From positions 310,001-374,000 of the forward strand of contig NZ_JAIFXZ010000001.1 of NCBI RefSeq assembly GCF_021033825.1: 64,000 nucleotides of DNA, written 5' to 3'. Made by a program: the position numbers and the translations under genes. The DNA is from Dietzia aurantiaca (GTDB taxonomy: Bacteria; Actinomycetota; Actinomycetes; Mycobacteriales; Mycobacteriaceae). Below are positions 1 through 64,000 of the stretch, one piece after another. Below the pieces are notes generated by a model. It was not told the origin of the DNA, did no database searches, and was given only the letters and a program-made list of their open reading frames with translations. Every line of letters begins with the position of its first letter. Within the stretch, counting starts at the first letter, position 1.

Positions 1-51
1 CCACAGGGCTGCCTTAGGATGGGGCCCATCGCCCCCAGGAGGTCACGACAG

Positions 52-1152
52 GTGAACGACGACGCCGACACGACGCCCGCCGACGGCCTCGACCCGGAGT
101 TCCCGGGCGCGGACGCGTCGGATCTCATCGACGAACAGGTGGAGTCGGACGGCCGGCCGGCCCTGTTCGGCATGCGGCTGCCCGGTCGCGCTGACGTCAC
201 GAGTGCCATCGGCCGCCTGGCCTACCGGCGTCGCAGCCACCGCATCCAGCGCATGGCGGGTAAGGCGTCGGCCGAGAACGCCGTCAAGATCGAGAAGGGT
301 GTCGAGACCGGCACCCCGCTGGCCGACGCCCCGGTCCCGGAGGACGAGCACGCGGTCGAGCCGTTCGTCGCAGACCCGCAGGTGGCCGCGTTCTTCGACG
401 TGGACAACACGCTGATCCAGGGCGCCTCGATCATCCTGCTGGCCCGCGGGCTGGCCAAGCACAAGTTCTTCACCGCCAAGGACATCATGGGACTGGCATG
501 GTCGCAGGCCAAGTTCCGGATCTCCGGCGAGGAGAACGCCGACGATGTCGCGAGCGGACGCGACAAGGCACTGGCGTTCGTCGAGGGCCGCACCGTCGCC
601 GAGCTGACCGCGCTGAGCGAGGAGGTCGTGGACACCTCGATGCTCGACCGCGTCTGGCCGGGCACGCGGGCGCTCGTGCAGATGCACCTCGACGCCGGCC
701 AGCAGGTCTGGCTGGTCACCGCCACGCCGGTGATGCTGGCCCGCGTGATCGCCACCCGGCTGGGCCTGTCGGGCGCGCTGGGGACGGTCACCGAGGAGAA
801 GGACGGCGTCTACACCGGCCGGCTCGTGGGCGACATCCTGCACGGGCCCGGTAAGGCACACGCGATCGCCACGCTCGCCGAGAAGGAGGGCTTCGACCTG
901 TCGAAGTGCTACGCCTATTCGGACAGCTTCAACGACATGCCGATGCTGACCATGGTGGGCCACCCGGTGGCCATCAACCCGGATTCGAAGCTGCGGAAAT
1001 ACGCCTCGGAGAACGGCTGGAACGTCAAGGACTTCCGCACGGTGCGCCAGGCCGCCAAGAAGGCCGTGCCGGGTGTGCTGGCGGTCGGCGGGCTCGCCGG
1101 CGCCGGGGCGGCCATGCGGTCGAAGTACTCCTCCCGCCCCAGCGGCGCGTAG
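52..1152 (+). CDS. HAD-IB family phosphatase (SerB1-like, Rv0505c-type)
   Basis: This is a haloacid-dehalogenase subfamily IB hydrolase of about 366 residues, annotated as a phosphoserine-phosphatase-like enzyme in mycobacteria; its true substrate is unknown. The catalytic motif DVDNTL lies near residue 115, and the metal-binding motif [10 protein letters not shown] near residue 290. The first ~90 residues are a basic and acidic extension outside the fold. I chose the GTG at 52 because AGGAGG sits 9 bases upstream; the ATG at 19 has no such site. It converges on the acyltransferase with only 7 bases between them. Neighbours match M. tuberculosis Rv0505c-Rv0501, a group often tied to lipid metabolism. 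Confidence 0.85.
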
Positions 1153-1159
1153 CGCGAGG

Positions 1160-2293
1160 TCAGCCGAAGAAGACGCTGCCGCGTCGCGCGAGGTTCCGGA
1201 ACAGCGTGTTCTGGATGGTCTCGCGGACCTGGTCGGTGATCTCGAAGACCACCATCGGGTCATCGGCGGCGTCCGGCCCCAGGTGTGCGGTCTCGATGGG
1301 CTCGCCGAACTCCATCGTCCACTTGGTGGGCAACGGGATACCGCCGAGCCCGCCGAGGAGCGGGAACGTCGGGGTGATGGGCATGTACGGCAGTCCGAGC
1401 AGCCGCGCGAGCGCCGGGATCTCGCCGATCTTCGGGTAGATCTCCTCCGAGCCGACGACCGAGCACGGGATGATCGGCGCGCCGGCGGCCAGCGCGGTGG
1501 ACACGAACCCGCCGCGGCCAAAGCGCTGCAGTCGGTAGCGGTCGGCGAACGGCTTACCGAGGCCCTTGAAACCCTCGGGCCACACGGCCACCACGTGACC
1601 GTCCTCGAGCAGCCGCTCGGCGTCGGCGTTGCAGGCCAGGGTGGCGCCCGCCCGGCGGGCCAGCGGCGCGGACACGGGCAGCGTCATGGCCAGGTCCGCG
1701 GCCAGCAGACGCAGGGCGCGACCACCGTGGTCGTGGACCGCGACGCTGGTCATCAGCCCGTCGAGCGGGAGCACGCCGGCATGGTTGGACACGATCAACC
1801 CCGCGCCCTCGGCCGGGATGTTGTCCGCCCCGATCACCTCGACGCGGAACCAGTGCTCGAAAAGCGGGCGCCACAGGGGAAGCCAGACGTTGGTGTAGAA
1901 GTGTTCGTCGAAGCCGAACTCGTCGACCTCATAGCCGCCGGTGATGCGGGTCGCCAGGACCTCCCCGGCGGAGTTGATGGCCTCGGCCATCCCGGACAGC
2001 GCGCTGACGTCGCCGGTCGCGAGCATCACGTCCACGCCGCGGGCGAGATCGCGGACCGGCGCGAGCATCTCGGCATCGATCGGCACGGCCTCCACGATCT
2101 GCCCGAGGGTGGCCCGCATCGAGCTGAGGAACCTGTCGACGATCCGCCCGATCTCGGTGGCGGCGGCGTCGCTGCTGGTGGTCGCGCCGAGAAAGCCCTC
2201 CCCGACCATCCGGTCACTCCGGGCGTCCCGGCGGCCCTCGCCCCAGCGGGGACCACCGAGTGGCTGGCTCAGGTCGAATTCCGGGCCCTTCAC
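1160..2293 (-). CDS. PlsC-type lysophospholipid acyltransferase family protein (Rv0502-like)
   Basis: A 377-residue glycerolipid acyltransferase-fold protein. The HX4D catalytic motif appears as NHAGVLPLD, about halfway along, and the substrate-binding PEG motif as VWPEGFKG further on. An N-terminal ~130-residue extension precedes the domain. The GTG start overlaps the TGA of the upstream epimerase gene (GTGA), so the two are probably translationally coupled. The family moves acyl chains from acyl-CoA onto lysophospholipids or related acceptors at the membrane; the acceptor cannot be read from sequence. The pairing with the epimerase and the HAD phosphatase is conserved in mycolic-acid bacteria. 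Confidence 0.85.
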   Translation of the reverse strand: MKGPEFDLSQPLGGPRWGEGRRDARSDRMVGEGFLGATTSSDAAATEIGRIVDRFLSSMRATLGQIVEAVPIDAEMLAPVRDLARGVDVMLATGDVSALSGMAEAINSAGEVLATRITGGYEVDEFGFDEHFYTNVWLPLWRPLFEHWFRVEVIGADNIPAEGAGLIVSNHAGVLPLDGLMTSVAVHDHGGRALRLLAADLAMTLPVSAPLARRAGATLACNADAERLLEDGHVVAVWPEGFKGLGKPFADRYRLQRFGRGGFVSTALAAGAPIIPCSVVGSEEIYPKIGEIPALARLLGLPYMPITPTFPLLGGLGGIPLPTKWTMEFGEPIETAHLGPDAADDPMVVFEITDQVRETIQNTLFRNLARRGSVFFG

Positions 2294-3438
2294 AACGCCT
2301 CCTCCATGCGGTCGGGCAGGGCCCCGATCGCCTCGAGCTCACCGATGGTGGTGTCCACGCCCGCGCGCAGCCGGTCGGCCACGGGCCCCGGTAGCAACTT
2401 CTCGAGCTTGGCGACCTTGCGCTCCAGCGAGGCACGGGTGACCAGGGGTTCCGTCCCGGAGTCGACCAGGTAGGCGTGCAGGGCCTCATCGGTGGTGTAG
2501 CTGGGCCGGAATCCGAACTCCGTGCGCATGCGGGTGGTGTCGACCACCCTGCCGAACCGCAGGTACCGCATCTGCGACGGGCCGATGTCCCTGAGCCCCC
2601 GGCTGAGCAGCATGCGGGCCGCGTATTTGAAGGTCTGCGGCGGCACCGGCAGCGGGATGTGGCCCGCCCGGCGGATCGCCCGGGCCAGCGTGAGCACGCC
2701 CTCGGCGGCGATGTTGTACGTGCCCGGCGCCGCCCCGAGGGTGGCGTGGAGCAGCGCGTCCAACGCGTCCTGCGGGTGCAGCAGTTGGACCCGCGGGTCG
2801 TAACCGGCAAGCACCGGCGCGACCGACGGCAGCAGCAGCTCCCCCAGCACGGTCGGCTCGGGCAGCCCGAGGATGGCGGGGATGCGCAGGATCGTCACGT
2901 CGATGTCCGGGCGCTTGCGAGACATGCCCCGCACATAGCCCTCCACGGACAGGTGGTCCAGCGGGATGCCGCCGCTCGGCTGGCGGCGCGCGGCCATGTC
3001 CTCGGTGAACATGGCCGGGTCCGAGCCCGAGGAGCCGTACACGGTGGTGGAGGAAATCAACACGAACCGCTTGACGGTCGAGGCCCTGCCACACGCCGCG
3101 ATGACGTGCATCGAGCCCATGATGTTGGACTCCTTGACGGCCGCCCGGCCGCCCGGCGCGAAGTCGGTGTGGAACAGCCCGGCGTGCACCACGGTGTCGA
3201 TCCCCGCCTCGCGCAGGATCCCCTGCAGACGCGGCGACTGGGGGTCGAGCCGGACGAACTCCGCGTCACGCATCCGCCTGCGGTGCTGGGGTGACGGCTT
3301 GACCGAGTCGATGGCCAGCACACGCTCGACGGACTCGTTCCGGAGCAGCATGCCCACCAGGTGCGCGCCGAGGTAGCGACTGCCGCCGACGACCGCGACA
3401 GCACGCGCCGGCGTGCGGCTGGAAGCTTCGGTGTTCAC
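2290..3438 (-). CDS. NAD-dependent epimerase/dehydratase (Rv0501/GalE2-like)
   Basis: An extended short-chain dehydrogenase of 382 residues. The N-terminal Rossmann motif reads VAVVGGSRYLGAHL. A central ISSTTVYGSSG region holds the Ser/Thr of the active site. The classic YxxxK is not obvious, so enzymatic epimerase activity is uncertain. It is annotated as a UDP-glucose 4-epimerase-like protein in mycobacteria, but this branch has no proven substrate. It lies first in a two-gene operon with the acyltransferase (4-base overlap). Confidence 0.8.
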   Translation of the reverse strand: MNTEASSRTPARAVAVVGGSRYLGAHLVGMLLRNESVERVLAIDSVKPSPQHRRRMRDAEFVRLDPQSPRLQGILREAGIDTVVHAGLFHTDFAPGGRAAVKESNIMGSMHVIAACGRASTVKRFVLISSTTVYGSSGSDPAMFTEDMAARRQPSGGIPLDHLSVEGYVRGMSRKRPDIDVTILRIPAILGLPEPTVLGELLLPSVAPVLAGYDPRVQLLHPQDALDALLHATLGAAPGTYNIAAEGVLTLARAIRRAGHIPLPVPPQTFKYAARMLLSRGLRDIGPSQMRYLRFGRVVDTTRMRTEFGFRPSYTTDEALHAYLVDSGTEPLVTRASLERKVAKLEKLLPGPVADRLRAGVDTTIGELEAIGALPDRMEEAL

Positions 3439-3535
3439 CCGACCGAGTCTAGCCGCGACGTACCGTGCGAACCGGCCCCGGCCGGAAATACACCGATGCC
3501 CGCCACCACTGGGGCGACGGGCATCTGCTACAGGC

Positions 3536-3572
3536 GTGAGTCCGGGCGCGGTCAGCGCGCCGCGGGACTCAC
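3536..3572 (-). terminator. hairpin over the bS22 stop codon
   Basis: An 8-base-pair stem (gtgagtcc paired with ggactcac) overlaps the stop codon of the bS22 gene. A second 8-bp hairpin (3495-3502 with 3518-3525) follows in the direction of transcription. Together they probably end the bS22 transcript before the epimerase gene. No long T-run follows. Confidence 0.5.
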
Positions 3573-3670
3573 TTACCGAGTTTGCGACGCTGCACGCGAG
3601 TCCGGCGGAGCATCTTGCGGTGCTTCTTCTTGGACATACGCTTGCGGCGCTTCTTGATCACAGAACCCAT
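3569..3670 (-). CDS. small ribosomal protein bS22 (AURKAIP1/COX24-domain, 33 aa)
   Basis: This 33-residue, extremely basic protein begins [19 protein letters not shown] and ends RRKLGK. It matches the actinobacterial AURKAIP1/COX24-domain protein (Rv0500B in M. tuberculosis), which cryo-EM work identified as an extra 30S ribosomal protein, bS22. It is easily missed because of its length. Its position between the epimerase and the BldC-like gene is the same as in mycobacteria. An AGGTAGGTGA stretch about 8 bases upstream can serve as the ribosome binding site. Confidence 0.9.
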
Positions 3671-3832
3671 ATCGGGGTCACCTACCTGTCGACTACTGGT
3701 CGTGGACCTTGGCTTGCGCTCCGGCGCCTGAAGCGGGCTTCTCGAGCCGGGACGGAACCAGTCCAGCCTACCTGCAGGCGGGTCCGCGACGAAAATGGGT
3801 CCGGGACGGAATGTGCCTCCGCCCCGGTCGGG

Positions 3833-4054
3833 TCAGCCTGCGGAGAAGTACGAGGTGTCGAGGTACTCGTGCACGGCCTTGGAGTGGACGCGGAACGAGC
3901 GCCCCACCCGGACGGCCGGCAACTCGCCGGAGTGCACGAGTCGGTAGACCGTCATCTTGGACACGCGCATCAGCGCGGCCACCTCGGCAACGGTGAGGAA
4001 CTGAGAGCCCCCCGCCGGCTGCGAGCCGCCTTCGGTCTTGTCGGTAGTCGCCAT
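3833..4054 (-). CDS. BldC-like MerR-type helix-turn-helix regulator
   Basis: A 73-residue protein with a single winged helix-turn-helix of the excisionase/BldC type (LTVAEVAALMRVSKMTVYR, then an RSFRV wing segment). In Streptomyces, BldC binds DNA cooperatively as a developmental repressor. The mycobacterial homologue Rv0500A lies at the same place, between proC and the bS22 gene. The ATG at 4054 was chosen because it is preceded by AAGGG; an upstream in-frame start at 4114 would add a basic, non-conserved tail. Its role in a non-sporulating actinomycete is not known. Confidence 0.85.
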   Translation of the reverse strand: MATTDKTEGGSQPAGGSQFLTVAEVAALMRVSKMTVYRLVHSGELPAVRVGRSFRVHSKAVHEYLDTSYFSAG

Positions 4055-4241
4055 CGTCACAACCCTTCGTGGCACGCGTCGCGCCGCAGGCTTCCCCTCC
4101 TGCGGTACGGACACGCACGTGCTGGAGATGAGCCTAGCGTGAAAGGTGTGATCAATGCGACGGGAGTGGGCGAATTACTTCAATGACACGCCGCCGAGAC
4201 CTGAGGTCACCCGTTCTGAACTGGGGTTGTGCTAAAAGCGA

Positions 4242-4279
4242 CGACCCGCCAGGTGGGGTTTCTCTCACCTGGCGGGTCG
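4242..4279 (-). terminator. terminator downstream of proC
   Basis: A perfect 14-bp stem (4242-4255 with 4266-4279) encloses a 10-base loop. On the minus strand it is followed by a short CTTTTA tract. It lies after the proC stop codon and before the bldC-like promoter region. Confidence 0.8.
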
Positions 4280-4367
4280 CGTCCCTCGCCGCTTCGCCCT
4301 CCCGGTAGCCGCCCGGGCCGTCTTCTTCGAGGCCGGCGGGTGCGTGCAGGTGGGCGTGAGCCTTGGG

Positions 4368-5210
4368 TCAGTCGATCTCGTCGTCGTCCTGGATCACGGC
4401 CCGCGCCATCTCGCGGGACCGCGACGCGGCGGCCTCGACCGCATCGGCCACCGCCGCGCGCAGGCCTCCCGACTCGAGGCGGCGGATCGCCGCCGCGGTG
4501 GTGCCACCCGGCGAGCTGACGTTGTAGCGGAGCTGTCCGGGGCCCTCGCCGCCGCCGGCGAGCATCGCGCCCGCGCCGAGCGCGGTGCCGGTGGCCAGGG
4601 TCGTGGCCACGTCGCGGGGCAGGCCCTGCTCCACTCCGGCGTCGATCAGCGCCTCGGCGAGGAGGAAAAAGTAGGCGGGGCCGGATCCGGACACTGCCGT
4701 CACCGCGTCCATCTGGGCCTCGGTGACGACGACGACGGCGCCGACGCTCTCCATGATCGACCGCACCTGCTCGAGATGCTCGTCGCGCGCGAAGCGGCCC
4801 TTGCAGATCGCCGAGACGCCCTGGCCCACGAGCATGGCCGTGTTGGGCATGACCCGCACGACCGGGGAGCCGGCGCTGAGTCTGGTCTCGAGCGATTCGG
4901 TCGAGACGCCCGCGGCGAGCGAGACCACGATCGACTCGTGGACGCTGTCGGAGATGGCGTCGCCGACCCGCTCGGTCACCGCAGGCACGTCCTGCGGCTT
5001 CACGGCGATCGCGATCACGTCGGCGCCCTCACACCCGATGTCGAGGGACGTGGGCAGGATGGAGTACTTCTTGGCCAACTCGTCGGCGCGGGCCTGGACG
5101 GCTTCGATCACCACGATGTCCGACCCCGGGGTCCCGGCCTCGCGGAGTCCCGCTATGAGGGCCTCTCCGATACGTCCGCCACCGACCACTGCGATTCTCG
5201 TCATGCCCAT
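4368..5210 (-). CDS. proC: pyrroline-5-carboxylate reductase
   Basis: The last step of proline synthesis: reduction of pyrroline-5-carboxylate with NAD(P)H in the cytoplasm. The Rossmann motif AVVGGGRIGEAL is at the N-terminus. The conserved C-terminal block with AVSGSGPAYFFLL and the SSPGGTTAAAI stretch is present. Length (280 residues) is normal for the family. Two close ATGs (5210 and 5204) are possible; the ribosome binding site does not separate them. The gene is Rv0500 in the conserved order. Confidence 0.95.
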   Translation of the reverse strand: MGMTRIAVVGGGRIGEALIAGLREAGTPGSDIVVIEAVQARADELAKKYSILPTSLDIGCEGADVIAIAVKPQDVPAVTERVGDAISDSVHESIVVSLAAGVSTESLETRLSAGSPVVRVMPNTAMLVGQGVSAICKGRFARDEHLEQVRSIMESVGAVVVVTEAQMDAVTAVSGSGPAYFFLLAEALIDAGVEQGLPRDVATTLATGTALGAGAMLAGGGEGPGQLRYNVSSPGGTTAAAIRRLESGGLRAAVADAVEAAASRSREMARAVIQDDDEID

Positions 5211-5276
5211 TACAGTGCCACACCGCCGCGGGCCGGCCCCGGCGTGCCGCCCCGCTGACGCGCGCGCCGAAATGAG

Positions 5277-5310
5277 CTCCGCCCGCATCCGGAAGCGGAT
5301 GCGGGCGGAG
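5277..5310 (-). terminator. terminator downstream of the Rv0497-like gene
   Basis: A perfect 14-bp stem (5277-5290 with 5297-5310, loop ggaagc) just after the stop of the membrane-protein gene. It separates that gene from proC. Confidence 0.75.
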
Positions 5311-5334
5311 TCGGTACGTGCTGGTGCGGAGCCG

Positions 5335-6933
5335 CTAGGTGACGAGCCTGAGCAGGAGCGGCCCGCAGGTCACGCCTATGCCCACGATCACCGCCAGGGC
5401 GATGCTGACCGTGTCATTCGACCGGCGCAGCACGCGCACCATGGCGACGAGCCCCACGATCACGATGATCGCCAGTGCGAACGCCACCCACGGCAGGTCG
5501 GTCCACAGCAACTGGAAGCCGATGAACAGCGCCGCGCCCGCGACCGCGGAGGCGAGCACCTGGGCGACGAGGATCATCCACTGCGACGCGGGCGACCGCT
5601 CGGTGTCCGCGTGATCGGCACGCGCGGTGTCCGGGTCGGCGTCGCGGTACCGGTCCGTCGTGGCCGGTGCGGAGTCCCGGTCACCGGAGACCGCGGCCGC
5701 GGTCATCCCGGCGACGCCGGCGCCGCCCGCGGCAGCGGCAGCGGCTCGGCCGAAGGAGCCCTCGCGGCCGTCCGTGTCAGTGCCCTCGGGGGCGGTTGAA
5801 CCGGTCACCGCGCCAGCGTCCTTGACGCCTCGAGCGGGCGCGGTCGCGACGGGAGCCGCATCGCTGTTCGTGTCTGTGGCCTTGTCTGCGGTCTTGTCCG
5901 TGGTGGCCGCGGCTGCGGCGACCGCGCCGGCCGGGGCCTCGGGAGCACTGTGGGCTGTGGAGCCACTGCCGGTCGGCACGCCCCACGCCTGCTGCCGGGC
6001 CGGGGCGGAGTCCGCCCGACCGGCCGTGTCCCCCGCGGTGGAGTCCCCCGCGGTGGGGCCCTTGGCCTGCGGCTGCGTCGGCGCTTGCGTTTGCGTTTGC
6101 GTTTGAGGCTGCGTCTGCGCAGCGGCCGGCTGCCCGGGACCGGTCTGGGAACCTGCACCCGAGCCGGTCGCGGCGCCCGCGAGACCCGCGGCACCGGCAG
6201 CAGCGCCACCCGCTGCCGCGGCACCGGCCACACCGGCCCGGGACGGCCCGCGATCGTCACGCGCGTCAGGGGTCCAGGCGCCCGACGGGCGCGCGGCCGC
6301 GGCCGAGTCTTTCTCCTTGCGCTTACGGCCGAACAGACCGCGACGCTTCTCCTGCGGCTGCCCCTCGGGCGCCTCGTCCGCGGTCGCGGGAGCACCGGTC
6401 CCCGGGGCGGGCGGCTGCTGCGCGGGCACCTGCTGTGTGGGTGCCTGCTGCCGGGCCTCCGGCTGCTGGGCCGGGATCCTGGCGGTCTGGGCCGCCGAAG
6501 GCTGCTGCGCGGTCGGCGGCTGCTGTGTCGCCGACGGGCGCGCCTGCGACGCCGACGCGGGAGCCTGCCCCGACTTCGGGGTGGACGGCTGCGGGGTGGG
6601 CGGCGTCGTCGTCGTCCTACCCGCCGCCCCCGGCTGCGCGGTTCCCGCGCCCGCACCGGTCGGGTCGCCCGTCGCCCGGGGTTCGTCCGCCGACGGCGAC
6701 GAACCGCCCTCGCCAGCATCCGCCTCGCGCGCATGACGCCGCGCCGCACGGCCACTGAGGACCGTGTCATCGGTGATGCGCGGAATCTCACCGGTGAGCT
6801 CGGAAACACTCACCCCACCCTCGTCAGCACGGCGGCGCCGACGCCCGGTGGGCGCGACCTCCTGCTGCTCCGCGCCCATGCGCTTGAGCAGCTCCGCCAC
6901 GGTGATCTGCTGACCGTCAGAATCCTCGGCCAT
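5335..6933 (-). CDS. Rv0497-like membrane protein with long Pro/Gln/Ala-rich region
   Basis: A 532-residue protein in three parts. The N-terminal ~55 residues are conserved-looking (ITVAELLKRMGAEQQ, an RRRRR run, then SVSELTGEIPRI). A ~370-residue low-complexity region rich in Pro, Gln, Ala and Thr follows; it includes QTQTQTQ encoded by a GTTTGC-type hexamer repeat near 6085-6105. Three hydrophobic segments fill the last ~85 residues. This architecture and position match mycobacterial Rv0497, of unknown function, though the disordered middle here looks expanded. It is separated by 2 bases from ppx, so the two are probably cotranscribed. Confidence 0.75.
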   Translation of the reverse strand: MAEDSDGQQITVAELLKRMGAEQQEVAPTGRRRRRADEGGVSVSELTGEIPRITDDTVLSGRAARRHAREADAGEGGSSPSADEPRATGDPTGAGAGTAQPGAAGRTTTTPPTPQPSTPKSGQAPASASQARPSATQQPPTAQQPSAAQTARIPAQQPEARQQAPTQQVPAQQPPAPGTGAPATADEAPEGQPQEKRRGLFGRKRKEKDSAAAARPSGAWTPDARDDRGPSRAGVAGAAAAGGAAAGAAGLAGAATGSGAGSQTGPGQPAAAQTQPQTQTQTQAPTQPQAKGPTAGDSTAGDTAGRADSAPARQQAWGVPTGSGSTAHSAPEAPAGAVAAAAATTDKTADKATDTNSDAAPVATAPARGVKDAGAVTGSTAPEGTDTDGREGSFGRAAAAAAGGAGVAGMTAAAVSGDRDSAPATTDRYRDADPDTARADHADTERSPASQWMILVAQVLASAVAGAALFIGFQLLWTDLPWVAFALAIIVIVGLVAMVRVLRRSNDTVSIALAVIVGIGVTCGPLLLRLVT

Positions 6934-6935
6934 CG

Positions 6936-7883
6936 TCAGCTTCCCTTCCCGTCGCCGCCCACGTCCCGGTCGAGACGCTGAAGAATGAGCCCCTCACGTA
7001 GAGCCCACGGACAGATTTTCACACTTTCCAACCCCAATGCACGCATGGACGCCTCCGCGACCAATGCGCCGGCCACCACTTGATACGAACGATCAGCGCT
7101 GACGCCCTCCAACTCTGCCCTGTCCGCGGCGGTCATGCGAGAGATGAACGCGATCACCTGGCGCAGACCGGCCGCGGTGAGAATTCGCTCGACCCGCGGT
7201 CCCTCGGACGACGGCGCCGCGCCCGTCAGGCGTGCCAGCATCCGGAAGGTCTTGGAGGTGGCGCAGGCGACATCCGGATCGCCGGCGGCACGCAGCTCCT
7301 TGGCCGGGCCCTCCAGCTCCGCATCGATGTAGTCGCGCAGCTGGTTGATGCGCTTGCGCTCCGGCGGGTCCGTCTTGAACCAGTCGTGGGTCAGACGGCC
7401 GGCACCCAGCTGCAGGCTGAAGGCGTGTTCCGGCAGCTCGTCCTCCCCGCTGGTCAGCTCGAGCGAACCACCCCCGATGTCGAGGTTGAGGATCCGCCCG
7501 GCGCTCCAGCCGTACCATCGCCGTGCCGCCAGGAATGTCATGCGCGCCTCGTCCTCACCGGAGAGCACCCGCAGTTCGACGCCCGTCTCCTTGGCGACCT
7601 TGGCCAGCACCTCGTCCGAGTTCGCGGAATCGCGCACGGCGGAGGTCGCCAGCGCCATGACCTCTTTGCACTTGGTGGCCTTGGCGAGATCGGCGGCCTC
7701 GTTGACCGCGTCGATCAGGCGGGCGATGCCGGTCTTGGTGATGCTGTTGTCCTGATCCAGGTACTCGATGAGACGCAGGCGGGTCTTGGAGTCGTTCATG
7801 GGCGTGGGGTGGCCACCACGATGCGCATCGACGACGACGAAGTGAACCGTGTTACTCCCGACGTCCAGGACACCTAATCTCAC
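6936..7883 (-). CDS. ppx: Ppx/GppA family exopolyphosphatase (Rv0496-like)
   Basis: A 315-residue ASKHA-fold phosphatase with the N-terminal phosphate-binding motif [15 protein letters not shown] and the second motif [13 protein letters not shown]. This is the short form lacking the C-terminal HD-like domains of E. coli Ppx. It should hydrolyse inorganic polyphosphate or (p)ppGpp-type substrates in the cytoplasm. It lies next to the phosphate-sensing senX3-regX3 genes, as in M. tuberculosis. The GTG start is 33 bases from the divergent Rv0495c-like gene. Confidence 0.9.
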
Positions 7884-7916
7884 ACGCCCACCCTAAACGG
7901 TCTACGGTCGCTGGTT

Positions 7917-8762
7917 GTGACCGCCACCGAACCTTCCGCAACCCCGGGTATCCCTCGCCCCGAGGTCCCGTTGGACTTCCCTCGCGAGTGGTACAGCTTT
8001 CCCGACCCGACGAACGGCGAGCATCTCATCTCAGTGGACATGACGTGGCTGCTCTCGTCCTGGACGTGTGTCTTCGGCACCCCTGCCTGCCACGGCATCG
8101 ACAGTTCCCAACCGGAGTCCGGGTGCTGCACGCACGGCGCGTTCCTCTCGGACGACGAGGACCGTGAGCGCCTCACCCGGAACGTCTCGCTCCTGGCGCC
8201 CGGCGAGTGGCAGCATCGCGACGCCGCGTTCGCGGCCGCCGCCGCCGAGGACTCCGAGAACGAGGTGTGGCTCGAGGAGGATGAACTGACGGGCGACGAC
8301 GGCGAGATGGAGCCGGCGCTGCGGACCCGCAAACTGGGCGGGCGCTGCGTCTTCTTCAACGACCCCGGCTGGCCGGCCGGGTCGGGCTGCGCCCTGCACC
8401 ACATGGCCGGGCGGACCGGGCGGAGTCTGCCGGAGTCCAAGCCGGACGTGTGCTGGCAGCTGCCGCTGCGCGTGACCCACGACTGGGAGGACCGCGCCGA
8501 CGAGGTGGAGATCCTCCACACCCGTGTAGGCGAGTACGACCGCCGCGGTTGGGGTCCCGGCGGGTTGGACCTCGACTGGTACTGCACAGGCTCGCCCGAG
8601 GCGCACGTGGGCGCGGAGCCCGTCTACGTCTCGCTGCGCGACGAGCTGGTCGAGTTACTGGGCGAGGAGCCGTACGAGGTGCTGGCCGCGGCCTGTGCGC
8701 GGCGGCGACAGCTGGGCATCGTGGCCGCGCACCCGGCGACCGCCCGCGCGTGCGGGGCCTGA
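7917..8762 (+). CDS. conserved hypothetical protein (Rv0495c-like), Cys-rich
   Basis: A 281-residue soluble protein conserved at this locus in mycolic-acid actinobacteria; function unknown. It has a cysteine-bearing region ([13 protein letters not shown], then SGCCTHGAF) and later GRCVFFND and [11 protein letters not shown], a pattern that suggests metal or cluster binding. That is an inference from Cys/His spacing only. It starts with GTG, divergent from ppx, and converges on regX3, so it is probably a single-gene unit. Confidence 0.75.
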
Positions 8763-8797
8763 CACCGGCTGCCGACCCGCCTCGCACGCGCAGCGGG

Positions 8798-9487
8798 TCA
8801 GGGCTCGAACTTGTAGCCCAACCCGCGGACGGTCACCAGGTGCACCGGCTTGCCCGGATCCTGCTCGACCTTCGAGCGCAGGCGCTTGACGTGCACGTCG
8901 AGGGTCTTGGTGTCGCCGACGTAGTCCGAACCCCACACACGGTCGATGAGCTGCCCGCGGGTGAGCACCCGGCCGGAGTTGCGCAGCAGGTACTCCAGCA
9001 GATCGAACTCCTTGAGGGGCAGCGTCACCGCCGCCCCGCGGACCGTCACCGTGTGCCGCTCGATGTCCATTCGCACCGGCCCCGACTCGAGGACACCGAT
9101 CTCCTCGGGCTCGTCCGCCTCCTTGTCGGCCCCGCGGCGTAGGACCGCCCGGATACGCGCGATGAGCTCGCGGGCCGAATAGGGCTTGGTCACGTAGTCG
9201 TCGGCGCCCAGTTCGAGCCCCACGACCTTGTCGATCTCACTGTCCCGGGCGGTCACCATGATGACCGGCACGCTCGAGGTCACGCGAAGTCGCTTGCACA
9301 CGTCGGTTCCCGACATCCCGGGGAGCATGAGGTCGAGCAGCACGATGTCGGCGCCCTCGGCCTCGAAGCTCTCCAACGCGGTCGGGCCGTCGCCGGCGAT
9401 GGTGACGTCGAAGCCCTCCTTGCGGAGCAGGAAGGCCAGCGGGTCCGCCAGCGAGTCCTCGTCCTCCACGATCAGCACCCTGGTCAC
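8798..9487 (-). CDS. regX3: response regulator RegX3 (OmpR family)
   Basis: A 229-residue OmpR-type regulator: receiver domain with acidic pocket (VEDEDS), phosphoacceptor in VLLDLMLPGMSG and conserved Lys in VTKPYSARE; then a winged-helix DNA-binding domain ending in VTVRGLGYKFEP. It is the partner of SenX3 and in mycobacteria controls the phosphate-starvation response. The GTG start overlaps the senX3 stop (GTGA), which shows the true start; the longer frame to 9607 is read-through into senX3. A short stem (8775-8781 with 8794-8800) at its end may terminate both converging genes. Confidence 0.95.
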   Translation of the reverse strand: MTRVLIVEDEDSLADPLAFLLRKEGFDVTIAGDGPTALESFEAEGADIVLLDLMLPGMSGTDVCKRLRVTSSVPVIMVTARDSEIDKVVGLELGADDYVTKPYSARELIARIRAVLRRGADKEADEPEEIGVLESGPVRMDIERHTVTVRGAAVTLPLKEFDLLEYLLRNSGRVLTRGQLIDRVWGSDYVGDTKTLDVHVKRLRSKVEQDPGKPVHLVTVRGLGYKFEP

Positions 9488-10680
9488 GGCACCTGGTCCT
9501 CTCCTTGATCGACGTGCTCTGTGGCGGGAGTTGTCCCGCCGGAATCCGGCTCCACATGGGCCGGGAGTTCGAGAGTGAAGGTGGACCCGGTTCCGGGTCG
9601 GCTCCACAGGGACACGGCGCCGTTGTGGTTCTGGGCGACGTGTTTGACGATCGCGAGCCCCAGACCGGTGCCGCCGGTCGCGCGGGAACGGGCCTTGTCG
9701 ACGCGGAAGAAGCGCTCGAAGACGCGCGTCTGGTGCTCGGGGGCGATACCGATCCCGCGGTCGGTGACCCGCAGCATCACGGTGTCGCCGGAGATCCCCC
9801 GGGTGATCGACACCGGCGTGCGCTCGTGCGAGTAGTTGATGGCGTTGAAGATGAGGTTCGCCAACGCGGTGACCAGCAGGGTCCAGTCGCCCTTGATCTC
9901 CAGCCCGGACGGCGAGTCGGTGATGAGCTCGATCCCGGCCGTCTCCGCGGCGCCCGCCGCCCGCCGGAGCGCCTCGTCCACCACGTCGTCGACGTCCACC
10001 GGCTCCGGGTCGCGGATCCGCTCGGCACCCTGCAGACGGGAGAGCTCGATGAGCTCGGTGACCATCTTGCCCAACCGCTGCGCCTCGCTCACCACGCGAC
10101 CACCGAAGTACTCGACCGAGTCCGGGTCGTCCTTGGACTCCAGGAGCGCCTCGGCGAGGACCGCCATCGCCCCCACCGGGGTCTTGAGCTCGTGGGAGAC
10201 GTTGGCCACGAAGTCGCGCCGGGCGGCCTCCATGCGGCGGTGCTCCGAGTCGTCGTCCGCGAACACCACGACGAACTGCTCGCCGTGGCCCTGCAGGATC
10301 TCGCAGCGGCCGCTGACCGACGGGATTCGGCGACGGCCGGCCGCCATCTTCGCGGGCAGGTCGAACACCGATGTCCGGTCGTCGACGAACGTGGCGTGCG
10401 CCGCCGTCCAGACCGGCTCGATCAGCAACCGGTCCTCGACGATGCCCAATTCGTCGGCACGGCGGTTGAACAGCACCACGTCCTGGTGACGGTCCACCAC
10501 GGCGAGCGCGTACGGCGCCTGCTGATAGACCGCCCGCAACACGTCGAGCCTGGTCGGCCCGGCCTGCTCCGCACGTCGCCGGTCGGCTCGCGCATTGATC
10601 AAGGGGATGACGAAGCCGCCCACGACGAAGCCGATGATCCCGGCGACGATCGCGAGGAAGATCCCCAGACTGACCTGCAC
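9484..10680 (-). CDS. senX3: sensor histidine kinase SenX3
   Basis: A 398-residue membrane kinase. One strong N-terminal transmembrane segment (residues 5-28) is followed by a PAS-like region, the H-box VSHELKTPVGA with the phosphorylated His, and an ATPase domain ending with GGTGLGLAIVKH. With RegX3 it senses low phosphate. It starts with GTG and overlaps regX3 by 4 bases. In M. tuberculosis a variable repeat separates the two genes; here there is none. Confidence 0.95.
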   Translation of the reverse strand: MQVSLGIFLAIVAGIIGFVVGGFVIPLINARADRRRAEQAGPTRLDVLRAVYQQAPYALAVVDRHQDVVLFNRRADELGIVEDRLLIEPVWTAAHATFVDDRTSVFDLPAKMAAGRRRIPSVSGRCEILQGHGEQFVVVFADDDSEHRRMEAARRDFVANVSHELKTPVGAMAVLAEALLESKDDPDSVEYFGGRVVSEAQRLGKMVTELIELSRLQGAERIRDPEPVDVDDVVDEALRRAAGAAETAGIELITDSPSGLEIKGDWTLLVTALANLIFNAINYSHERTPVSITRGISGDTVMLRVTDRGIGIAPEHQTRVFERFFRVDKARSRATGGTGLGLAIVKHVAQNHNGAVSLWSRPGTGSTFTLELPAHVEPDSGGTTPATEHVDQGEDQVP

Positions 10681-10722
10681 GACCCAGATACTACGACCCG
10701 GGTATCCCGCCCGGAAAAGCAG

Positions 10723-10767
10723 AACCCCCCGTCCACCTGCGCGAAGTTCGCAGATAGACGGGGGTTT
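10723..10767 (-). terminator. terminator downstream of gpmA
   Basis: An outer stem (aacccccc-gtc with gac-gggggtt, one base unpaired) holds an inner 5-bp hairpin (10737-10741 with 10749-10753). On the minus strand it is followed by a TTCTGCTTTT tract. It lies between gpmA and senX3. Confidence 0.7.
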
Positions 10768-10856
10768 ACGGCTCGTTCACCGGGCCTTCACCTCGCGCGT
10801 GGGCGGTGGCCCGATCGGCGTGTCGCCCGCGCGCAGGCAGGCCCGAGGAGGTGGGG

Positions 10857-11603
10857 CTACTTTCCACCCTGGCTGGCCACGGCGGCGGCGCCGGCAGCGG
10901 CGGCCTCCGGGTCGAGGTAGGTGCCGCCCGGGTTGGTGACCTTCCCGGCCTCGTCGAAGCGGTAGACCAGCGGGATGCCGGTCGGGATGTTCAGACCCGC
11001 GATGTCGTCATCGGAGATCTCGTCGAGGTGCTTGACCAGCGCGCGCAGCGAGTTGCCGTGCGCGGCCACCATGACCGTCTCGCCGGCCGCGATGCGCGGG
11101 GCGATCTCGGCGGTGTAGTACGGGATGAAGCGGTCCACCACGTCCTTGAGGCACTCCGTCAGGGGCACCTCGGGAAGATCGGCGTAGCGGACGTCGCCGG
11201 TCTGCGAATACTCGTTGCCCGGGTCGATGGCCGGCGGCGGCGTGTCATAGCTGCGGCGCCAGAGCATGAACTGGTCGTCGCCGAACTCTTCCTTGATCTC
11301 CGCCTTGTTGAGGCCCTGCAGCTTGCCGTAGTGGCGCTCGTTGAGCTTCCAGTGCCGCACCACCGGCACCCAATGGCGGTCGCATGCGTCCAGCGAGATG
11401 TTCGCCGTGGTGATCGCGCGGCGCAGCAGCGAGGTGTAGACGATGTCCGGGAGGATGCCCTCCTCCGCGAGGAGCTTGCCGCCGCGGACCGCCTCCTCGC
11501 GACCGAGGTCGGTGAGATCGACGTCGACCCACCCCGTGAACTGGTTGGACGCGTTCCACCGGGACTGACCGTGACGCAGGAGGACGAGTGTTCCGTAAGT
11601 CAT
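10857..11603 (-). CDS. gpmA: 2,3-bisphosphoglycerate-dependent phosphoglycerate mutase
   Basis: A glycolytic and gluconeogenic enzyme that interconverts 3- and 2-phosphoglycerate. The catalytic [10 protein letters not shown] is at the N-terminus with the phosphorylated His. The [12 protein letters not shown] signature and the second active-site His in VAAHGNSLR are intact. Length 248 residues is standard. It precedes senX3 in the same direction, as Rv0489 does, but a terminator lies between them. Confidence 0.95.
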
Positions 11604-11644
11604 AGGTCCATTATGGCCCGATGCTCACCGGCTACGGTGCAAGC

Positions 11645-13351
11645 ATGACCGCAGACGCCGGAGACACCCCCGAAGCCACCGACCGGCCCTGGACGGTCCA
11701 CTACACGCCGGGGACCACACACGACCTGGATTACGGCACCACCACCCTGTGCGACCAGTTCGACCAGGCCGTCAGCGCCCACTTCGAGCGGCCCGCCACC
11801 GAGTTCTTCGGCCGGGTGACCACCTACGGCGATCTCGGCAGCCGGGTCCGGCGCGCCGCCGAGGGCCTGCGACTCCTGGGCGTGGGCAAGGGTGACCGCG
11901 TGGCCGTCCTCCTGCCCAACTGCCCCCAGGGCATCGTGGTGTTCTACGCGGCTCTGCGGCTGGGCGCGATCGTCGTCGAGCACAACCCCCTTTACACGGC
12001 CGACGAACTCGAGGCCCCCTTCGCCGATCACGGTGCGAAGGTCGTCGTGGCGTGGAACGTCGTCACCGACGTCGTGCAGGACCTCGCGACCCGCCCGGAC
12101 ACCGCGATCGAGCACGTCCTCGCCGTCGACCTCCTCGACGCGTTCCCCACCGCCAAGCGCCTCGCCCTGCGGCATCTCCCGGTGCCCGCGCTACGCGCCT
12201 CCCGCGACAAGCTGTCCCGCCCCGACACGCACACCCCGCGCTGGGCGGCCCTGGAGACCGGCCCCGAACTGGATTTCTCCCACCCCTACCCCGCCAACGA
12301 CGACGTGGCGCTGATCCTCTACACCTCCGGCACCACCGGGACTCCCAAGGGCGCGATGCTCACCCACGCCAACCTGGTCGCCAACTCGACCCAGGGCAAG
12401 GCCTGGGTGCCAGGGCTCGAGCCCGGCAAGGAGCGGTTCCTGGCCTCGCTGCCGATGTTCCACGCCTACGGGGTGACGATGTGCGTGGTGTTCGGCATCG
12501 CCCAGGGCGCCCGGCTCCAGCTCGTTCCGACGCCCGACATGGACCTGATCATGCCGATCTTCGCCAAGGAGCCGCCGACCTTCATCCCGGCCGTCCCACC
12601 GATCTATACCCGCATCCTCGAGGAGGCCGACAAGCGCGGCATCTCGCTCAAGGGCATCCGCAACTCCTTCTCCGGGGCCATGAGCCTGCGCGCCGACCTC
12701 ATCGAACGGTGGGAGGCCGCCACCGACGGCCTCTTGGTGGAGGGGTACGGTATGACCGAGACCTCGCCCATCACGGTGGGGAATCCCATGTCGACGGCGA
12801 GGCGGGCCGGTTCGATCGGCGTCCCGTTCCCCGACACGGATATCCGGGTCGTCGACAAGGAGGACCCGTCGCGGGACGTGCTCTCCGGGGAGCCCGGTGA
12901 GCTGCTGGTCAAGGGGCCGCAGGTCTTCCCGGGGTACTGGAACAACGAGGAAGCGACCGCGGCGACGCTGCACGAGGGCTGGCTGCGTACCGGCGACGTC
13001 GTGGAGCAGGCCCCCGACGGCTTCCTGCGCGTGGTGGACCGGATCAAGGAGATGATCGTCACCGGCGGGTTCAACGTCTACCCCTCGGAGGTAGAGGCGG
13101 TTCTGCGGACGGCTCCCGGCATCGCCGACTGTGCGGTCGTCGGCCGGCACGGCGCCCACGGCGAGCAGGTCGTCGCGGCGGTGGTGCTCGAGCCGGGCGC
13201 CTCGCTCGATGTCGACGCGATCCGCGCCCACTGCAAATCCTCGCTCGCCGGGTACAAGGTGCCGCGCGAGTTCGTCGAACTCGACGAGCTGCCCGCCAAC
13301 CCGATGGGCAAGGTGCTGCGCAAGAAGGTCGCCGAGGCCATCAACCCCTGA
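11645..13351 (+). CDS. long-chain fatty-acid--CoA ligase (FadD-type)
   Basis: A 568-residue adenylate-forming enzyme. The P-loop YTSGTTGTPKGAML, the GYGMTETSP motif, the hinge region RTGDVVEQAPDGFLRVVDRIKEMI, and the C-terminal catalytic Lys in NPMGKVLRK are all intact. It should activate a fatty acid to acyl-CoA; chain length is not predictable. The ATG at 11645 was preferred to 11621 because homologues start close to the first conserved residues; no clear ribosome binding site exists, so the transcript may be leaderless. The gene is absent from this position in M. tuberculosis. Confidence 0.9.
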   Translation: MTADAGDTPEATDRPWTVHYTPGTTHDLDYGTTTLCDQFDQAVSAHFERPATEFFGRVTTYGDLGSRVRRAAEGLRLLGVGKGDRVAVLLPNCPQGIVVFYAALRLGAIVVEHNPLYTADELEAPFADHGAKVVVAWNVVTDVVQDLATRPDTAIEHVLAVDLLDAFPTAKRLALRHLPVPALRASRDKLSRPDTHTPRWAALETGPELDFSHPYPANDDVALILYTSGTTGTPKGAMLTHANLVANSTQGKAWVPGLEPGKERFLASLPMFHAYGVTMCVVFGIAQGARLQLVPTPDMDLIMPIFAKEPPTFIPAVPPIYTRILEEADKRGISLKGIRNSFSGAMSLRADLIERWEAATDGLLVEGYGMTETSPITVGNPMSTARRAGSIGVPFPDTDIRVVDKEDPSRDVLSGEPGELLVKGPQVFPGYWNNEEATAATLHEGWLRTGDVVEQAPDGFLRVVDRIKEMIVTGGFNVYPSEVEAVLRTAPGIADCAVVGRHGAHGEQVVAAVVLEPGASLDVDAIRAHCKSSLAGYKVPREFVELDELPANPMGKVLRKKVAEAINP

Positions 13352-13390
13352 CCCGACGCGTCCGCGGTCGGCTACCGCGAACTGTGCGAC

Positions 13391-13485
13391 GCGAGGTGTG
13401 CGCGGCGGGGTGCGCGCCGCGAGGTGTGCGCGGCGGGGTGCGCGCCGCGAGGTGTGCGCGGCGGGGTGCGCGCCGCGAGGTGTGC
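13391..13485. repeat. 28-bp tandem repeat, 3.4 copies
   Basis: Three identical 28-bp units begin at 13391, 13419 and 13447 and are followed by 11 bases of a fourth. Each starts gcgaggtgtgcgcggcgggg. They lie in the gap between two convergent genes and are about 93% GC. A minisatellite of this sort is a likely site of copy-number variation. Confidence 0.95.
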
Positions 13486-13512
13486 ACCCAGAATGCAGAT
13501 TTCCCGGAGACG

Positions 13513-13545
13513 TATGCGCCCGGAATGCCGCATTCCGGGTGCGTA
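13513..13545. terminator. bidirectional hairpin between convergent genes
   Basis: A 15-bp stem (13513-13527 with 13531-13545) contains two G-T wobble positions and a 3-base loop. It stands between the acyl-CoA ligase and the YbjN gene and could end both transcripts. There is no T-tract. Confidence 0.6.
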
Positions 13546-13644
13546 ACCGGGCAATCCAGGTCCAGAGAGGGCGCGCAGGTCACCGGGCGGGCGGGCGGGG
13601 CGGTGCCGGGGGGCCGGGGTCGGTTCCGCCGGCGGAGCGGCGCG

Positions 13645-14283
13645 CTACTCGGGCTGGGGCAGGTCCTCGGTGAGGTGGCGGAACGCGTCCAGGTTGCGCA
13701 GCGACTCGCCCCGCGAGACGCGCCATTCCCATTCCCGGCGGATCGCGGTGTGGAAGCCGGTCTCGATGATGATGTTGAAGTCGTGGTCGGCGGCCTCCAG
13801 CACCTGCCCGAGCACGCGGTCGAGCTCCTCCTCCGTCACCGCGACCAGCGGCATCCGGCCGACCAGATAGATGTCGCCGTTGTTGTCCAGCGTGTACGCC
13901 ACCTGGTACATCCGGCGATTGCGACGCAGCAGGTACTTGTAGACCTTCTCGAAGTCCTCGTCCGGCCGGCGGCACACGAACGCCTCGACGCGCACGCTCT
14001 CGCGGTTCACGGTGAGATGGCAGGCAGTCTTGAGGCGCTTCTCCCCCGGCAGCTGCACCACGAAGGTGTTGCCGTCGGCCAGCGTCGACTCGATGTCACG
14101 CTCCACCAGGAAGTCGCGGATCCGCTGCACGGTGGGGGCGTCTGCCTCGTCCGGGCGTCGGGCGGGCCCGGACGCGGCACCGGCAGAGGAGCCTGCACCG
14201 TCGAAGGCACCGGCACCGTCCCCAGCCGCAGCATCGTCCTCGCCGTCGTCGCCCATGCGCTTGCTCTCGGTGGGGTCGATCAT
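13645..14283 (-). CDS. YbjN domain-containing protein (Rv0487-like)
   Basis: A 212-residue protein whose C-terminal ~155 residues form a YbjN domain, a type III secretion-chaperone-like fold. The first ~55 residues are acidic and rich in Gly, Ala and Asp. Function in actinobacteria is unknown. The ATG at 14283 has a good AAGGAG site 6 bases upstream. It directly follows mshA on the same strand, the same pairing as Rv0486-Rv0487, so a link to mycothiol metabolism is possible but unproven. Confidence 0.85.
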   Translation of the reverse strand: MIDPTESKRMGDDGEDDAAAGDGAGAFDGAGSSAGAASGPARRPDEADAPTVQRIRDFLVERDIESTLADGNTFVVQLPGEKRLKTACHLTVNRESVRVEAFVCRRPDEDFEKVYKYLLRRNRRMYQVAYTLDNNGDIYLVGRMPLVAVTEEELDRVLGQVLEAADHDFNIIIETGFHTAIRREWEWRVSRGESLRNLDAFRHLTEDLPQPE

Positions 14284-14333
14284 CGTGGCTCCTTCGCGGG
14301 TTAGAACGGACTCAGGCGCGGGTTGGAACGAAC

Positions 14334-15644
14334 TCAGGACGCCGTGGCCGCCGCGCGCCGCGCGCGGTACGAGGCCATCGTGCCCGCGTACGACGCCAGC
14401 AGCCCGTCGGCCGTGGAATCCCAGCTGAACTCGGCGGCGTGCACCGGGGCGTGGCGGGACATCTCCAGCCGCAACTCGTCGTCGTCGAGCAGTGATCCGA
14501 GGACCCGCGCCCACTCGCGCGGATCGTGCCCGTCCACGGTGAGCCCGGTCCGGCCGTTCGCGACGGCCGTCGGCAGCCCGCCCACGGCGGCGGCCACCAC
14601 CGGCGTCCCGCACGCCTGCGCCTCCAGCGCGACCAGTCCGAACGACTCGGAGTACGACGGCACCGCCACGATGTCCGCGGCCCGGTACACGTCGACCAAC
14701 TCCGACGGCGGGCGCGGCGCGAGGAAGCTCACGCGGTCGGCGACGCCCAGCTCCTCGGCCAGCTCCATGAGCGAACGCGGCCGCTCGAGCCCCGACCCGC
14801 TGGGCCCGCCCACCACGAGCAACCGCACGTCGCGGTGCGGCTCGGCCCGGACGATCTCGGCGAGCGCCCGCACCACCACGTCAGGAGCCTTGAGCGGCTG
14901 GATCCGGCCGACGAACGCGATCACCTCGGAGCGCTGCGCCACGCCGAGCGCGCGCCGGGCCTGCTCGGTGCCGCGGCGCGTGCCGGGCGTGTACTGCTCG
15001 AGGTCGGCGCCGGGGGGGACGATGTCGATGTCGGCCGGGTCCGCGTCGTAGTAGCCCACGAGCTCGTCGCGCTCCCCGGTGGTGTTGACGACCAGCCGGT
15101 GCGCGGCGTCCACGATCTGCTGCTCGCCGATGCGCCGCGACTCCGGCTCGGGGGTGTCTCCGCTGGTCAGGACTGCGTTCTTGACCTCGGCCAGCGTGTG
15201 GGCGGTGTGCACGAGCGGCACGCCCCAGTGCTCGGAGGCGACGAGCCCCGCCTGGCCGGACAGCCAGTAGTGGGAGTGGATGAGGTCGTAGTGGCCGGGC
15301 GCCTGACCGGCCTCGGCGCGCATCACACCCGCGACGAACGGGCACAGCTGAGTGGGCAGGTCCTCCTTGCGGAGGCCCTCGAACGGGCCGGCCACGATGT
15401 TGCGGACCAGCACGCCGTCGCCCGCCTCCTCGACCGGCGGCTGCGACGAGTGGGTGGCGCGGGTGAAGATCTCCACCTCGACGCCGCGGCGGGCCAGGCG
15501 CCGCGCGGTCTGCAGCACGTACACGTTGAGCCCGCCCGCGTCACCGGTGCCGGGCTGGGCGAGCGGCGAGGTGTGGAACGACAGCACCGCGACACGCTTG
15601 GGGAGCGGCGCGTCGGGGCCGGGGCGGAGGTCGGAAACGGTCAC
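14334..15644 (-). CDS. mshA: D-inositol-3-phosphate glycosyltransferase (mycothiol synthesis)
   Basis: A GT4 (GT-B fold) glycosyltransferase of 436 residues. It joins N-acetylglucosamine from UDP-GlcNAc to inositol 3-phosphate, the first step of mycothiol synthesis. The N-terminal block with [20 protein letters not shown] and the glycine-rich loop are typical of MshA. The C-terminal donor-binding stretch [20 protein letters not shown] carries the E(x7)E motif. The GTG at 15644 matches MshA N-termini; the longer frame to 15830 is not conserved-looking. Confidence 0.95.
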
Positions 15645-15762
15645 CAGTCCGATTGTGCCTCCGTGCGCGCCGGGGTGCACGCCGCGAGGGGGCGGGGATC
15701 GGGTGGGACGACGACGACAACGCCCGCCGCTCGCCCGCCCCCCACGGGTGGTGCGGGGGTGT

Positions 15763-16614
15763 CTACAGTTCGGCGGCGAAGGCGTCGAGCTCGGCGAGGA
15801 ACTTCGGCTTCTCCTCGATGAAGGGCGCATGGGCGGACTCGGCGAAGCCCACGTAGCGGCCGCCGGGGATCATCTCGGCGTTGGCCTGACCGGCGGACGG
15901 CAGCACCACGCCGTCGTGCTCACCGTGGATCACCAGCGCGGGGATGCCCAGGCCGCGCAGTGTCTCGTCGTTGTCCACGCGACGGGTGAGCAGTTTCTGG
16001 CGGACGGCCGGCGGGGTGGCCAGCGAGAGTCCGCAGATCCGCTGGCCGCTCGCGCCGTCGCCGGATCGCATCATGGCGCTCCCGAAGCTCGCGAGCGCGG
16101 CCACGGCCCTGCCGGGGTTCTCGTCGAACGCGCCGTTCGACGTGACCTCGACCATGGCCGGGCCGATCGCGCCGCCGGCGGACCGGGACACCGAGGTGAC
16201 GGCGCCGCAGAGCACGATGCCCGCGACCCTGCCCTCGCCGCGGGCGGCGAGGTAGTCCGAGACCACGATCCCGCCGTACGACCAGCCGAGCAGGATCGCG
16301 CCCGCCCCGTCGACGATGCCGGCGGCGTCCAGGACCGCCTCGACGTCATCGGCCCACTGCGCAGCCGAGTCGTAACCGGCGTCGGCGACGTCGGAGTGGC
16401 CGTGTCCGCGCAGGTCCAGCGCCACCACCCGGAACCGGGTAGCCAGGTCGGCCAGGAGGTCCGGGCCCCAGCAGGCGCTCGACTGCGCCCAGCCGTGGAT
16501 CAGCACGAGCGGACGTGCGGCGGGGTCGCCGAGCACGCGGTAGGCGATCGTGGTGCCGTCCGACGAGACGGTCGAGGCGAGGGAATACGTGGCGGGAGAG
16601 GTCATGTCGGCCAT
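15763..16614 (-). CDS. alpha/beta hydrolase
   Basis: A 283-residue alpha/beta-hydrolase fold protein. The oxyanion region is LIHGWAQSS, the nucleophile elbow is GWSYGG with the catalytic Ser, and the acid and His lie in IHGEHD and AESAHAPF. Family members include lipases, esterases and haloperoxidase-like enzymes; substrate cannot be told. It is upstream of mshA on the same strand with a 118-base gap, and is not part of the M. tuberculosis order here. Confidence 0.85.
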
Positions 16615-16714
16615 CGTGCCAGTCCGATCGCTATCGCACGCCGGCTCATCGGAGACGTCCCCCGAACGCGGAGGACCCTCCCCCGGGGCCGCCCCGTGCG
16701 GTTACCGTGTGCCA

Positions 16715-17170
16715 ATGGCAGCCACCACCACCGCGACAGACCCCGACGTCGTCGTCCGGATGTTCTTCGACGCCCTCGCCTCCGGCTCGACCGCCGCCGC
16801 GGCGGAGCTGGTCTCCGGCGACGTGTGGTGGGCGAACATCGGGCTGCCGACCGTGCGCGGCAAGCGCGCCGTCGTCGGCGCGATCGCCGCGATGCACCGC
16901 AGCGTGCGATTCGGGGTCCGGACCCACCATCTCGCGGTGTCGGCGCCCGCGGACCCCACCGATCCCCGCTCCCCGCACGTCGTTCTCACCGAGCGCACCG
17001 ACTCGCTCGGGATCGGCCGGTTCCGCTGCGACTTCTGGGTGTGCGGGCGACTGGAGGTGCGCGACGGCCTGGTCTGCGGCTGGCAGGACTACTTCTCCAC
17101 CGCCGACATCGCGCGCGGCGCGGTGCGCGGGCTGGTCGGGATGATCCCCGGCCGTCGCGTCGATCGATAA
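16715..17170 (+). CDS. SnoaL/limonene-epoxide-hydrolase-fold protein
   Basis: A 151-residue NTF2-like protein. Features resembling limonene-1,2-epoxide hydrolases are the N-terminal VVRMFFDALASG helix, an LTERTDSL strand and the C-terminal GWQDYFSTADIAR. Whether it hydrolyses epoxides is uncertain because the Asp-Arg-Asp triad cannot be assigned without a structure. The ATG at 16715 was used; an in-frame GTG two codons upstream is possible. It is divergent from the alpha/beta hydrolase gene. Confidence 0.65.
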   Translation: MAATTTATDPDVVVRMFFDALASGSTAAAAELVSGDVWWANIGLPTVRGKRAVVGAIAAMHRSVRFGVRTHHLAVSAPADPTDPRSPHVVLTERTDSLGIGRFRCDFWVCGRLEVRDGLVCGWQDYFSTADIARGAVRGLVGMIPGRRVDR

Positions 17171-17249
17171 CGCAGCAGTCCTCTCGCGGTCGGCCTGCGG
17201 CCGTTGAGCAGCCGGACGGCACGCGACGTCGTCACCTACGCTCGGATGC

Positions 17250-18026
17250 ATGACCGATCACAATGCCGCCCGTGAGCGCCTCGCCGCCCTGCCCGCCGAC
17301 ACCCGCGTGGCGGTGGTGACCGGCGCCTCGTCGGGAATCGGCGAGGCCAGCGCCCGCGAACTCGCAGGTCAGGGCTTCCACGTGGTCGTTGGTGCGCGGC
17401 GCGCCGACCGGCTGGAGGCACTCGCCGCCGAGATCGGCGGCACCGCCCTGCCCCTCGACGTGACCGACGCGGACTCGTGCGCGGCGTTCTGCTCGGCCAT
17501 CTCCCGCCTGCACGTGCTGGTCAACAACGCCGGCGGCGCCAAGGGCACCACCAGCGTCATGGACGCCGACGAGGACCAGTGGCGCTGGATGTGGGAGACC
17601 AACGTCCTCGGCACGCTGCGGATGGTCAAGGGACTCATGCCCACGCTCGTGGACACCGGCGACGGGCTGGTCATCACCATCACCTCCATCGCGGCGCTCG
17701 AGTCGTACGACAACGGCTCCGGCTACACCTCCGCCAAGCACGCGCAGGCCGTCCTGCACCGGACGCTTCGAGGCGAGCACCTCGGCCAGCCCGTGCGGTT
17801 CACCGAGATCGCGCCCGGCATGGTCGACACCGAGTTCTCGAGCGTGCGGTTCGACGGCGACGCGGACAAGGCCGCCGCCGTCTACCGCGGGCTGACCCCG
17901 ATGATCGCCGAGGACATCGCGGAGATCGTGGGCTTTGTGGCCAGCCGACCGTCGCACGTGAACCTCGACCAGATCGTGGTGAAGCCGCGCGCCCAGCACT
18001 CCGCGATGCGGGCGCACCGCGGCTGA
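17250..18026 (+). CDS. short-chain dehydrogenase/reductase (Rv0484c-like)
   Basis: A 258-residue classical SDR. The cofactor motif is TGASSGIGEAS, NNAGG marks the fold, and the catalytic Ser, Tyr and Lys are in ITSIAAL and YTSAKHA. It uses NAD(P)H on an unknown substrate. The gene is Rv0484c in the conserved order, so it marks where synteny with M. tuberculosis resumes after the inserted pair to its left. Confidence 0.9.
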   Translation: MTDHNAARERLAALPADTRVAVVTGASSGIGEASARELAGQGFHVVVGARRADRLEALAAEIGGTALPLDVTDADSCAAFCSAISRLHVLVNNAGGAKGTTSVMDADEDQWRWMWETNVLGTLRMVKGLMPTLVDTGDGLVITITSIAALESYDNGSGYTSAKHAQAVLHRTLRGEHLGQPVRFTEIAPGMVDTEFSSVRFDGDADKAAAVYRGLTPMIAEDIAEIVGFVASRPSHVNLDQIVVKPRAQHSAMRAHRG

Positions 18027-18062
18027 GCCGGGGCCGGATCACGACGCTCCGGCGGCGCTACA

Positions 18063-18121
18063 GAAGGTGAGGCTAGGCAACGTCAGGTTAGGCTTCACAC
18101 TGGCAGGTTAGGCTAACTGAC
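18063..18121 (+). promoter_or_regulatory. three tandem IdeR/DtxR iron boxes upstream of ferritin
   Basis: Three 19-bp sites begin at 18063, 18083 and 18103, exactly 20 bp apart. Against the IdeR consensus TTAGGTTAGGCTAACCTAA they match at 12, 12 and 14 positions by my count; all share AGGTNAGGCT. The array ends 102 bases before the ferritin start codon. IdeR with iron is known to activate bfrB in mycobacteria through tandem boxes. The same role is inferred here. Confidence 0.8.
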
Positions 18122-18222
18122 CTGGCACGATGCCGCGCGCGGTCCTATTGTGGGACCCCTCGGGAGAACCCCTCCCGGCGCGTCTCGACCCTTGTCGAGG
18201 CCGCCTCACGAAAGGCGCCACC

Positions 18223-18759
18223 ATGACCCAGAGCAGCAGCACCTACGCCGAACTCCTCTCCGCCCAGGTCGGCCACGAGTTCGCCGCCAGCCAGCAGTAC
18301 ATCGCGATCGCCGTGTGGGCGGACGCGCAGGACCTGCCGCAGCTGGCCGCCCGCTTCTACCAGCACAGCCTGGGCGAGCGGAACCACGCCATGATGATGG
18401 TCCAGTACATGCTCGACCGGGACATCCCCACCGTGATCCCCGCCGTACCGGCGCCCCAGGCCGAATTCGACGGGCCCGTTGGCGCCCTGAGCCTCGCACT
18501 TGAGCAGGAGAAGCAGGTCACCCGCCAGATCGAGGCGCTGTTCCAGGCCGCGCGCGCCGAGGCCGATCCGCTGGGCGAGCAGTTCATGCTGTGGTTCCTG
18601 CGCGAGCAGGTCGAGGAGGTCGCCAACATGAACACGCTGGTGACCATCGCCGAGCGCGCGGACGACGACTGGTTCCGCATCGAGGAGTACCTCGCCCGCG
18701 AGACCGACGCCTCCACCAACACGGGCACCCCGCCCGCGGTCGCCGGCGGCGCGGTCTGA
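18223..18759 (+). CDS. ftn: ferritin (BfrB-like iron-storage protein)
   Basis: A 178-residue non-heme ferritin that oxidises ferrous iron and stores it in a 24-subunit shell. Ferroxidase residues are visible: the Glu in VGHEFAASQQY, Glu-x-x-His in GERNHAMM, Glu in ALEQEKQ, and the C-terminal LREQVEEV. No heme-binding Met is evident at the usual bacterioferritin position. The ATG at 18223 follows a GAAAGG site. Three iron boxes upstream suggest iron-dependent activation by IdeR. Confidence 0.95.
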   Translation: MTQSSSTYAELLSAQVGHEFAASQQYIAIAVWADAQDLPQLAARFYQHSLGERNHAMMMVQYMLDRDIPTVIPAVPAPQAEFDGPVGALSLALEQEKQVTRQIEALFQAARAEADPLGEQFMLWFLREQVEEVANMNTLVTIAERADDDWFRIEEYLARETDASTNTGTPPAVAGGAV

Positions 18760-18799
18760 GCCCAACCGCCTGACAACGGCGGGCTGGCGGGACAGGCGG

Positions 18800-19810
18800 T
18801 CAGCGAGCCCAGTCGGCCAGCCTCTCGACGAGGATGCGGTTGCTCTCCTCGAGCGCAGCGGCGTTGGCCTCGGCCGATCCACCGGACAGCATCCCGTCGG
18901 CATGCGCGCCGGGCACGGAGAACACGTGCCCGGCGTTGTCGTATATGTGCATCTCCGTACTCTCCGGCCGGTCCTCGGCGATCCGCCGGGCAGCCGCGTC
19001 GGCGGGCCACACCCGGTCGTCGCCGCCGGTGAACACCAGCATCTCCCCCGGCAGTCGCGTGAGATCGATGCGGGCATCGGCGGACTGCGGCGCCTCGAGC
19101 GCCCCCTCGAACACCGGCCGCAGGTGGATCGGCGCGCCGAGGAGCGAGGCCAGCGCCAGCCTCAGAACCGGCCCGCGATCGGACGCGTCGGCGTAGGCGA
19201 CGTACGGCACGTCCTGCCCGCCGACCGTCCACGACGACATCACGTTCCGCTGATCCATCCCCTGCATCACGTGGTCCATCGGCGCGAACAGAACCAGATT
19301 GTCGACCCGCGGCTCGTAGGTCGGCAGCAGCGCGGCGAGCTCGGCTCCCTTGGACGTCCCGACGATCGTGACGGGGTCGGCCGATTCGGCGTTGGCCTCG
19401 GCCCAGTCGATTGCCTGCGACGCCGTCTCCACGGGGACCCGGTCCAGCGTCTCCGGCTGGCCGGGCTGCCCGAAGTAGAACAGCGACAGCACCTCGTGCC
19501 CCGCGCGCGCCAGCAGTTCGGCGTGCTCGAAATCGGGCCCGCCCTCGGAGCCGCCCCAGGTCAGCACCACGCCCTCGTGTCGGATCGTCTCGGGTCGCAG
19601 GTGGAAGCCGCGCACCCGCCCGTCGGCGATCGGTGTGACCTCGATGCCCGGCAGCTCCGTGGGGTAGGCCGCCGCGTTCCGGGGTTCGGCGAAGGCGAGT
19701 GCGGGTTCGGGGTAGCGGAAGTGGTTGACGACGCGCGCCGCGACAACCGCGAGGACGATGACAAGGAGGAACACGAACGGCCACCTCAGCACGTTCCAGA
19801 GCTTGCGCAT
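18800..19810 (-). CDS. acyl-CoA thioester hydrolase/BAAT C-terminal-type hydrolase, membrane-anchored
   Basis: A 336-residue alpha/beta hydrolase with an N-terminal signal anchor (residues 9-25, WPFVFLLVIVLAVVAARVV). The nucleophile is in VGTSKGAELA, and the acid and His are in FTGGDDRVWP and NAGHVFSVPG. The C-terminal fold matches the acyl-CoA thioesterase/BAAT family. The ATG at 19810 was chosen because the frame beyond it has no coding character and overlaps the next gene. It is probably exported and tethered outside. Confidence 0.8.
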   Translation of the reverse strand: MRKLWNVLRWPFVFLLVIVLAVVAARVVNHFRYPEPALAFAEPRNAAAYPTELPGIEVTPIADGRVRGFHLRPETIRHEGVVLTWGGSEGGPDFEHAELLARAGHEVLSLFYFGQPGQPETLDRVPVETASQAIDWAEANAESADPVTIVGTSKGAELAALLPTYEPRVDNLVLFAPMDHVMQGMDQRNVMSSWTVGGQDVPYVAYADASDRGPVLRLALASLLGAPIHLRPVFEGALEAPQSADARIDLTRLPGEMLVFTGGDDRVWPADAAARRIAEDRPESTEMHIYDNAGHVFSVPGAHADGMLSGGSAEANAAALEESNRILVERLADWAR

Positions 19811-19875
19811 CGTGCTCCTCCCCGGGGTGGCCGTCTGTCGGCAGCCTATCCAGACGCGGGGCCCTGCCATCGCGA

Positions 19876-20472
19876 TTACGCCGAGCGGACGTACTCCGCG
19901 TAGGTCACCCCGCTCTCGAACTCGCGGCTCATCCGCCGCGCGAGCGGCATCGCCGACGCGCCCGGCTCCGCGGCGGCCGCGCCGATGAGGGGGATGCCGT
20001 CCCCGAGCACGAGCGGGTTGATCTTGAGCCGGAGTTCGTCGATCTCGTCGATCAGCGTCGCCGCGAGTGCGCCGCCGCCGCACAGCCAGATGTCCAACCC
20101 CGACTGCTCCGCCTTGAGCCGGCGGACCACGGCGACCGGGTCCTCCGGCGTGATGGTCAGCCCCTCCTGTGTCGGCAGGTCGTCGGGACGGCTGGTGAAC
20201 ACGTACTGCCGCAGGTGCGGATAGCCGCTGGAAAGCCCCTCGTCCACGGCCACCTGGTGGGTGACCCGTCCCATCAGGACGGTGTCGAACACCCGCGGGG
20301 GCGTCTCGGCCAGGCCGAGTTGCTCGCGGAAGTGCCCGGGGACGGACTCGGGGTAGTTCTCGACGATCCAGGGCCCGTGGTCTCCCTCGAGCGGGAAGAA
20401 GTCGAAGGCGCCGTCGGGGTCGGCGATGTAGCCGTCGAGGGTCACGGCCACGTAGTAGATGAGCTTTCGCAT
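19876..20472 (-). CDS. dihydrofolate-reductase-like (RibD C-terminal domain) protein
   Basis: A 198-residue reductase of the DHFR/RibD-C superfamily. The start MRKLIYYVAVTLDGYIADPDG and the NADPH-binding stretch IWLCGGGALAATL are typical. Such free-standing proteins are annotated as dihydrofolate reductase family, but the substrate is usually unknown. It follows the ABC-F gene by 37 bases on the same strand, so they may share a transcript. Confidence 0.85.
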   Translation of the reverse strand: MRKLIYYVAVTLDGYIADPDGAFDFFPLEGDHGPWIVENYPESVPGHFREQLGLAETPPRVFDTVLMGRVTHQVAVDEGLSSGYPHLRQYVFTSRPDDLPTQEGLTITPEDPVAVVRRLKAEQSGLDIWLCGGGALAATLIDEIDELRLKINPLVLGDGIPLIGAAAAEPGASAMPLARRMSREFESGVTYAEYVRSA

Positions 20473-20509
20473 GATGGTTCCTCTGGTCGGTTCTCGGATT
20501 GGTCGCGGA

Positions 20510-22195
20510 TCAGGCGAGGGTGATCACGTCGTCCACCCCCACGCGGTCACAGAACCCGTCGTCGTGACTGACCAGCAGCAGGGCGCCCCGCCACCGCGCG
20601 AGCGCCTCGGCGAGCACCTCCACTCCTTCGAGGTCGAGGTTGTTGGTCGGCTCGTCGAGGATCAGCAGCTGCGGCACCGGCCGGGCGAACAGCTCCGATG
20701 CCAGTGCCGCGCGCAGCCGCTCGCCGCCGGACAGGTCGCCGAGCCGGCGGAACCCGGCGTCGCCGATGAACAGCATCCGCGCCGCGTGGGCGTGGGTCTC
20801 CTCCGCCGACGCCGAGGGGCGTACCGCGCGGATCGCGTCGACGACCGAGCAGTCAGGATGCTCGACACGCAGGTCCTGGGGCAGGAACGCCCACGGGGTG
20901 GCGATCGCCGGGGTGACGGCGGTGTCGTCGTCGTTCCCACGCACCGCGCTGCGCACCGCGGGGTCACCGGCGGGATCGTCGCGACGGCCCCCGATGAGGC
21001 GGCGCAGCAGCGTCGTCTTGCCGCTCCCGTTCGGGCCGGCGAGCCGCACCCGGGCCGGACCCGCGAGGTGGATACGGCCGGCGACGGGGTCCTCGACGTC
21101 CACCACCACCCGGCCCGCCGGGAGCTGAGGGTCGGGCAGCTCGACGCGCAGCAGCTCCTCGCGGCGGACCGCGGCATCGGCCTCGCGCATCCGCTCCTGA
21201 GCCTGCTCGACGCCGCGCTCGTGGGTGGCCCGGTACTTCGCAGCCGACTCCTGTGCCGCCCGCTTGCGCGCCCCCATGATGATCTTCGGCTCGCGCTTGG
21301 TGGCCTCCATCTTCCTGCCATATCGTTCGCGCCGGGCCAGCGCCACCTGCGCCTCGGCCTTGTCCCGCTTCTCGGACCGCAGGTCATTGCGCGCGCCGGT
21401 CAGTGCCTGCAGCGCCGCCGACTGCTCGGCGTCCACCACCTCGCGGTAGTGCGCGTAGTTCCCGCCGAACACGCGGGCCCGGCCCGAACGGAGTTCCACC
21501 GTGGTGTCGGCGCGGTCGAGGAGTTCGAGATCGTGGCTCACGACCAGCGCGATGCGGTCGCCGCCCGCCACGAATCGCTCCAGCGCGCCGAACAGCCTCC
21601 CGCGCGCCCGCGCATCCAGGTTGTTGGTGGGCTCGTCCAGCAGCAGCACCCGCGGATGCCCGAGGAGCCGACCGGCCACGGCCGCGAGCGTGCGCTCCCC
21701 GCCGGACAGCCGGCCCACGGGTCTGCCCAGATCCGTGGGCAGACCCAACTCGTCGAGCTGCGCGACCGTGCGTTCGGCAATGCTCCAGTCGTCGGCGAGG
21801 CGGGTGAAGTCGTCGTCGTCGCCCTCTCCCGCCTCGATCCGCGCCAGCGCCGCGAGCCGGCCGCCGACCCCCAGCTCATCGGCGAGGGTCCGCTCGGCTG
21901 GGGCGTCGGCCAGCAGCTGCGGCACATACGCGACGTCGGCGGGGTCGGCGGTGGCGGTCGGGTCGGTGGCGGCGCCCGTGGCAGTGGTGGCGGCGCAGGC
22001 CACGCCGTCGACCGCGATCGATCCCCGCGCGGGCGGCAGCACGCCGGCGATCAGCCGGAGGAGGGTGCTCTTGCCGGCGCCGTTGCGGCCGACGAGTGCG
22101 GTGAGTCCGGGCCCGATCGCGAGGTTCAGGCCGGAGAAGAGTGTGGTGTCGTCGGGAAACGCGAAAGCGACGTCCGACAGGACGAGGGAAGACAT
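20510..22195 (-). CDS. ABC-F family ATPase
   Basis: A 561-residue protein with two ABC ATPase domains and no membrane segments. The Walker A motifs are GRNGAGKST and GPNGSGKTT; each domain also has LSGGE and a LLILDEPTNNLD-type Walker B. A charged linker of about 80 residues (RNDLRSEKRDKAEAQ onwards) joins them, as in ribosome-acting ABC-F proteins that protect against antibiotics or rescue stalled translation. Which of these it does is not clear. A 328-base leader region precedes it. Confidence 0.9.
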   Translation of the reverse strand: MSSLVLSDVAFAFPDDTTLFSGLNLAIGPGLTALVGRNGAGKSTLLRLIAGVLPPARGSIAVDGVACAATTATGAATDPTATADPADVAYVPQLLADAPAERTLADELGVGGRLAALARIEAGEGDDDDFTRLADDWSIAERTVAQLDELGLPTDLGRPVGRLSGGERTLAAVAGRLLGHPRVLLLDEPTNNLDARARGRLFGALERFVAGGDRIALVVSHDLELLDRADTTVELRSGRARVFGGNYAHYREVVDAEQSAALQALTGARNDLRSEKRDKAEAQVALARRERYGRKMEATKREPKIIMGARKRAAQESAAKYRATHERGVEQAQERMREADAAVRREELLRVELPDPQLPAGRVVVDVEDPVAGRIHLAGPARVRLAGPNGSGKTTLLRRLIGGRRDDPAGDPAVRSAVRGNDDDTAVTPAIATPWAFLPQDLRVEHPDCSVVDAIRAVRPSASAEETHAHAARMLFIGDAGFRRLGDLSGGERLRAALASELFARPVPQLLILDEPTNNLDLEGVEVLAEALARWRGALLLVSHDDGFCDRVGVDDVITLA

Positions 22196-22404
22196 GTGTG
22201 CTCCAGGGAGGTGGCGGATGGGCCGGGTCTCACCTGTGGTTACGCACTGTCCTGTGTACTCCTCGTTAGCGCTTCTCGGCCCTGCGCCCCTCGTCCGGTG
22301 GGTCTCCCCTGCCCGGACGCCGTGCGCTGCCGACGTGCTGGCAGCACACTACCCCCGCCGCAACGTCCACACAAGACCCGGTAACCCGCCCGACCCCACC
22401 GGTG

Positions 22405-22502
22405 GTTGCAAGACATCACCCCCGAGCTGCAAGACAGAATGTGCGAGAGCCCGGCCGAAAACCTGCGAGATGTCAGGCATCTGGAGGTCGATGTCTTGCA
22501 AC
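22405..22502. repeat. 98-bp element with 13-bp terminal inverted repeats
   Basis: In the 328-base gap between yidC and the ABC-F gene, a perfect 13-bp inverted repeat (gttgcaagacatc at 22405-22417, its complement at 22490-22502) bounds 72 bases. An internal tgcaagaca copy lies at 22428-22436, and a 5-bp hairpin (agatg/catct) lies inside. It could be a terminator, a regulatory site or a miniature mobile element. No clear target-site duplication is visible. The rest of the gap holds only the ABC-F leader. Confidence 0.6.
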
Positions 22503-22523
22503 TGGGCTGCGGCGGGGCGGGGC

Positions 22524-23708
22524 CTACATGAACGCGCTGGGCGGCAGCCCTTCGCGGCTGGTCATGGGCAGTTCCTTCTCGAGCCGCTCCATGAAGAAGT
22601 GCGACTGCACGGCCGTCCAGACGTTGTTGGTGAGCCAGTACAGGCCGATCGCGATGGGGAAGTTGAAGAAGTACGCGCCCACGATCGGGAAGAACGGGAA
22701 CAGGTACATCATGATCTTCATCGATTTGTTCATCGACTCGGTCATGGATTCGGCGATGGTCTGGAAATCCTGCGGCTTGTCGGCACCGGCGCCAGCGGCA
22801 CCGGAACCTGCAGCGCCCGAACCCGCAGCGCCAGCCCTGGCGGGCGTGCCCGGGGTGCCGTCCGCACGATCGGCCGAACGCTCGTCCGCGTCCCCTTCGA
22901 CGCCGCCTTCAACGCTGCCCTCGACGATCCCGTCGACGTGGTCCCCGGTGCCGGCGTCCGCGCGTTCGACCTTCTCGCCGTCGATCTCGATGACCTCACC
23001 GTCGACGAACGGGCCACCCGCGCGGTCCTCGGCCTCCACCTGCGCGACCGCCGCCTTCTCGGCCTCCTTGGCCGCCTTCTGCCGGCGGAAGGAGTTCCAC
23101 ATGTTGATGAACGTCGCGATACCGGCGAGCACGAACAGCGGCACGGCCAGCACGAGGATGTCCTCGCGCACGAGCCCCGGGTGCAGCGAATCCATGACCT
23201 CCTGCGGCATCCGGATGTAGGACGCCAGCGGAACACCGAAGATCTCGGCGTTGAGGAACGACGACACCTGGTCGGGGCCGAACGCCCCGTTCGTCATGGT
23301 CTGCGCCTCCTCGATGGAGACGTCCCGCGGCGAGAAGTTCAGCAGCACGTGGTACAGGCCGAGGAACACCGGGATCTGCACGAAGAGCGGCAGGCAGCCG
23401 GCCGCCGGATTGACGCCGGCGTCGGAGTACATGGCCTGCATCTCCTTGGCCTGCTCCTGCCGGTCCTCGGGAGACTTGCGGTCCTTGTACTTGAGCTGCA
23501 TCTCCTTCATCTTGGGGCCGAGCTGCGCCATCTTGCGCATGGAGTACTGCTGCCGCCACATCGACCGCATGAGCAGCAGCCGCACGGTCACCACCAGCAG
23601 GATCACCGAGCCGACCCACGCGAGCCCGGAGTTCGGATCCACGACGAAACTCAGCACCCAGTGCCAGAACTTCATGACGAGCGACACCGGGTACGCGAAC
23701 AGGTCCAC
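22524..23708 (-). CDS. yidC: YidC/Oxa1-family membrane insertase
   Basis: A 394-residue insertase. Transmembrane segment 1 lies at the N-terminus, SVILLVVTVRLLLMRSMWRQQ carries the conserved groove Arg, and a charged coiled cytoplasmic loop follows (residues ~65-95). The C-terminal segments end near MERLEKELP. A ~130-residue acidic, Ala-rich insert lies between the last segments. Unusually, no rnpA, rpmH or jag gene is nearby, so this may be a second YidC. It precedes the ABC-F gene on the same strand. Confidence 0.85.
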   Translation of the reverse strand: MDLFAYPVSLVMKFWHWVLSFVVDPNSGLAWVGSVILLVVTVRLLLMRSMWRQQYSMRKMAQLGPKMKEMQLKYKDRKSPEDRQEQAKEMQAMYSDAGVNPAAGCLPLFVQIPVFLGLYHVLLNFSPRDVSIEEAQTMTNGAFGPDQVSSFLNAEIFGVPLASYIRMPQEVMDSLHPGLVREDILVLAVPLFVLAGIATFINMWNSFRRQKAAKEAEKAAVAQVEAEDRAGGPFVDGEVIEIDGEKVERADAGTGDHVDGIVEGSVEGGVEGDADERSADRADGTPGTPARAGAAGSGAAGSGAAGAGADKPQDFQTIAESMTESMNKSMKIMMYLFPFFPIVGAYFFNFPIAIGLYWLTNNVWTAVQSHFFMERLEKELPMTSREGLPPSAFM

Positions 23709-23857
23709 GGGCGAATCTCCATAAGACGGGCGGCGCCGCGAAGGCGGGCGCGCGGGGCGGGTCAGACCGAGAGGTCACCGTCCAGCGTGCCAGGCGCGTA
23801 CTACTTCGGGGGCGCGGGGGTCACGGCGGCACTCCCGCGATCCGCCCCCTACCCGGG

Positions 23858-24991
23858 TCAGATGCTGCAGCCCACCCAGACGGGCTCGGGATGCAGCTCC
23901 ACGCCGAACGCCTCCCGGACGCCGTCGCGCACCTCGCGCGCCAGTGCGATCACGTCGTCGGCCGTGGCCGCCCCCCGGTTGGTCAGCGCGAGGGTGTGCT
24001 TGGTGGAGAGCCGAGCCGGGGACGACGACGAGGGATAGCCCTTGCCGAAACCGGCCCGCTCGATCAGCCAGCCCGCCGAGAGCTTGGTCCCCCCTGTCGC
24101 CGCGAACGCGGGCATCTGCCCGGCCGGCCCGTCCCCGAGCCTGCCCGCCACCCGGGATCGCACCGCGGGAAGATCCTCATCCCGTACCACCGGGTTGGTG
24201 AAGAAGGAGCCGGCGGACCAGGTGTCCTCGTCGTCGTCGTCGAGCACCATCCCCTTGCCACGCCGCAGTTCCAGCACGGTGCGCCGCACCAGGGCGGGGT
24301 CGGTCCGTTCCCCCGGCGCCACGCCGAGGCGGCCGGCGAGTTCGGCGTAGCGGATCGGCTCGCTGCGTCCGGCGCGGTCGAGGCGGAACTCGACCTCCAG
24401 CACCACAGCGCGATCCGAATTCTTGAGCACCGACGTCCGGTAGGCCAGGCCCAGCGCGTCGGGCGTGACCCACTCGTCGACCCCGGTCACGCGGTCGTAC
24501 CAGCGGACCCGGTGCAGGACCTGTGCCACCTCGACCCCGTACGCACCGACGTTCTGCACCGGCGTGGCCCCCACCGAGCCCGGGATACCGGACAGGCACT
24601 CGAGGCCGCCGTACCCGCGCCCGACCGTGTCGGCGACGAGCTCGTCCCAGGTCAGGCCCGCGCCCGCGCGCACGATCAGCTCGTCGGCCTCGTCCAGGTA
24701 CTCGACCTCGCGGTTGCGCACGGCCACCACGACCAGATCGAGGTCGCCGCCCGCCACCACGAGGTTCGAGCCGCCGCCCAGCACGAGCACCGGCCGGTCG
24801 GCCGCGTCCAGGGCACGCACCGACTCGACCACCCCCTCGGCCGTGGAGCACTCGAGCAGCGCCCGGGGGCGGCCTCCGATGCGCAGGGTGGTCAGTTCGG
24901 CCAGGGACGTCCGGGGCGCGGCGGCGACGCCGTCGACGTCGCACAGCGCGCGGACGACCGGGTCGGAGGAGTCGGCGGGGGGCAGGATCAC
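23858..24991 (-). CDS. murB: UDP-N-acetylenolpyruvoylglucosamine reductase
   Basis: A flavoenzyme that makes UDP-MurNAc, the second committed step of peptidoglycan synthesis. The FAD-binding [36 protein letters not shown] and the catalytic Ser in [11 protein letters not shown] are present, and it ends EPVWVGC. Length 377 residues is normal for actinobacteria. It is Rv0482 in the conserved order and is divergent from the DUF2505 gene, 39 bases apart. Confidence 0.95.
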
Positions 24992-25030
24992 ACGCCCGAG
25001 GGTAGTCGCCTGCTTGTAGTGTCTGACCCC

Positions 25031-25531
25031 ATGGCGACCCGCTTCTCACACTCCGTCCAGCTCGGCGGCCCCCTCGAGGCCGTCCACGCCTCCTATGCGG
25101 ACGAGGCCTACTGGGCCGACCGGCTCCGCGCCGTGGGCACGGCCGGGGACACTCTCGACGACCTGGCGGTGAGCGGCGACACGATCACCGTCACCGTCAC
25201 GCAGCACATCCCCGATTCGGACATCCCGGACCTGGCCCGCAAGGTGCTGCCGGGTGAGCTCAGCCTGGTGCGCACCACGCAGTTCAGTGGGTTCGACGGT
25301 GCACGCCTGGTCGGTACGTCGCGCGCCGAGGCCGCCGGCGGGCTCGGTGTGATCACCGGCAGCGGCGAGACCGTGGCCGAGGGGGACGCCGCGCTCGAAT
25401 CACTGTCCGGCCAGGTCAAGGTGACCGTTCCGCTGCTGGGCGGCAAGCTGGAGAAGCTGGTCGTGCAGCATCTCGACAGGCTCTTCGCGGAGGAGTACGC
25501 GCACCTGAACGGCTGGCTCGCAGCCCGCTGA
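25031..25531 (+). CDS. DUF2505 family protein (Rv0481c-like)
   Basis: A 166-residue protein resembling a START/SRPBCC-fold family (DUF2505) found in mycolic-acid bacteria; function unknown. The N-terminus [18 protein letters not shown] and the C-terminal [24 protein letters not shown] are typical. The ATG at 25031 matches the start of homologues; the long upstream frame is antisense to murB. It is the first of four closely spaced plus-strand genes, probably an operon. Confidence 0.8.
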
Positions 25532-25601
25532 GCCGGATCCTGTACGCCCGCTGAAGAGGCGCTGATGCGCCTCACCAGGCAGATCGGAGACAATCGGTCC
25601 A

Positions 25602-26423
25602 ATGCAGCCGCCGAACGACACCCAGCGACTCCCCGCCCACGACCGGCCCGGCGTCCAGCACGCCGACACGCAGCAGTTCCCCGCCGCCTCCTCCTCCAGC
25701 GGCGGCGGCCGGCGGCGCGGACCGATCATCGCCCTGATCGCCGGAATCGCGGTGGTCCTGGTCGTGGTGGGGCTCGTCGGCCTCGAGCTGGGCCTGCGTA
25801 ACTCCATCAAGCAGCAGATGTCCGAGGAGGTCACCACCGCCCTCGGCTCTCCGGCCGAGGTCGAGCTGGGTGCCCGTCCGGTGCTGCTGTCCTATGTCAG
25901 CGGGACCCTCGGCTCGGTTCGCATCACCACCGACGGCTCCCCGGCCGCGGGCGCGGCGGGCCCCGCCCCCGCGATCGACATCCGGGCCGAGGGGGTCAGC
26001 TCCGAGGGCGACGTCACCCACGTCGACTCCCTGACCGGCACCGCGTTCGTCTCTGACGAGGCCATGACCGCGGCCGCAGCCGACGGGCAGGGCACCGGTG
26101 ACTCCCTGCTCGGCGGGCTGATCCAGGTCCAGGACGTCACCTCCGACCCGGCCGCCGGCGCGCTCCGCGTGTCGATCAGCGGTCTGGCCGAGGCGGTGGT
26201 GACCCCTCGCCTGACCGGCGGCAACCTCGAGCTGGCGCCCGAGCAGGCGTCGATCTTCGGCTTCACCCTGCCCGCCGAACTGCTGGGCGGGACCATCTCG
26301 ATGATGGACTCGGCCCTCGCCGATCTCCCCGAGGGTGTGGAGCTGACGGGCGTCCACGTGGTCGACGGCGGGATGACCGTCGATCTCGCCGGCACCGACG
26401 TGACGCTCGAGTCGACTCCCTGA
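25602..26423 (+). CDS. DUF2993 (LmeA-like) lipid-binding membrane protein
   Basis: A 273-residue protein with a Pro/Gln-rich N-terminal tail, one transmembrane helix (residues ~40-63) and an extracytoplasmic DUF2993 domain. The family includes LmeA, which binds phosphoinositides and supports lipomannan elongation in mycobacteria. The position matches Rv0479c in the conserved order. It is 71 bases after the DUF2505 gene. Confidence 0.75.
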   Translation: MQPPNDTQRLPAHDRPGVQHADTQQFPAASSSSGGGRRRGPIIALIAGIAVVLVVVGLVGLELGLRNSIKQQMSEEVTTALGSPAEVELGARPVLLSYVSGTLGSVRITTDGSPAAGAAGPAPAIDIRAEGVSSEGDVTHVDSLTGTAFVSDEAMTAAAADGQGTGDSLLGGLIQVQDVTSDPAAGALRVSISGLAEAVVTPRLTGGNLELAPEQASIFGFTLPAELLGGTISMMDSALADLPEGVELTGVHVVDGGMTVDLAGTDVTLESTP

Positions 26424-26463
26424 CCCGGCTCGGCGCTCCCGCCCGGCCCGGCACACTGGGGGC

Positions 26464-26970
26464 ATGCGCCTGCTCATCACCGCCGACACGCACGTGCCCA
26501 CCAGGGCCCGCGATCTCCCGGTGCGCGTGTGGGACGAGGTGGAGCGTGCGGACGTGGTGATCCACGCCGGCGACTGGATGGACCCGGGACTGCTCGACGC
26601 CCTGGAGCAACGGGCACCGCGGCTCATCGCGTGCTGGGGCAACAACGACGGCCCCGAGCTGCGCGAGCGACTACCCGAGGTGGCGCGCGCGACCCTCGAC
26701 GGCGTGCGGTTGGCGGTGGTGCACGAGACCGGCGCGTCGGCGGGGCGGGAAAAGCGCACGGCCGCCGCTTTCCCGGACACCGACGTCCTGGTGTTCGGCC
26801 ACTCGCACATCCCCTGGGACACCACCGCGACGAGGGCGTTCGGGGGGAGCGACCTGCGCTTGCTCAACCCGGGTTCGCCCACCGACCGGCGGCGTCAGCC
26901 GCGCTGCACATACATGACCGCCGTCATCTCCGGCGGGCAACTCGGCGAGGTCGAGTTGCACCGGTTGTGA
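26464..26970 (+). CDS. YfcE/MJ0936-type metallophosphoesterase
   Basis: A 168-residue calcineurin-like phosphodiesterase. All metal-binding motifs are present: ITADTHVP, HAGDWMD, GNNDGPE, VVHETG and the C-terminal FGHSHIP. Family members hydrolyse phosphodiesters in vitro; the substrate here is unknown. It is 41 bases downstream of the DUF2993 gene and probably in the same operon. Confidence 0.9.
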   Translation: MRLLITADTHVPTRARDLPVRVWDEVERADVVIHAGDWMDPGLLDALEQRAPRLIACWGNNDGPELRERLPEVARATLDGVRLAVVHETGASAGREKRTAAAFPDTDVLVFGHSHIPWDTTATRAFGGSDLRLLNPGSPTDRRRQPRCTYMTAVISGGQLGEVELHRL

Positions 26971-27028
26971 ATCCGCCCGGCCCGCCAGTGCCAGGCGTGC
27001 GGCCACGGGTTCTGCCACCCTGGGACGT

Positions 27029-27979
27029 ATGACTGATCAAACCTCCATGCGTGCCGTGCAGCAGAAGTCCCTCGGGGAGCCGGACGTCCTCGCCGTCGTC
27101 GACCTCCCCCGGCCCACGCCACGCACCAACGAGGTACTCGTGCGCGTCGCCGCCGCGAGCGTCAACCCCACGGACTGGAAGCACCGCCGAAACGGCGGGT
27201 TCCTCGGTGAGCCCCCGTTCGTGCTGGGTTGGGACCTGTCCGGGGTCGTGGAGGAGGTGGGCATCGGGGTTTCCCGCTTCGCGCCGGGCGACAGGGTGTT
27301 CGGGATGCTCTCCTACCCGTTCGGGCACGGCGCCCACGCGGAATACGTGACGGCGCCCGCCGCCTGGTTCGCTCCCACGCCGGAGTCGCTCGATCACGTG
27401 CAGGCAGCCGCGCTCCCGCTGGTCTCGCTCACCGCGTGGCAGGCACTGGTCGAGAACGCGCGGATCCAGCCCGGCCAACGCGTGCTGGTCCATGCCGCGG
27501 CCGGCGGGGTCGGGCACGTGGCGGTGCAGATAGCCAAGGCCCGCGGCGCCTACGTGATCGGCACCGCCAGCGCCGCCAAGCATGATTTCCTGCGTGACCT
27601 CGGGGCGGACGAGGTGATCGACTACCGCGAGACGGCCTTCGCCGAGGCGGTCTCCGACGTGGACGCGGTGCTCGACACGATCGGTGGCGAGACCTCACTG
27701 GCGTCGCTGCGCACGCTGCGGCCGGGCGGGATCGTGGTCTCCATTCTGCCGGTGGGGTCGGACGATCTGTTCCGTGAGGCGGAGCAGCTGGGCGTGCGCG
27801 CGGTCCGCATGCTCGTCGACTCGTCCCGCCACGACCTGGTGTCGATCACCGAACTGGTCGAGCAGGGCACACTCCGGGCGACGATCGCGGAGGTGTTCCC
27901 GCTCGAGCAGGCCGCGGAAGCGCATCGGCGGGGCGAGACCAATCGCACCACGGGCAAGCTCGTCCTGACCATGGACTGA
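27029..27979 (+). CDS. NADP-dependent quinone oxidoreductase (MDR superfamily)
   Basis: A 316-residue zinc-independent medium-chain reductase. The N-terminal GroES-like domain has VNPTDWKHR and LGWDLSGVVEEVG. The cofactor domain has the motif VHAAAGGVGHVAVQIAKARGA. Catalytic zinc ligands are missing, as expected for quinone-oxidoreductase-type members. Substrate unknown. The first Met (27029) is used; a second in-frame ATG seven codons on is possible. Confidence 0.9.
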   Translation: MTDQTSMRAVQQKSLGEPDVLAVVDLPRPTPRTNEVLVRVAAASVNPTDWKHRRNGGFLGEPPFVLGWDLSGVVEEVGIGVSRFAPGDRVFGMLSYPFGHGAHAEYVTAPAAWFAPTPESLDHVQAAALPLVSLTAWQALVENARIQPGQRVLVHAAAGGVGHVAVQIAKARGAYVIGTASAAKHDFLRDLGADEVIDYRETAFAEAVSDVDAVLDTIGGETSLASLRTLRPGGIVVSILPVGSDDLFREAEQLGVRAVRMLVDSSRHDLVSITELVEQGTLRATIAEVFPLEQAAEAHRRGETNRTTGKLVLTMD

Positions 27980-28135
27980 CTCCCTCGGATTTGCTCGCCG
28001 GGCGGGATCGTCCTGACCTGCGGCGAGTAACACCCGCCGGCCGAGTGCCGATATCGGCAGTGTACGAAGCATTGTGAACCAGAGCACTCCCGGCGACGAG
28101 GCGGCTCTGGCCCACCGAGACCGAGGAGCCACCCG

Positions 28136-28324
28136 ATGATCTTCCGCCCCGACGGCCCCATCAGCGGACCTGCATACGACGCGATCAACGCCGCCTTCGG
28201 TGCGTTCGCCGGCATGTTGGAATCGGTCGGCATCTCGTTCGAGCAGTCCGCCGTGCCGCTGAGCTTCCTGGCTATGCCCTTCGTGGCGGGCTCCAGCTAC
28301 CTCCCCGCGGCGTTCGGGTCCTGA
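28136..28324 (+). CDS. small hypothetical protein, 62 aa
   Basis: A 62-residue peptide beginning MIFRPDGPISGPAYDAINAAF. It is mildly acidic, has no Cys, and is rich in Ala, Ser and Phe, with amphipathic stretches (residues 15-32 and 42-60). The ribosome binding site GAGGAG is 8 bases before the ATG, and it fills a gap before the converging deoC. I do not recognise a family. Size and composition recall the porin-like peptides elsewhere in this window, but there is no sequence motif in common. Confidence 0.55.
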   Translation: MIFRPDGPISGPAYDAINAAFGAFAGMLESVGISFEQSAVPLSFLAMPFVAGSSYLPAAFGS

Positions 28325-28340
28325 GCCGCGCCCGTGCATG

Positions 28341-29075
28341 TCAGTTCTCGAAACCGGCCAGGACGGCCCGGCTGCCGCTGAGACCGAGTCGCGTGGCACC
28401 CGCGGCGATCATGGCCCGGGCGGAGTCCGCTTCACGGATACCGCCCGAGGCCTTGATGCCGAGCTTGCCGCCCACGGCCCGGTGCATGGCTTCGATCGCC
28501 CGGACGCTCGCGCCACCCGCGGGGTGGAAACCCGTCGAGGTCTTGACGAAGTCGGCCCCGGCCCTGGCCACTGCGTGGCACAGCGCCTCGATCCGCTCGT
28601 CCCCCGCCTCCTCGCCGAGCGCCTTGTGAATGGCCGCCGTCTCGAGGATCACCTTGATGACCACCGGCGGCGGCACCGCGTCGCGCATGGTCACCACATC
28701 CGCCATCACCTCGTCGACGAGACCAGTGATCGCCGCGCCCACGTCGATCACCATGTCGACCTCGCGCGCCCCCTGGTCCACGGCCAGCCGGCCCTCCATG
28801 GCCTTGACCAGCGAGTGATGCTTGCCGGACGGGAACCCCGCGACCGTCGCCACGGTCAGCTCCCCGGCCCGCACCGGGAGCATGGCCGGGCTGACGCAGA
28901 CCGCCTTGACGCCCAGCTCGCGCGCCTCGGCGACACAGGCCTGCACGTCCTCGCGAGAGGCATCGGGCGAGAGCAACGTGTGATCGATCATCGCGGCGAC
29001 CCGAGCGCGTGTCAGGCCGTCCTGCGGCGGAGTGCGGGGGGTGCTGTGGGGGCTGCTGCGGGGGGCGTCGTCCAT
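28341..29075 (-). CDS. deoC: deoxyribose-phosphate aldolase
   Basis: Cleaves 2-deoxyribose 5-phosphate to acetaldehyde and glyceraldehyde 3-phosphate. The Schiff-base Lys is in [13 protein letters not shown] and the second active-site Lys in [10 protein letters not shown]; the start [14 protein letters not shown] is typical. Length 244 residues. The ATG at 29075 was preferred to the frame start at 29120 because homologues begin just before the IDHTLL strand. The gene is Rv0478 in the conserved order. Confidence 0.95.
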
Positions 29076-29129
29076 GTGGACCAGCCTAGCCGGGTGGTCC
29101 GACACGCCCTGCTGGCACAATGACCACTC

Positions 29130-29996
29130 ATGTCACGTCGCTTCGTCCTCACCCTGGGCTGTCCTGACCGCATCGGCATCGTTGCCCGGATCGCCACGTT
29201 CCTCGCCGAACTGGGCGGCACGATCGTCGAAGCGGCGTACCACGCGGACGAGGACTCGGGCTGGTTCTTCACCCGGCAGTCGGTGGACGCCGACTCGATC
29301 GGGATGGAGCTGGACGAGCTGCGCCGGCGTTTCGCGCGGGTGGCCAGCGAGCTCGGCCCGGACACCGACTGGGAGATCGCCGACTCGGACGAGCCCAAGG
29401 ACGTCGTGATCCTGGTCTCCAAGGACGGCCACTGCCTCCACGACCTGCTGGGGCGCGTCGAGAGCGGCGATTACCCGGCCCGCGTCCGCGCCGTGATCGG
29501 CAACCACGACAACCTGCGTGGCATGGCCGAGGCCCACGGCGTGCCGTTCCACCACGTCCCGTTCGCGGCCGACCCGTCCGAGCGGGGCCCCTCGTTCGAC
29601 GAGGTCGCCCGGCTCGTCGACGACATCGACCCCCGGGCCATCGTTCTCGCACGCTTCATGCAGGTGCTGCCCGACGAGCTGTGCACCCGTTGGGCCGGCC
29701 GCGCGATCAACATCCATCACAGTTTCCTGCCGAGCTTCGTGGGGGCCCGCCCGTACCACCAGGCGCACACGCGCGGCGTGAAGCTGATCGGTGCGACCTG
29801 CCACTACGTCACCGCGGACCTCGACGAGGGCCCGATCATCGAGCAGGACGTCATCCGCGTCGATCACGCGGCGACGGTCAAAGACATGGTCCGCCAGGGT
29901 CGCGACGCCGAGAAGCTGGTCCTGGCCCGCGGCCTGCGCTGGCACCTGGAGGACCGCGTGCTGGTCCACGACGGCCGCACGGTGGTGTTCACCTAG
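29130..29996 (+). CDS. purU: formyltetrahydrofolate deformylase
   Basis: A 288-residue enzyme that hydrolyses 10-formyl-THF to formate and THF, balancing one-carbon pools. An N-terminal ACT domain ([17 protein letters not shown]) is followed by a formyltransferase domain with [19 protein letters not shown] and the catalytic Asp in [12 protein letters not shown]. It is divergent from deoC and not part of the M. tuberculosis order at this place. Confidence 0.95.
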
Positions 29997-30038
29997 TCGC
30001 GGCCGGGGCGGGCGACACAACGTCCGTGGTGAGTACAG

Positions 30039-30752
30039 CTAGCCCTTGGGGAAGCCGTAGCGCTCGGTGAGCAGTGTCTGCGCTGCCGACAGGAAGATCA
30101 GGCGGGCTGCCGCACCGGCGCCGGGCAGGATGCCGGTGACCCGCTTCTCGATGACCGATTGGTCCATCCCCGATTTCTGCAGGGTCTGGACCAGCACCTC
30201 GATGGCCTCCGCGGCCGTGCTCTGCCCCTCCATGAAGCATCGACCGATGCCGTCGAGGGCTTCCTCGTCGACCCCCAGCACGAGTAGGTCGCGGAAGAGC
30301 TTGTACATGTAGTCGTCGGCCAGGAAGTGGTCCGCAGACGTGGTCTCGCTGACCAGTCCGATCGCCGAGCCCTGGTCCAGGAGCTCTTCGCGAAGTTCGA
30401 AGCCGGCCACCGCCCCTACTCCTCCGCGCGGGAGGCGACGACGACGAGTGCCGGTGGTGCGCCGCTCGGCACGCACGCTCTCCACCTCGAGCAGTTCGGT
30501 GAGCGTGAAGCCGTGCCGCTGCGCGATGAGCAGCTCCTCGATGGTCGCAAAGGTGTATCCACGGTCGAGCAGCCGCAGGATGAGAGCGAGCCGGCGCTGG
30601 TGCTCGGGACCGTAGTAGCCGGTCCGGCCACGCCTCTCGGGCGGCGGGAGCAGGCCGCGTTCGTGGTAGACGCGGATGTTGCGGACCGTGGTGCCCGCCA
30701 GATCGGCGAGGTCCTCGATGCGGAGCTCACCCCCGCTCCCGGCGGGCGTCAT
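30039..30752 (-). CDS. MerR family transcriptional regulator
   Basis: A 237-residue regulator with an N-terminal MerR-type helix-turn-helix (RIEDLADLAGTTVRNIRVYHERGLL, then the TGYYGPEHQRRL wing), a coiled dimerisation helix and a ~140-residue C-terminal region that I cannot assign. No metal-binding cysteines are seen, so it probably does not sense metals. The ATG overlaps the TGA of the DUF2516 gene (ATGA), so the pair is coupled. Confidence 0.85.
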   Translation of the reverse strand: MTPAGSGGELRIEDLADLAGTTVRNIRVYHERGLLPPPERRGRTGYYGPEHQRRLALILRLLDRGYTFATIEELLIAQRHGFTLTELLEVESVRAERRTTGTRRRRLPRGGVGAVAGFELREELLDQGSAIGLVSETTSADHFLADDYMYKLFRDLLVLGVDEEALDGIGRCFMEGQSTAAEAIEVLVQTLQKSGMDQSVIEKRVTGILPGAGAAARLIFLSAAQTLLTERYGFPKG

Positions 30753-31030
30753 CGCCGGCGCCCACCCACTGCCGGCCGCACATCGGCGAAGAACACCCCG
30801 ACCGCGACCATCGCGATGAGGCTGAAGAATCCGAGGGGCCGGATCGCGAACAGGATCGCCGCCACCGCGCAGATGGCGATCCAGGCAGGCTTCGGCCACT
30901 TGCCCTCGATCGAATAGGCGGAGGCCGGCGGCAGCGCCGCGAGCAGCAGCCCGGCCAGGGCCCAGACGACCAACGCCGCCTTGATCCCCATCTGGACCAT
31001 GCCCCAAGTACTTGAGAGATCGTCAATCAC
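30749..31030 (-). CDS. DUF2516 family membrane protein (Rv0476-like)
   Basis: A 93-residue protein with two to three transmembrane helices (residues 12-36, 49-65 and 66-82). It matches the DUF2516 family, conserved next to hbhA in mycobacteria as Rv0476. Function unknown. It is translationally coupled to the downstream MerR gene by a 4-base overlap. Confidence 0.8.
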   Translation of the reverse strand: MIDDLSSTWGMVQMGIKAALVVWALAGLLLAALPPASAYSIEGKWPKPAWIAICAVAAILFAIRPLGFFSLIAMVAVGVFFADVRPAVGGRRR

Positions 31031-31076
31031 GGGACCATTCTAGAGGGCGGCCACGGGCGCGCCCCGGAGGCGATGA

Positions 31077-31117
31077 CGCCGCCCCGGCCCGCTCGGGTGG
31101 AGCGGACCGGGGCGGCG
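31077..31117 (-). terminator. terminator downstream of hbhA
   Basis: A 17-bp stem with one mismatch (31077-31093 with 31101-31117, 7-base loop) directly after the hbhA stop codon. Confidence 0.75.
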
Positions 31118-31147
31118 GGTGGTGCGTGCGGGATCAGCCGCGCCGCA

Positions 31148-32233
31148 TCACTTGTCGTCGTTCGCCTTGTCGGTCGACGCGGTCGGCTTCGCGGCGCCGG
31201 CACCGCTGCCGCCGGCGGCGGGCTTGTCGGCGGCCGGGGTCGACTTGGTGGCGGCCGGCTTGGCGGCGGTCGAGGTCGACTTGGTCGCAGCCGGCTTGGC
31301 GGCGGCCGGGGTCGACTTGGTCGCAGCCGGCTTGGCGGCGGTCGACTTCGCGGCAGCCTTCTTGGCCGGGGCCTTCTTGGCTGGCGCCTTCTTGGCCGGG
31401 GCCTTCTTGGCGGGCGCCTTCTTGGCCGGGGCGGTACGGGCCTCGACCTTGCCGGCACCGCTCTGGATCTCGTCCGAGGCGGCGTAGGCTGCGGCATCGA
31501 CCCTGTCGGCGGCCTTGTCGGCGGCGTCACCGGCGGTCTCGGCGGCCTGACGGGCCGACTTGGAGACGCGGCCGGCGGCCTTCACGCCGATCGAGCGGGT
31601 CTGGCGGGCCACGGTGCCGAGGGCCTCTTCGCCGAGCTCGACCTGGTCCTCCACGGCGCCGGCGGCGCGGGAAACCTGCTCGTTGACGCGCGCGAGACCG
31701 GCCTCGAGCTGCGGGTTCTCCTCGCGGAGACGGGAGACGACGTCCTCACCGCGGGCGGCGAGACCGCCGTAGATACCCGCCGCGACCTGCACGTAGGCGT
31801 CCGCGACCTTGCGCAGCTCCTCCGGACGGAAGCGACTGACGAGCTCCTCGACCTCGGTCGGCAGCGTCTGGACGCGCTCGGGGACCTCGCTGACGCGGCT
31901 CTGCACCTCGTTGAAGCGCTCGGTGGCCCTGGCCTGGGCACCGGTGACACGCTCGGTGATCTGCGACTGGGCGTCGGTGACCTTGGCCTGGGCGTCGGCG
32001 ACGGCCTCCTCGGCACGACGACGCAGGTCGGAGACCAGACCGGACACGGCCTGGATCGCCAGATCGTTGGCGCCGACATAGGCGTACACCGGGGTTCGCA
32101 CGGCGGCGAAAGCCTGGCCGAGCGGACCGTCGAAGGCCGGGTCCTTCTCCACGGACTTGGCCGGGGCGGTCTTGGCGGTGCCGGACGTCTTCTTGGCGGC
32201 AGTGGTCTTCTTGGCGGGCTTCTTGTCGGTCAT
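31148..32233 (-). CDS. hbhA: heparin-binding hemagglutinin-like protein
   Basis: A 361-residue HbhA-type protein. A Lys/Ala-rich start is followed by a conserved N-terminal stretch (PVYAYVGANDLAIQAVSGLV), a long coiled coil (residues ~70-190) and a C-terminal tail. In the tail KKAPA pentads repeat five times (about residues 280-305), followed by AAKPAATKSTP-type repeats. In mycobacteria the Lys-rich tail binds heparan sulfate and mediates adhesion and aggregation, and the protein associates with lipid bodies. This tail is longer than in M. tuberculosis, and an extra Lys-rich N-terminus is present. Confidence 0.85.
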   Translation of the reverse strand: MTDKKPAKKTTAAKKTSGTAKTAPAKSVEKDPAFDGPLGQAFAAVRTPVYAYVGANDLAIQAVSGLVSDLRRRAEEAVADAQAKVTDAQSQITERVTGAQARATERFNEVQSRVSEVPERVQTLPTEVEELVSRFRPEELRKVADAYVQVAAGIYGGLAARGEDVVSRLREENPQLEAGLARVNEQVSRAAGAVEDQVELGEEALGTVARQTRSIGVKAAGRVSKSARQAAETAGDAADKAADRVDAAAYAASDEIQSGAGKVEARTAPAKKAPAKKAPAKKAPAKKAPAKKAAAKSTAAKPAATKSTPAAAKPAATKSTSTAAKPAATKSTPAADKPAAGGSGAGAAKPTASTDKANDDK

Positions 32234-32318
32234 GTCGACTCCTTACAGGTTGTGGTCTCGTTCGGGTGTTCTCGTCTGCGGTGTTCTCGTGGCCCCGCGG
32301 GCCGCCGTGCGACGTTCC

Positions 32319-32858
32319 TCAGGGGACGTCGACGACCTGGTCGGCTGCGGTCGCGTTGTTCACTCGGAACGACTCGTAGATCTCCACGAGCACCTCCCTC
32401 TGGCGTTCGGTGAGGTCCGGGGCGGTGAGGATCGCGTCCCTCACCGGGCTCCCCTGCTTGAGTTCGAGGATCCCCGCCTGTGCGTACAGCACCTCGGCGG
32501 ACAACCTCAGCCCTCGGGCGATCTGTCCCAGCACCTCGGCGGACGGCTTGCGCAGCCCACGTTCGATCTGACTCAGATACGGGTTGGAGACGCCGGCACG
32601 CTCTGCGAGCTGCCGGATGGACACCTGAGCGGCCTCCCGCTGTGCACGGATGAACGACCCGATGTCCTGCGAATCGGACGTGCGCTTTCCCCCCTCGCCC
32701 CTGGGGCCGGCACCGTCACGCGGCAACTCCCCCGTGGGCTTGGCGGACCTGCGGGCGAGGGCGCCGGAGACGGCGTCCTCCACCTGCCCGGAAGAGGATC
32801 CGATCGCCTTCTCGTGCTTACGACCACGCTGTGCGGCCATCGGATACACCCCCTTCAT
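32319..32858 (-). CDS. XRE family regulator (Rv0474-like)
   Basis: A 179-residue regulator: a basic, low-complexity N-terminus of ~60 residues, then a Cro/C1-type helix-turn-helix (VSIRQLAERAGVSNPYLSQIERG). A C-terminal segment follows that ends in VVDVP. It lies directly upstream of hbhA (85 bases), as Rv0474 does, and may control it. Its own upstream region (32880-32920) has direct gctaac repeats that could be an operator. Confidence 0.85.
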   Translation of the reverse strand: MKGVYPMAAQRGRKHEKAIGSSSGQVEDAVSGALARRSAKPTGELPRDGAGPRGEGGKRTSDSQDIGSFIRAQREAAQVSIRQLAERAGVSNPYLSQIERGLRKPSAEVLGQIARGLRLSAEVLYAQAGILELKQGSPVRDAILTAPDLTERQREVLVEIYESFRVNNATAADQVVDVP

Positions 32859-33120
32859 GCGCGTCGTCTGTCATCGACTGGAGCCAACGCTAACAACGAG
32901 TGCTAACTGCAGCAAGCGCTATGTGATCGGGGGAACCGTGTGCTTGCTCACATCAGGCCACCCCCGGCCCGCCCGGCCCCTGGGCCCCTGCAGCCGGCGA
33001 CACCCCACGTCAGGGGCGGGATCGCGCGGCGACGAGCCGGTACGTACAGGTGGCGACAGCGAGAAGAACGAGGTCCGTGGAGCCGGGCGGGGGTGGGCCC
33101 GAAAGTGAAAAGCCGTATCT

Positions 33121-34422
33121 CTAGAAGAGGAGTTCGGTGGCGGTGTGGATCGCCAGCCCTGCCAGCGCTCCCACAACGGTGCCGTTGATACGGATGAACT
33201 GCAGGTCCTTACCGGCGAGCAGTTCGATCTTGTCGGAGGCCTCGTCGGCATCCCAGCGCTCGACCGTCTCGGAGATGATCGAGGTGACCTCGCCGGCGTA
33301 GTTCTCCGCCACGTAGCGGGCGGTGCGGGTCATGTAGTCGTCGAGACGGTCGCGCACCTTGACGTCGTTGACCAGCATGTCGGCGAGGCGGCCCAGCAGG
33401 TCGTCGATCTTGAGGCGCAGGGTGGAGTCGGCGTCCTCGGTGGCCTCGATGATCATCCGCTTGGCTGCCGCCCACGCGGATCCCGCGGCGCGGCGGACCT
33501 CGTCGCGGTTCATGACCTCCTGCTTGAAGGTCTCGAGCTTGGCCATGGTGGCCGGATCGTGCTGCAGGTCGCGGGCGAACTCCTCCACGAACCCGATCAG
33601 CGCCACCCGCACGGGGTGCTGCTTGTCGACCTTGATCTGCCAGGTCCACTCGCTCAGCTCGCGGTAGGCACGGTCCGAGAGCAGCTCGTTGACGAACTGG
33701 GGAGCCCACGTGGGGGCCTTCTCGCGCACCCAGCGGTCGATCGTCTCGGGGTGGGCCTCCACCCAGCCGTGCGCCCGGTCCGCCATGAGATCCATGAGCG
33801 GTAGGTGCCGCCCCTCATCGAGGAGTTCGGCGAGGATCCTGCCGGCGGGCGGGCCCCACTCCGGCTCCGCGATACGCGCGACGATCGTGCGCTCGATGAT
33901 CGCCACCGCGTCCTCGTCACGCAGCACCGCCAGCACCGAACGGATGGCCTTGGCGGCCTGGTCGGAGGCCATGGCGCGGTGCTCGGGTTCCTGCAACCAT
34001 TCGCCGGCCCGCTCGGGGATGTGGGCGCTGCGGACCTTCTCGCTCACCATCTCGGGATCGAGGAAGTTCTCGCCGACGAACTCTCCCAGCGAACTGCCGA
34101 GCTGATCCTTCTTCCGGCGGATCAGCGCGGTGTGCGGGATGGGGATGCGCAGCGGGTGGCGGAACAGCGCGGTGACGGCGAACCAGTCGGCCAACCCGCC
34201 GACCATTCCGGCCTCGGCGGCCGCGCGTACATAACCGACCCAGGGGTCGGCGCCGTTGTGCAGCGCGTACTCGGCGGCCAGATAGACGATGCCGGCCACG
34301 ACGAGGAAGCCCGTCGCGACCATCTTCATCCGACGGAGGGCGGACCTCCGCTCGGCGTCAGCCGCCGGGTCACCCGCCTTGAAGGCGGACGGTCCGGCGG
34401 CGACGGACTGCTCGAGCGTCAG
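33121..34422 (-). CDS. DUF445 family membrane protein (Rv0473-like), probable CTG start
   Basis: A DUF445 protein of 433 residues if translation starts at CTG 34422; from the first ATG (34329) it would be 402. Known homologues carry a basic RRxxLRRMK stretch just before the first membrane helix. Here the same stretch (ERRSALRRMK) is encoded upstream of the ATG. The CTG overlaps the TGA of the preceding gene (CTGA), with GAGG about 8 bases upstream, and no ATG, GTG or TTG exists before the in-frame stop. Membrane segments lie at both ends around a long helical domain. Function unknown. Confidence 0.7.
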   Translation of the reverse strand: MTLEQSVAAGPSAFKAGDPAADAERRSALRRMKMVATGFLVVAGIVYLAAEYALHNGADPWVGYVRAAAEAGMVGGLADWFAVTALFRHPLRIPIPHTALIRRKKDQLGSSLGEFVGENFLDPEMVSEKVRSAHIPERAGEWLQEPEHRAMASDQAAKAIRSVLAVLRDEDAVAIIERTIVARIAEPEWGPPAGRILAELLDEGRHLPLMDLMADRAHGWVEAHPETIDRWVREKAPTWAPQFVNELLSDRAYRELSEWTWQIKVDKQHPVRVALIGFVEEFARDLQHDPATMAKLETFKQEVMNRDEVRRAAGSAWAAAKRMIIEATEDADSTLRLKIDDLLGRLADMLVNDVKVRDRLDDYMTRTARYVAENYAGEVTSIISETVERWDADEASDKIELLAGKDLQFIRINGTVVGALAGLAIHTATELLF

Positions 34423-34727
34423 TGCGCGTCCTCGCGCCCGTACTTACGGAAGCCGACCATGCAGGTCCCGAGCCCGATGAGGAACACGACGGTGGTGGCC
34501 ACGACCGCGGCGATCACCAGGCCGAGCCCGACGTCCATGTTGTCCTGGTAGTACCCGAACGCGGTGAGCGGCAGGCCCAGCATGACCATGCTCAGCAGGA
34601 GGATGGTCGATCCGAGGTAGATCTCGGTGGAGTACAGCGGGAAGGTGGGGGCGACGGTCGTCGCGTACTCCGGGTAGTACTCCTCGACGATGGCGGCACC
34701 AGTGTGCTCGAGGGTCTGACCGGCCAT
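34419..34727 (-). CDS. small two-helix membrane protein
   Basis: A 102-residue protein with two clear transmembrane segments (about residues 38-58 and 66-90) and a charged end. An acidic/aromatic N-terminus (VEEYYPEYATT) precedes them. I do not recognise a family. The ATG at 34727 has a GAGGA site 9 bases upstream; the frame could start at 34748 within the end of the metE-like gene. It lies 17 bases after the metE-like stop and is coupled to DUF445. Confidence 0.7.
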   Translation of the reverse strand: MAGQTLEHTGAAIVEEYYPEYATTVAPTFPLYSTEIYLGSTILLLSMVMLGLPLTAFGYYQDNMDVGLGLVIAAVVATTVVFLIGLGTCMVGFRKYGREDAH

Positions 34728-34744
34728 GATGTCGTCCTCTTTCG

Positions 34745-37105
34745 TCAACTACCGATCCCACGCACGTCAGGCGCGGGACTTGTATCAGTGATCCTATTAG
34801 AACCTCGGGCGTCCCGGGCAACCGCCCGCCGGATTCGCCTCGCGGCGGCCACCAGATTCCGCAGACTCGGCTCCAGTTGCCAGGTGTACCGGCTCTTCAG
34901 GCCCCCGTCGGGCACGGCCCACAGTCGCTCGAGCCCCACCGCGGCCACCCCCTCGAGGAGCCGCTCGTGCAGCAGGTCGATGTCCGGTACGAAGCCCGAG
35001 CGCGACTCGTAGACGCCCGGCGCCACCTGTCGTGTCAGGGTGTGGTCCTGCAGGGCGTCGAGCACCCAGTCGATAGACCGGGTCGCCACGATGTTGGTCA
35101 CATCGGCGTCCAGCTCCTCGATCGCCTCGGTCATCACGCGCAACGACGAGTAGCTCAGGTGCGTGTGGATCTGCGTCTCCGGCTTCGCCCCGGCGGTCGC
35201 CAGCCGGAACGTGCCCACCGCCCAGTCGAGATAGGCACGCCGGTCCGCGCCGCGCCGCGGCAGCAACTCGCGGATCGCCGGCTCGTCCACCTGGATGATC
35301 GCCGTGCCCGCCGCCTCCAGGTCCGCTACCTCGTCACGGATCACCAACGCGAGCTGCGTCGCCACCTCTGGCAACGCGAGGTCGGTGCGGCAGAACGACC
35401 GGGCCAGCATCGTCACCGGGCCCGTCAGGACCCCCTTGACCGGACGCTCGGTGAGCGACTGTGCGTAGCCGGTCCACTCCACTGTCATCGGGGCCGGCCG
35501 GGCCACGTCCCCGTACAGCACGGGCGGGCGCACGCAACGCGACCCGTATGACTGCACCCACCCGTTCCGGGTCGCAGCGAACCCGTCGAGGAGCTCGGCG
35601 AAGTACTGCACCATGTCGTTGCGCTCGACCTCCCCGTGCACCAGCACGTCGAGTCCGATGTCCTCCTGCAGTCGGATCACCGAGGCGACCTCCTCGCGCA
35701 GGTACTCGCGGTAGCGCTCGAAATCGATGCGTCCCTCCGCCAGATCGCGCCGCGCCCGCCGGATCTGGACCGTCTGGGGAAACGAGCCCAACGTCGCTGT
35801 CGGGAGTGTCGGCAGCTGCAGCCGCTGCGCCTGCCGGGCCGCCCGCTCCGCATACGGGAGGCGGGCCTTGTCGTCGTCGTCGACCCCGGCGGTCCTCGCG
35901 CGCACATCCTCGCGGCGCGCGCTGGGCAGCACCGGGAGCGGACGCCAGCGTGGCGTGGGGCCGTCCTCGAGCGCGGCGGCGAGCGAGACCACCTCGGCGA
36001 CCTTCTGGTCGGCGAAGGCCAGCGAATCGGCCAACTCGGCCGGCAGCTCCGACTCCGCGCGCACGTCGTACGGCACGTGCAGGAGCGTGCACGAGGCCGT
36101 CACCACCAGGTCGGTGAACACGGTCTTGAGCTCGCGCAGGTAGTCGAGCGTCGCGAACTTGTCCGTGCGCCACACGTTCTGGCCGTCGACCACCCCGGCG
36201 TAGAGGCGCTTGTCGCGCAGTCCGGGGATCGCCGCGAGTTCGGCGGTCGACCGCCGTCCGCGGACCAGGTCCAGCCCGATCGCCTCTACATCGGTTGAGG
36301 CCAGCGCCGGCAGCGCGTCCCCCAGGTCGCCGTAGGCGCCGGTCACCAGGATCCGCGGGCGCGTGAGCACCGCGGCGAGCCGGTCGTACGCGCGGCGCAG
36401 GCGGTCGATCTCGACGTCGGTGCGCTCCATCGTCATGCACGGCTCGTCGAACTGCACGCACGTCACGCCCGCGCCGGCCAGCACTCCCAGCAGCGCCTCG
36501 TACTGCTCCAGCAACCGGTCCAGCACGTCGAGCGGCTCGAACCCCACGGCGGCGCCCGGCTCGGCCTTGCTGAGCAGCAACAACGACACCGGCCCGGTCA
36601 CCACGGGACGGATCTCGTACCCCAGCTCGCGCGCGTGGCCGATCTCCGCGAGCAACTCGTCGGGCCGCAGCCCGAGCGCGATGTCAGCGGAGACCTCGGG
36701 CTGGCGGTAGTGGTAGCCGGTGCCCTGCAGCGCGACGAGCTCGAGCGGCGGGACGTCGGCGCGACCGCGGGCGAGCGCGAACACCGTGTCGACCGGGGCC
36801 AGTCCGTCGATCAGGTCCCGGAACCGCGCCGGGATGGCGCCGAACAGCAGCGCGTCGTCGAGGACGTGGTCGTAGAAGGAGAAAGTGTTGCCGGGCAGTT
36901 GGGTGAGGCCGGCGTCGTGCAGGTCGTGCCAGGTGGTGTCGCGGATCCGGCGCCCCACGGCGAGCAGTTCGGAACGGGTGTCGTCACCGTGCCAGTACCG
37001 CTCGAGGGCGCGCTTGAGCTCCCGGCGACGACCGATGCGTGGGTAACCCGGGATGCTCGAGGCGCGGGTCGGCTCGAGGTGCCGGGAGGATGACGACGAC
37101 GACAC
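34745..37105 (-). CDS. metE: MetE-like cobalamin-independent methionine synthase with altered zinc site
   Basis: A 786-residue protein with both barrels of MetE: the N-terminal GYPRIGRRRELKRALERYW and the C-terminal LGSFPQTVQIR, HGEVERNDMVQYF, NGWVQSYGSRC and IIQVDEPAIRE. Canonical MetE binds zinc through His641, Cys643, Glu665 and Cys726 (E. coli numbers). Here the His is kept (IHTHLSYS), but Cys643 is Ser, Glu665 is Val (DADVTNIVATRS) and Cys726 is Gly (VPDGGLK). Methyl transfer to homocysteine is therefore doubtful, and another reaction or regulatory role is possible. GTG start, 4 bases after the dehydrogenase stop, so it is cotranscribed. Confidence 0.85.
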   Translation of the reverse strand: MSSSSSSRHLEPTRASSIPGYPRIGRRRELKRALERYWHGDDTRSELLAVGRRIRDTTWHDLHDAGLTQLPGNTFSFYDHVLDDALLFGAIPARFRDLIDGLAPVDTVFALARGRADVPPLELVALQGTGYHYRQPEVSADIALGLRPDELLAEIGHARELGYEIRPVVTGPVSLLLLSKAEPGAAVGFEPLDVLDRLLEQYEALLGVLAGAGVTCVQFDEPCMTMERTDVEIDRLRRAYDRLAAVLTRPRILVTGAYGDLGDALPALASTDVEAIGLDLVRGRRSTAELAAIPGLRDKRLYAGVVDGQNVWRTDKFATLDYLRELKTVFTDLVVTASCTLLHVPYDVRAESELPAELADSLAFADQKVAEVVSLAAALEDGPTPRWRPLPVLPSARREDVRARTAGVDDDDKARLPYAERAARQAQRLQLPTLPTATLGSFPQTVQIRRARRDLAEGRIDFERYREYLREEVASVIRLQEDIGLDVLVHGEVERNDMVQYFAELLDGFAATRNGWVQSYGSRCVRPPVLYGDVARPAPMTVEWTGYAQSLTERPVKGVLTGPVTMLARSFCRTDLALPEVATQLALVIRDEVADLEAAGTAIIQVDEPAIRELLPRRGADRRAYLDWAVGTFRLATAGAKPETQIHTHLSYSSLRVMTEAIEELDADVTNIVATRSIDWVLDALQDHTLTRQVAPGVYESRSGFVPDIDLLHERLLEGVAAVGLERLWAVPDGGLKSRYTWQLEPSLRNLVAAARRIRRAVARDARGSNRITDTSPAPDVRGIGS

Positions 37106-37109
37106 CAGC

Positions 37110-38030
37110 TCAGCGCGCCACGGCTGCGGTCACCCGCGAGGAGTCGTAGCGGTAGAAGCCGTGTCCGGCCTTCTTGCCGAGCCGGCCCGCCTCGACCATC
37201 CGAAGCAGCAGCGACGGCGGCGAGTACAGGGGCTCCTTGAACTCGGCGTACATCGAGTCGGCGATCGCCTTGACTGTGTCCAGGCCCACGTGGTCGGCCA
37301 GGGACAACGGGCCCATCGGGTGGGCGCAGCCCAGGACCATGGCGCGATCGATGTCCTCGGGCGTGGCGAACCCCGACTCGGCCATGCGGATGGCGGAGAG
37401 CAGGTAGGGCACGAGCAGCGCGTTGACCACGGCTCCGGAGCGGTCGGCGGAGTGGACGACCTGCTTACCCAGGACCTGCTGGGCGAACGCCTCGGCGCGG
37501 GCGCGGACAGCGTCCCCGGTCTCGAGGGTGCTCACCAGCTCGACGAGCGGGAGCACGGGCACCGGGTTGAAGAAGTGCATTCCGATCACCCGCTCGGGAC
37601 GGGTGGTGCACGTCCCGAGCTTCATGATGGGGATGGAGGAGGTGTTGGAGGCCAGGACGGCCCGCGGGTCCGTGATGACGCGGTCGAGTTCGCGGAACAC
37701 GGCGGTCTTGGCGGTCTCGTCCTCGACGACGGCCTCGATCACCAGCTGGCGGTCCTCGAAGTCACCGAGGTCGGTGGTGAGGCGCAGCCGCAGCGCGGCT
37801 CGGTCGCGTTCGCGCTCGGTGATCTTGCCCGACGAGACACCGCGGTCCAGCGAGTCCAGGATCCGGGCGCGGCCCTCCGCGGCCAGCTCCCTGGTCGACT
37901 CCCACACCAGGACGTCGACGTGCGCCCGGGCGCACACCTCGGCGATGCCGGCCCCCATGAGCCCGGCGCCCACCACCCCGACGCGGGTGATCCGCCCGTT
38001 GTCGGTGGTCGCGTCGCGGGGACTGCTCAT
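37110..38030 (-). CDS. fadB2: 3-hydroxybutyryl-CoA dehydrogenase (FadB2-like)
   Basis: A 306-residue 3-hydroxyacyl-CoA dehydrogenase. The NAD-binding motif GVVGAGLMGAGIAEVCA, the catalytic-site segments VLASNTSSIPI and HFFNPVPVLPLVELV, and the C-terminal helical domain are intact. It oxidises 3-hydroxyacyl-CoA, most likely 3-hydroxybutyryl-CoA, in fatty-acid or ketone metabolism. It follows aceA as Rv0468 follows Rv0467. The metE-like gene starts 4 bases after its stop. Confidence 0.95.
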   Translation of the reverse strand: MSSPRDATTDNGRITRVGVVGAGLMGAGIAEVCARAHVDVLVWESTRELAAEGRARILDSLDRGVSSGKITERERDRAALRLRLTTDLGDFEDRQLVIEAVVEDETAKTAVFRELDRVITDPRAVLASNTSSIPIMKLGTCTTRPERVIGMHFFNPVPVLPLVELVSTLETGDAVRARAEAFAQQVLGKQVVHSADRSGAVVNALLVPYLLSAIRMAESGFATPEDIDRAMVLGCAHPMGPLSLADHVGLDTVKAIADSMYAEFKEPLYSPPSLLLRMVEAGRLGKKAGHGFYRYDSSRVTAAVAR

Positions 38031-38104
38031 CGGTTCTGCGTCCTTCTCGAGGGCGTGTGGCCGGCCTCCGGGCGTGCGGCGGAGAACGGATGGTGCGCTG
38101 ACGC

Positions 38105-38151
38105 CACCGGGGGCCGTGGCCGCCTCGTCGAGACGGCCACGGCCCCCGGTG
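38105..38151 (-). terminator. terminator downstream of aceA
   Basis: A perfect 18-bp stem (38105-38122 with 38134-38151) around an 11-base loop, between the aceA stop and the fadB2 start. No T-tract follows. Confidence 0.75.
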
Positions 38152-38222
38152 ATATCTACATCATGGTGAGCGTCGACCTGCTGCGGTCGGGCGCTCGCCG
38201 ACCCGTGCGGGTCGACCAGGGG

Positions 38223-39512
38223 TCAGTGGAACTGCCCCTCCTCGGTGGAGCCCTTCAGCGCCGCGGTGGACGTGTTGGGGTCGACCGTGGTGGCGATGCG
38301 GTCGAAGTAGCCGGCGCCGACCTCGCGCTGGTGCTTGACGGCGGTGAAGCCACGCTCCTCGGCGGCCTTGAACTCGCGCTGCTGCAGTTCGACGAACGAG
38401 GTCATCTGGTTGCGGGCGTAGCCGTAGGCCAGATCGAACATGCCGTAGTTGAGCGAGTGGAAGCCGGCCAGGGTGATGAACTGGAACTTGAAGCCCATCG
38501 CGCCGAGCTCCTTCTGGAACTTGGCGATGGTCTCGTCGTCCAGGTTCGCCTTCCAGTTGAAGGAGGGCGAGCAGTTGTAGGCCAGGAGCTGGTCCGGGTA
38601 CTCGGACTTGACGGCCTCGGCGAACTGCTTGGCGTACTCGAGATCCGGGGTACCGGTCTCCATCCAGATGAGGTCGGCGAACGGCGCGTAGGCCTTGGCA
38701 CGCGCGATGCAGGGCTCGATGCCGTTCTTGACGTTGTAGAAGCCCTCGGCGGTGCGCTCACCGGTGATGAAGGGACGGTCACGCTCGTCCACATCGGAGG
38801 TGATGAGCGTGGCGGCCTCGGCGTCGGTGCGCGCGATGATGACCGACGGGACGTTGGCGACGTCGGCCGCGAGACGGGCCGAGGTCAGGGTCCGGATGTG
38901 CTGGTTGGTCGGGATGAGCACCTTGCCACCGAGGTGGCCGCACTTCTTCTCCGACGCGAGCTGGTCCTCCCAGTGCACACCGGCGGCGCCGGCGGCGATC
39001 ATGGCCTTCTGCAGCTCGTAGGCGTTCAGGGCGCCACCGAAGCCGGCCTCGGCGTCGGCCACGATCGGGGCGAGCCAGTTCTCGACCGAGGTGTCACCCT
39101 CGATGCGGGCGATCTCGTCGGCACGCAGCAGCGCGTTGTTGATGCGGCGGACGACGGTCGGGACCGAGTTGGCCGGGTACAGCGACTGGTCCGGGTACGT
39201 GTGGCCCGAGAGGTTGGCGTCGCCGGCGACCTGCCAGCCCGAGAGGTACACGGCCTCGAGGCCCGCACGGATCTGCTGCACGGCCTGGTTACCGGTCAGC
39301 GCGCCGAGGGAGTTGACGAAGTCCTTGTTGTTGACCTTGTCCCAGAGGATCTCCGCGCCGCGGCGGGCGAGGGTGTGCTCCTCGACGACGGTGCCCTGCA
39401 GATCGGCGACCTGCTGAGCGGTGTAGTTGCGGGTGATGCCCTTCCAGCGGGGGTTGGTGTCCCAGTCCTTCTGGATCTCTTCAGCGGTACGTGCCTTGCC
39501 GATGTTCGACAT
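38223..39512 (-). CDS. aceA: isocitrate lyase
   Basis: The first glyoxylate-shunt enzyme: isocitrate to glyoxylate and succinate during growth on acetate or fatty acids. The catalytic KKCGHLGGK with the nucleophilic Cys is present, along with GYFD near the C-terminus. Length 429 residues equals Icl1 of mycobacteria. The ATG at 39512 fits [17 protein letters not shown]; the longer frame is not conserved-looking. It diverges from ramB across a 195-base gap with RamB-type sites. Confidence 0.97.
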
Positions 39513-39653
39513 CGCGACTCTTTTCTGTCTCGGGGGCGGACTCGAGTTCGCATATCTGCGAGTTGCGAGGTCCTGTACGACACAAGAGTGCCACACCCGC
39601 CGCACCCCGTCTACCTGCGACTTGTGCAAATTCCGCGAGTTTCCTTGCCTCTG

Positions 39654-39669
39654 TTGCAAACTTTGCGAA
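39654..39669. promoter_or_regulatory. candidate RamB binding site between aceA and ramB
   Basis: The sequence TTGCAAACTTTGCGAA resembles the RamB operator of corynebacteria, which is built on AAAGTTTGC or TTTGCAAA halves. Related half-sites occur nearby: gtgcaaa near 39633 and ttcgca near 39547. RamB is known to repress acetate genes and its own gene; a shared control region is inferred. Confidence 0.55.
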
Positions 39670-39707
39670 GAATGTGGGGCGCACCACGAACTGGAAGGGG
39701 AAAGCCG

Positions 39708-41171
39708 ATGACGGCCTCACATATGGGCGCGCGACTCCGCCGACTACGTGAGGAACACAACCTCACCCAGGCCGCATTCGCCGGGACGCTGGGCCTGTCG
39801 GCGAGCTATCTCAACCAGCTCGAGAAGGACGCGAGGCCGATCACCTCTCGTGTCCTGGCGCAGCTGTCGGAGGTGTACGGCGTCGATTCGACGTTCTTCG
39901 CCTCGGACGCGGACACGCGCCTGATCGCCGAGCTGACCGAGGCGCTCACCGACCCCCAGGTCTCCTCGGGCATCCCCGCCTCGGAGGTGATCGACCTCGT
40001 CCAGGCGCACCCCGCCCTGGCGCGGGCCTTCGCCGTCCTCAACCAGCGCTACCGCAACTCGGCCGATCTCCTCGCGGCCCTGACCGAGGCCCGGAACCTG
40101 CCCGCGGGCGAGCTGGACAACTCGGCGCTGGCGATGCCGCACGAGGAGGTGCGCGACTACTTCTACCAGCGGCAGAACTACATCGACTCCCTCGACACCG
40201 CGGCCGAGGAGCTCACCAACAGGATCCGCATGAACCGCGGCGATGTGCGTACCGAGCTCGAGAACCGGCTGTCGGAGACACACGGCGTGCGGGTGGTCCG
40301 TCGCGTCGATCTGCCGGACGGCCTGTGGCATCGGTATTCCGCCGAGGAGCGGCGCCTCGACCTGTCAGCGCATCTGACCGCCGGCCAGCAGGCATTCCGC
40401 GTGGCCTCGGAGCTGGCGTTCCTGGAGCACGGGGATCTGCTCGACCAGCTGGTCGCCGACGGCGCGTTCAGCTCCCCGGCCGCACACGCCATGGGCCTCC
40501 GCGGCCTGGCCAACTATTTCGCCGCCGCCGTCCTCATGCCGTACGAGCGCTTTCTCGATACGGCGGAGGACTTCCGCTACGACGTCGAGCGCCTCATGAC
40601 CTTCCACGCCACCGGGTACGAGACGGTCTGCCACCGCCTGTCCACGCTCCAGCGGCCGGGGGCGTCGGGCGTGCCGTTCAGTTTCGTCCGCGTCGACCGC
40701 GCGGGGAACATGTCGAAGCGCCAATCCGCGTCCGGCGTGCACTTCACCACGTCGGGTGGCACGTGCCCGCTGTGGAACATCTACGAGACGTTCTCGTTCC
40801 CGGGCAAGATCATGCGGCAGGTCGCCGAGACCACCGACGGCCGCATGCACCTGTGGGTGTCGCGCACGGTCACCACCCGGCCGATGCGCTTCGGCCAGTC
40901 GCGCAAGACGTTCGCGATAGGCCTGGGCTGCGAAGCCCGCCACGCGCACCGCACCGTGTATTCGCAGGGTCTGGACCTGGACGACGCCGAGGCCGCCACC
41001 AAGATCGGCGCCGGCTGCCGGATGTGTGAGCGCCCGGCCTGCCCGCAGCGCGCCTTCCCGCCGCTCAACCGCACGCTGTCCGTGGACGCCCACCGCTCGG
41101 CGCTCTCGCCGTACCTCCTCGACGAACCCGGCTCCCCCGCCCCGGCGACTGCCCTACCCTTGCGGCCATGA
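39708..41171 (+). CDS. ramB: RamB-family regulator of acetate metabolism
   Basis: A 487-residue regulator (corynebacterial RamB is about 474). The N-terminal XRE helix-turn-helix is [20 protein letters not shown] then [11 protein letters not shown]. It is followed by the domain of the family formerly called DUF955/ImmA-like and the DUF2083 C-terminal region. A Cys cluster [19 protein letters not shown] ends the protein. The ATG at 39708 has an AAGGGG site; the 1372-codon frame upstream is antisense to aceA and fadB2. RamB represses or activates aceA, aceB and related genes depending on carbon source. Confidence 0.92.
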
Positions 41172-41779
41172 GCCAGCCGAGCGACACCCCTGACACCAGC
41201 GCCGCCACGCCCCGCCCCACCGGCACGTCCGCCGCCGCTGGCACGACCCCGCGCATCCGCCCCGGCGGCTTCCGCGAACTCGGCCCGATCGGCTGGGCGG
41301 TCAACCGCCTGGGCGCGCGCGTCACGGGCAAGCGCGACGTCCACCTGTTCGCCACGCTTGGCCACGCGCGCCGCCTCTTCCCCGCCTGGCTCGCGTACTC
41401 GGGGATGATGATGCCGTTCGGGATCCTCGACCGCCGCACCACCGAACTGGTGATCCTGCGCATCGCGCATCTGCGGAGCAGCGCGTACGAGCGGGCTCAC
41501 CACGAGCGGATCGGGGCGGGTGTCGGACTCGACGACGACGAGATCGCCCGTACCACCGAGGATCCGTCCACCGCCCCGTGGTCCGACCGCCTGCGGACCA
41601 TGTTGATCGGCGTCGACGAGCTGGTGCGGACAAAGGACATCGCCGACGACACGTGGTCCCGTCTGTCCTCGCATCTCAATTCGTCGGAGCTGGTGGGGCT
41701 GGTGCAGTTGGTGGCGCAGTACGACGGGCTCGCCACCTCCCTGCACGTCCTGCGCATCCAGCCCGACGAGCCCCGCTGA
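41168..41779 (+). CDS. carboxymuconolactone decarboxylase-like protein (Rv0464c-like)
   Basis: A 203-residue AhpD/CMD-fold protein. It aligns with the family at ELVILRIAHLRSSAYERAHHERIGAGVGL, but the CxxC pair of AhpD is replaced by Ser and Tyr. Peroxidase-coupling activity is therefore unlikely. The ATG overlaps the ramB stop (ATGA), so it is translated together with ramB. Function unknown; position matches Rv0464c. Confidence 0.8.
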   Translation: MSQPSDTPDTSAATPRPTGTSAAAGTTPRIRPGGFRELGPIGWAVNRLGARVTGKRDVHLFATLGHARRLFPAWLAYSGMMMPFGILDRRTTELVILRIAHLRSSAYERAHHERIGAGVGLDDDEIARTTEDPSTAPWSDRLRTMLIGVDELVRTKDIADDTWSRLSSHLNSSELVGLVQLVAQYDGLATSLHVLRIQPDEPR

Positions 41780-41939
41780 GCTGCCGAGCCCGCTGGTTCA
41801 GCTGCCCGGAGAGGGTCCGCCGCCGCAGTCCACGCTCCGATATGGACTGTTTCCACAGCCTTCAGCCTCTCCACAGCAGACTGATCATCACGCCGCTATT
41901 CGGACGGTATCGTGCTCAGTGCCCGGCATCATCACGGCC

Positions 41940-42806
41940 ATGACCAACAACACTCATGACGAACATCCCGTACTGTCTCTCGCTCGACTGACTCACGAGA
42001 TCTCACACATTCCGCGACGCCGCCGTGAGCGGGACTTCGTCAAGGTCGTCGACGGGCTCTGGCTCCCATCCGGCGTCACCCGCGATCTCGAAACACTCTC
42101 GGTGGCGTATTCCCGCCTCTACCCAGGCGCCGTGTTGACCGGTTGGTCGGCAGCCGTCATCCAGGGAGTCGCCCCTCTGCGCCATGACACGGTACCGGAA
42201 CTGTCCGTCGGGCCTCATGGCCGGGAACGACGAGGCCTTCGCATCAGGCGGTATTCGGTTCCGGAACAGGCGGTGATCACGCTACGTGGGGTCCGCGTGA
42301 CCGCACACCGCTGGACAGCCTTCGATCTGGCGAGATTCAGCGATCACGTGCAGGGCGTGCAGGCGATTGAGGAGCTGTACCGTCATGGCTTGTCCCGGGC
42401 CGCTTTCGCCGAAACCGTGACGTACATGGCTGGCACCTGGGGCGTCGCCCGTGCCCGGAAGGTTCTCGAGGATGCGGATCCCCGCAGTGAGTCCCCGCGG
42501 GAAACCGAGACGCGCCTGTTCCTCAAAGAGGCAGGGTTCACTGATTTCGTTCCCCAGGTCGAGGTAGCCGAACTCGGCTATCGCCTCGACCTGGCGGACC
42601 CGGAACACAAGATCGCCGTCGAGTACGACGGCCCCCACCACGACGACCCGGTCCAACAGTCCAAGGACCGCCACCGACGAAACCGCCTGCAGGCCGCGGG
42701 GTGGATCATCATCGTGGTCGACCGCAGGATCTTCCGCCATCAGCAAGACGACGTTCTCGAGCAGGTCCGCGCGGCATACCTTCTTCGGAGAGCAGCGGCG
42801 GCATAG
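41940..42806 (+). CDS. DUF559 (Vsr-like) nuclease-domain protein with AbiEi-like N-terminus
   Basis: A 288-residue protein common in actinobacteria. The N-terminal half resembles AbiEi-type antitoxins (LTGWSAAVIQGV, then VRVTAHRWTAFDLA). The C-terminal half is a DUF559 PD-(D/E)XK fold with YRLDLADPEHKIAVEYDGPHH. Base composition is visibly less GC-rich than its neighbours, and synteny breaks here, both hints of lateral gain. No AbiEii-type toxin partner is adjacent. Biological role unknown. The ATG at 41940 was chosen over 41919 by N-terminal content only. Confidence 0.75.
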   Translation: MTNNTHDEHPVLSLARLTHEISHIPRRRRERDFVKVVDGLWLPSGVTRDLETLSVAYSRLYPGAVLTGWSAAVIQGVAPLRHDTVPELSVGPHGRERRGLRIRRYSVPEQAVITLRGVRVTAHRWTAFDLARFSDHVQGVQAIEELYRHGLSRAAFAETVTYMAGTWGVARARKVLEDADPRSESPRETETRLFLKEAGFTDFVPQVEVAELGYRLDLADPEHKIAVEYDGPHHDDPVQQSKDRHRRNRLQAAGWIIIVVDRRIFRHQQDDVLEQVRAAYLLRRAAAA

Positions 42807-42893
42807 GTCGTTCGACGTGAGTTCGGCGCCCACTCGCCAAACCACGCACCCCGCAACCGCGCACCGCGCAACCGCGCAGCGCAACGGTCGCCG

Positions 42894-43197
42894 GATGCGC
42901 TGGCTCGGTCACAAGTGAGCGGACACCCAGCGCAAGCGAGGCTGCATGTACTGGCTCTGTGCCCAGCTCCGCCATGTGCGCTGGCTCTGTGTTCGCGGCC
43001 GTGAGGAGAAGCGTCCTCATCGAGACGCTCCGGACGCCGAATGAGCACGACAGCAGCGCAAATGCCCCTACTGGCGCTGGCTACTCGCCTTACGCTGGCT
43101 GGTTGGTCGAAGCCGCCAGCGCAAGCCCCCGGAATCCGTACAACGAGTCAGCGCAGGTCACAGAGCCAGCGCAAACCACGTCAGATGCGCTGGTCAC
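42894..43197. repeat. cluster of short inverted/direct repeats built on TGCGCTGGCTC
   Basis: In a 583-base gene-free stretch (42807-43389) the core TGCGCTGG or its complement occurs about ten times: 42896, 42927, 42977, 43054, 43074, 43091, 43117, 43149, 43166 and 43186, some imperfect. The longest match is a perfect 15-bp inverted repeat, 42977-42991 with 43159-43173. A second direct repeat, gcgccgactccggg, lies at 43251 and 43288. No convincing reading frame is present. It follows the DUF559 gene directly. Confidence 0.75.
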
Positions 43198-43389
43198 GCG
43201 CACAAGCGTCGGATGGCGACAGCAACGCGCCCACAACGCAGGCTTCGCCCGCGCCGACTCCGGGAAGCAGCTGCCCTGGCCGCGGCCGCGCCGACTCCGG
43301 GTGCGCAAGCCTGCGGGGGCCGGGGCCGTGCCCGAGCCGGATTGAGCGAGCCGGCGGAGGCGCCGGGCCCGGGCAGGGTCGGGGCCGAG

Positions 43390-45903
43390 TCAGGGCAGCG
43401 GCGCCTGCTCGCCCGCCGGCTCGGCGTGGGACAGGCAGACGCGGGCCCGGTCATCCAGATCCAGGTCCACCGTCTCGCCAGCCAGCACCTGCACGGGGCT
43501 GCCCTGCACGGTGCATTCGAACGCGCCGCCCTCGAGGTTGGTGATCGAGATCTCGGTGTGCGTGACCCGGACCTTCACGAGCGTCCCGAGCACGGTCAAC
43601 CGAAATGTCAGCGCGCCCCACTCGGCGGGCACCCGCGGGTCGAACGAGATGTCCCCGCCGTAGTCGCGCATCCCGCCGAATCCGCTCACCAGCGCGGACC
43701 ACACGCCGCCGGTGGAGGCCACGTGGATGCCGTCGGCGGCGTTGCCGTGCACGTCCGCCAGGTCCACCACGAGCGCCTTGGAGAAATGCTCGAACGCCTC
43801 GTCGCAGTAGCCGATCTCCGCGGCGATGATCGACTGCACGACCGCCGACAGGGTCGAGTCACCGGTGGTCAACGGGTCGTAGTACTCGAAGTTCGCGCGT
43901 TTCTGTTCCTCGGTGAACTCGTCCCCGCGCAGGAACATCGCCAGCACCACGTCGGCCTGCTTGAGCACCTGGTGCCGGTAGATGACCAGCGGGTGGAAGT
44001 GCAGGAGAAGCGGCCGGCGCGGGTCCTCGAGATCCTGGTCCCACACCTCCTTGGCCAGGAAGTCCTGGTCCTGCGGATGCACCCCCAGCACCTCGTCGTA
44101 CGCGATCACCATGTTGCGGGCGGCGCGCTTCCATTCGCTGATCTCGTCGTCGTCGAGCTTCAGGCGCTGACAGATCGCCTTCCACCGGCCGTCCCCCAGC
44201 TCGGCGATGCGCTTGCACGCGATCGTCGCGGCCAGCAGGTTGAACCGGGCCATGGCGTTGGTGAACAGGTTGTTGTCCACCACGGTGGTGTACTCGTCGG
44301 GCCCGGTGACGCCGTGGATGTGGAACATGCCGTCGCCGTCGAAGAACCCGAGTGAGACCCACATGCGGGCTGTCTCGACCAGCACGTCCACGCCCTCGCG
44401 GATCATGAAGTCCTGGTCCTCGGTCGCCCACAGGTACTTGACCATGGCGTGCGCGATGTCGGCGTTGATGTGGTACTGCGCGGTGCCGGCCTCGTAGTAG
44501 GCGGAGGCCTCCTCGCCGTTGATGGTGCGCCACGGGTAGAGCGCGCCCTTGACGGACAGGAACTTGGCCCGCGCTCGCGCCTTGTCCAGCATCGAGTAGC
44601 GGAAGCGCAGGGCGTTCCGCGCGAACTGGGGCATCGTGTACGTCAGGAACGGCAGGACGTAGGTCTCGGTGTCCCAGAAGTAGTGGCCGGAGTAGCCGCT
44701 GCCGGTGACGCCCTTGGCGGCGATGCCGTTGTACTCCGCGCGCGCGGAGGCCTGGGCCAGCTGGAAGAGGTTGAAGCGGATGGCCTGCTGGGTCTCGACC
44801 GGCCCGTCGACCTCGACGTCCGCGCGGGCCCAGAAGTGGTCGTACCAGTCGCGCTGGGTGCGGTGCAGGTCCTCGACGCCGCGGACGCGGGCCCGGGCCA
44901 GGGTGCGCGAGCAGCGGTCGGCCAGCTCCTGGGCGGGGACGATCTCGGAGGTGTGGTACGCGGCGAGTTTGGTGAGCGTGAGTGTGCGGCCCGGGGTGAC
45001 GTGGGCGTGGTAGACGATCTTGGAGGAGTCGTCGCCGATCTCGTGGCTCATGGCCACGTCGTCCTCGGACTCGAGCTGGTGGTCCACGCCCACGGCGACC
45101 GTCATGCCCGAGTTGGCGCAGCGGTAGCCGTGCACCTGGTAGCCGCGCTGACCCTCCGTGAGCTGCGGCTCGAGCACGCGGTGGTCGAGGCCGTCGGCGC
45201 GGCGCGGGTCGAAGCTCTCCTCGGGATCGGCACGGGGCGAGCGGTACTCGTCCTCGCCGTCCTGCCGGTTGATCACCTGGGAGGAGATCACGACGGGCGC
45301 GGGCTCGTCGGGCAGTTCGATCTCATAGGTCATCACGGCGAGGTGCTTCTCGACCATCGATACCATGCGGCTGGTGCGGATGATCACCTTCTTGCCGGCG
45401 GGCGTGCGCCACACGAGCTCGCGGCGCATGATGCCGTCGCGGAAGTCGATGCTGCGTTCGTAGTGTTCGAGGTCGGACACGCCCACCCGCAGCGGCTCGT
45501 CGTCGACGTAGATGCGGATGGTCTTGGTGTCGGGGACCTGGACCATGGTCTGGCCCTCGCGGGCGAGCCCGTAGGCGTCCTCGGCGTGCTGGATGTGCCA
45601 CGTCTCGTGGAAGCCGTTGACGAAGGTGCCGTGCTGGGCGGAATCGCGCCCCTCGTCGGGGTTACCGCGCATGCCCAGGTACCCGTTGGCCACGGCGAAC
45701 TGCGTCTCGGAGACCCCCAGCGGGGACGCCTTGGGGTTGGTCTCGACCCACCGCCACGGGTCCGCGGGGTGGCTGGTCCGGTTGATCTCCGGCACCTCGA
45801 GGTGGCTGCGCAGGTTCACGCCGTAGGTGGTGCGGATGTTGCCGGGGACCGACTGCCCGACGGTGTCGTGGACAGGTCCGCGGGCGATGTGGGAGCGGGT
45901 CAC
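43390..45903 (-). CDS. glycoside hydrolase family 65 protein (trehalose/kojibiose phosphorylase-like)
   Basis: An 837-residue GH65 enzyme: N-terminal beta-sandwich, helical linker and (alpha/alpha)6 barrel with the catalytic Glu in VTGPDEYTTVVDNN. The phosphate-binding KQADVVLAMFL follows, then a C-terminal cap. Such proteins phosphorolyse alpha-glucosides, giving beta-glucose 1-phosphate. The GTG start overlaps the stop of the beta-phosphoglucomutase gene, so the two work in sequence. The pair resembles Rv3401-Rv3400. Substrate (trehalose, maltose or kojibiose) is not certain. Confidence 0.9.
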   Translation of the reverse strand: MTRSHIARGPVHDTVGQSVPGNIRTTYGVNLRSHLEVPEINRTSHPADPWRWVETNPKASPLGVSETQFAVANGYLGMRGNPDEGRDSAQHGTFVNGFHETWHIQHAEDAYGLAREGQTMVQVPDTKTIRIYVDDEPLRVGVSDLEHYERSIDFRDGIMRRELVWRTPAGKKVIIRTSRMVSMVEKHLAVMTYEIELPDEPAPVVISSQVINRQDGEDEYRSPRADPEESFDPRRADGLDHRVLEPQLTEGQRGYQVHGYRCANSGMTVAVGVDHQLESEDDVAMSHEIGDDSSKIVYHAHVTPGRTLTLTKLAAYHTSEIVPAQELADRCSRTLARARVRGVEDLHRTQRDWYDHFWARADVEVDGPVETQQAIRFNLFQLAQASARAEYNGIAAKGVTGSGYSGHYFWDTETYVLPFLTYTMPQFARNALRFRYSMLDKARARAKFLSVKGALYPWRTINGEEASAYYEAGTAQYHINADIAHAMVKYLWATEDQDFMIREGVDVLVETARMWVSLGFFDGDGMFHIHGVTGPDEYTTVVDNNLFTNAMARFNLLAATIACKRIAELGDGRWKAICQRLKLDDDEISEWKRAARNMVIAYDEVLGVHPQDQDFLAKEVWDQDLEDPRRPLLLHFHPLVIYRHQVLKQADVVLAMFLRGDEFTEEQKRANFEYYDPLTTGDSTLSAVVQSIIAAEIGYCDEAFEHFSKALVVDLADVHGNAADGIHVASTGGVWSALVSGFGGMRDYGGDISFDPRVPAEWGALTFRLTVLGTLVKVRVTHTEISITNLEGGAFECTVQGSPVQVLAGETVDLDLDDRARVCLSHAEPAGEQAPLP

Positions 45904-46655
45904 GCGCGCGCCTCCGTGGGATCGGGGATGAGTTCGGCGAGGTCGACGACGACGACGTCGGCACCGGCATCCAGCAGGACCTGTTTCCCGGCCCCGCGGT
46001 CCACGCCGACCACACGGGCGAACCCGCCGGCGGCGCCGGCCTGCACACCGGAGACGGCGTCCTCGACCACCACGCAGCGGTCGGCCGGTACGCCCAGGAG
46101 CTCCGCACCCCGCAGGTACGTGTCGGGCCGGGGCTTGCCGGGGATGCCCTCGGCTGCGGCGACCTCGCCGTCGACGATGACCTCGAAGCGATCCCGCAGG
46201 CCCGCGGCGGTCAGGACGGCCACCGCGTTCTTGGAACTGGACACGACGCACTTGGCGATCCCGGCCGCATCCAGCGCGTCGAGGTAGGCCACCGACCCCG
46301 GGTAGGCCTCGATGCCCTCGTCCAGCAACTGGCGGAAGACCGCGTTCTTGCGCTCACCGAGACCGGTGACGGTGTCGGTGAGCGCGAGGTCGGCGGCGGC
46401 CTTGTCGTCGTCGTCCTTCTTCTCGTCGCCCATCGGCAGGGTGAGGTCCCGCGCGGCGAGCATCGACACGATGCCCTCGTCGCGCGGCTTGCCGTCGATG
46501 TATCGGAAGTAGTCCTCGTCCGAGTAGGGCTCGAGGCCGCGCTCGGCGAAGTAGCCGGTGAACATGCGATTCCAGGCCTGCATGTGCTTTTCGGCGGTCG
46601 GGGTGATCACGCCGTCGAGGTCGAGGAGCACTGCCTCGATACCGTCGTGGTCCAT
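45900..46655 (-). CDS. beta-phosphoglucomutase family hydrolase
   Basis: A 251-residue HAD protein with nucleophile DLDGVIT, a cap domain (residues ~15-110, with an acidic GDEKKDDDDK insert), then VVSSSKN, GKPRPDTYL and the acidic VVEDAVSGVQAG. It should convert beta-glucose 1-phosphate to glucose 6-phosphate. The cytoplasmic pairing with GH65 (4-base GTGA overlap) makes an alpha-glucoside salvage route. The ATG at 46655 precedes the conserved start; the longer frame to 46874 is not conserved-looking. Confidence 0.88.
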   Translation of the reverse strand: MDHDGIEAVLLDLDGVITPTAEKHMQAWNRMFTGYFAERGLEPYSDEDYFRYIDGKPRDEGIVSMLAARDLTLPMGDEKKDDDDKAAADLALTDTVTGLGERKNAVFRQLLDEGIEAYPGSVAYLDALDAAGIAKCVVSSSKNAVAVLTAAGLRDRFEVIVDGEVAAAEGIPGKPRPDTYLRGAELLGVPADRCVVVEDAVSGVQAGAAGGFARVVGVDRGAGKQVLLDAGADVVVVDLAELIPDPTEARA

Positions 46656-46930
46656 CTCGCTGTCCTGCTTCCGGGATCGGGGTCGGATTCGGGTGCGGTT
46701 CAGGTTCGGCTCGCCGGTCAGCCGGTGCCGCACCAAGGGTAGCCACACCCACCCGGTTTCACCGATAACCCGGCAACGCCGATCCCCCCTGATCGGGCGC
46801 GACGGCCGCCTCTCGCCGTGGCCCGGGCCGGGTGGGCCGCGGTCGCGGGGCACCTCGTAACCGGGGCGGGTCACCCGCCGACCGGGTCTCCGGTGGCACT
46901 ATGTGAGCAACCCTGAATCAAAGGAGAGAG

Positions 46931-47713
46931 ATGCGACTCCGCACCCGCACCCCCCGACGCGTTGCGATCGCCGGCCTCGCCTTGGTCACGGCGGCCGGCC
47001 TCGCGGCCTGTTCGTCCGACTCGGAGAGCGACGAGGACGCCGCCGGCGCCGACACCCCGTCGTCGGAGTCCACAGACGAGGGGTCAGCGCCCCAGACCCC
47101 GGTCGAGGGGCGCGTGCTGACGGAGGGCGAGGCGCCGGGCGGCGGTGTCGTGCAGGTGATCGACAAGCCCATGCTGCAGGAGTCGGTCGACAAGCTGGTC
47201 GCCGACCAGGGCCGGCAGCTCATGGAGGATCCGGCCTGTGACAAGGTCTCGCGACTGGAGACCGTCTCCAACCACGCCACCGGCGACGGTGTGACCACGA
47301 TGGTGCGCTACAAGCAGTCGGAGGCGGACGAGACCGAGCACCGCTTCGGCATCGGCATGGTGGGCTGGCGGCTCGACGAGTTCCTGGACCGCTCGCTGTA
47401 CGAGGCCTGCCACACCTCGCGGAGCGTGGCCAATCCAAATGTGGAGCTCGTCATGACGGTGCAGGATGCGCCGGTCGTCGAGGGCACCGAGGGCTTCCGC
47501 GTGATCAGCGACTTCATCACCACCCAGCCGGACGGCACGCAGCAGATCAGCCGGGCCATCGCGCTGCACGGGTTCGCCCGCGACACCACCGTGAGCGTCG
47601 AGTACGCGGCCCGCGGCGACGACCCGGCGGCGGACCCGGTGCTGCCGACCGCCGCGGGCGCGCTCGACGCGATCTACACGGCGCAGATGGACAAGATCGC
47701 CAACGCCGAGTAG
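46931..47713 (+). CDS. putative lipoprotein, 260 aa
   Basis: A secreted lipoprotein: basic n-region, hydrophobic core and lipobox LAAC at residues ~23-26, then an acidic Ser/Asp-rich linker. The remainder is an extracytoplasmic domain that I cannot assign; it has two Cys (DPACDK and YEACHTS) that may pair. The AAGGAG site is 4 bases before the ATG. It is divergent from the beta-phosphoglucomutase gene across a 275-base gap in which I see no other feature. Confidence 0.75.
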   Translation: MRLRTRTPRRVAIAGLALVTAAGLAACSSDSESDEDAAGADTPSSESTDEGSAPQTPVEGRVLTEGEAPGGGVVQVIDKPMLQESVDKLVADQGRQLMEDPACDKVSRLETVSNHATGDGVTTMVRYKQSEADETEHRFGIGMVGWRLDEFLDRSLYEACHTSRSVANPNVELVMTVQDAPVVEGTEGFRVISDFITTQPDGTQQISRAIALHGFARDTTVSVEYAARGDDPAADPVLPTAAGALDAIYTAQMDKIANAE

Positions 47714-47779
47714 TCACGGGCCGGACCGCCGCCGGCCCCACCCGACCATCGACGCAGCCGCCCGTCGACCCACCCGCCC

Positions 47780-47841
47780 AACGCGAAGAGCGTTCCGAAC
47801 GCATTCCCCGAGTAGGGGGTGCGCGGAACGCTCTTCGCGTT
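47780..47841. terminator. bidirectional terminator between lipoprotein gene and lpd
   Basis: A perfect 17-bp stem (47780-47796 with 47825-47841) around a 28-base loop that itself can fold (gcattcccc with gggggtgc). It separates two convergent genes. Confidence 0.85.
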
Positions 47842-47865
47842 GAACGGGGTGGCGGGCGGGGCCCG

Positions 47866-49257
47866 TCAGAGGTTGATCATGTGGCCGGCGATGCCGTGCA
47901 CGGCTTCCTTCATGGCCTCGGACAGCGTCGGGTGCGTGTGCACGTTGCGGCCGATGTCCTCGGCGGTGAGGTCCCACATCTGCGCCAGGGTCAGCTCGGG
48001 TAGCAGCTCCGAGACGTCCGGGCCGATGAGGTGGGCGCCCAGCAGCTCGCCGTACGTGGAGTCCGCGATGACCTTGACGAAGCCGACCGCGTGGCCGAGC
48101 CCGTGGGCCTTGCCGTTCGCCGAGAACGGGAACTTGGCGACCTTCACGTCGTAGCCCTCGTCCTTGGCCTGCGCCTCGGTCAGCCCGAAGGAGGCGACCT
48201 GCGGCTGGCAGAAGGTGGCGCGCGGCATCATCCGGTAGTCGCCGAGGGTCTGGGTGTCCGCACCGGCCATGGTCTCGGCCGCCACGACGCCCTGCGCCTC
48301 CGCGACGTGCGCGAGCTGCAGCTTCGCGGTGACGTCGCCGATCGCGTAGATGCCGTCCACGTTGGTGCGCATGTGGTCGTCGATATCGATCGCGCCGCGG
48401 TCGGTGAGCTCGACCCCGGTGTTCTCGAGCCCGAAGCCCTCGACGCGGGGCGCGAAGCCGATGGCCATGAGGACCTTGTCGACGGTCAGGGTCTGGGTGT
48501 CCCCGCCGTCGTTCTTCTCGATCTGCACCTCGACCGAGTCGCCGTTGTCGGTGACCTTGGTGGTCTTGTGGCCGGTCAGGAGCTTCACGCCGAGCTTCTT
48601 GTAGTGCTTGACCATCTCCTTGGAGACGTCCTCGTCCTCGTTCGGCAGGACGCGGTCCATGAACTCGACGATCGTGACATCCACGTCGTAGTTGGCCATG
48701 ACGTAGGCGAACTCCATGCCGATCGCCCCGGCGCCGACGATCACGATCGACTTGGGCAGCTCGCGGCTGAGGATCTGCTCCTCGTAGCTGACTACGTTCT
48801 CGCTGAGCTCGATCCCGGGCAGCGTCTTGACGACCGAACCGGAGGCGATGATGCAGTTGTCGAACGTGTACTTCGTGCCGTCGACCTCGACCGTCTTGGC
48901 GTCGACGAACGTGCCGTAGCCGTCGATCTCCGTGACCTTGTTCTTCTTCATGAGGAAGTGGACGCCCTTGACGATGCCGTCGGAGACCTTGCGGCTGCGA
49001 TCGAACGCCGCACCGAAGTCGAAGGAGACGTCCCCGGAGATGCCGAACGTCTTGCCGTCCTTGAGAACGGTGTGCGCAAGCTCGGCATTGCGCAGCAGGG
49101 CCTTGGAGGGGATACAGCCCACGTTGAGGCACACGCCGCCCCAGTATTTCTCCTCGACCACGGCCACCTTGAGGCCGAGCTGCGAGGCACGGATGGCGGC
49201 GACGTAGCCACCGGGGCCCGCGCCGAGGACGATGAGATCGAAATGAGTGTCAGCCAC
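47866..49257 (-). CDS. lpd: dihydrolipoyl dehydrogenase
   Basis: A 463-residue flavoprotein, the E3 subunit of pyruvate and oxoglutarate dehydrogenase and, in M. tuberculosis, part of the peroxynitrite reductase system. The FAD motif [14 protein letters not shown], redox pair [16 protein letters not shown] motif [13 protein letters not shown] and the His-Glu pair HTHPTLSEA are intact. The GTG at 49257 matches the family start. It is Rv0462 in the conserved order. Confidence 0.97.
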
Positions 49258-49358
49258 GACACACAGGGTATGCGTATCCGGCGGGCGAGGCACCTCATGC
49301 GGCCGGGAAGACACCCGAAAGTGGAGACCTGCGGCGAGCGGAGGCTGCAGAAAATAGA

Positions 49359-49397
49359 CTGACGCCGCCCGCTCCGAGGGAGGAGGGGCGGCGTCAG
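49359..49397 (-). terminator. terminator downstream of the 47-aa peptide gene
   Basis: A perfect 12-bp stem (49359-49370 with 49386-49397) followed on the minus strand by a CTATTTTC tract, 15 bases after the peptide gene stop. It supports the peptide gene as a separate transcript. Confidence 0.8.
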
Positions 49398-49412
49398 TGC
49401 CTCAGTGGCAGA

Positions 49413-49556
49413 TCAGGACATGTTGCCCAGGATCGACTTGACGACGTTGGCGACCACGTCGCCGATGGTCTCCGCGATCTGGTCCGTGATGTTGTCGGCG
49501 GAGCTGCCGCTGCCCTCGCCGGCGGAGCCGCTGAAGATGTCGGTGATGGAACCCAT
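49413..49556 (-). CDS. small acidic porin-like peptide, 47 aa
   Basis: A 47-residue acidic peptide (net about -5), starting MGSITDIFSGSAGEGS and ending VKSILGNMS. There is no Cys, no signal peptide, and a hydrophobic amphipathic stretch over residues 23-45. The ribosome binding site GGAG lies 8 bases upstream; a promoter and terminator bracket it. These features match the small PorA/PorH-type channel peptides of corynebacteria, but there is no clear sequence identity. Many Ser residues could be sites of O-mycoloylation. Assignment is by analogy with the four peptides at 54.4-55.6 kb. Confidence 0.65.
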   Translation of the reverse strand: MGSITDIFSGSAGEGSGSSADNITDQIAETIGDVVANVVKSILGNMS

Positions 49557-49634
49557 TTGTGTGTCTCCGTTTATCGAATGCATTCCCGAGTGCAGTCGAG
49601 AATGGCCGGGTCAGGCGACCCACGCTCATCGAAC

Positions 49635-49663
49635 AGGGTACTTAGCGATTGTCCAGGTAACAA
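49635..49663 (-). promoter_or_regulatory. promoter for the 47-aa peptide gene
   Basis: On the minus strand, a -35-like TTGTTA and a -10-like TACCCT are separated by 17 bases. They lie about 80 bases before the start codon, which suggests a leader of some 70 bases. Confidence 0.5.
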
Positions 49664-49740
49664 GACCCTGAGCGAATTAGTTGTGGGGCTCACCCCTCCC
49701 CTTTCTCGCCGCTTCCCGCGGCCACGGCATCATCGAGATC

Positions 49741-51918
49741 ATGAGCACCTCCACACCCTCTGATCCGTACCTCCACCTGGAGGACATCGACAGCGCCGCC
49801 TCCCTCGCCTGGGTCGCTGAGCGCAGTGATCGCACCCTGGCCGACCTGGCCGTCGGCGAGCACGCGGAGGCCTCCTACACCCGCGCGAAGGGGATCCTGG
49901 ACGCCACGGACCGTATCGCGTGGCCGGTGTTGCGGGGCCGTTATGCGTACACGGTGTGGAAGGACCGCGAGCACCCCCGCGGGTTGTGGCGCCGGGTGCC
50001 GTGGTCGGTGTTGGAGCAGGGCGCGCCGGCGTCGGATCATCCGGCGTGGGAGACGCTTGTGGACGTGGATGCGCTCGCCCGCGAGGAGGACGTCAACTGG
50101 GTGTACGCGGGGACCGTCGTGCGCCGCCCCGAGAACGACCGGGCGTTGATCCGCCTGTCGCGGGGCGGAGCCGACGCGGTGGAGGTCCGCGAGTTCGATC
50201 TTCTCGAGCGTCGGTTCGTGCCGGCGTCGGAGGGTGGGTTCCATCTGCCGGAGGCCAAGTGCTCGGTGTCGTGGGTGGATCGGGACACGCTGGTGCTGGC
50301 GGCGCCGTTGGATCCGGCCGGGACCGACGCGACGAGCTCGGGGTACGCGCGGGTGGTGCGCCTGTGGCGCCGCGGTTCCGATCCGGCAGGGGCGCCGGTG
50401 ATCTTCGAGGGGTACGACGACGACGTCGCCGTCGGCGCCGGATATGACATCGACACCGGGCGTCTCGTCGCGAGCCGCTCTCCCGATTTCCATACCTCCC
50501 AGGAGTGGTTCTGGCGCCCGGGTGGCCATCCGGAGACCGAGAAACCGTTGCCGATCCCGGTGCCCGAGGATTGCCGGGTGGGCTCGAGCGGGTCGTGGTT
50601 GACGCTGCGTCCGCGGACGGAGGTGGAGATCGCCGGCGACACGTATCCCGGCGGGTCGGTTCTGGTGGTGCCGTGGTCGGCGCTCGACGACGACCCGTCC
50701 CGGCTGCCCGAGCCGACGGTGTTGTTCTCCCCCACCCCGTCGACGACGGTCGAGGACGTGTCGTGGGGCCGCGGCCGGGTGGTATTGACGGTCCTCGAGG
50801 ACACGGAGTCCCGGCTCGAGGCGTTCGCGATCCCCGATGCCGGCACCGACACCGGCACCGCCGGCAGATCAGACGCGCGCGGGCGGTCGACCGCAGCCGA
50901 CGGGTGGCGGAGGTTGCCGGTCGAAGGACTGCCCGAGCACGTGTCGATCGACGTTCTCTCGCTCGACCGACATTCCGACCCGTCCGCCGACGGCGGGTCG
51001 CCCCACCCGGACGATGCGGTGCTGGCGGTGTCGGGACCGATCGTGCCGCCGTCGCTGGTGTTGCTGCGGGCCGACGGTTCCACCACGACGCTCGGCTCGA
51101 CCCCCGACCGCTTCGACACCTCCGGCGTGGAGGTCACCCGGCACACGGCGGTCAGCGACGACGGGACCGAGGTTCCGTACACGGTCATGCGCGGCCCCGG
51201 CCCGGAGGGCCCGCGGCCGACGATCCTGTACGGCTACGGCGGGTTCACGGTGTCCATGCGCCCGTCCTATGCCGCGCTGAGGGGCGCGCTGTGGCTCGAG
51301 GAGGGCGGCGTCTACGTGGTGGCCGGCATCCGCGGTGGCGGCGAGTACGGGCCTGAGTGGCACCAGGCCGCCGTGCGGGAGAAGCGGCCCCGCGCCTACG
51401 AGGACTTCGCCGCCGTGGCCCGTGCTCTCGTGAACTCGGGCGTCACCACCCGCGAGCAGCTCGGAGCGACGGGCGGCTCCAACGGCGGCCTGCTCATGGG
51501 CGTCATGCTCACCCGCTACCCGGAGCTGTTCGCGGCGCTGGCGATCGCCGTGCCCCTGCTCGACATGAAGCGCTACCACCTGCTGTTGGCGGGCGCCTCA
51601 TGGATGGCCGAGTACGGCGACCCCGACTCGGCCGACTGGGACGACTTCCTGGGCGCGTACTCGCCGTACCAGCACGTCCGGCCCGCCTCGGAGATCAGCT
51701 ACCCGCCGGTGCTCATGACCACCTCGACCCGGGACGATCGCGTGCACCCGGGCCATGCCCGCAAGATGACGGCCGCGCTCGAGGCCGCCGGGCATCACGT
51801 GGAGTACTACGAGAACGTCGAGGGCGGCCACGCCGGCGCCGCGGACAACTCGCAGGAGGCCCGGAAGGCGGTCCTGACGTATGAGTTCTTCCGGCGCCGG
51901 TTGTCTTCGTCGTCGTGA
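49741..51918 (+). CDS. S9 family prolyl oligopeptidase-like peptidase (Rv0457c-like)
   Basis: A 725-residue S9A serine peptidase: an N-terminal beta-propeller over most of the first 480 residues, then the hydrolase domain with the nucleophile in GGSNGG, acid in STRDDRVHPGHA and His in EGGHAGAAD. It should cleave short proline-containing peptides in the cytoplasm. No signal peptide is seen. The ATG at 49741 matches family N-termini (SDPYLHLEDI). It diverges from the porin-like peptide gene. Confidence 0.9.
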   Translation: MSTSTPSDPYLHLEDIDSAASLAWVAERSDRTLADLAVGEHAEASYTRAKGILDATDRIAWPVLRGRYAYTVWKDREHPRGLWRRVPWSVLEQGAPASDHPAWETLVDVDALAREEDVNWVYAGTVVRRPENDRALIRLSRGGADAVEVREFDLLERRFVPASEGGFHLPEAKCSVSWVDRDTLVLAAPLDPAGTDATSSGYARVVRLWRRGSDPAGAPVIFEGYDDDVAVGAGYDIDTGRLVASRSPDFHTSQEWFWRPGGHPETEKPLPIPVPEDCRVGSSGSWLTLRPRTEVEIAGDTYPGGSVLVVPWSALDDDPSRLPEPTVLFSPTPSTTVEDVSWGRGRVVLTVLEDTESRLEAFAIPDAGTDTGTAGRSDARGRSTAADGWRRLPVEGLPEHVSIDVLSLDRHSDPSADGGSPHPDDAVLAVSGPIVPPSLVLLRADGSTTTLGSTPDRFDTSGVEVTRHTAVSDDGTEVPYTVMRGPGPEGPRPTILYGYGGFTVSMRPSYAALRGALWLEEGGVYVVAGIRGGGEYGPEWHQAAVREKRPRAYEDFAAVARALVNSGVTTREQLGATGGSNGGLLMGVMLTRYPELFAALAIAVPLLDMKRYHLLLAGASWMAEYGDPDSADWDDFLGAYSPYQHVRPASEISYPPVLMTTSTRDDRVHPGHARKMTAALEAAGHHVEYYENVEGGHAGAADNSQEARKAVLTYEFFRRRLSSSS

Positions 51919-51948
51919 TCAGGGCGGCACGCGCCTCGCGGGCGCCCT

Positions 51949-52815
51949 CTACGCGGTGGTGACCTCGCGGTCGATCCAGGCCAGGACCCGCGCGACGATC
52001 TCGTCGGGGCGGCGCGCCCACGTATTGTGGCCGAGTGGCTGCGGCTCCGACTCGAGCGTCGTGCGCGCTGCGGGCAGCATGGCGAGCAGGTTGCGGGCGG
52101 CGCTTTCCGGGGCGAGGGGGTCGTCGGCGATCACGACCGCCAGCGCCGGGACGGTGACGCGGGCCAGGCCGTCGACGTAGTCCAGGTCGGCGCGAGCGGG
52201 CTGCATGACGCCGGTGGCGGCGAGGCGGGCCCAGTCGCGCACCCGGTCCGCCGGGACGCGGCCGGTGGCGCCGAAGAACTGGCCGGGCACGTGACCGGCC
52301 AGGCGGCCGACGATCGGCATGACGATCGACCCCAGGCGCAGCTTGCGGCCGAACTCGCGGGGATAGCCGCGGTGGAACGGGGACTGTGCGGCCACGGCGA
52401 TCAGACCCACGACGCGGGGGTCCCGGCGGGCGAGGTGGTAGACGCCGATCTGGGCGCCCATGCTGTGGCCGAGGAGCACGACCGGGCGGGGACCGAGCTC
52501 GCGCTGCATGGCCTCCACCGCGAGCGGGACGTCCTCGCCCGCGCTCTCGTGGTAGCCGGCGGCGCCGCCGCTGCGGCCGATGCGGTGGGTGCTCTCGCCC
52601 TGACCGCGCAGTTCCGTGATGGCCACGTCCACGCCGGCGTCGGCGAGCGCCCGGGCGAGCGGGAGGTAGTACCGGGCGCCGACGGCGATGCCGGGCAGCA
52701 CCAGGACGGCGGGGCGGTTCTCGTCTCGTCGGGCCGCGGGGACGAGCAGCAGCGGACTGGTACTGCCGTCGGAGTGCGACAGCTCGACCCGCCGCGGGTC
52801 TTCAGTCTTGGTCAT
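51949..52815 (-). CDS. alpha/beta hydrolase (serine aminopeptidase S33-like)
   Basis: A 288-residue hydrolase with LVLPGIAVGARYY near the oxyanion hole, the nucleophile elbow LLGHSMGAQIG, and a His near the end in QPLGHNTWA. Similar proteins are annotated as lysophospholipases or monoacylglycerol lipases; the substrate is unknown. The ATG at 52815 was chosen because the frame further upstream has no conserved content. Confidence 0.8.
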   Translation of the reverse strand: MTKTEDPRRVELSHSDGSTSPLLLVPAARRDENRPAVLVLPGIAVGARYYLPLARALADAGVDVAITELRGQGESTHRIGRSGGAAGYHESAGEDVPLAVEAMQRELGPRPVVLLGHSMGAQIGVYHLARRDPRVVGLIAVAAQSPFHRGYPREFGRKLRLGSIVMPIVGRLAGHVPGQFFGATGRVPADRVRDWARLAATGVMQPARADLDYVDGLARVTVPALAVVIADDPLAPESAARNLLAMLPAARTTLESEPQPLGHNTWARRPDEIVARVLAWIDREVTTA

Positions 52816-52921
52816 GTGTACAGAATGCCGGACCGGCCCGGACGTGAAAGAACCCCGCCCCACCCGAAGCGGGTGGCACGGGGCCCTTCCGAGCTGCGCG
52901 GTGCGCTGCGGCGTCAGCCGA

Positions 52922-54040
52922 TCAGATCTCGCCCCAGCGAGCGCCCATGGCGTTGGCCATCATGGGCCAGGACTGCGCGAGGTCGTCCTCCCAGTAGCCC
53001 CACGAGTGCGTGCCGTTGGGCGCGAAGTCGAAGTGGGCCGGGATCCCCAGCTCGCCGAAGCGGCGGGCGAGGTTCGCGGTGCAGTACTGGGTGGCCGCCT
53101 CGATGATGCCGCCGACGACGGCCTGGTTGGCCAGGGCGACGCCGTTGCCCTTGAGGCGCCAGTTCTCGAGGTTCTCGTGCGGCCCGGGCAGGCCGTTGCC
53201 GGTCGAGATGAACATGGCGGGCAGGGTGCCGTTGTCGCGCTGCTCCTCGAAGCGCCAGGCGCCCCAGACCGGATCGTTGTCGAACCAGCTGTTGCTACCC
53301 GCGACGGGCTCGCCCGGGAACGGGCCCCACATGTTGTTCAGGTCTGCCCCGCCGCGCATGCCGGTGACGATGTTGATGAACTCGTGGCCGATCGGCGTGG
53401 AGGTCTCGGCACAACCCGAGTACGAGCCGATGGCCTGGAACTTACCCGGGTGCTTCTGGGCGATGGTCAGGACCGAGGTGGCGGTCATGGAGATGGCGGC
53501 GAGGCCACGCTTGCGACCCTCGTAGTTGCCGCCGTACTTGCCCTCGAAGAGGTTAGGGAGCTCCTCGGCGAGGTAAGTCTCGAACTTCATGGGGTGGGTG
53601 TCGCTGGCGTAGCGGGTCTGGACGTTGGGGTCCGGCTTCTGCCAGTCGGTGTAGTACGAGAAGGCGCCACCGATCGGGGTGACGGTCCAGGCGTCCTTGT
53701 CACCCATGAACTGCTTGACATTGGACTGCGCCTGCCAGGTGGCCGAGTCCTCGCCGCCGCCGGCACCGTTCACGAGATACAGCACCGGAGCACCCGCGTT
53801 ACCGTCGCGGGGCCCCTGGACGATGTTCGGCACTTCCTGCTGCATGGCGTCCGACCACACCGAGACGATCAGACGGCCGTCCGCCAGCTCGGTCTCGACG
53901 ACCTTGTTGCCGGCCGTGGCCTTGGTGTAGTTGATGGTTCCACCCTGGGCCTGTGCCGTGCCCGTGGCGACGACGGGGACCATGGCGGCCGCGAGGGCCG
54001 CAGTCGCGACCTTCGTGCCGAACCGCTTGACTGAACGCAT
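52922..54040 (-). CDS. mycoloyltransferase (antigen 85-type esterase)
   Basis: A 372-residue exported Ag85-family enzyme. The signal peptide spans residues ~1-31, with an AQA cleavage motif. The nucleophile is the Ser in AAISMTATSV, the acid may be near WFDNDPVWGA, and the His is in NGTHSWGYW. Two Cys (GCAET and QYCTANL) may pair. The family moves mycolic acid between trehalose mycolates, arabinogalactan and, in corynebacteria, serine residues of small porins. It lies downstream of four porin-like micro-ORFs on the same strand. Confidence 0.9.
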   Translation of the reverse strand: MRSVKRFGTKVATAALAAAMVPVVATGTAQAQGGTINYTKATAGNKVVETELADGRLIVSVWSDAMQQEVPNIVQGPRDGNAGAPVLYLVNGAGGGEDSATWQAQSNVKQFMGDKDAWTVTPIGGAFSYYTDWQKPDPNVQTRYASDTHPMKFETYLAEELPNLFEGKYGGNYEGRKRGLAAISMTATSVLTIAQKHPGKFQAIGSYSGCAETSTPIGHEFINIVTGMRGGADLNNMWGPFPGEPVAGSNSWFDNDPVWGAWRFEEQRDNGTLPAMFISTGNGLPGPHENLENWRLKGNGVALANQAVVGGIIEAATQYCTANLARRFGELGIPAHFDFAPNGTHSWGYWEDDLAQSWPMMANAMGARWGEI

Positions 54041-54411
54041 ATTTTCGACGCCTTACTTCTCGATGTTCACAGACCCGTGCCGACTCTTAGCAAAGAGTTA
54101 ACCCGTTTCCCATTGGTCACACAAGCCCCACAGGCCACTCCGACTGGATTCGGAGGACCTCACGGAACTGTAGTTCTTGCCCGCAGTGGTGACCACGAGG
54201 ATCCCATAGCCGTGACGGCCGAGGAAAACCGTGGAGCCCTCTGCGCGGCTCACGTCATCAGTATCGACGAACGACGTGCGCTCGTTACATTTATTAGCAG
54301 ATCCCCATACACCGCGTCGGGGTCGCAGGTCGGAGGCGCCGCGGCATGTCCATCAAATGCGGTGAGGGCGCCGGGATGATCCCGACGCCCTCACCCGCTG
54401 ACCGAGTCAGC
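54041..54411. other. gene-free region upstream of the mycoloyltransferase
   Basis: No reading frame of merit is found in these 371 bases. They hold the terminator at 54361-54395, an inverted repeat (actctt/aagagt near 54082-54097) within the presumed leader of the mycoloyltransferase gene, and moderately AT-rich sequence that probably carries its promoter. No exact -10/-35 pair could be fixed. Confidence 0.5.
54361..54395 (-). terminator. terminator after the second porin-like module
   Basis: A perfect 10-bp stem (54361-54370 with 54386-54395) contains a small inner hairpin (ccggga/tccc). On the minus strand it is followed by GCATTTG. Confidence 0.7.
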
Positions 54412-54573
54412 TCACTTCATGAAGCCGCCGGCGAGAGCCTCCTGGAAGCCCGTGCCCGTGAAGTAGTTCGCAGCCTTGACGAAGTTGTCGACGGTGCCGA
54501 GCAGGCCACTGAGAAGGCCGAACGCGCCCTCCTTGCCGACGATGCCCTCGACGGAACCAAGATCGATGCCCAT
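54412..54573 (-). CDS. PorA-position porin-like peptide, 53 aa (module 2, second gene)
   Basis: A 53-residue peptide starting MGIDLGSVEGIVGKEG and ending FQEALAGGFMK. It shares the signature YFTGxxFxEALAGGF with the peptide at 55298-55450, so the two are paralogues. It has no Cys and no signal peptide, net charge near -2, and a hydrophobic helix over residues 17-38. The ribosome binding site AAGGAG is 6 bases upstream. It is the last gene of the four-peptide run downstream of groEL2, where corynebacteria place porA. Confidence 0.8.
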   Translation of the reverse strand: MGIDLGSVEGIVGKEGAFGLLSGLLGTVDNFVKAANYFTGTGFQEALAGGFMK

Positions 54574-54697
54574 GTTGTTCTCCTTGGGGAATGAGGCCCG
54601 GAGAGATCCGGGGCCGAAGTGTGAGATTGGGTGGGGTGACCACTACACGCCGCAGTCGGGGCGGGGCTCACGGATCAAGTCCGCGAGCGCGCAGGCG

Positions 54698-54844
54698 TCA
54701 CTCGGTCGGAGCCTCGACACTGCCGAGCAGGTCGAGCATGCCCTCGACGCCGTCGCCACCCAGCGAGCCGGCGAAACCGGTGACACCGTCGAGGATGTTC
54801 TTGATGCCGCCGATGAGCGAGCTGATCGCACTGAAGTCAGGCAT
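54698..54844 (-). CDS. PorH-position porin-like peptide, 48 aa (module 2, first gene)
   Basis: A 48-residue acidic peptide (net about -6) starting MPDFSAISSLIGGIKNI and ending GSVEAPTE. It is a paralogue of the peptide at 55500-55643 (both start MPxF, carry IGG near residue 12 and have a Gly-rich middle). It has no Cys and no signal peptide. The ribosome binding site GGGAG is 7 bases upstream. Size, charge, and position after groEL2 resemble corynebacterial PorH (about 57 residues). Its gene precedes the 53-aa gene by 124 bases. Confidence 0.8.
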   Translation of the reverse strand: MPDFSAISSLIGGIKNILDGVTGFAGSLGGDGVEGMLDLLGSVEAPTE

Positions 54845-54915
54845 GTGTATCTCCCTTTATCGTTTCGCCCCGGTCCCCGGGGCCGCGTCAAGCCCCTGCT
54901 TTCGGGACCGTGGCC

Positions 54916-54943
54916 AGAATAGTCTGAGCGAATCCAGAGTCAA
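54916..54943 (-). promoter_or_regulatory. promoter for porin-like module 2
   Basis: On the minus strand TTGACT and TATTCT are separated by 16 bases, close to the sigma-A consensus. They imply a leader of roughly 65 bases before the start of the 48-aa peptide. Confidence 0.6.
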
Positions 54944-55075
54944 TTGTGATCCCCGTCTCGCTCCTGGCTCGAGATAACAATACATTCTCCCGCGCAGAAA
55001 TGTGACCTAAACCACCGCTTTAATCAAGTTCTCAGGCGCCGGTCTAGCTGCGGAGATGCACTGAGTGCAACGAAG

Positions 55076-55097
55076 TCAGGCAAGGCTAACCTTGCAC
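55076..55097. promoter_or_regulatory. candidate IdeR/DtxR box upstream of porin-like module 2
   Basis: A perfect palindrome gcaaggctaaccttgc (55080-55095) lies in a 19-bp window (55076-55094) that matches the IdeR consensus at 14 of 19 positions, including the core AGGCTAACCT. It is about 235 bases before the module 2 start codon and well upstream of its likely promoter, so direct control is uncertain. Confidence 0.5.
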
Positions 55098-55251
55098 GTA
55101 GCGGGGCGTGCGGACAGGCAGGTTCGCGCCGTTCATCGTTAGTCCCCCAACAATTCATGTTAAATGTTCCCTTAAGAAAGCACTTTGGGGGCCGTTTGGA
55201 ACCGAGCGGCGCCCGACGCACTGCGCCCCCGTGTGCTGGAAAATAGACGGA

Positions 55252-55280
55252 GGCCACACCCCGGATCCCAGGATGTGGCC
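55252..55280 (-). terminator. terminator after porin-like module 1
   Basis: A 7-bp stem (ggccaca 55252-55258 with tgtggcc 55274-55280) extends by further pairs with a bulge. On the minus strand a CTATTTTC tract follows. It lies 18 bases past the stop of the 50-aa peptide. Confidence 0.7.
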
Positions 55281-55297
55281 ATGTCGCCAGCGTCAGA

Positions 55298-55450
55298 TCA
55301 CCGCGTGAACCCCCCAGCCAGTGCCTCCTCGAAGTCTCCGCCCGTGAAGTACTCGAGCCCGGAGAACAGGTCTCCGAACCCTCCAAGGAAGTCCGTGAGT
55401 ATGCCGAGCGCGCCGCTGACGCCCGCCAGGGATCCGAATTCAAGGTTCAT
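55298..55450 (-). CDS. PorA-position porin-like peptide, 50 aa (module 1, second gene)
   Basis: A 50-residue acidic peptide (net about -6) starting MNLEFGSLAGVSGALG and ending FEEALAGGFTR. It has a hydrophobic Gly/Phe/Leu-rich helix (residues 13-32) and the shared YFTGxxFxEALAGGF tail. It has no Cys or signal peptide. An AGGAG site is 9 bases upstream. It lies 49 bases after the 47-aa peptide gene of the same module, so the two are probably cotranscribed. Confidence 0.8.
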   Translation of the reverse strand: MNLEFGSLAGVSGALGILTDFLGGFGDLFSGLEYFTGGDFEEALAGGFTR

Positions 55451-55499
55451 CGTGTATCGCTCCTGTGTCGTTGTGGTAACCCAGATCGGGTCGCGGTCG

Positions 55500-55643
55500 T
55501 CAGTTCGCGCTGATGCTGGACAGGGCGTCTACGAAGTCGCCGACTCCGCCCTCCCCTGCGAGCGAACCCGTGAAGAACGTCAAGGCTCCGAGAATGTCCG
55601 TCACTCCTCCGATGAAGTCTGACAGCTGACCGAAGTTCGGCAT
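55500..55643 (-). CDS. PorH-position porin-like peptide, 47 aa (module 1, first gene)
   Basis: A 47-residue acidic peptide (net about -5, no basic residue) starting MPNFGQLSDFIGGVTDI and ending LSSISAN. It has an amphipathic hydrophobic helix and the FFTGSLAG centre, comparable to FAGSLGG in its paralogue at 54698-54844. The ACGGAGAC leader before the ATG equals that of the 47-aa gene at 49413-49556. It is the first gene after the groEL2 terminator. Function as a subunit of an outer-membrane channel is inferred. Confidence 0.8.
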   Translation of the reverse strand: MPNFGQLSDFIGGVTDILGALTFFTGSLAGEGGVGDFVDALSSISAN

Positions 55644-55806
55644 GGGGTCTCCGTTCACAGTGGGTTGATCAGCGCCGGTCCTGGGCGCCTGACCACGACG
55701 CTATCGACCCCGACCCACCACCTCCAGAGGCGCAACGAACATGTAACACCAGGTCATAGCCCTTTTACACAGGATCGTTCAGATGATGTTCCCGTGACAA
55801 AATGGC

Positions 55807-55844
55807 CTGTGGCCCCGTACCGGATTTCCGGTACGGGGCCACAG
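55807..55844 (-). terminator. terminator downstream of groEL2
   Basis: A perfect 17-bp stem (55807-55823 with 55828-55844) with an ATTT loop. On the minus strand CATTTTG follows. It separates groEL2 from the peptide genes, so these need their own promoter in 55644-55806; I could not fix one. Confidence 0.9.
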
Positions 55845-55879
55845 GGCTATCGCTCTGGCGAGCGCGCGTCAGGGCTGGA

Positions 55880-57592
<1,713 letters not shown>

Positions 57593-57623
57593 TCACCTTG
57601 CGACCTTCTCGTTCAGGTACTGC

Positions 57624-57648
57624 TGGCACTCAGGGTAACCGAGTGCCA
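57624..57648 (-). promoter_or_regulatory. CIRCE element 1 (HrcA operator)
   Basis: The inverted repeat tggcactc-N9-gagtgcca is perfect in both 8-base arms with the standard 9-base spacer. It lies 122 bases upstream of groEL2. Confidence 0.9.
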
Positions 57649-57658
57649 ATCGCTTTTC

Positions 57659-57683
57659 TAGCACTCGCCCCCATCGAGTGCAA
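57659..57683 (-). promoter_or_regulatory. CIRCE element 2 (HrcA operator)
   Basis: A second copy, tagcactc-N9-gagtgcaa, has an imperfect outer base pair. Ten bases separate it from element 1. Paired CIRCE sites suggest tight heat-shock repression. Confidence 0.8.
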
Positions 57684-57783
57684 AGGCTCCGGGCAGGTGT
57701 TCGCGACCGGCGAACGACCGCCACCGCGGCCGGCACTGCCCTACCATCGAGACGCCGTGACCCAGACCCCGATGGAGGGCCCG

Positions 57784-58299
57784 ATGTCCACCGACCACAC
57801 CCCCGCCCCCGAGACCGGGACGCCGCGCGGGCGATCGATCGAGATCGACGCCCCTCCGGCCCGGGTGTGGGAGCTCGTCTCCGAGGTCCGCAACGCTCCG
57901 CGGTGGAGCACCCAGGCGCGCAAGGTCCTGGCCACCTCCGGGCCGACGGCCCTCGGGACCCGCTCGTTCAACATCAACCGCCAGGGGCCGGTCTTCTGGC
58001 CCACCACCAGCCGCGTCGTCGACTTCCAGCCCGAGCGCCGCTTCGCCAACCGCACCGGCGGGCACGGCACGCAGTGGATCTTCGAGCTCGAGCCCACCCC
58101 GTCCGGCGGCACCCGCCTCACCGAGCGCAGCGAGTCTCCCGCCGCCCTCGTGGCCGCGGTGCGCAAGCTCACCAGCGCACTGCCCGGGGGCCGTGGCAGA
58201 ACACGCGGCTCGTCGTCGTCATCATCATCAACGCCGTCGTCGCCGTCATCCTCCACCGGCTCCCTCCGTCGCATCAAGGCCCTGGCCGAACAGTCCTGA
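57784..58299 (+). CDS. SRPBCC family protein (copy 1) with Ser-rich insert
   Basis: A 171-residue START/Bet v1-like protein. IEIDAPPARVWELVSEVRNAPRWS at the N-terminus and FELEPTPSGGTRLTER in the middle are typical. A 20-residue Ser/Pro insert encoded by tcg/tca repeats (58208-58255) interrupts the C-terminal helix, which resumes as SLRRIKALAEQS in the same frame as in copy 2. The likely start is ATG 57784 with GGAGGG upstream; 57772 is possible. Binds a hydrophobic ligand by analogy; ligand unknown. Confidence 0.8.
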   Translation: MSTDHTPAPETGTPRGRSIEIDAPPARVWELVSEVRNAPRWSTQARKVLATSGPTALGTRSFNINRQGPVFWPTTSRVVDFQPERRFANRTGGHGTQWIFELEPTPSGGTRLTERSESPAALVAAVRKLTSALPGGRGRTRGSSSSSSSTPSSPSSSTGSLRRIKALAEQS

Positions 58300-58351
58300 C
58301 CCCGGCGCACACCGCCGGCCCACCTCCCCCGAATCACCAGGAAGGCACCAC

Positions 58352-58825
58352 ATGACCACCGCGAACACCCCTGCCGGCATCGAGAGTTCCATCGAGATCG
58401 ACGCCCCGCCGGCGCGCGTCTGGGAGGTCATCTCCGACGTCCGCAACGCGCCCCAGTGGAGCAGCCAGGCCGTCAAGGTCATCACCCCGGGCGGACGCAC
58501 CACCAAGGGGACCTGGGCACTGAACATCAACAAGCGCGGACCGGTGTTCTGGCCCACCACCAGCCGCGTAGTGGAGTTCGAGCCCGGTCGTAGGTTCGCC
58601 AACCGCATCTCCGAGAACACCACGATCTGGGTCTTCGAGCTCGAGCCCACCGCCAACGGCGGCACCCGGCTGACCGAGCGGCGTGAGGTCCCCGAGGGCC
58701 TGACGTTCATCTCGAAGTTCCTCACCGACAAGCTCTTCGGCGGGCAGCCGTCGTTCACCTCCGAGATGGGCGAGGGCGTCTCGCTCTCCCTCCAGCGCAT
58801 CAAGACGCTCGTCGAACAGGGCTGA
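58352..58825 (+). CDS. SRPBCC family protein (copy 2)
   Basis: A 157-residue paralogue of the preceding gene. The shared blocks IEIDAPPARVWE, GPVFWPTTSRVVEFEPGRRFANR and FELEPTANGGTRLTER are almost identical, so the two arose by tandem duplication. It has an intact C-terminal helix (SLSLQRIKTLVEQG). An AGGAAGG site precedes the ATG. The lipoprotein gene follows 7 bases after its stop, so they are likely cotranscribed. Confidence 0.85.
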   Translation: MTTANTPAGIESSIEIDAPPARVWEVISDVRNAPQWSSQAVKVITPGGRTTKGTWALNINKRGPVFWPTTSRVVEFEPGRRFANRISENTTIWVFELEPTANGGTRLTERREVPEGLTFISKFLTDKLFGGQPSFTSEMGEGVSLSLQRIKTLVEQG

Positions 58826-58832
58826 GAACCCG

Positions 58833-59555
58833 ATGGTCCGGGCTGCTGCGGCCGCCGTCATCGCCGGCTCCCTGGTGGCGTCACTGACGAGCTGCGCCCT
58901 GCTCTCTCGCGAGTCCGACGGCTCGGACACGCCGGACCGTGAGCAGCCCGGACCGACCCTGGCCGACGGGCCGCCGCCGCCCGACTGGAAGGACGTCCGC
59001 AGCACGTCCGGACTGATCTACTCCGTGCCGCCGGAATGGGAGGTCGGCGACCCGTACGGCGACACCGGGTCCGGCCCGGACGCCGGTAGCGACTGGGGGT
59101 CGGGCTACGTCACCGTCGCCAACGCGATCGCGGACCCCGGCTACTGCCCGCTCGCGGGGATGAGCTTCCGGGTCCTGTCCGGCATCAGCCAGACGGCCCT
59201 GCCCGGCGACGCCCGCGAGCAGGCGGAGTCGGCGTCGCGCGCGATGGCCGATTCGATCGACCGGCGCTTCACCCAGGCCGGGGCCGAGGTGCCCGTGCCC
59301 GAGGCACGCAACATCGGGGTGTCCGGGGTGCCGGCGTGGTACGTCTCGCTCCGGGGCGAGGTCCGCCCGCCGCGCAACATCTGCACCCCGCCCACGATCC
59401 GGTTCGACACCATCGCGGTGTCCACCCGGACGCCGGACGGCGGGGACGCCTCGCTCGTCTTTGTGCTCATGGCCGACGAGGGCGAGCCCGGCACCGTGCC
59501 CGGCGAGACGATCGACGCCGTGGTGGCGTCCCTACGATTCGAGAACTCGGTCTAG
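58833..59555 (+). CDS. putative lipoprotein, 240 aa
   Basis: A secreted lipoprotein with a hydrophobic n-terminal helix and lipobox LTSC (Cys near residue 21), followed by an acidic Pro-rich linker and a globular domain of ~190 residues. Two further Cys (GYCPLAG and NICTPP) may form a disulfide. I cannot assign a family. It closely follows the SRPBCC pair. Confidence 0.7.
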   Translation: MVRAAAAAVIAGSLVASLTSCALLSRESDGSDTPDREQPGPTLADGPPPPDWKDVRSTSGLIYSVPPEWEVGDPYGDTGSGPDAGSDWGSGYVTVANAIADPGYCPLAGMSFRVLSGISQTALPGDAREQAESASRAMADSIDRRFTQAGAEVPVPEARNIGVSGVPAWYVSLRGEVRPPRNICTPPTIRFDTIAVSTRTPDGGDASLVFVLMADEGEPGTVPGETIDAVVASLRFENSV

Positions 59556-59575
59556 GACCCCGCCCGGCCTGAAGG

Positions 59576-60262
59576 TCAGGCCGCGGTGGCCCCGCCGGCA
59601 CCGCCGAAGAACGCGGGCCAGTCGATGTCGCAGCGCGCCCAGGCCCACCCCGCGTCGGCCGCGGAGCCCAGGTCGTGTGAGGTGAGGGTGCGCCGCCTGA
59701 CCGGGACGTCGGGTCCGTCCGCTACGGAAACCTCGAGCACCCCGCCCACCCGCTCGTAGAGGAACCAACGCTCGGTGTCGCCCTCCAGCTCCAGCCGATC
59801 GCCGTCCACCTCGAGCGCCTCGAGCAGCTGCCCCAGCAGCTCGCGACTGACCCACGGCAGGGTGCCGAAGGGCCGACCGCGCACCGCGTGGTCGGTGATC
59901 GCCGCACCCACCATCGTGGGGCGCCGGTGCACATCGATCTCGATGCGGTCCCGCGGATCCGCGACCAGACCCAGCTCCGGCGCGGTCACCAGGAGCTGGC
60001 GGGGCGCCGCGTACCGCATGACCGCGTTCACGACGAGCGGCCGCGTGAGCACCTCGGGGCGGATGACGACGCCCACGCCCTCGAGGACCGGCCGGGCCGA
60101 CAGCGCCCCGGTCTCGCCGATCGCATCCGCCGCCGGGAAGCGTGCACAGATCTCGTCGCGCAGCCCTTCCAGATCGGCCCGCACGTGATCGGGAAGCGCA
60201 TCCACACTGTCGACGTCACGAAGCTCCGCCTCAGCGGGAGTGACCACAATCACATAGCTCAT
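59576..60262 (-). CDS. hypothetical protein, 228 aa
   Basis: A soluble, acidic 228-residue protein with no signal peptide, membrane helix or motif that I recognise. It starts MSYVIVVTPAEAELRDVDSV, has a mid-region RDRIEIDVHRRPTMVG, and ends in a Trp-rich WAWARCDIDWPAFFGG. Codon usage and composition match neighbouring genes, so it is probably real. It converges on the lipoprotein gene with a 20-base gap. Confidence 0.65.
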   Translation of the reverse strand: MSYVIVVTPAEAELRDVDSVDALPDHVRADLEGLRDEICARFPAADAIGETGALSARPVLEGVGVVIRPEVLTRPLVVNAVMRYAAPRQLLVTAPELGLVADPRDRIEIDVHRRPTMVGAAITDHAVRGRPFGTLPWVSRELLGQLLEALEVDGDRLELEGDTERWFLYERVGGVLEVSVADGPDVPVRRRTLTSHDLGSAADAGWAWARCDIDWPAFFGGAGGATAA

Positions 60263-60343
60263 AGTTCACCACCATACGTCACTCTCCGTTCACTTTTCGT
60301 TCACCTGCCGTCGAGTGTCGGATGCCGCCACTATCCTGACCGC

Positions 60344-61810
60344 ATGGCCGATTCCCCCGCGTTGCCCGATCCCCACCCCGACCTCGCCCCGTTGGCCGCC
60401 GCGGTCACCGCGCAGATGGACCGGGCGCGTGCCGACCTGTCCGCGCTCGTGGCACTGCCGTCAGTGCACGAGGCGGAGCCGGACGCGTGCGCCGAGGCCT
60501 GCGAGCTGGTCCGCGAGATGCTCGGCGAACTACCGGTGCCGGGGCTCGGCCCGGACGCGGTCGAGGTCGTCGAGACCTCGGACGGCTCCAGGGCCGTGTT
60601 CGCCCATCGCCCCGCGGCGCCCGGCCGCCCCACGGTGCTGCTGTACAGCCATTACGACGTGCAGCCCTCGGGCGATCCGGCGGCGTGGACCAGCTCGCCG
60701 TGGGAACTGACCGAGCGCGGCGGCCGCTGGTACGGCCGCGGGGCCGCCGACTGTAAGGGCAACCTGGTCGTGCACCTCACCGCGCTGCGGGCGCTCGCCA
60801 CCGCGGGCTCGGGGGCGGAGGAGGACCGCGACGAGGCGCACACCCCCGGCCCCGCCGGCACCGGCCCGGATCCGCTCGACGGCCTGGGCATCCGCCTCGT
60901 GGTGGAGGGCTCCGAGGAGACCGGCGGTGGCGGGCTCGACGATCTGGTGGCCGAGCGGCCCGATCTCGTGGAGGCGGACGCCATCCTGATCGTCGACTCG
61001 GGCAACGTGGCGGCGGGCGTGCCGACGCTCACCACCAGTCTGCGCGGCATCGCGAACGTCGTTGTCGTCGTCGACACGATGGAGGCCGGGGTCCACTCCG
61101 GACAGTTCGGCGGCGCAGCACCCGACGCCCTCGCGGCGCTGGTCTCGATCCTTGCCTCGCTGCGCGATCCCGCCACCGGCGCCACCACCATCGACGGCCT
61201 GGACTTCACCGGCGGGTGGGACGGGCAGGCCTACCCGGAGGAGACGTTCCGGGGCGATGCCGGCGTGCTCGACGGGGTGGAGTTGTCGTCGGCGGCGCCC
61301 GTCGAGGACCTGGTGTGGTCGCGGCCCACGGCGACCGTCCTGGGGATCGACTGCCCGCCGGTCGAGGGGGCCATCGCCGCGGTCCAGCCCCGCGCCCGCG
61401 CCCTGGTGAACCTGCGCGTCCCGCCGGGCATGGACCCGGTCGAGGCGCAGCGCACGCTCGTCGAGCACATCGAGCGGCGGCGCCCGTGGAACGCGCGGGT
61501 CACGGTGGAGACCGAGGCCGTGGGGCACCCGTTCCGCTCGGTCGCGGCCGGGCGGACCGACCCGGTGCACGAGCTGCTCTCGGAATGCCTCGCGCAGGCG
61601 TACGGGGCGGGCGAGGTCGCCGAGATCGGTTCCGGCGGTTCGATCCCGCTGTGCACGGCGCTGCAGCAGGCGCACCCGGAGGCGAGCATCGCGCTGTTCG
61701 GCGTCGAGGACCCGGCCGCCGCTATCCACTCCCCCGACGAGAGCGTCGATCCGCGCGAGATCGAACGGATCGCGCTCGCCGAGGCGGCATTCCTCCAGCG
61801 CTACCGGTGA
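60344..61810 (+). CDS. M20 family dipeptidase/metallopeptidase
   Basis: A 488-residue zinc peptidase of the CNDP/PepV-like branch. Metal ligands and catalytic residues are visible: SHYDVQP, GRGAADCKGN, EGSEETGGGG, IVDSGN and, near the end, IHSPDESVD. A lid domain interrupts the fold (residues ~235-370). It should cleave dipeptides or related N-acyl amino acids in the cytoplasm. The start ATG was chosen at 60344; the upstream frame overlaps the divergent gene. Confidence 0.9.
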   Translation: MADSPALPDPHPDLAPLAAAVTAQMDRARADLSALVALPSVHEAEPDACAEACELVREMLGELPVPGLGPDAVEVVETSDGSRAVFAHRPAAPGRPTVLLYSHYDVQPSGDPAAWTSSPWELTERGGRWYGRGAADCKGNLVVHLTALRALATAGSGAEEDRDEAHTPGPAGTGPDPLDGLGIRLVVEGSEETGGGGLDDLVAERPDLVEADAILIVDSGNVAAGVPTLTTSLRGIANVVVVVDTMEAGVHSGQFGGAAPDALAALVSILASLRDPATGATTIDGLDFTGGWDGQAYPEETFRGDAGVLDGVELSSAAPVEDLVWSRPTATVLGIDCPPVEGAIAAVQPRARALVNLRVPPGMDPVEAQRTLVEHIERRRPWNARVTVETEAVGHPFRSVAAGRTDPVHELLSECLAQAYGAGEVAEIGSGGSIPLCTALQQAHPEASIALFGVEDPAAAIHSPDESVDPREIERIALAEAAFLQRYR

Positions 61811-61940
61811 GCCCGCCTGTGCCGTCGGCGACCCGCACCCGCAAAACTGCAGGTGCGAACGCAGTAACGGTGTGATGAGATGTGGCGATAGTGACTAATG
61901 GGGCGGCAACGCCCGCTGCCGCCGACCGTCAGGAGCTGCC

Positions 61941-63167
61941 ATGTCCGTCCCGAGTGCAGAGAACACCGGTGCCGATCAGCGCACCGCCGCGAGCCGCGTC
62001 CCGCTCATGCGTCGCGCCGGCCGCGCGCTGATCGCCACCGCCGCCGCCACCGCGCTGGCGGCCGGCCTCACACCGTCGATCGCGAACGCGCAGGAGGTCG
62101 GCACCCTCAGCCCGGAGTCGGTCGCCAACGACGCACTCGGGACGTTCTCCCCCGAGAGCCTGAGTCAGTTGCTGTACTTCGGCAACCTGCCCGGCTCCTC
62201 GGGCTCGTCGATGATGGGCATCGCCAACACACTCGGCTTCTCGCCCAACATGTTCGCCGGCCCGCCGCCGCCGTCGCCGCAGCCCAACCCGAACATCACC
62301 GAGACGAAGATCGTCGGTGAGCCTGTGGTGGACGGCCGCTACGAGCGGTGGCTCATCGACTCCGGGGACATGAAGCGCGGCATCACGGTCGAGGTCTACC
62401 GCGCCGCCAACCCGGGCGCGCCGTTCCTCTACCTGCTCGACGGCGTCGGCTCCGAGCTGCCCAGCGGTTTCATGCAGTGGGGCGCGAAGGAGCAGTTCGC
62501 GAACGAGAACGTCAACCTCGTCATCCCGACCGGCGGCCAGGGCTCCATGTGGTCGGACTGGAACCAGCAGGACCCCGTGCTAGGCATCAGCAAGTGGGAG
62601 AAGTTCATCACCGGCGACCTGCCGCGGCTGCTCGAGCCGCGCATCAGCACCAACAACAACCGCGCGATCGGCGGCATCTCCATGGGCGCGGGAGCGGCCG
62701 TGACCATGGCGACCCGCCATCCGGACCTCTACAAGGGCGTGTTCGGCGTCTCCGGCTGCTACTCCACCGACGCGCTGGGCCAGATCCTGACCCGCTTCAC
62801 CGTCGAGAGCCGCGGCGCGACGCTGAACAACATGTGGGGTGAGCCCGGCAACGAGCAGTGGGTCGCCCACGACGCGATGATCAATGCCGAGAAGCTGCGC
62901 GGCAAGGCCATCTACATGTCCTCGGGCACCGGTGTGGCGAACCCGGGCGACTGGGCCGCGTACAACAACGACGCCGCCAACTTCGTCGCCGGAATGGCGC
63001 TCGAGCAGGCCACGGGCCAGTGCACCCACGCCGCCGACCGGCGCCTGGCCGACCTGGGCATCCCCGCGGACATCGACCACCTGCCCACCGGCATGCACAA
63101 CTGGTCGTACTACTCCAAGCAGATCCCCGTCGCCTGGAACTCGATCAAGCACTCGGTGGGCGCGTGA
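61941..63167 (+). CDS. mycoloyltransferase (antigen 85-type esterase), second copy
   Basis: A 408-residue exported Ag85-family protein. A twin-arginine-free signal peptide spans residues ~1-50 (core ALIATAAATALAAGL, cleavage after ANA). A ~70-residue linker with PPPPSPQPNPN follows. The catalytic domain has the nucleophile in IGGISMGAGAA and the His in TGMHNWSYY; VSGCYST and GQCTHAA hold two Cys. The AGGAG site is 6 bases before the ATG. It transfers mycoloyl groups at the cell wall; acceptor unknown. Confidence 0.92.
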   Translation: MSVPSAENTGADQRTAASRVPLMRRAGRALIATAAATALAAGLTPSIANAQEVGTLSPESVANDALGTFSPESLSQLLYFGNLPGSSGSSMMGIANTLGFSPNMFAGPPPPSPQPNPNITETKIVGEPVVDGRYERWLIDSGDMKRGITVEVYRAANPGAPFLYLLDGVGSELPSGFMQWGAKEQFANENVNLVIPTGGQGSMWSDWNQQDPVLGISKWEKFITGDLPRLLEPRISTNNNRAIGGISMGAGAAVTMATRHPDLYKGVFGVSGCYSTDALGQILTRFTVESRGATLNNMWGEPGNEQWVAHDAMINAEKLRGKAIYMSSGTGVANPGDWAAYNNDAANFVAGMALEQATGQCTHAADRRLADLGIPADIDHLPTGMHNWSYYSKQIPVAWNSIKHSVGA

Positions 63168-63223
63168 TCACCGCCCCGGTGCACTGACACCACGGGCCAA
63201 ACGGCCCACCTCGTTCGCCCCTG

Positions 63224-63255
63224 ACGGCGGCCCGCCCTGACCGGCGGGCCGCCGT
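63224..63255 (+). terminator. terminator downstream of the second mycoloyltransferase
   Basis: A perfect 13-bp stem (63224-63236 with 63243-63255, 6-base loop) followed by ttaggcttct. Confidence 0.8.
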
Positions 63256-63268
63256 TAGGCTTCTATGC

Positions 63269-64000
63269 GTGAACCCGCGCCCGGATCTGGACCTGACCCT
63301 GCGTCTGACGGCCTCGGCCGCCGACGCCCGCCGCGGAATCGTGCGGGCGCACCCGGAGGTGATTCTCGCTCTCGGCATGCGCGAGTGGGACGCCATCGAG
63401 ATCGTCGGCGCGCGCACCACCGGCGCGGTCGTGGCGGCGGCCGCCGCCGGCTCGCCGAGCGGGGTGCTGGTCGTGGACGAGGTCGTGGCCGCGAACTGCG
63501 GACTCGGCGAGGACGCGCGCGTGACCGTGCGGGCCGCGCAGGTCACGGGCGCGCAGAGCATCGAGGTGCAGGGGCTGCCGCCGGCGGGCCGGGGCGTGGC
63601 CGAGCGGGTGCTGCGTTCGGCGTTGCTGGGCAAGGTGGTGCGCGTGGGCGATTCCGTCACGCTGCTCCCCCGCGACCTCGGCCCCGACTTCCCCACCGCC
63701 GACACCACCCGCACCCTGCGCAACTCCATGGGCGCGCAGTGGAGCACCGAGCTGCTCACCGTCACCGCGACCGTCCCGGACGGGGTCGTGTCGGTACAGC
63801 CCACCACCGCGGTGATCGAGGCGGGCGGCCCCGGTGCCGCGCCGGCCGTGGGAGCCCGGCCCGGTTCGACGACGACGACCCCCACCCCGCACTCGTCCAC
63901 CGGCGGTGCGGCGCCAATGAACTCCCGGCCCTCGGGTTCTCCCGGTGGATCGGCTTCCGGCAGTGCGACATCACCCGGGGGCTCCTCCACACCCGGCGGC
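63269..64000 (+). CDS. CDC48-like AAA ATPase (Rv0435c-like), N-terminal part only
   Basis: An open frame from GTG 63269 to the window end (244 codons). The first ~180 residues form a CDC48 N-domain (VNPRPDLDLTLRLTASAADA, RRGIVRAHPEVI, LGMREWDAIEI) closely similar in pattern to Rv0435c. A Gly/Ser/Pro-rich linker then leads to the ATPase domains, which lie beyond the window. An out-of-frame ATG four bases upstream is not used. The frame has no stop; the opposite-strand frame is its shadow. Confidence 0.85.
   Translation, partial: MNPRPDLDLTLRLTASAADARRGIVRAHPEVILALGMREWDAIEIVGARTTGAVVAAAAAGSPSGVLVVDEVVAANCGLGEDARVTVRAAQVTGAQSIEVQGLPPAGRGVAERVLRSALLGKVVRVGDSVTLLPRDLGPDFPTADTTRTLRNSMGAQWSTELLTVTATVPDGVVSVQPTTAVIEAGGPGAAPAVGARPGSTTTTPTPHSSTGGAAPMNSRPSGSPGGSASGSATSPGGSSTPGG

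Follow-up and report, generated by a model that had tools for sequence, protein, structure and literature searches.

The locus under study lies in a 64,000-nucleotide stretch of the Dietzia aurantiaca genome (the window, meaning the whole stretch of DNA that was analysed) and is anchored upstream by groEL2 (55880–57517, minus strand, 545 aa), which shares 90–99% identity with the copies in 20 other Dietzia genomes, a second paralog elsewhere being about 57–61% identical. The gene order on the minus strand is groEL2, A1, B1, A2, B2 and a mycoloyltransferase gene. A terminator scan placed the intrinsic terminator of groEL2, with an 18-pair stem and a T-rich tail, at 55806–55845 (minus strand). 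It is followed by the proximal pair, consisting of the type A gene A1 (55500–55643, minus strand, 47 aa) and the type B gene B1 (55298–55450, minus strand, 50 aa), and by an inverted repeat with a T-rich tail 3′ of B1 (55252–55280, minus strand), a probable terminator recognized by eye and scored in part at 55263–55248. A motif scan revealed a promoter-like TTGACT-16-TATTCT site (54916–54943, minus strand) 5′ of the distal pair, and alignment of 20 genomes showed conserved columns in the stretch upstream of A2 that contains this site. The distal pair comprises A2 (type A, 54698–54844, minus strand, 48 aa) and B2 (type B, 54412–54573, minus strand, 53 aa), with an inverted repeat 3′ of B2 (54361–54395, minus strand) that was judged by eye to be a probable terminator and received no score in the terminator scan. 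The last gene (52922–54040, minus strand) encodes a 372-aa MytC/Cmt1-like mycoloyltransferase with a PF00756 domain and a signal peptide recognized by eye. Because hairpins follow groEL2, B1 and B2, and a promoter-like site precedes A2, A1-B1 and A2-B2 each look like a separate transcript.

The original prediction had described four micro-ORFs of these lengths running in one direction after the groEL2 terminator and forming twin modules, and this observation was confirmed, with all four on the minus strand and two paralogous types arranged in tandem pairs (A1 and A2 46% identical, B1 and B2 42%). The predicted ribosome binding sites were found as a GGAG or AGGA Shine-Dalgarno-like site ahead of each of the four ATGs. 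The peptides are acidic or near-neutral as described (net charge −5, −6, −6 and −2 for A1, B1, A2 and B2) with no signal peptide visible by eye, and Cys, said to be lacking in the four, is absent together with His from all 68 Dietzia peptides collected below. Two sequence features fared less evenly. An IGG motif near residue 12 is present in the two type A peptides of the window but does not hold across the genus, and amphipathic helices are supported for A2 (hydrophobic moment against shuffles, 0.001) but not clearly for A1 (0.087), B1 (0.117) or B2 (0.067).

The conservation of the locus was investigated in 23 Dietzia genomes, in 20 of which the interval after groEL2 could be read (the contig ends first in G005 and G017, and no groEL2 was found in G021). 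A-B pairs with open frames were present in all 20 readable genomes, giving 34 type A and 34 type B peptides, and a mycoloyltransferase gene followed the pairs in the same order in every case. Duplication, a further element of the original prediction, was seen in the window, and 13 of the 20 genomes have more than one pair (12 with two pairs and one, G019, with three), but seven genomes carry one pair, which is always the distal type. The A-B gaps measure 48–66 nt in proximal pairs and 102–169 nt in distal pairs. In the mycoloyltransferase tree described below, the rows nearest to the window enzyme (G020 and G001) come from single-pair genomes without the proximal pair, suggesting that the proximal pair (55298–55643 in the window) has been gained or lost more than once. 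Genome G022 was found to carry two mycoloyltransferase genes in tandem after its single pair (L045, 2549–4767). A contig scan for the type B peptide returned records of D. massiliensis, D. cinnamea, D. natronolimnaea and two Dietzia sp.; these five were among seven named loci, the other two being Rhodococcus records.

Selection on the peptides was estimated by Nei-Gojobori counts as mean pN over mean pS, with 12 distinct sequences each for A1 and B1 and 19 each for A2 and B2. The proximal genes gave pN/pS ratios of 0.26 (A1) and 0.21 (B1), with pN below pS in 66 of 66 pairs each, which shows purifying selection on the proximal pair. The distal genes gave 0.74 (A2; pN below pS in 157 of 171 pairs) and 0.80 (B2; 145 of 171), figures that carry some alignment doubt in the peptide tails. 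All four peptide types behave as coding genes, with the distal pair diverging faster, and genus-wide conservation together with pN/pS rules out chance ORFs. The high distal ratios, and A2 C-terminal tails that differ in length in the type A alignment, could instead mark the distal pair as a duplicate under loose constraint, with only the proximal pair being functional where both exist. We consider this improbable, since a distal-type pair with open frames, ribosome binding sites, Gly-Ser and a GF end is found in 20/20 genomes, and the seven single-pair genomes retain exactly this type.

The peptides are paired, short, Gly-rich and predicted to be helical, which would also suit two-peptide bacteriocins or modulin-like amphipathic peptides. 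This reading is very improbable: a double-glycine leader was not seen by eye, the ORF list holds no frame longer than 148 aa wholly inside the interval of the window between groEL2 and the mycoloyltransferase gene, the partner gene is a mycoloyltransferase in all 20 genomes, and the net charge of the 68 peptides ranges from −9 to 0, not cationic.

Among the 26 distinct type A sequences, M1, P2, F4, G26 and S27 are invariant. Gly26-Ser27 is kept in 34/34 type A peptides, and a Gly-Ser lies within the first 14 residues in 34/34 type B peptides. Comparison of the two types by hhalign revealed kinship across a core of 23 columns (probability 51%, E 1.6e-4). AlphaFold2 predicted helices at residues 4–31 and 33–45 of A1 (mean pLDDT 75) and at 3–36 and 39–49 of B1 (mean pLDDT 70), with Ser27 (A1) and Ser7 (B1) falling within the long first helix rather than in the turn, at moderate pLDDT. 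Mycoloylation sites are described as Ser/Gly-rich in PMC11066868, and PMC11927696 reports in vitro mycoloylation of PorA by MytC, with Ser15 as the modified residue and a model placing it in the linker between two helices. The location of the conserved Ser within predicted helices of A1 and B1, unlike Ser15 of PorA, slightly lowered our confidence in the explanation favored below.

The product of 52922–54040 matches the PF00756 domain with 85.1 bits. Its best relative of solved structure is C. glutamicum Cmt1 (E 4e-50, 174 bits), followed by PS1 (116 bits) and Ag85A (82 bits), and direct comparison gave the same order (181, 136 and 94 bits), with 36% identity to Cmt1. Ten PF00756 matches were obtained from its own genome, two of them in one frame and two without similarity to Cmt1, PS1 or Ag85A; the product of 52922–54040 scored best to Cmt1 (181 bits) and the next 145 bits. 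A second PF00756 mycoloyltransferase-like gene lies in the window at 62361–63131 (plus strand; 140 bits to Cmt1). In a tree of 53 rows, for which the program warns of long branches, the window enzyme groups with Cmt1, the groEL2-linked enzymes of genera g21, g23, g25 and g27, and the Dietzia paralog L181, itself on a long branch (96/94). PS1, Ag85A, five other Dietzia paralogs and the g9 and g13 enzymes lie outside the Cmt1 group. The tree takes in 17 of the 20 Dietzia genomes (without G004, G011 and G013) and six Dietzia paralogs, the fragment in L186 having been dropped. Of the Dietzia paralogs compared, the window enzyme comes nearest to Cmt1/MytC in sequence. MytC/Cmt1 is a protein O-mycoloyltransferase, and by analogy the Dietzia enzyme in its clade may likewise transfer mycolate to proteins.

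The known systems at this site are corynebacterial. Channel genes of Corynebacterium sit at the groEL2 site, according to PMC3792995 and PMC5944148, and the groEL2-downstream position named in the original prediction is the same site. C. glutamicum PorH and PorA resemble the Dietzia peptides in being two small acidic peptides without a signal peptide (for Dietzia, by eye), encoded in tandem after groEL2. The next gene differs, being a mycoloyltransferase gene in Dietzia and ppk2 in published Corynebacterium loci. In Corynebacterium, PorH surface display depends on PorA and on mycoloylation, and neither a signal sequence nor an export route is known, according to PMC12632848.

At the level of sequence, no Pfam or NCBIfam model was passed by the Dietzia peptides. 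The best NCBIfam match among 52 distinct peptides was that of B1 to PorACj_fam (NF038022), with E 9.2e-5 and 22.4 bits, below the 28-bit cut-off; matches to this model at E ≤ 1 were obtained for 7 of 26 distinct type B and 2 of 26 distinct type A sequences. The PorA model (NF033925, 50 bits) gave no match at E ≤ 1 among the 26 distinct sequences of either type, and the PorH model (NF033938, 30 bits) was not passed, with one of 26 type A at E 0.023 and none of 26 type B. As controls, C. glutamicum sequences scored 83.5 bits (PorA) and 39.5 bits (PorH). Three further hits, Pfam YrhK for A1 (E 0.1), the NCBIfam SseD translocon for 8 of 26 type A (best E 0.0043) and Pfam DDT for 6 of 26 type B (best 0.0083), were set aside as composition matches. 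Solved structures yielded no relative by sequence (best E 0.68 for B1, and 0.55 for PorA).

Known channel peptides were also scored with the Dietzia models, a peptide being counted as beating its shuffles when at most 1 of its own 200 shuffles reached its score. PorACj-family peptides, six in number and taken from L116–L121 with L115 left out, did so in 5/6 cases with the type A model and 4/6 with the type B model (hhalign probability 70% and 13%). The corresponding counts were 1/5 and 3/5 for PorA (hhalign 78% and 43%, over short stretches) and 0/3 and 1/3 for PorH (2% and 8%). The shuffle control favors a distant link to PorACj, which is probably the closest known relative of the Dietzia peptides, ahead of PorH and PorA. 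The likeness to PorH/PorA that had been proposed stands for location and character; in sequence, the PorA, PorH and PorACj models are unpassed and the profile comparison with PorH is negative. PorACj of C. jeikeium is a homo-oligomeric channel of 40 aa that also lies downstream of groEL2, as stated in PMC3792995. A PorACj-like core reads DFFAGFGDIFGGLGDLFSG in L121 and DFLGGFGDLFSGLEYFTG in Dietzia B1. C. jeikeium has a single gene, whereas Dietzia has A-B pairs encoding longer peptides that stay below the cut-off of the PorACj model. The seven loci above that cut-off (L115–L121) all contain groEL2, and two below it (L123 and L124) do not. In genome G074 of genus g3 (L129), groEL2 is followed by a tandem of two PorH-PorA-like pairs, a parallel duplication; g3, with its PorACj-, PorA- and PorH-like genes, is presumably Corynebacterium.

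MspA is a beta-barrel. The likeness proposed between MspA and the Dietzia peptides is a general role as mycomembrane channels; they are different kinds of protein. The MspA family (PF09203) was matched in 0/23 Dietzia genomes, compared with 44 of 61 family genomes and 24 of 31 genera in the positive control. The genera without a match in the 61-genome sample were g1 (Dietzia), g3, g11, g13, g17, g20 and g24. For g11, g17, g20 and g24, no peptides were found after groEL2 in the genomes read, so that the peptides are no simple replacement of MspA. A pore-forming protein has been purified from D. maris (PMC4901239), and a later paper puts Dietzia channels, namely the D. maris protein, in the MspA superfamily (PMC9233653). 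On that assignment Dietzia would have another channel, which counts against a channel role for the peptides; the assignment is unsupported by the PF09203 search of the 23 genomes.

The peptides could also be mycoloylated mycomembrane peptides that are not channels and have a surface or wall-linking role, as with ProtX. PMC9671496 and PMC12632848 describe ProtX as a small mycoloylated protein, predicted to be helical, that probably acts as a phage receptor and for which no pore has been demonstrated. The rapid change of the distal pair (pN/pS 0.74 and 0.80) would suit a surface target of phage. We regard this alternative as rather unlikely, although it carries some weight, because the genes come in pairs next to groEL2 and the peptides have a core resembling PorACj, both of which point to channel peptides, and no Dietzia genome gave an MspA match.

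The explanation that we favor, and consider somewhat probable, is that the groEL2-[A-B]n-mycoloyltransferase locus encodes O-mycoloylated, signal-less helical mycomembrane peptides that form two-component channels similar to PorA/PorH. This reading draws on the position of the pairs between groEL2 and a mycoloyltransferase gene in all readable Dietzia genomes, purifying selection, the core shared by A and B, the shuffle-control scores of PorACj peptides, the corynebacterial groEL2 site, the kinship of the adjoining enzyme to Cmt1 with a Gly-Ser conserved in every A and B peptide, and the contrast in MspA matches between Dietzia and the family. It is weakened by the unpassed PorA, PorH and PorACj models, the low hhalign probability between type B and PorACj, and amphipathicity that is not clearly above shuffles in three of the four window peptides. 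Proceeding from the observed genes, pairing, selection, location and enzyme kinship, we infer export, modification, oligomers and a pore along the following lines. Acidic, helical A and B peptides without a signal peptide would leave the cell and would receive a mycolic acid ester, made by the adjoining MytC/Cmt1-like enzyme, on the Ser of the conserved Gly-Ser. A and B may then assemble in the mycomembrane as water-filled two-component channels, the putative Dietzia counterpart of Corynebacterium PorA/PorH or PorACj. Where present, the proximal pair, which evolves slowly, would serve as the housekeeping channel, and the faster distal pair may face pressure at the surface. The original interpretation as a PorH/PorA-like channel system is thus partly supported, and the downstream MytC/Cmt1-like enzyme, the genus-wide conservation and the absence of an MspA match in Dietzia are new beyond it. 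A literature search, outside which most subscription papers fell, returned no report of the Dietzia peptides or of a locus combining groEL2, mytC and peptides.

Related arrangements were sought in other genera. In a first set of 39 groEL2 loci from 29 genera (a 150-base 40th was dropped, and L131 and L146 are incomplete), five had a Cmt1-like gene within 3 kb of groEL2 (g9, g21, g23, g25 and g27). Forty further groEL2 loci of about 6 kb contained 22 with a Cmt1-like gene, all scoring above PS1 and Ag85A; these loci were picked knowing the outcome of the first 39, and 22/40 is not an unbiased rate. With a filter for ORFs led by a ribosome binding site and poor in R, K, C, W, H and P, peptides of 21–49 aa on the groEL2 strand were found in 19 of the 22 loci with a Cmt1-like gene vs 4 of the 18 without. 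On the groEL2 strand the filter yielded 48 ORFs from 23 loci, 28 of them with an MGS start; on the opposite strand it yielded 4 ORFs from 4 loci, none with an MGS start. In six genomes of g23 and g27, the gene of a 25-aa MGSTT peptide precedes that of an MGS[IL] peptide, which is 30 aa long (37 aa in G126); in L195–L197, L202, L204 and L205 this MGS pair lies after groEL2, next to one Cmt1-like gene or two. pN was below pS in 15/15 pairs in both the MGSTT and the MGS[IL] groups, in 21/21 in the g9 group and in 3/6 in the MGSI-T group. Only 2/23 groEL2-linked MGS peptides beat their shuffles with the type A model and 4/23, all MGSI-T, with the type B model, and an NCBIfam scan of ten such non-Dietzia peptides gave no match. 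As far as their sequences tell, the MGS peptides share place and character with the Dietzia peptides, and homology is not established. Genome G079 of g13 (L145/L213), which lacks an MspA match, was seen to carry four peptides of 45–46 aa after groEL2 in two look-alike pairs, and no mycoloyltransferase was found within 6 kb of this groEL2.

Weak matches to the Dietzia profiles elsewhere in the family were read at 15 loci, 14 of which, including same places or near copies, encode peptides of 28–44 aa led by a ribosome binding site, with a core such as LSDFFGAFSDLFGALDFFSGS; the exception is L114. These loci include R. globerulus and R. tukisamuensis. The 11 tiny non-Dietzia peptides obtained in this way were found via the Dietzia models, and their high shuffle-control scores are partly selected. 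In L106 (g15), the gene of a 29-aa MPDFS peptide and a Cmt1-like gene are arranged tail to tail; L106 is the only one of 17 such loci searched with this neighbor within the stretch covered. The PorACj-like peptides of L075 (g21, 39 aa) and L077 (g9, 44 aa) lie near the same neighboring frame, a second shared site; we take this frame to encode an acyl-CoA dehydrogenase.

We tentatively propose, giving it a little less than an even chance, that the DNA downstream of groEL2 represents an ancestral locus for protein mycoloylation in the mycolata, combining a MytC/Cmt1-type enzyme with dedicated signal-less acceptors of about 21–60 aa, often paired, which would build helical channels in Dietzia, Rhodococcus-type and other genera, with Corynebacterium PorH/PorA and PorACj as one branch. 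Routine gene finders may miss many such peptides because of their small size. What is known of small helical porins and of protein O-mycoloylation comes mostly from Corynebacterium, and the route by which signal-less peptides reach the mycomembrane is given as unknown in PMC12632848. Dietzia would offer a second tractable system, with paired PorACj-like peptides, a MytC-like enzyme and no MspA match. Its locus points to probable pairs of enzyme and substrate and leads to the prediction that proteins are mycoloylated outside Corynebacterium too. Rhodococcus-type genera have MytC-like genes together with tiny Gly-Ser peptides at this site, so that the prediction can be tested widely. Collectively, these observations suggest that outer-membrane pores built of helical peptides, the pore itself being inferred, may exist beyond Corynebacterium.
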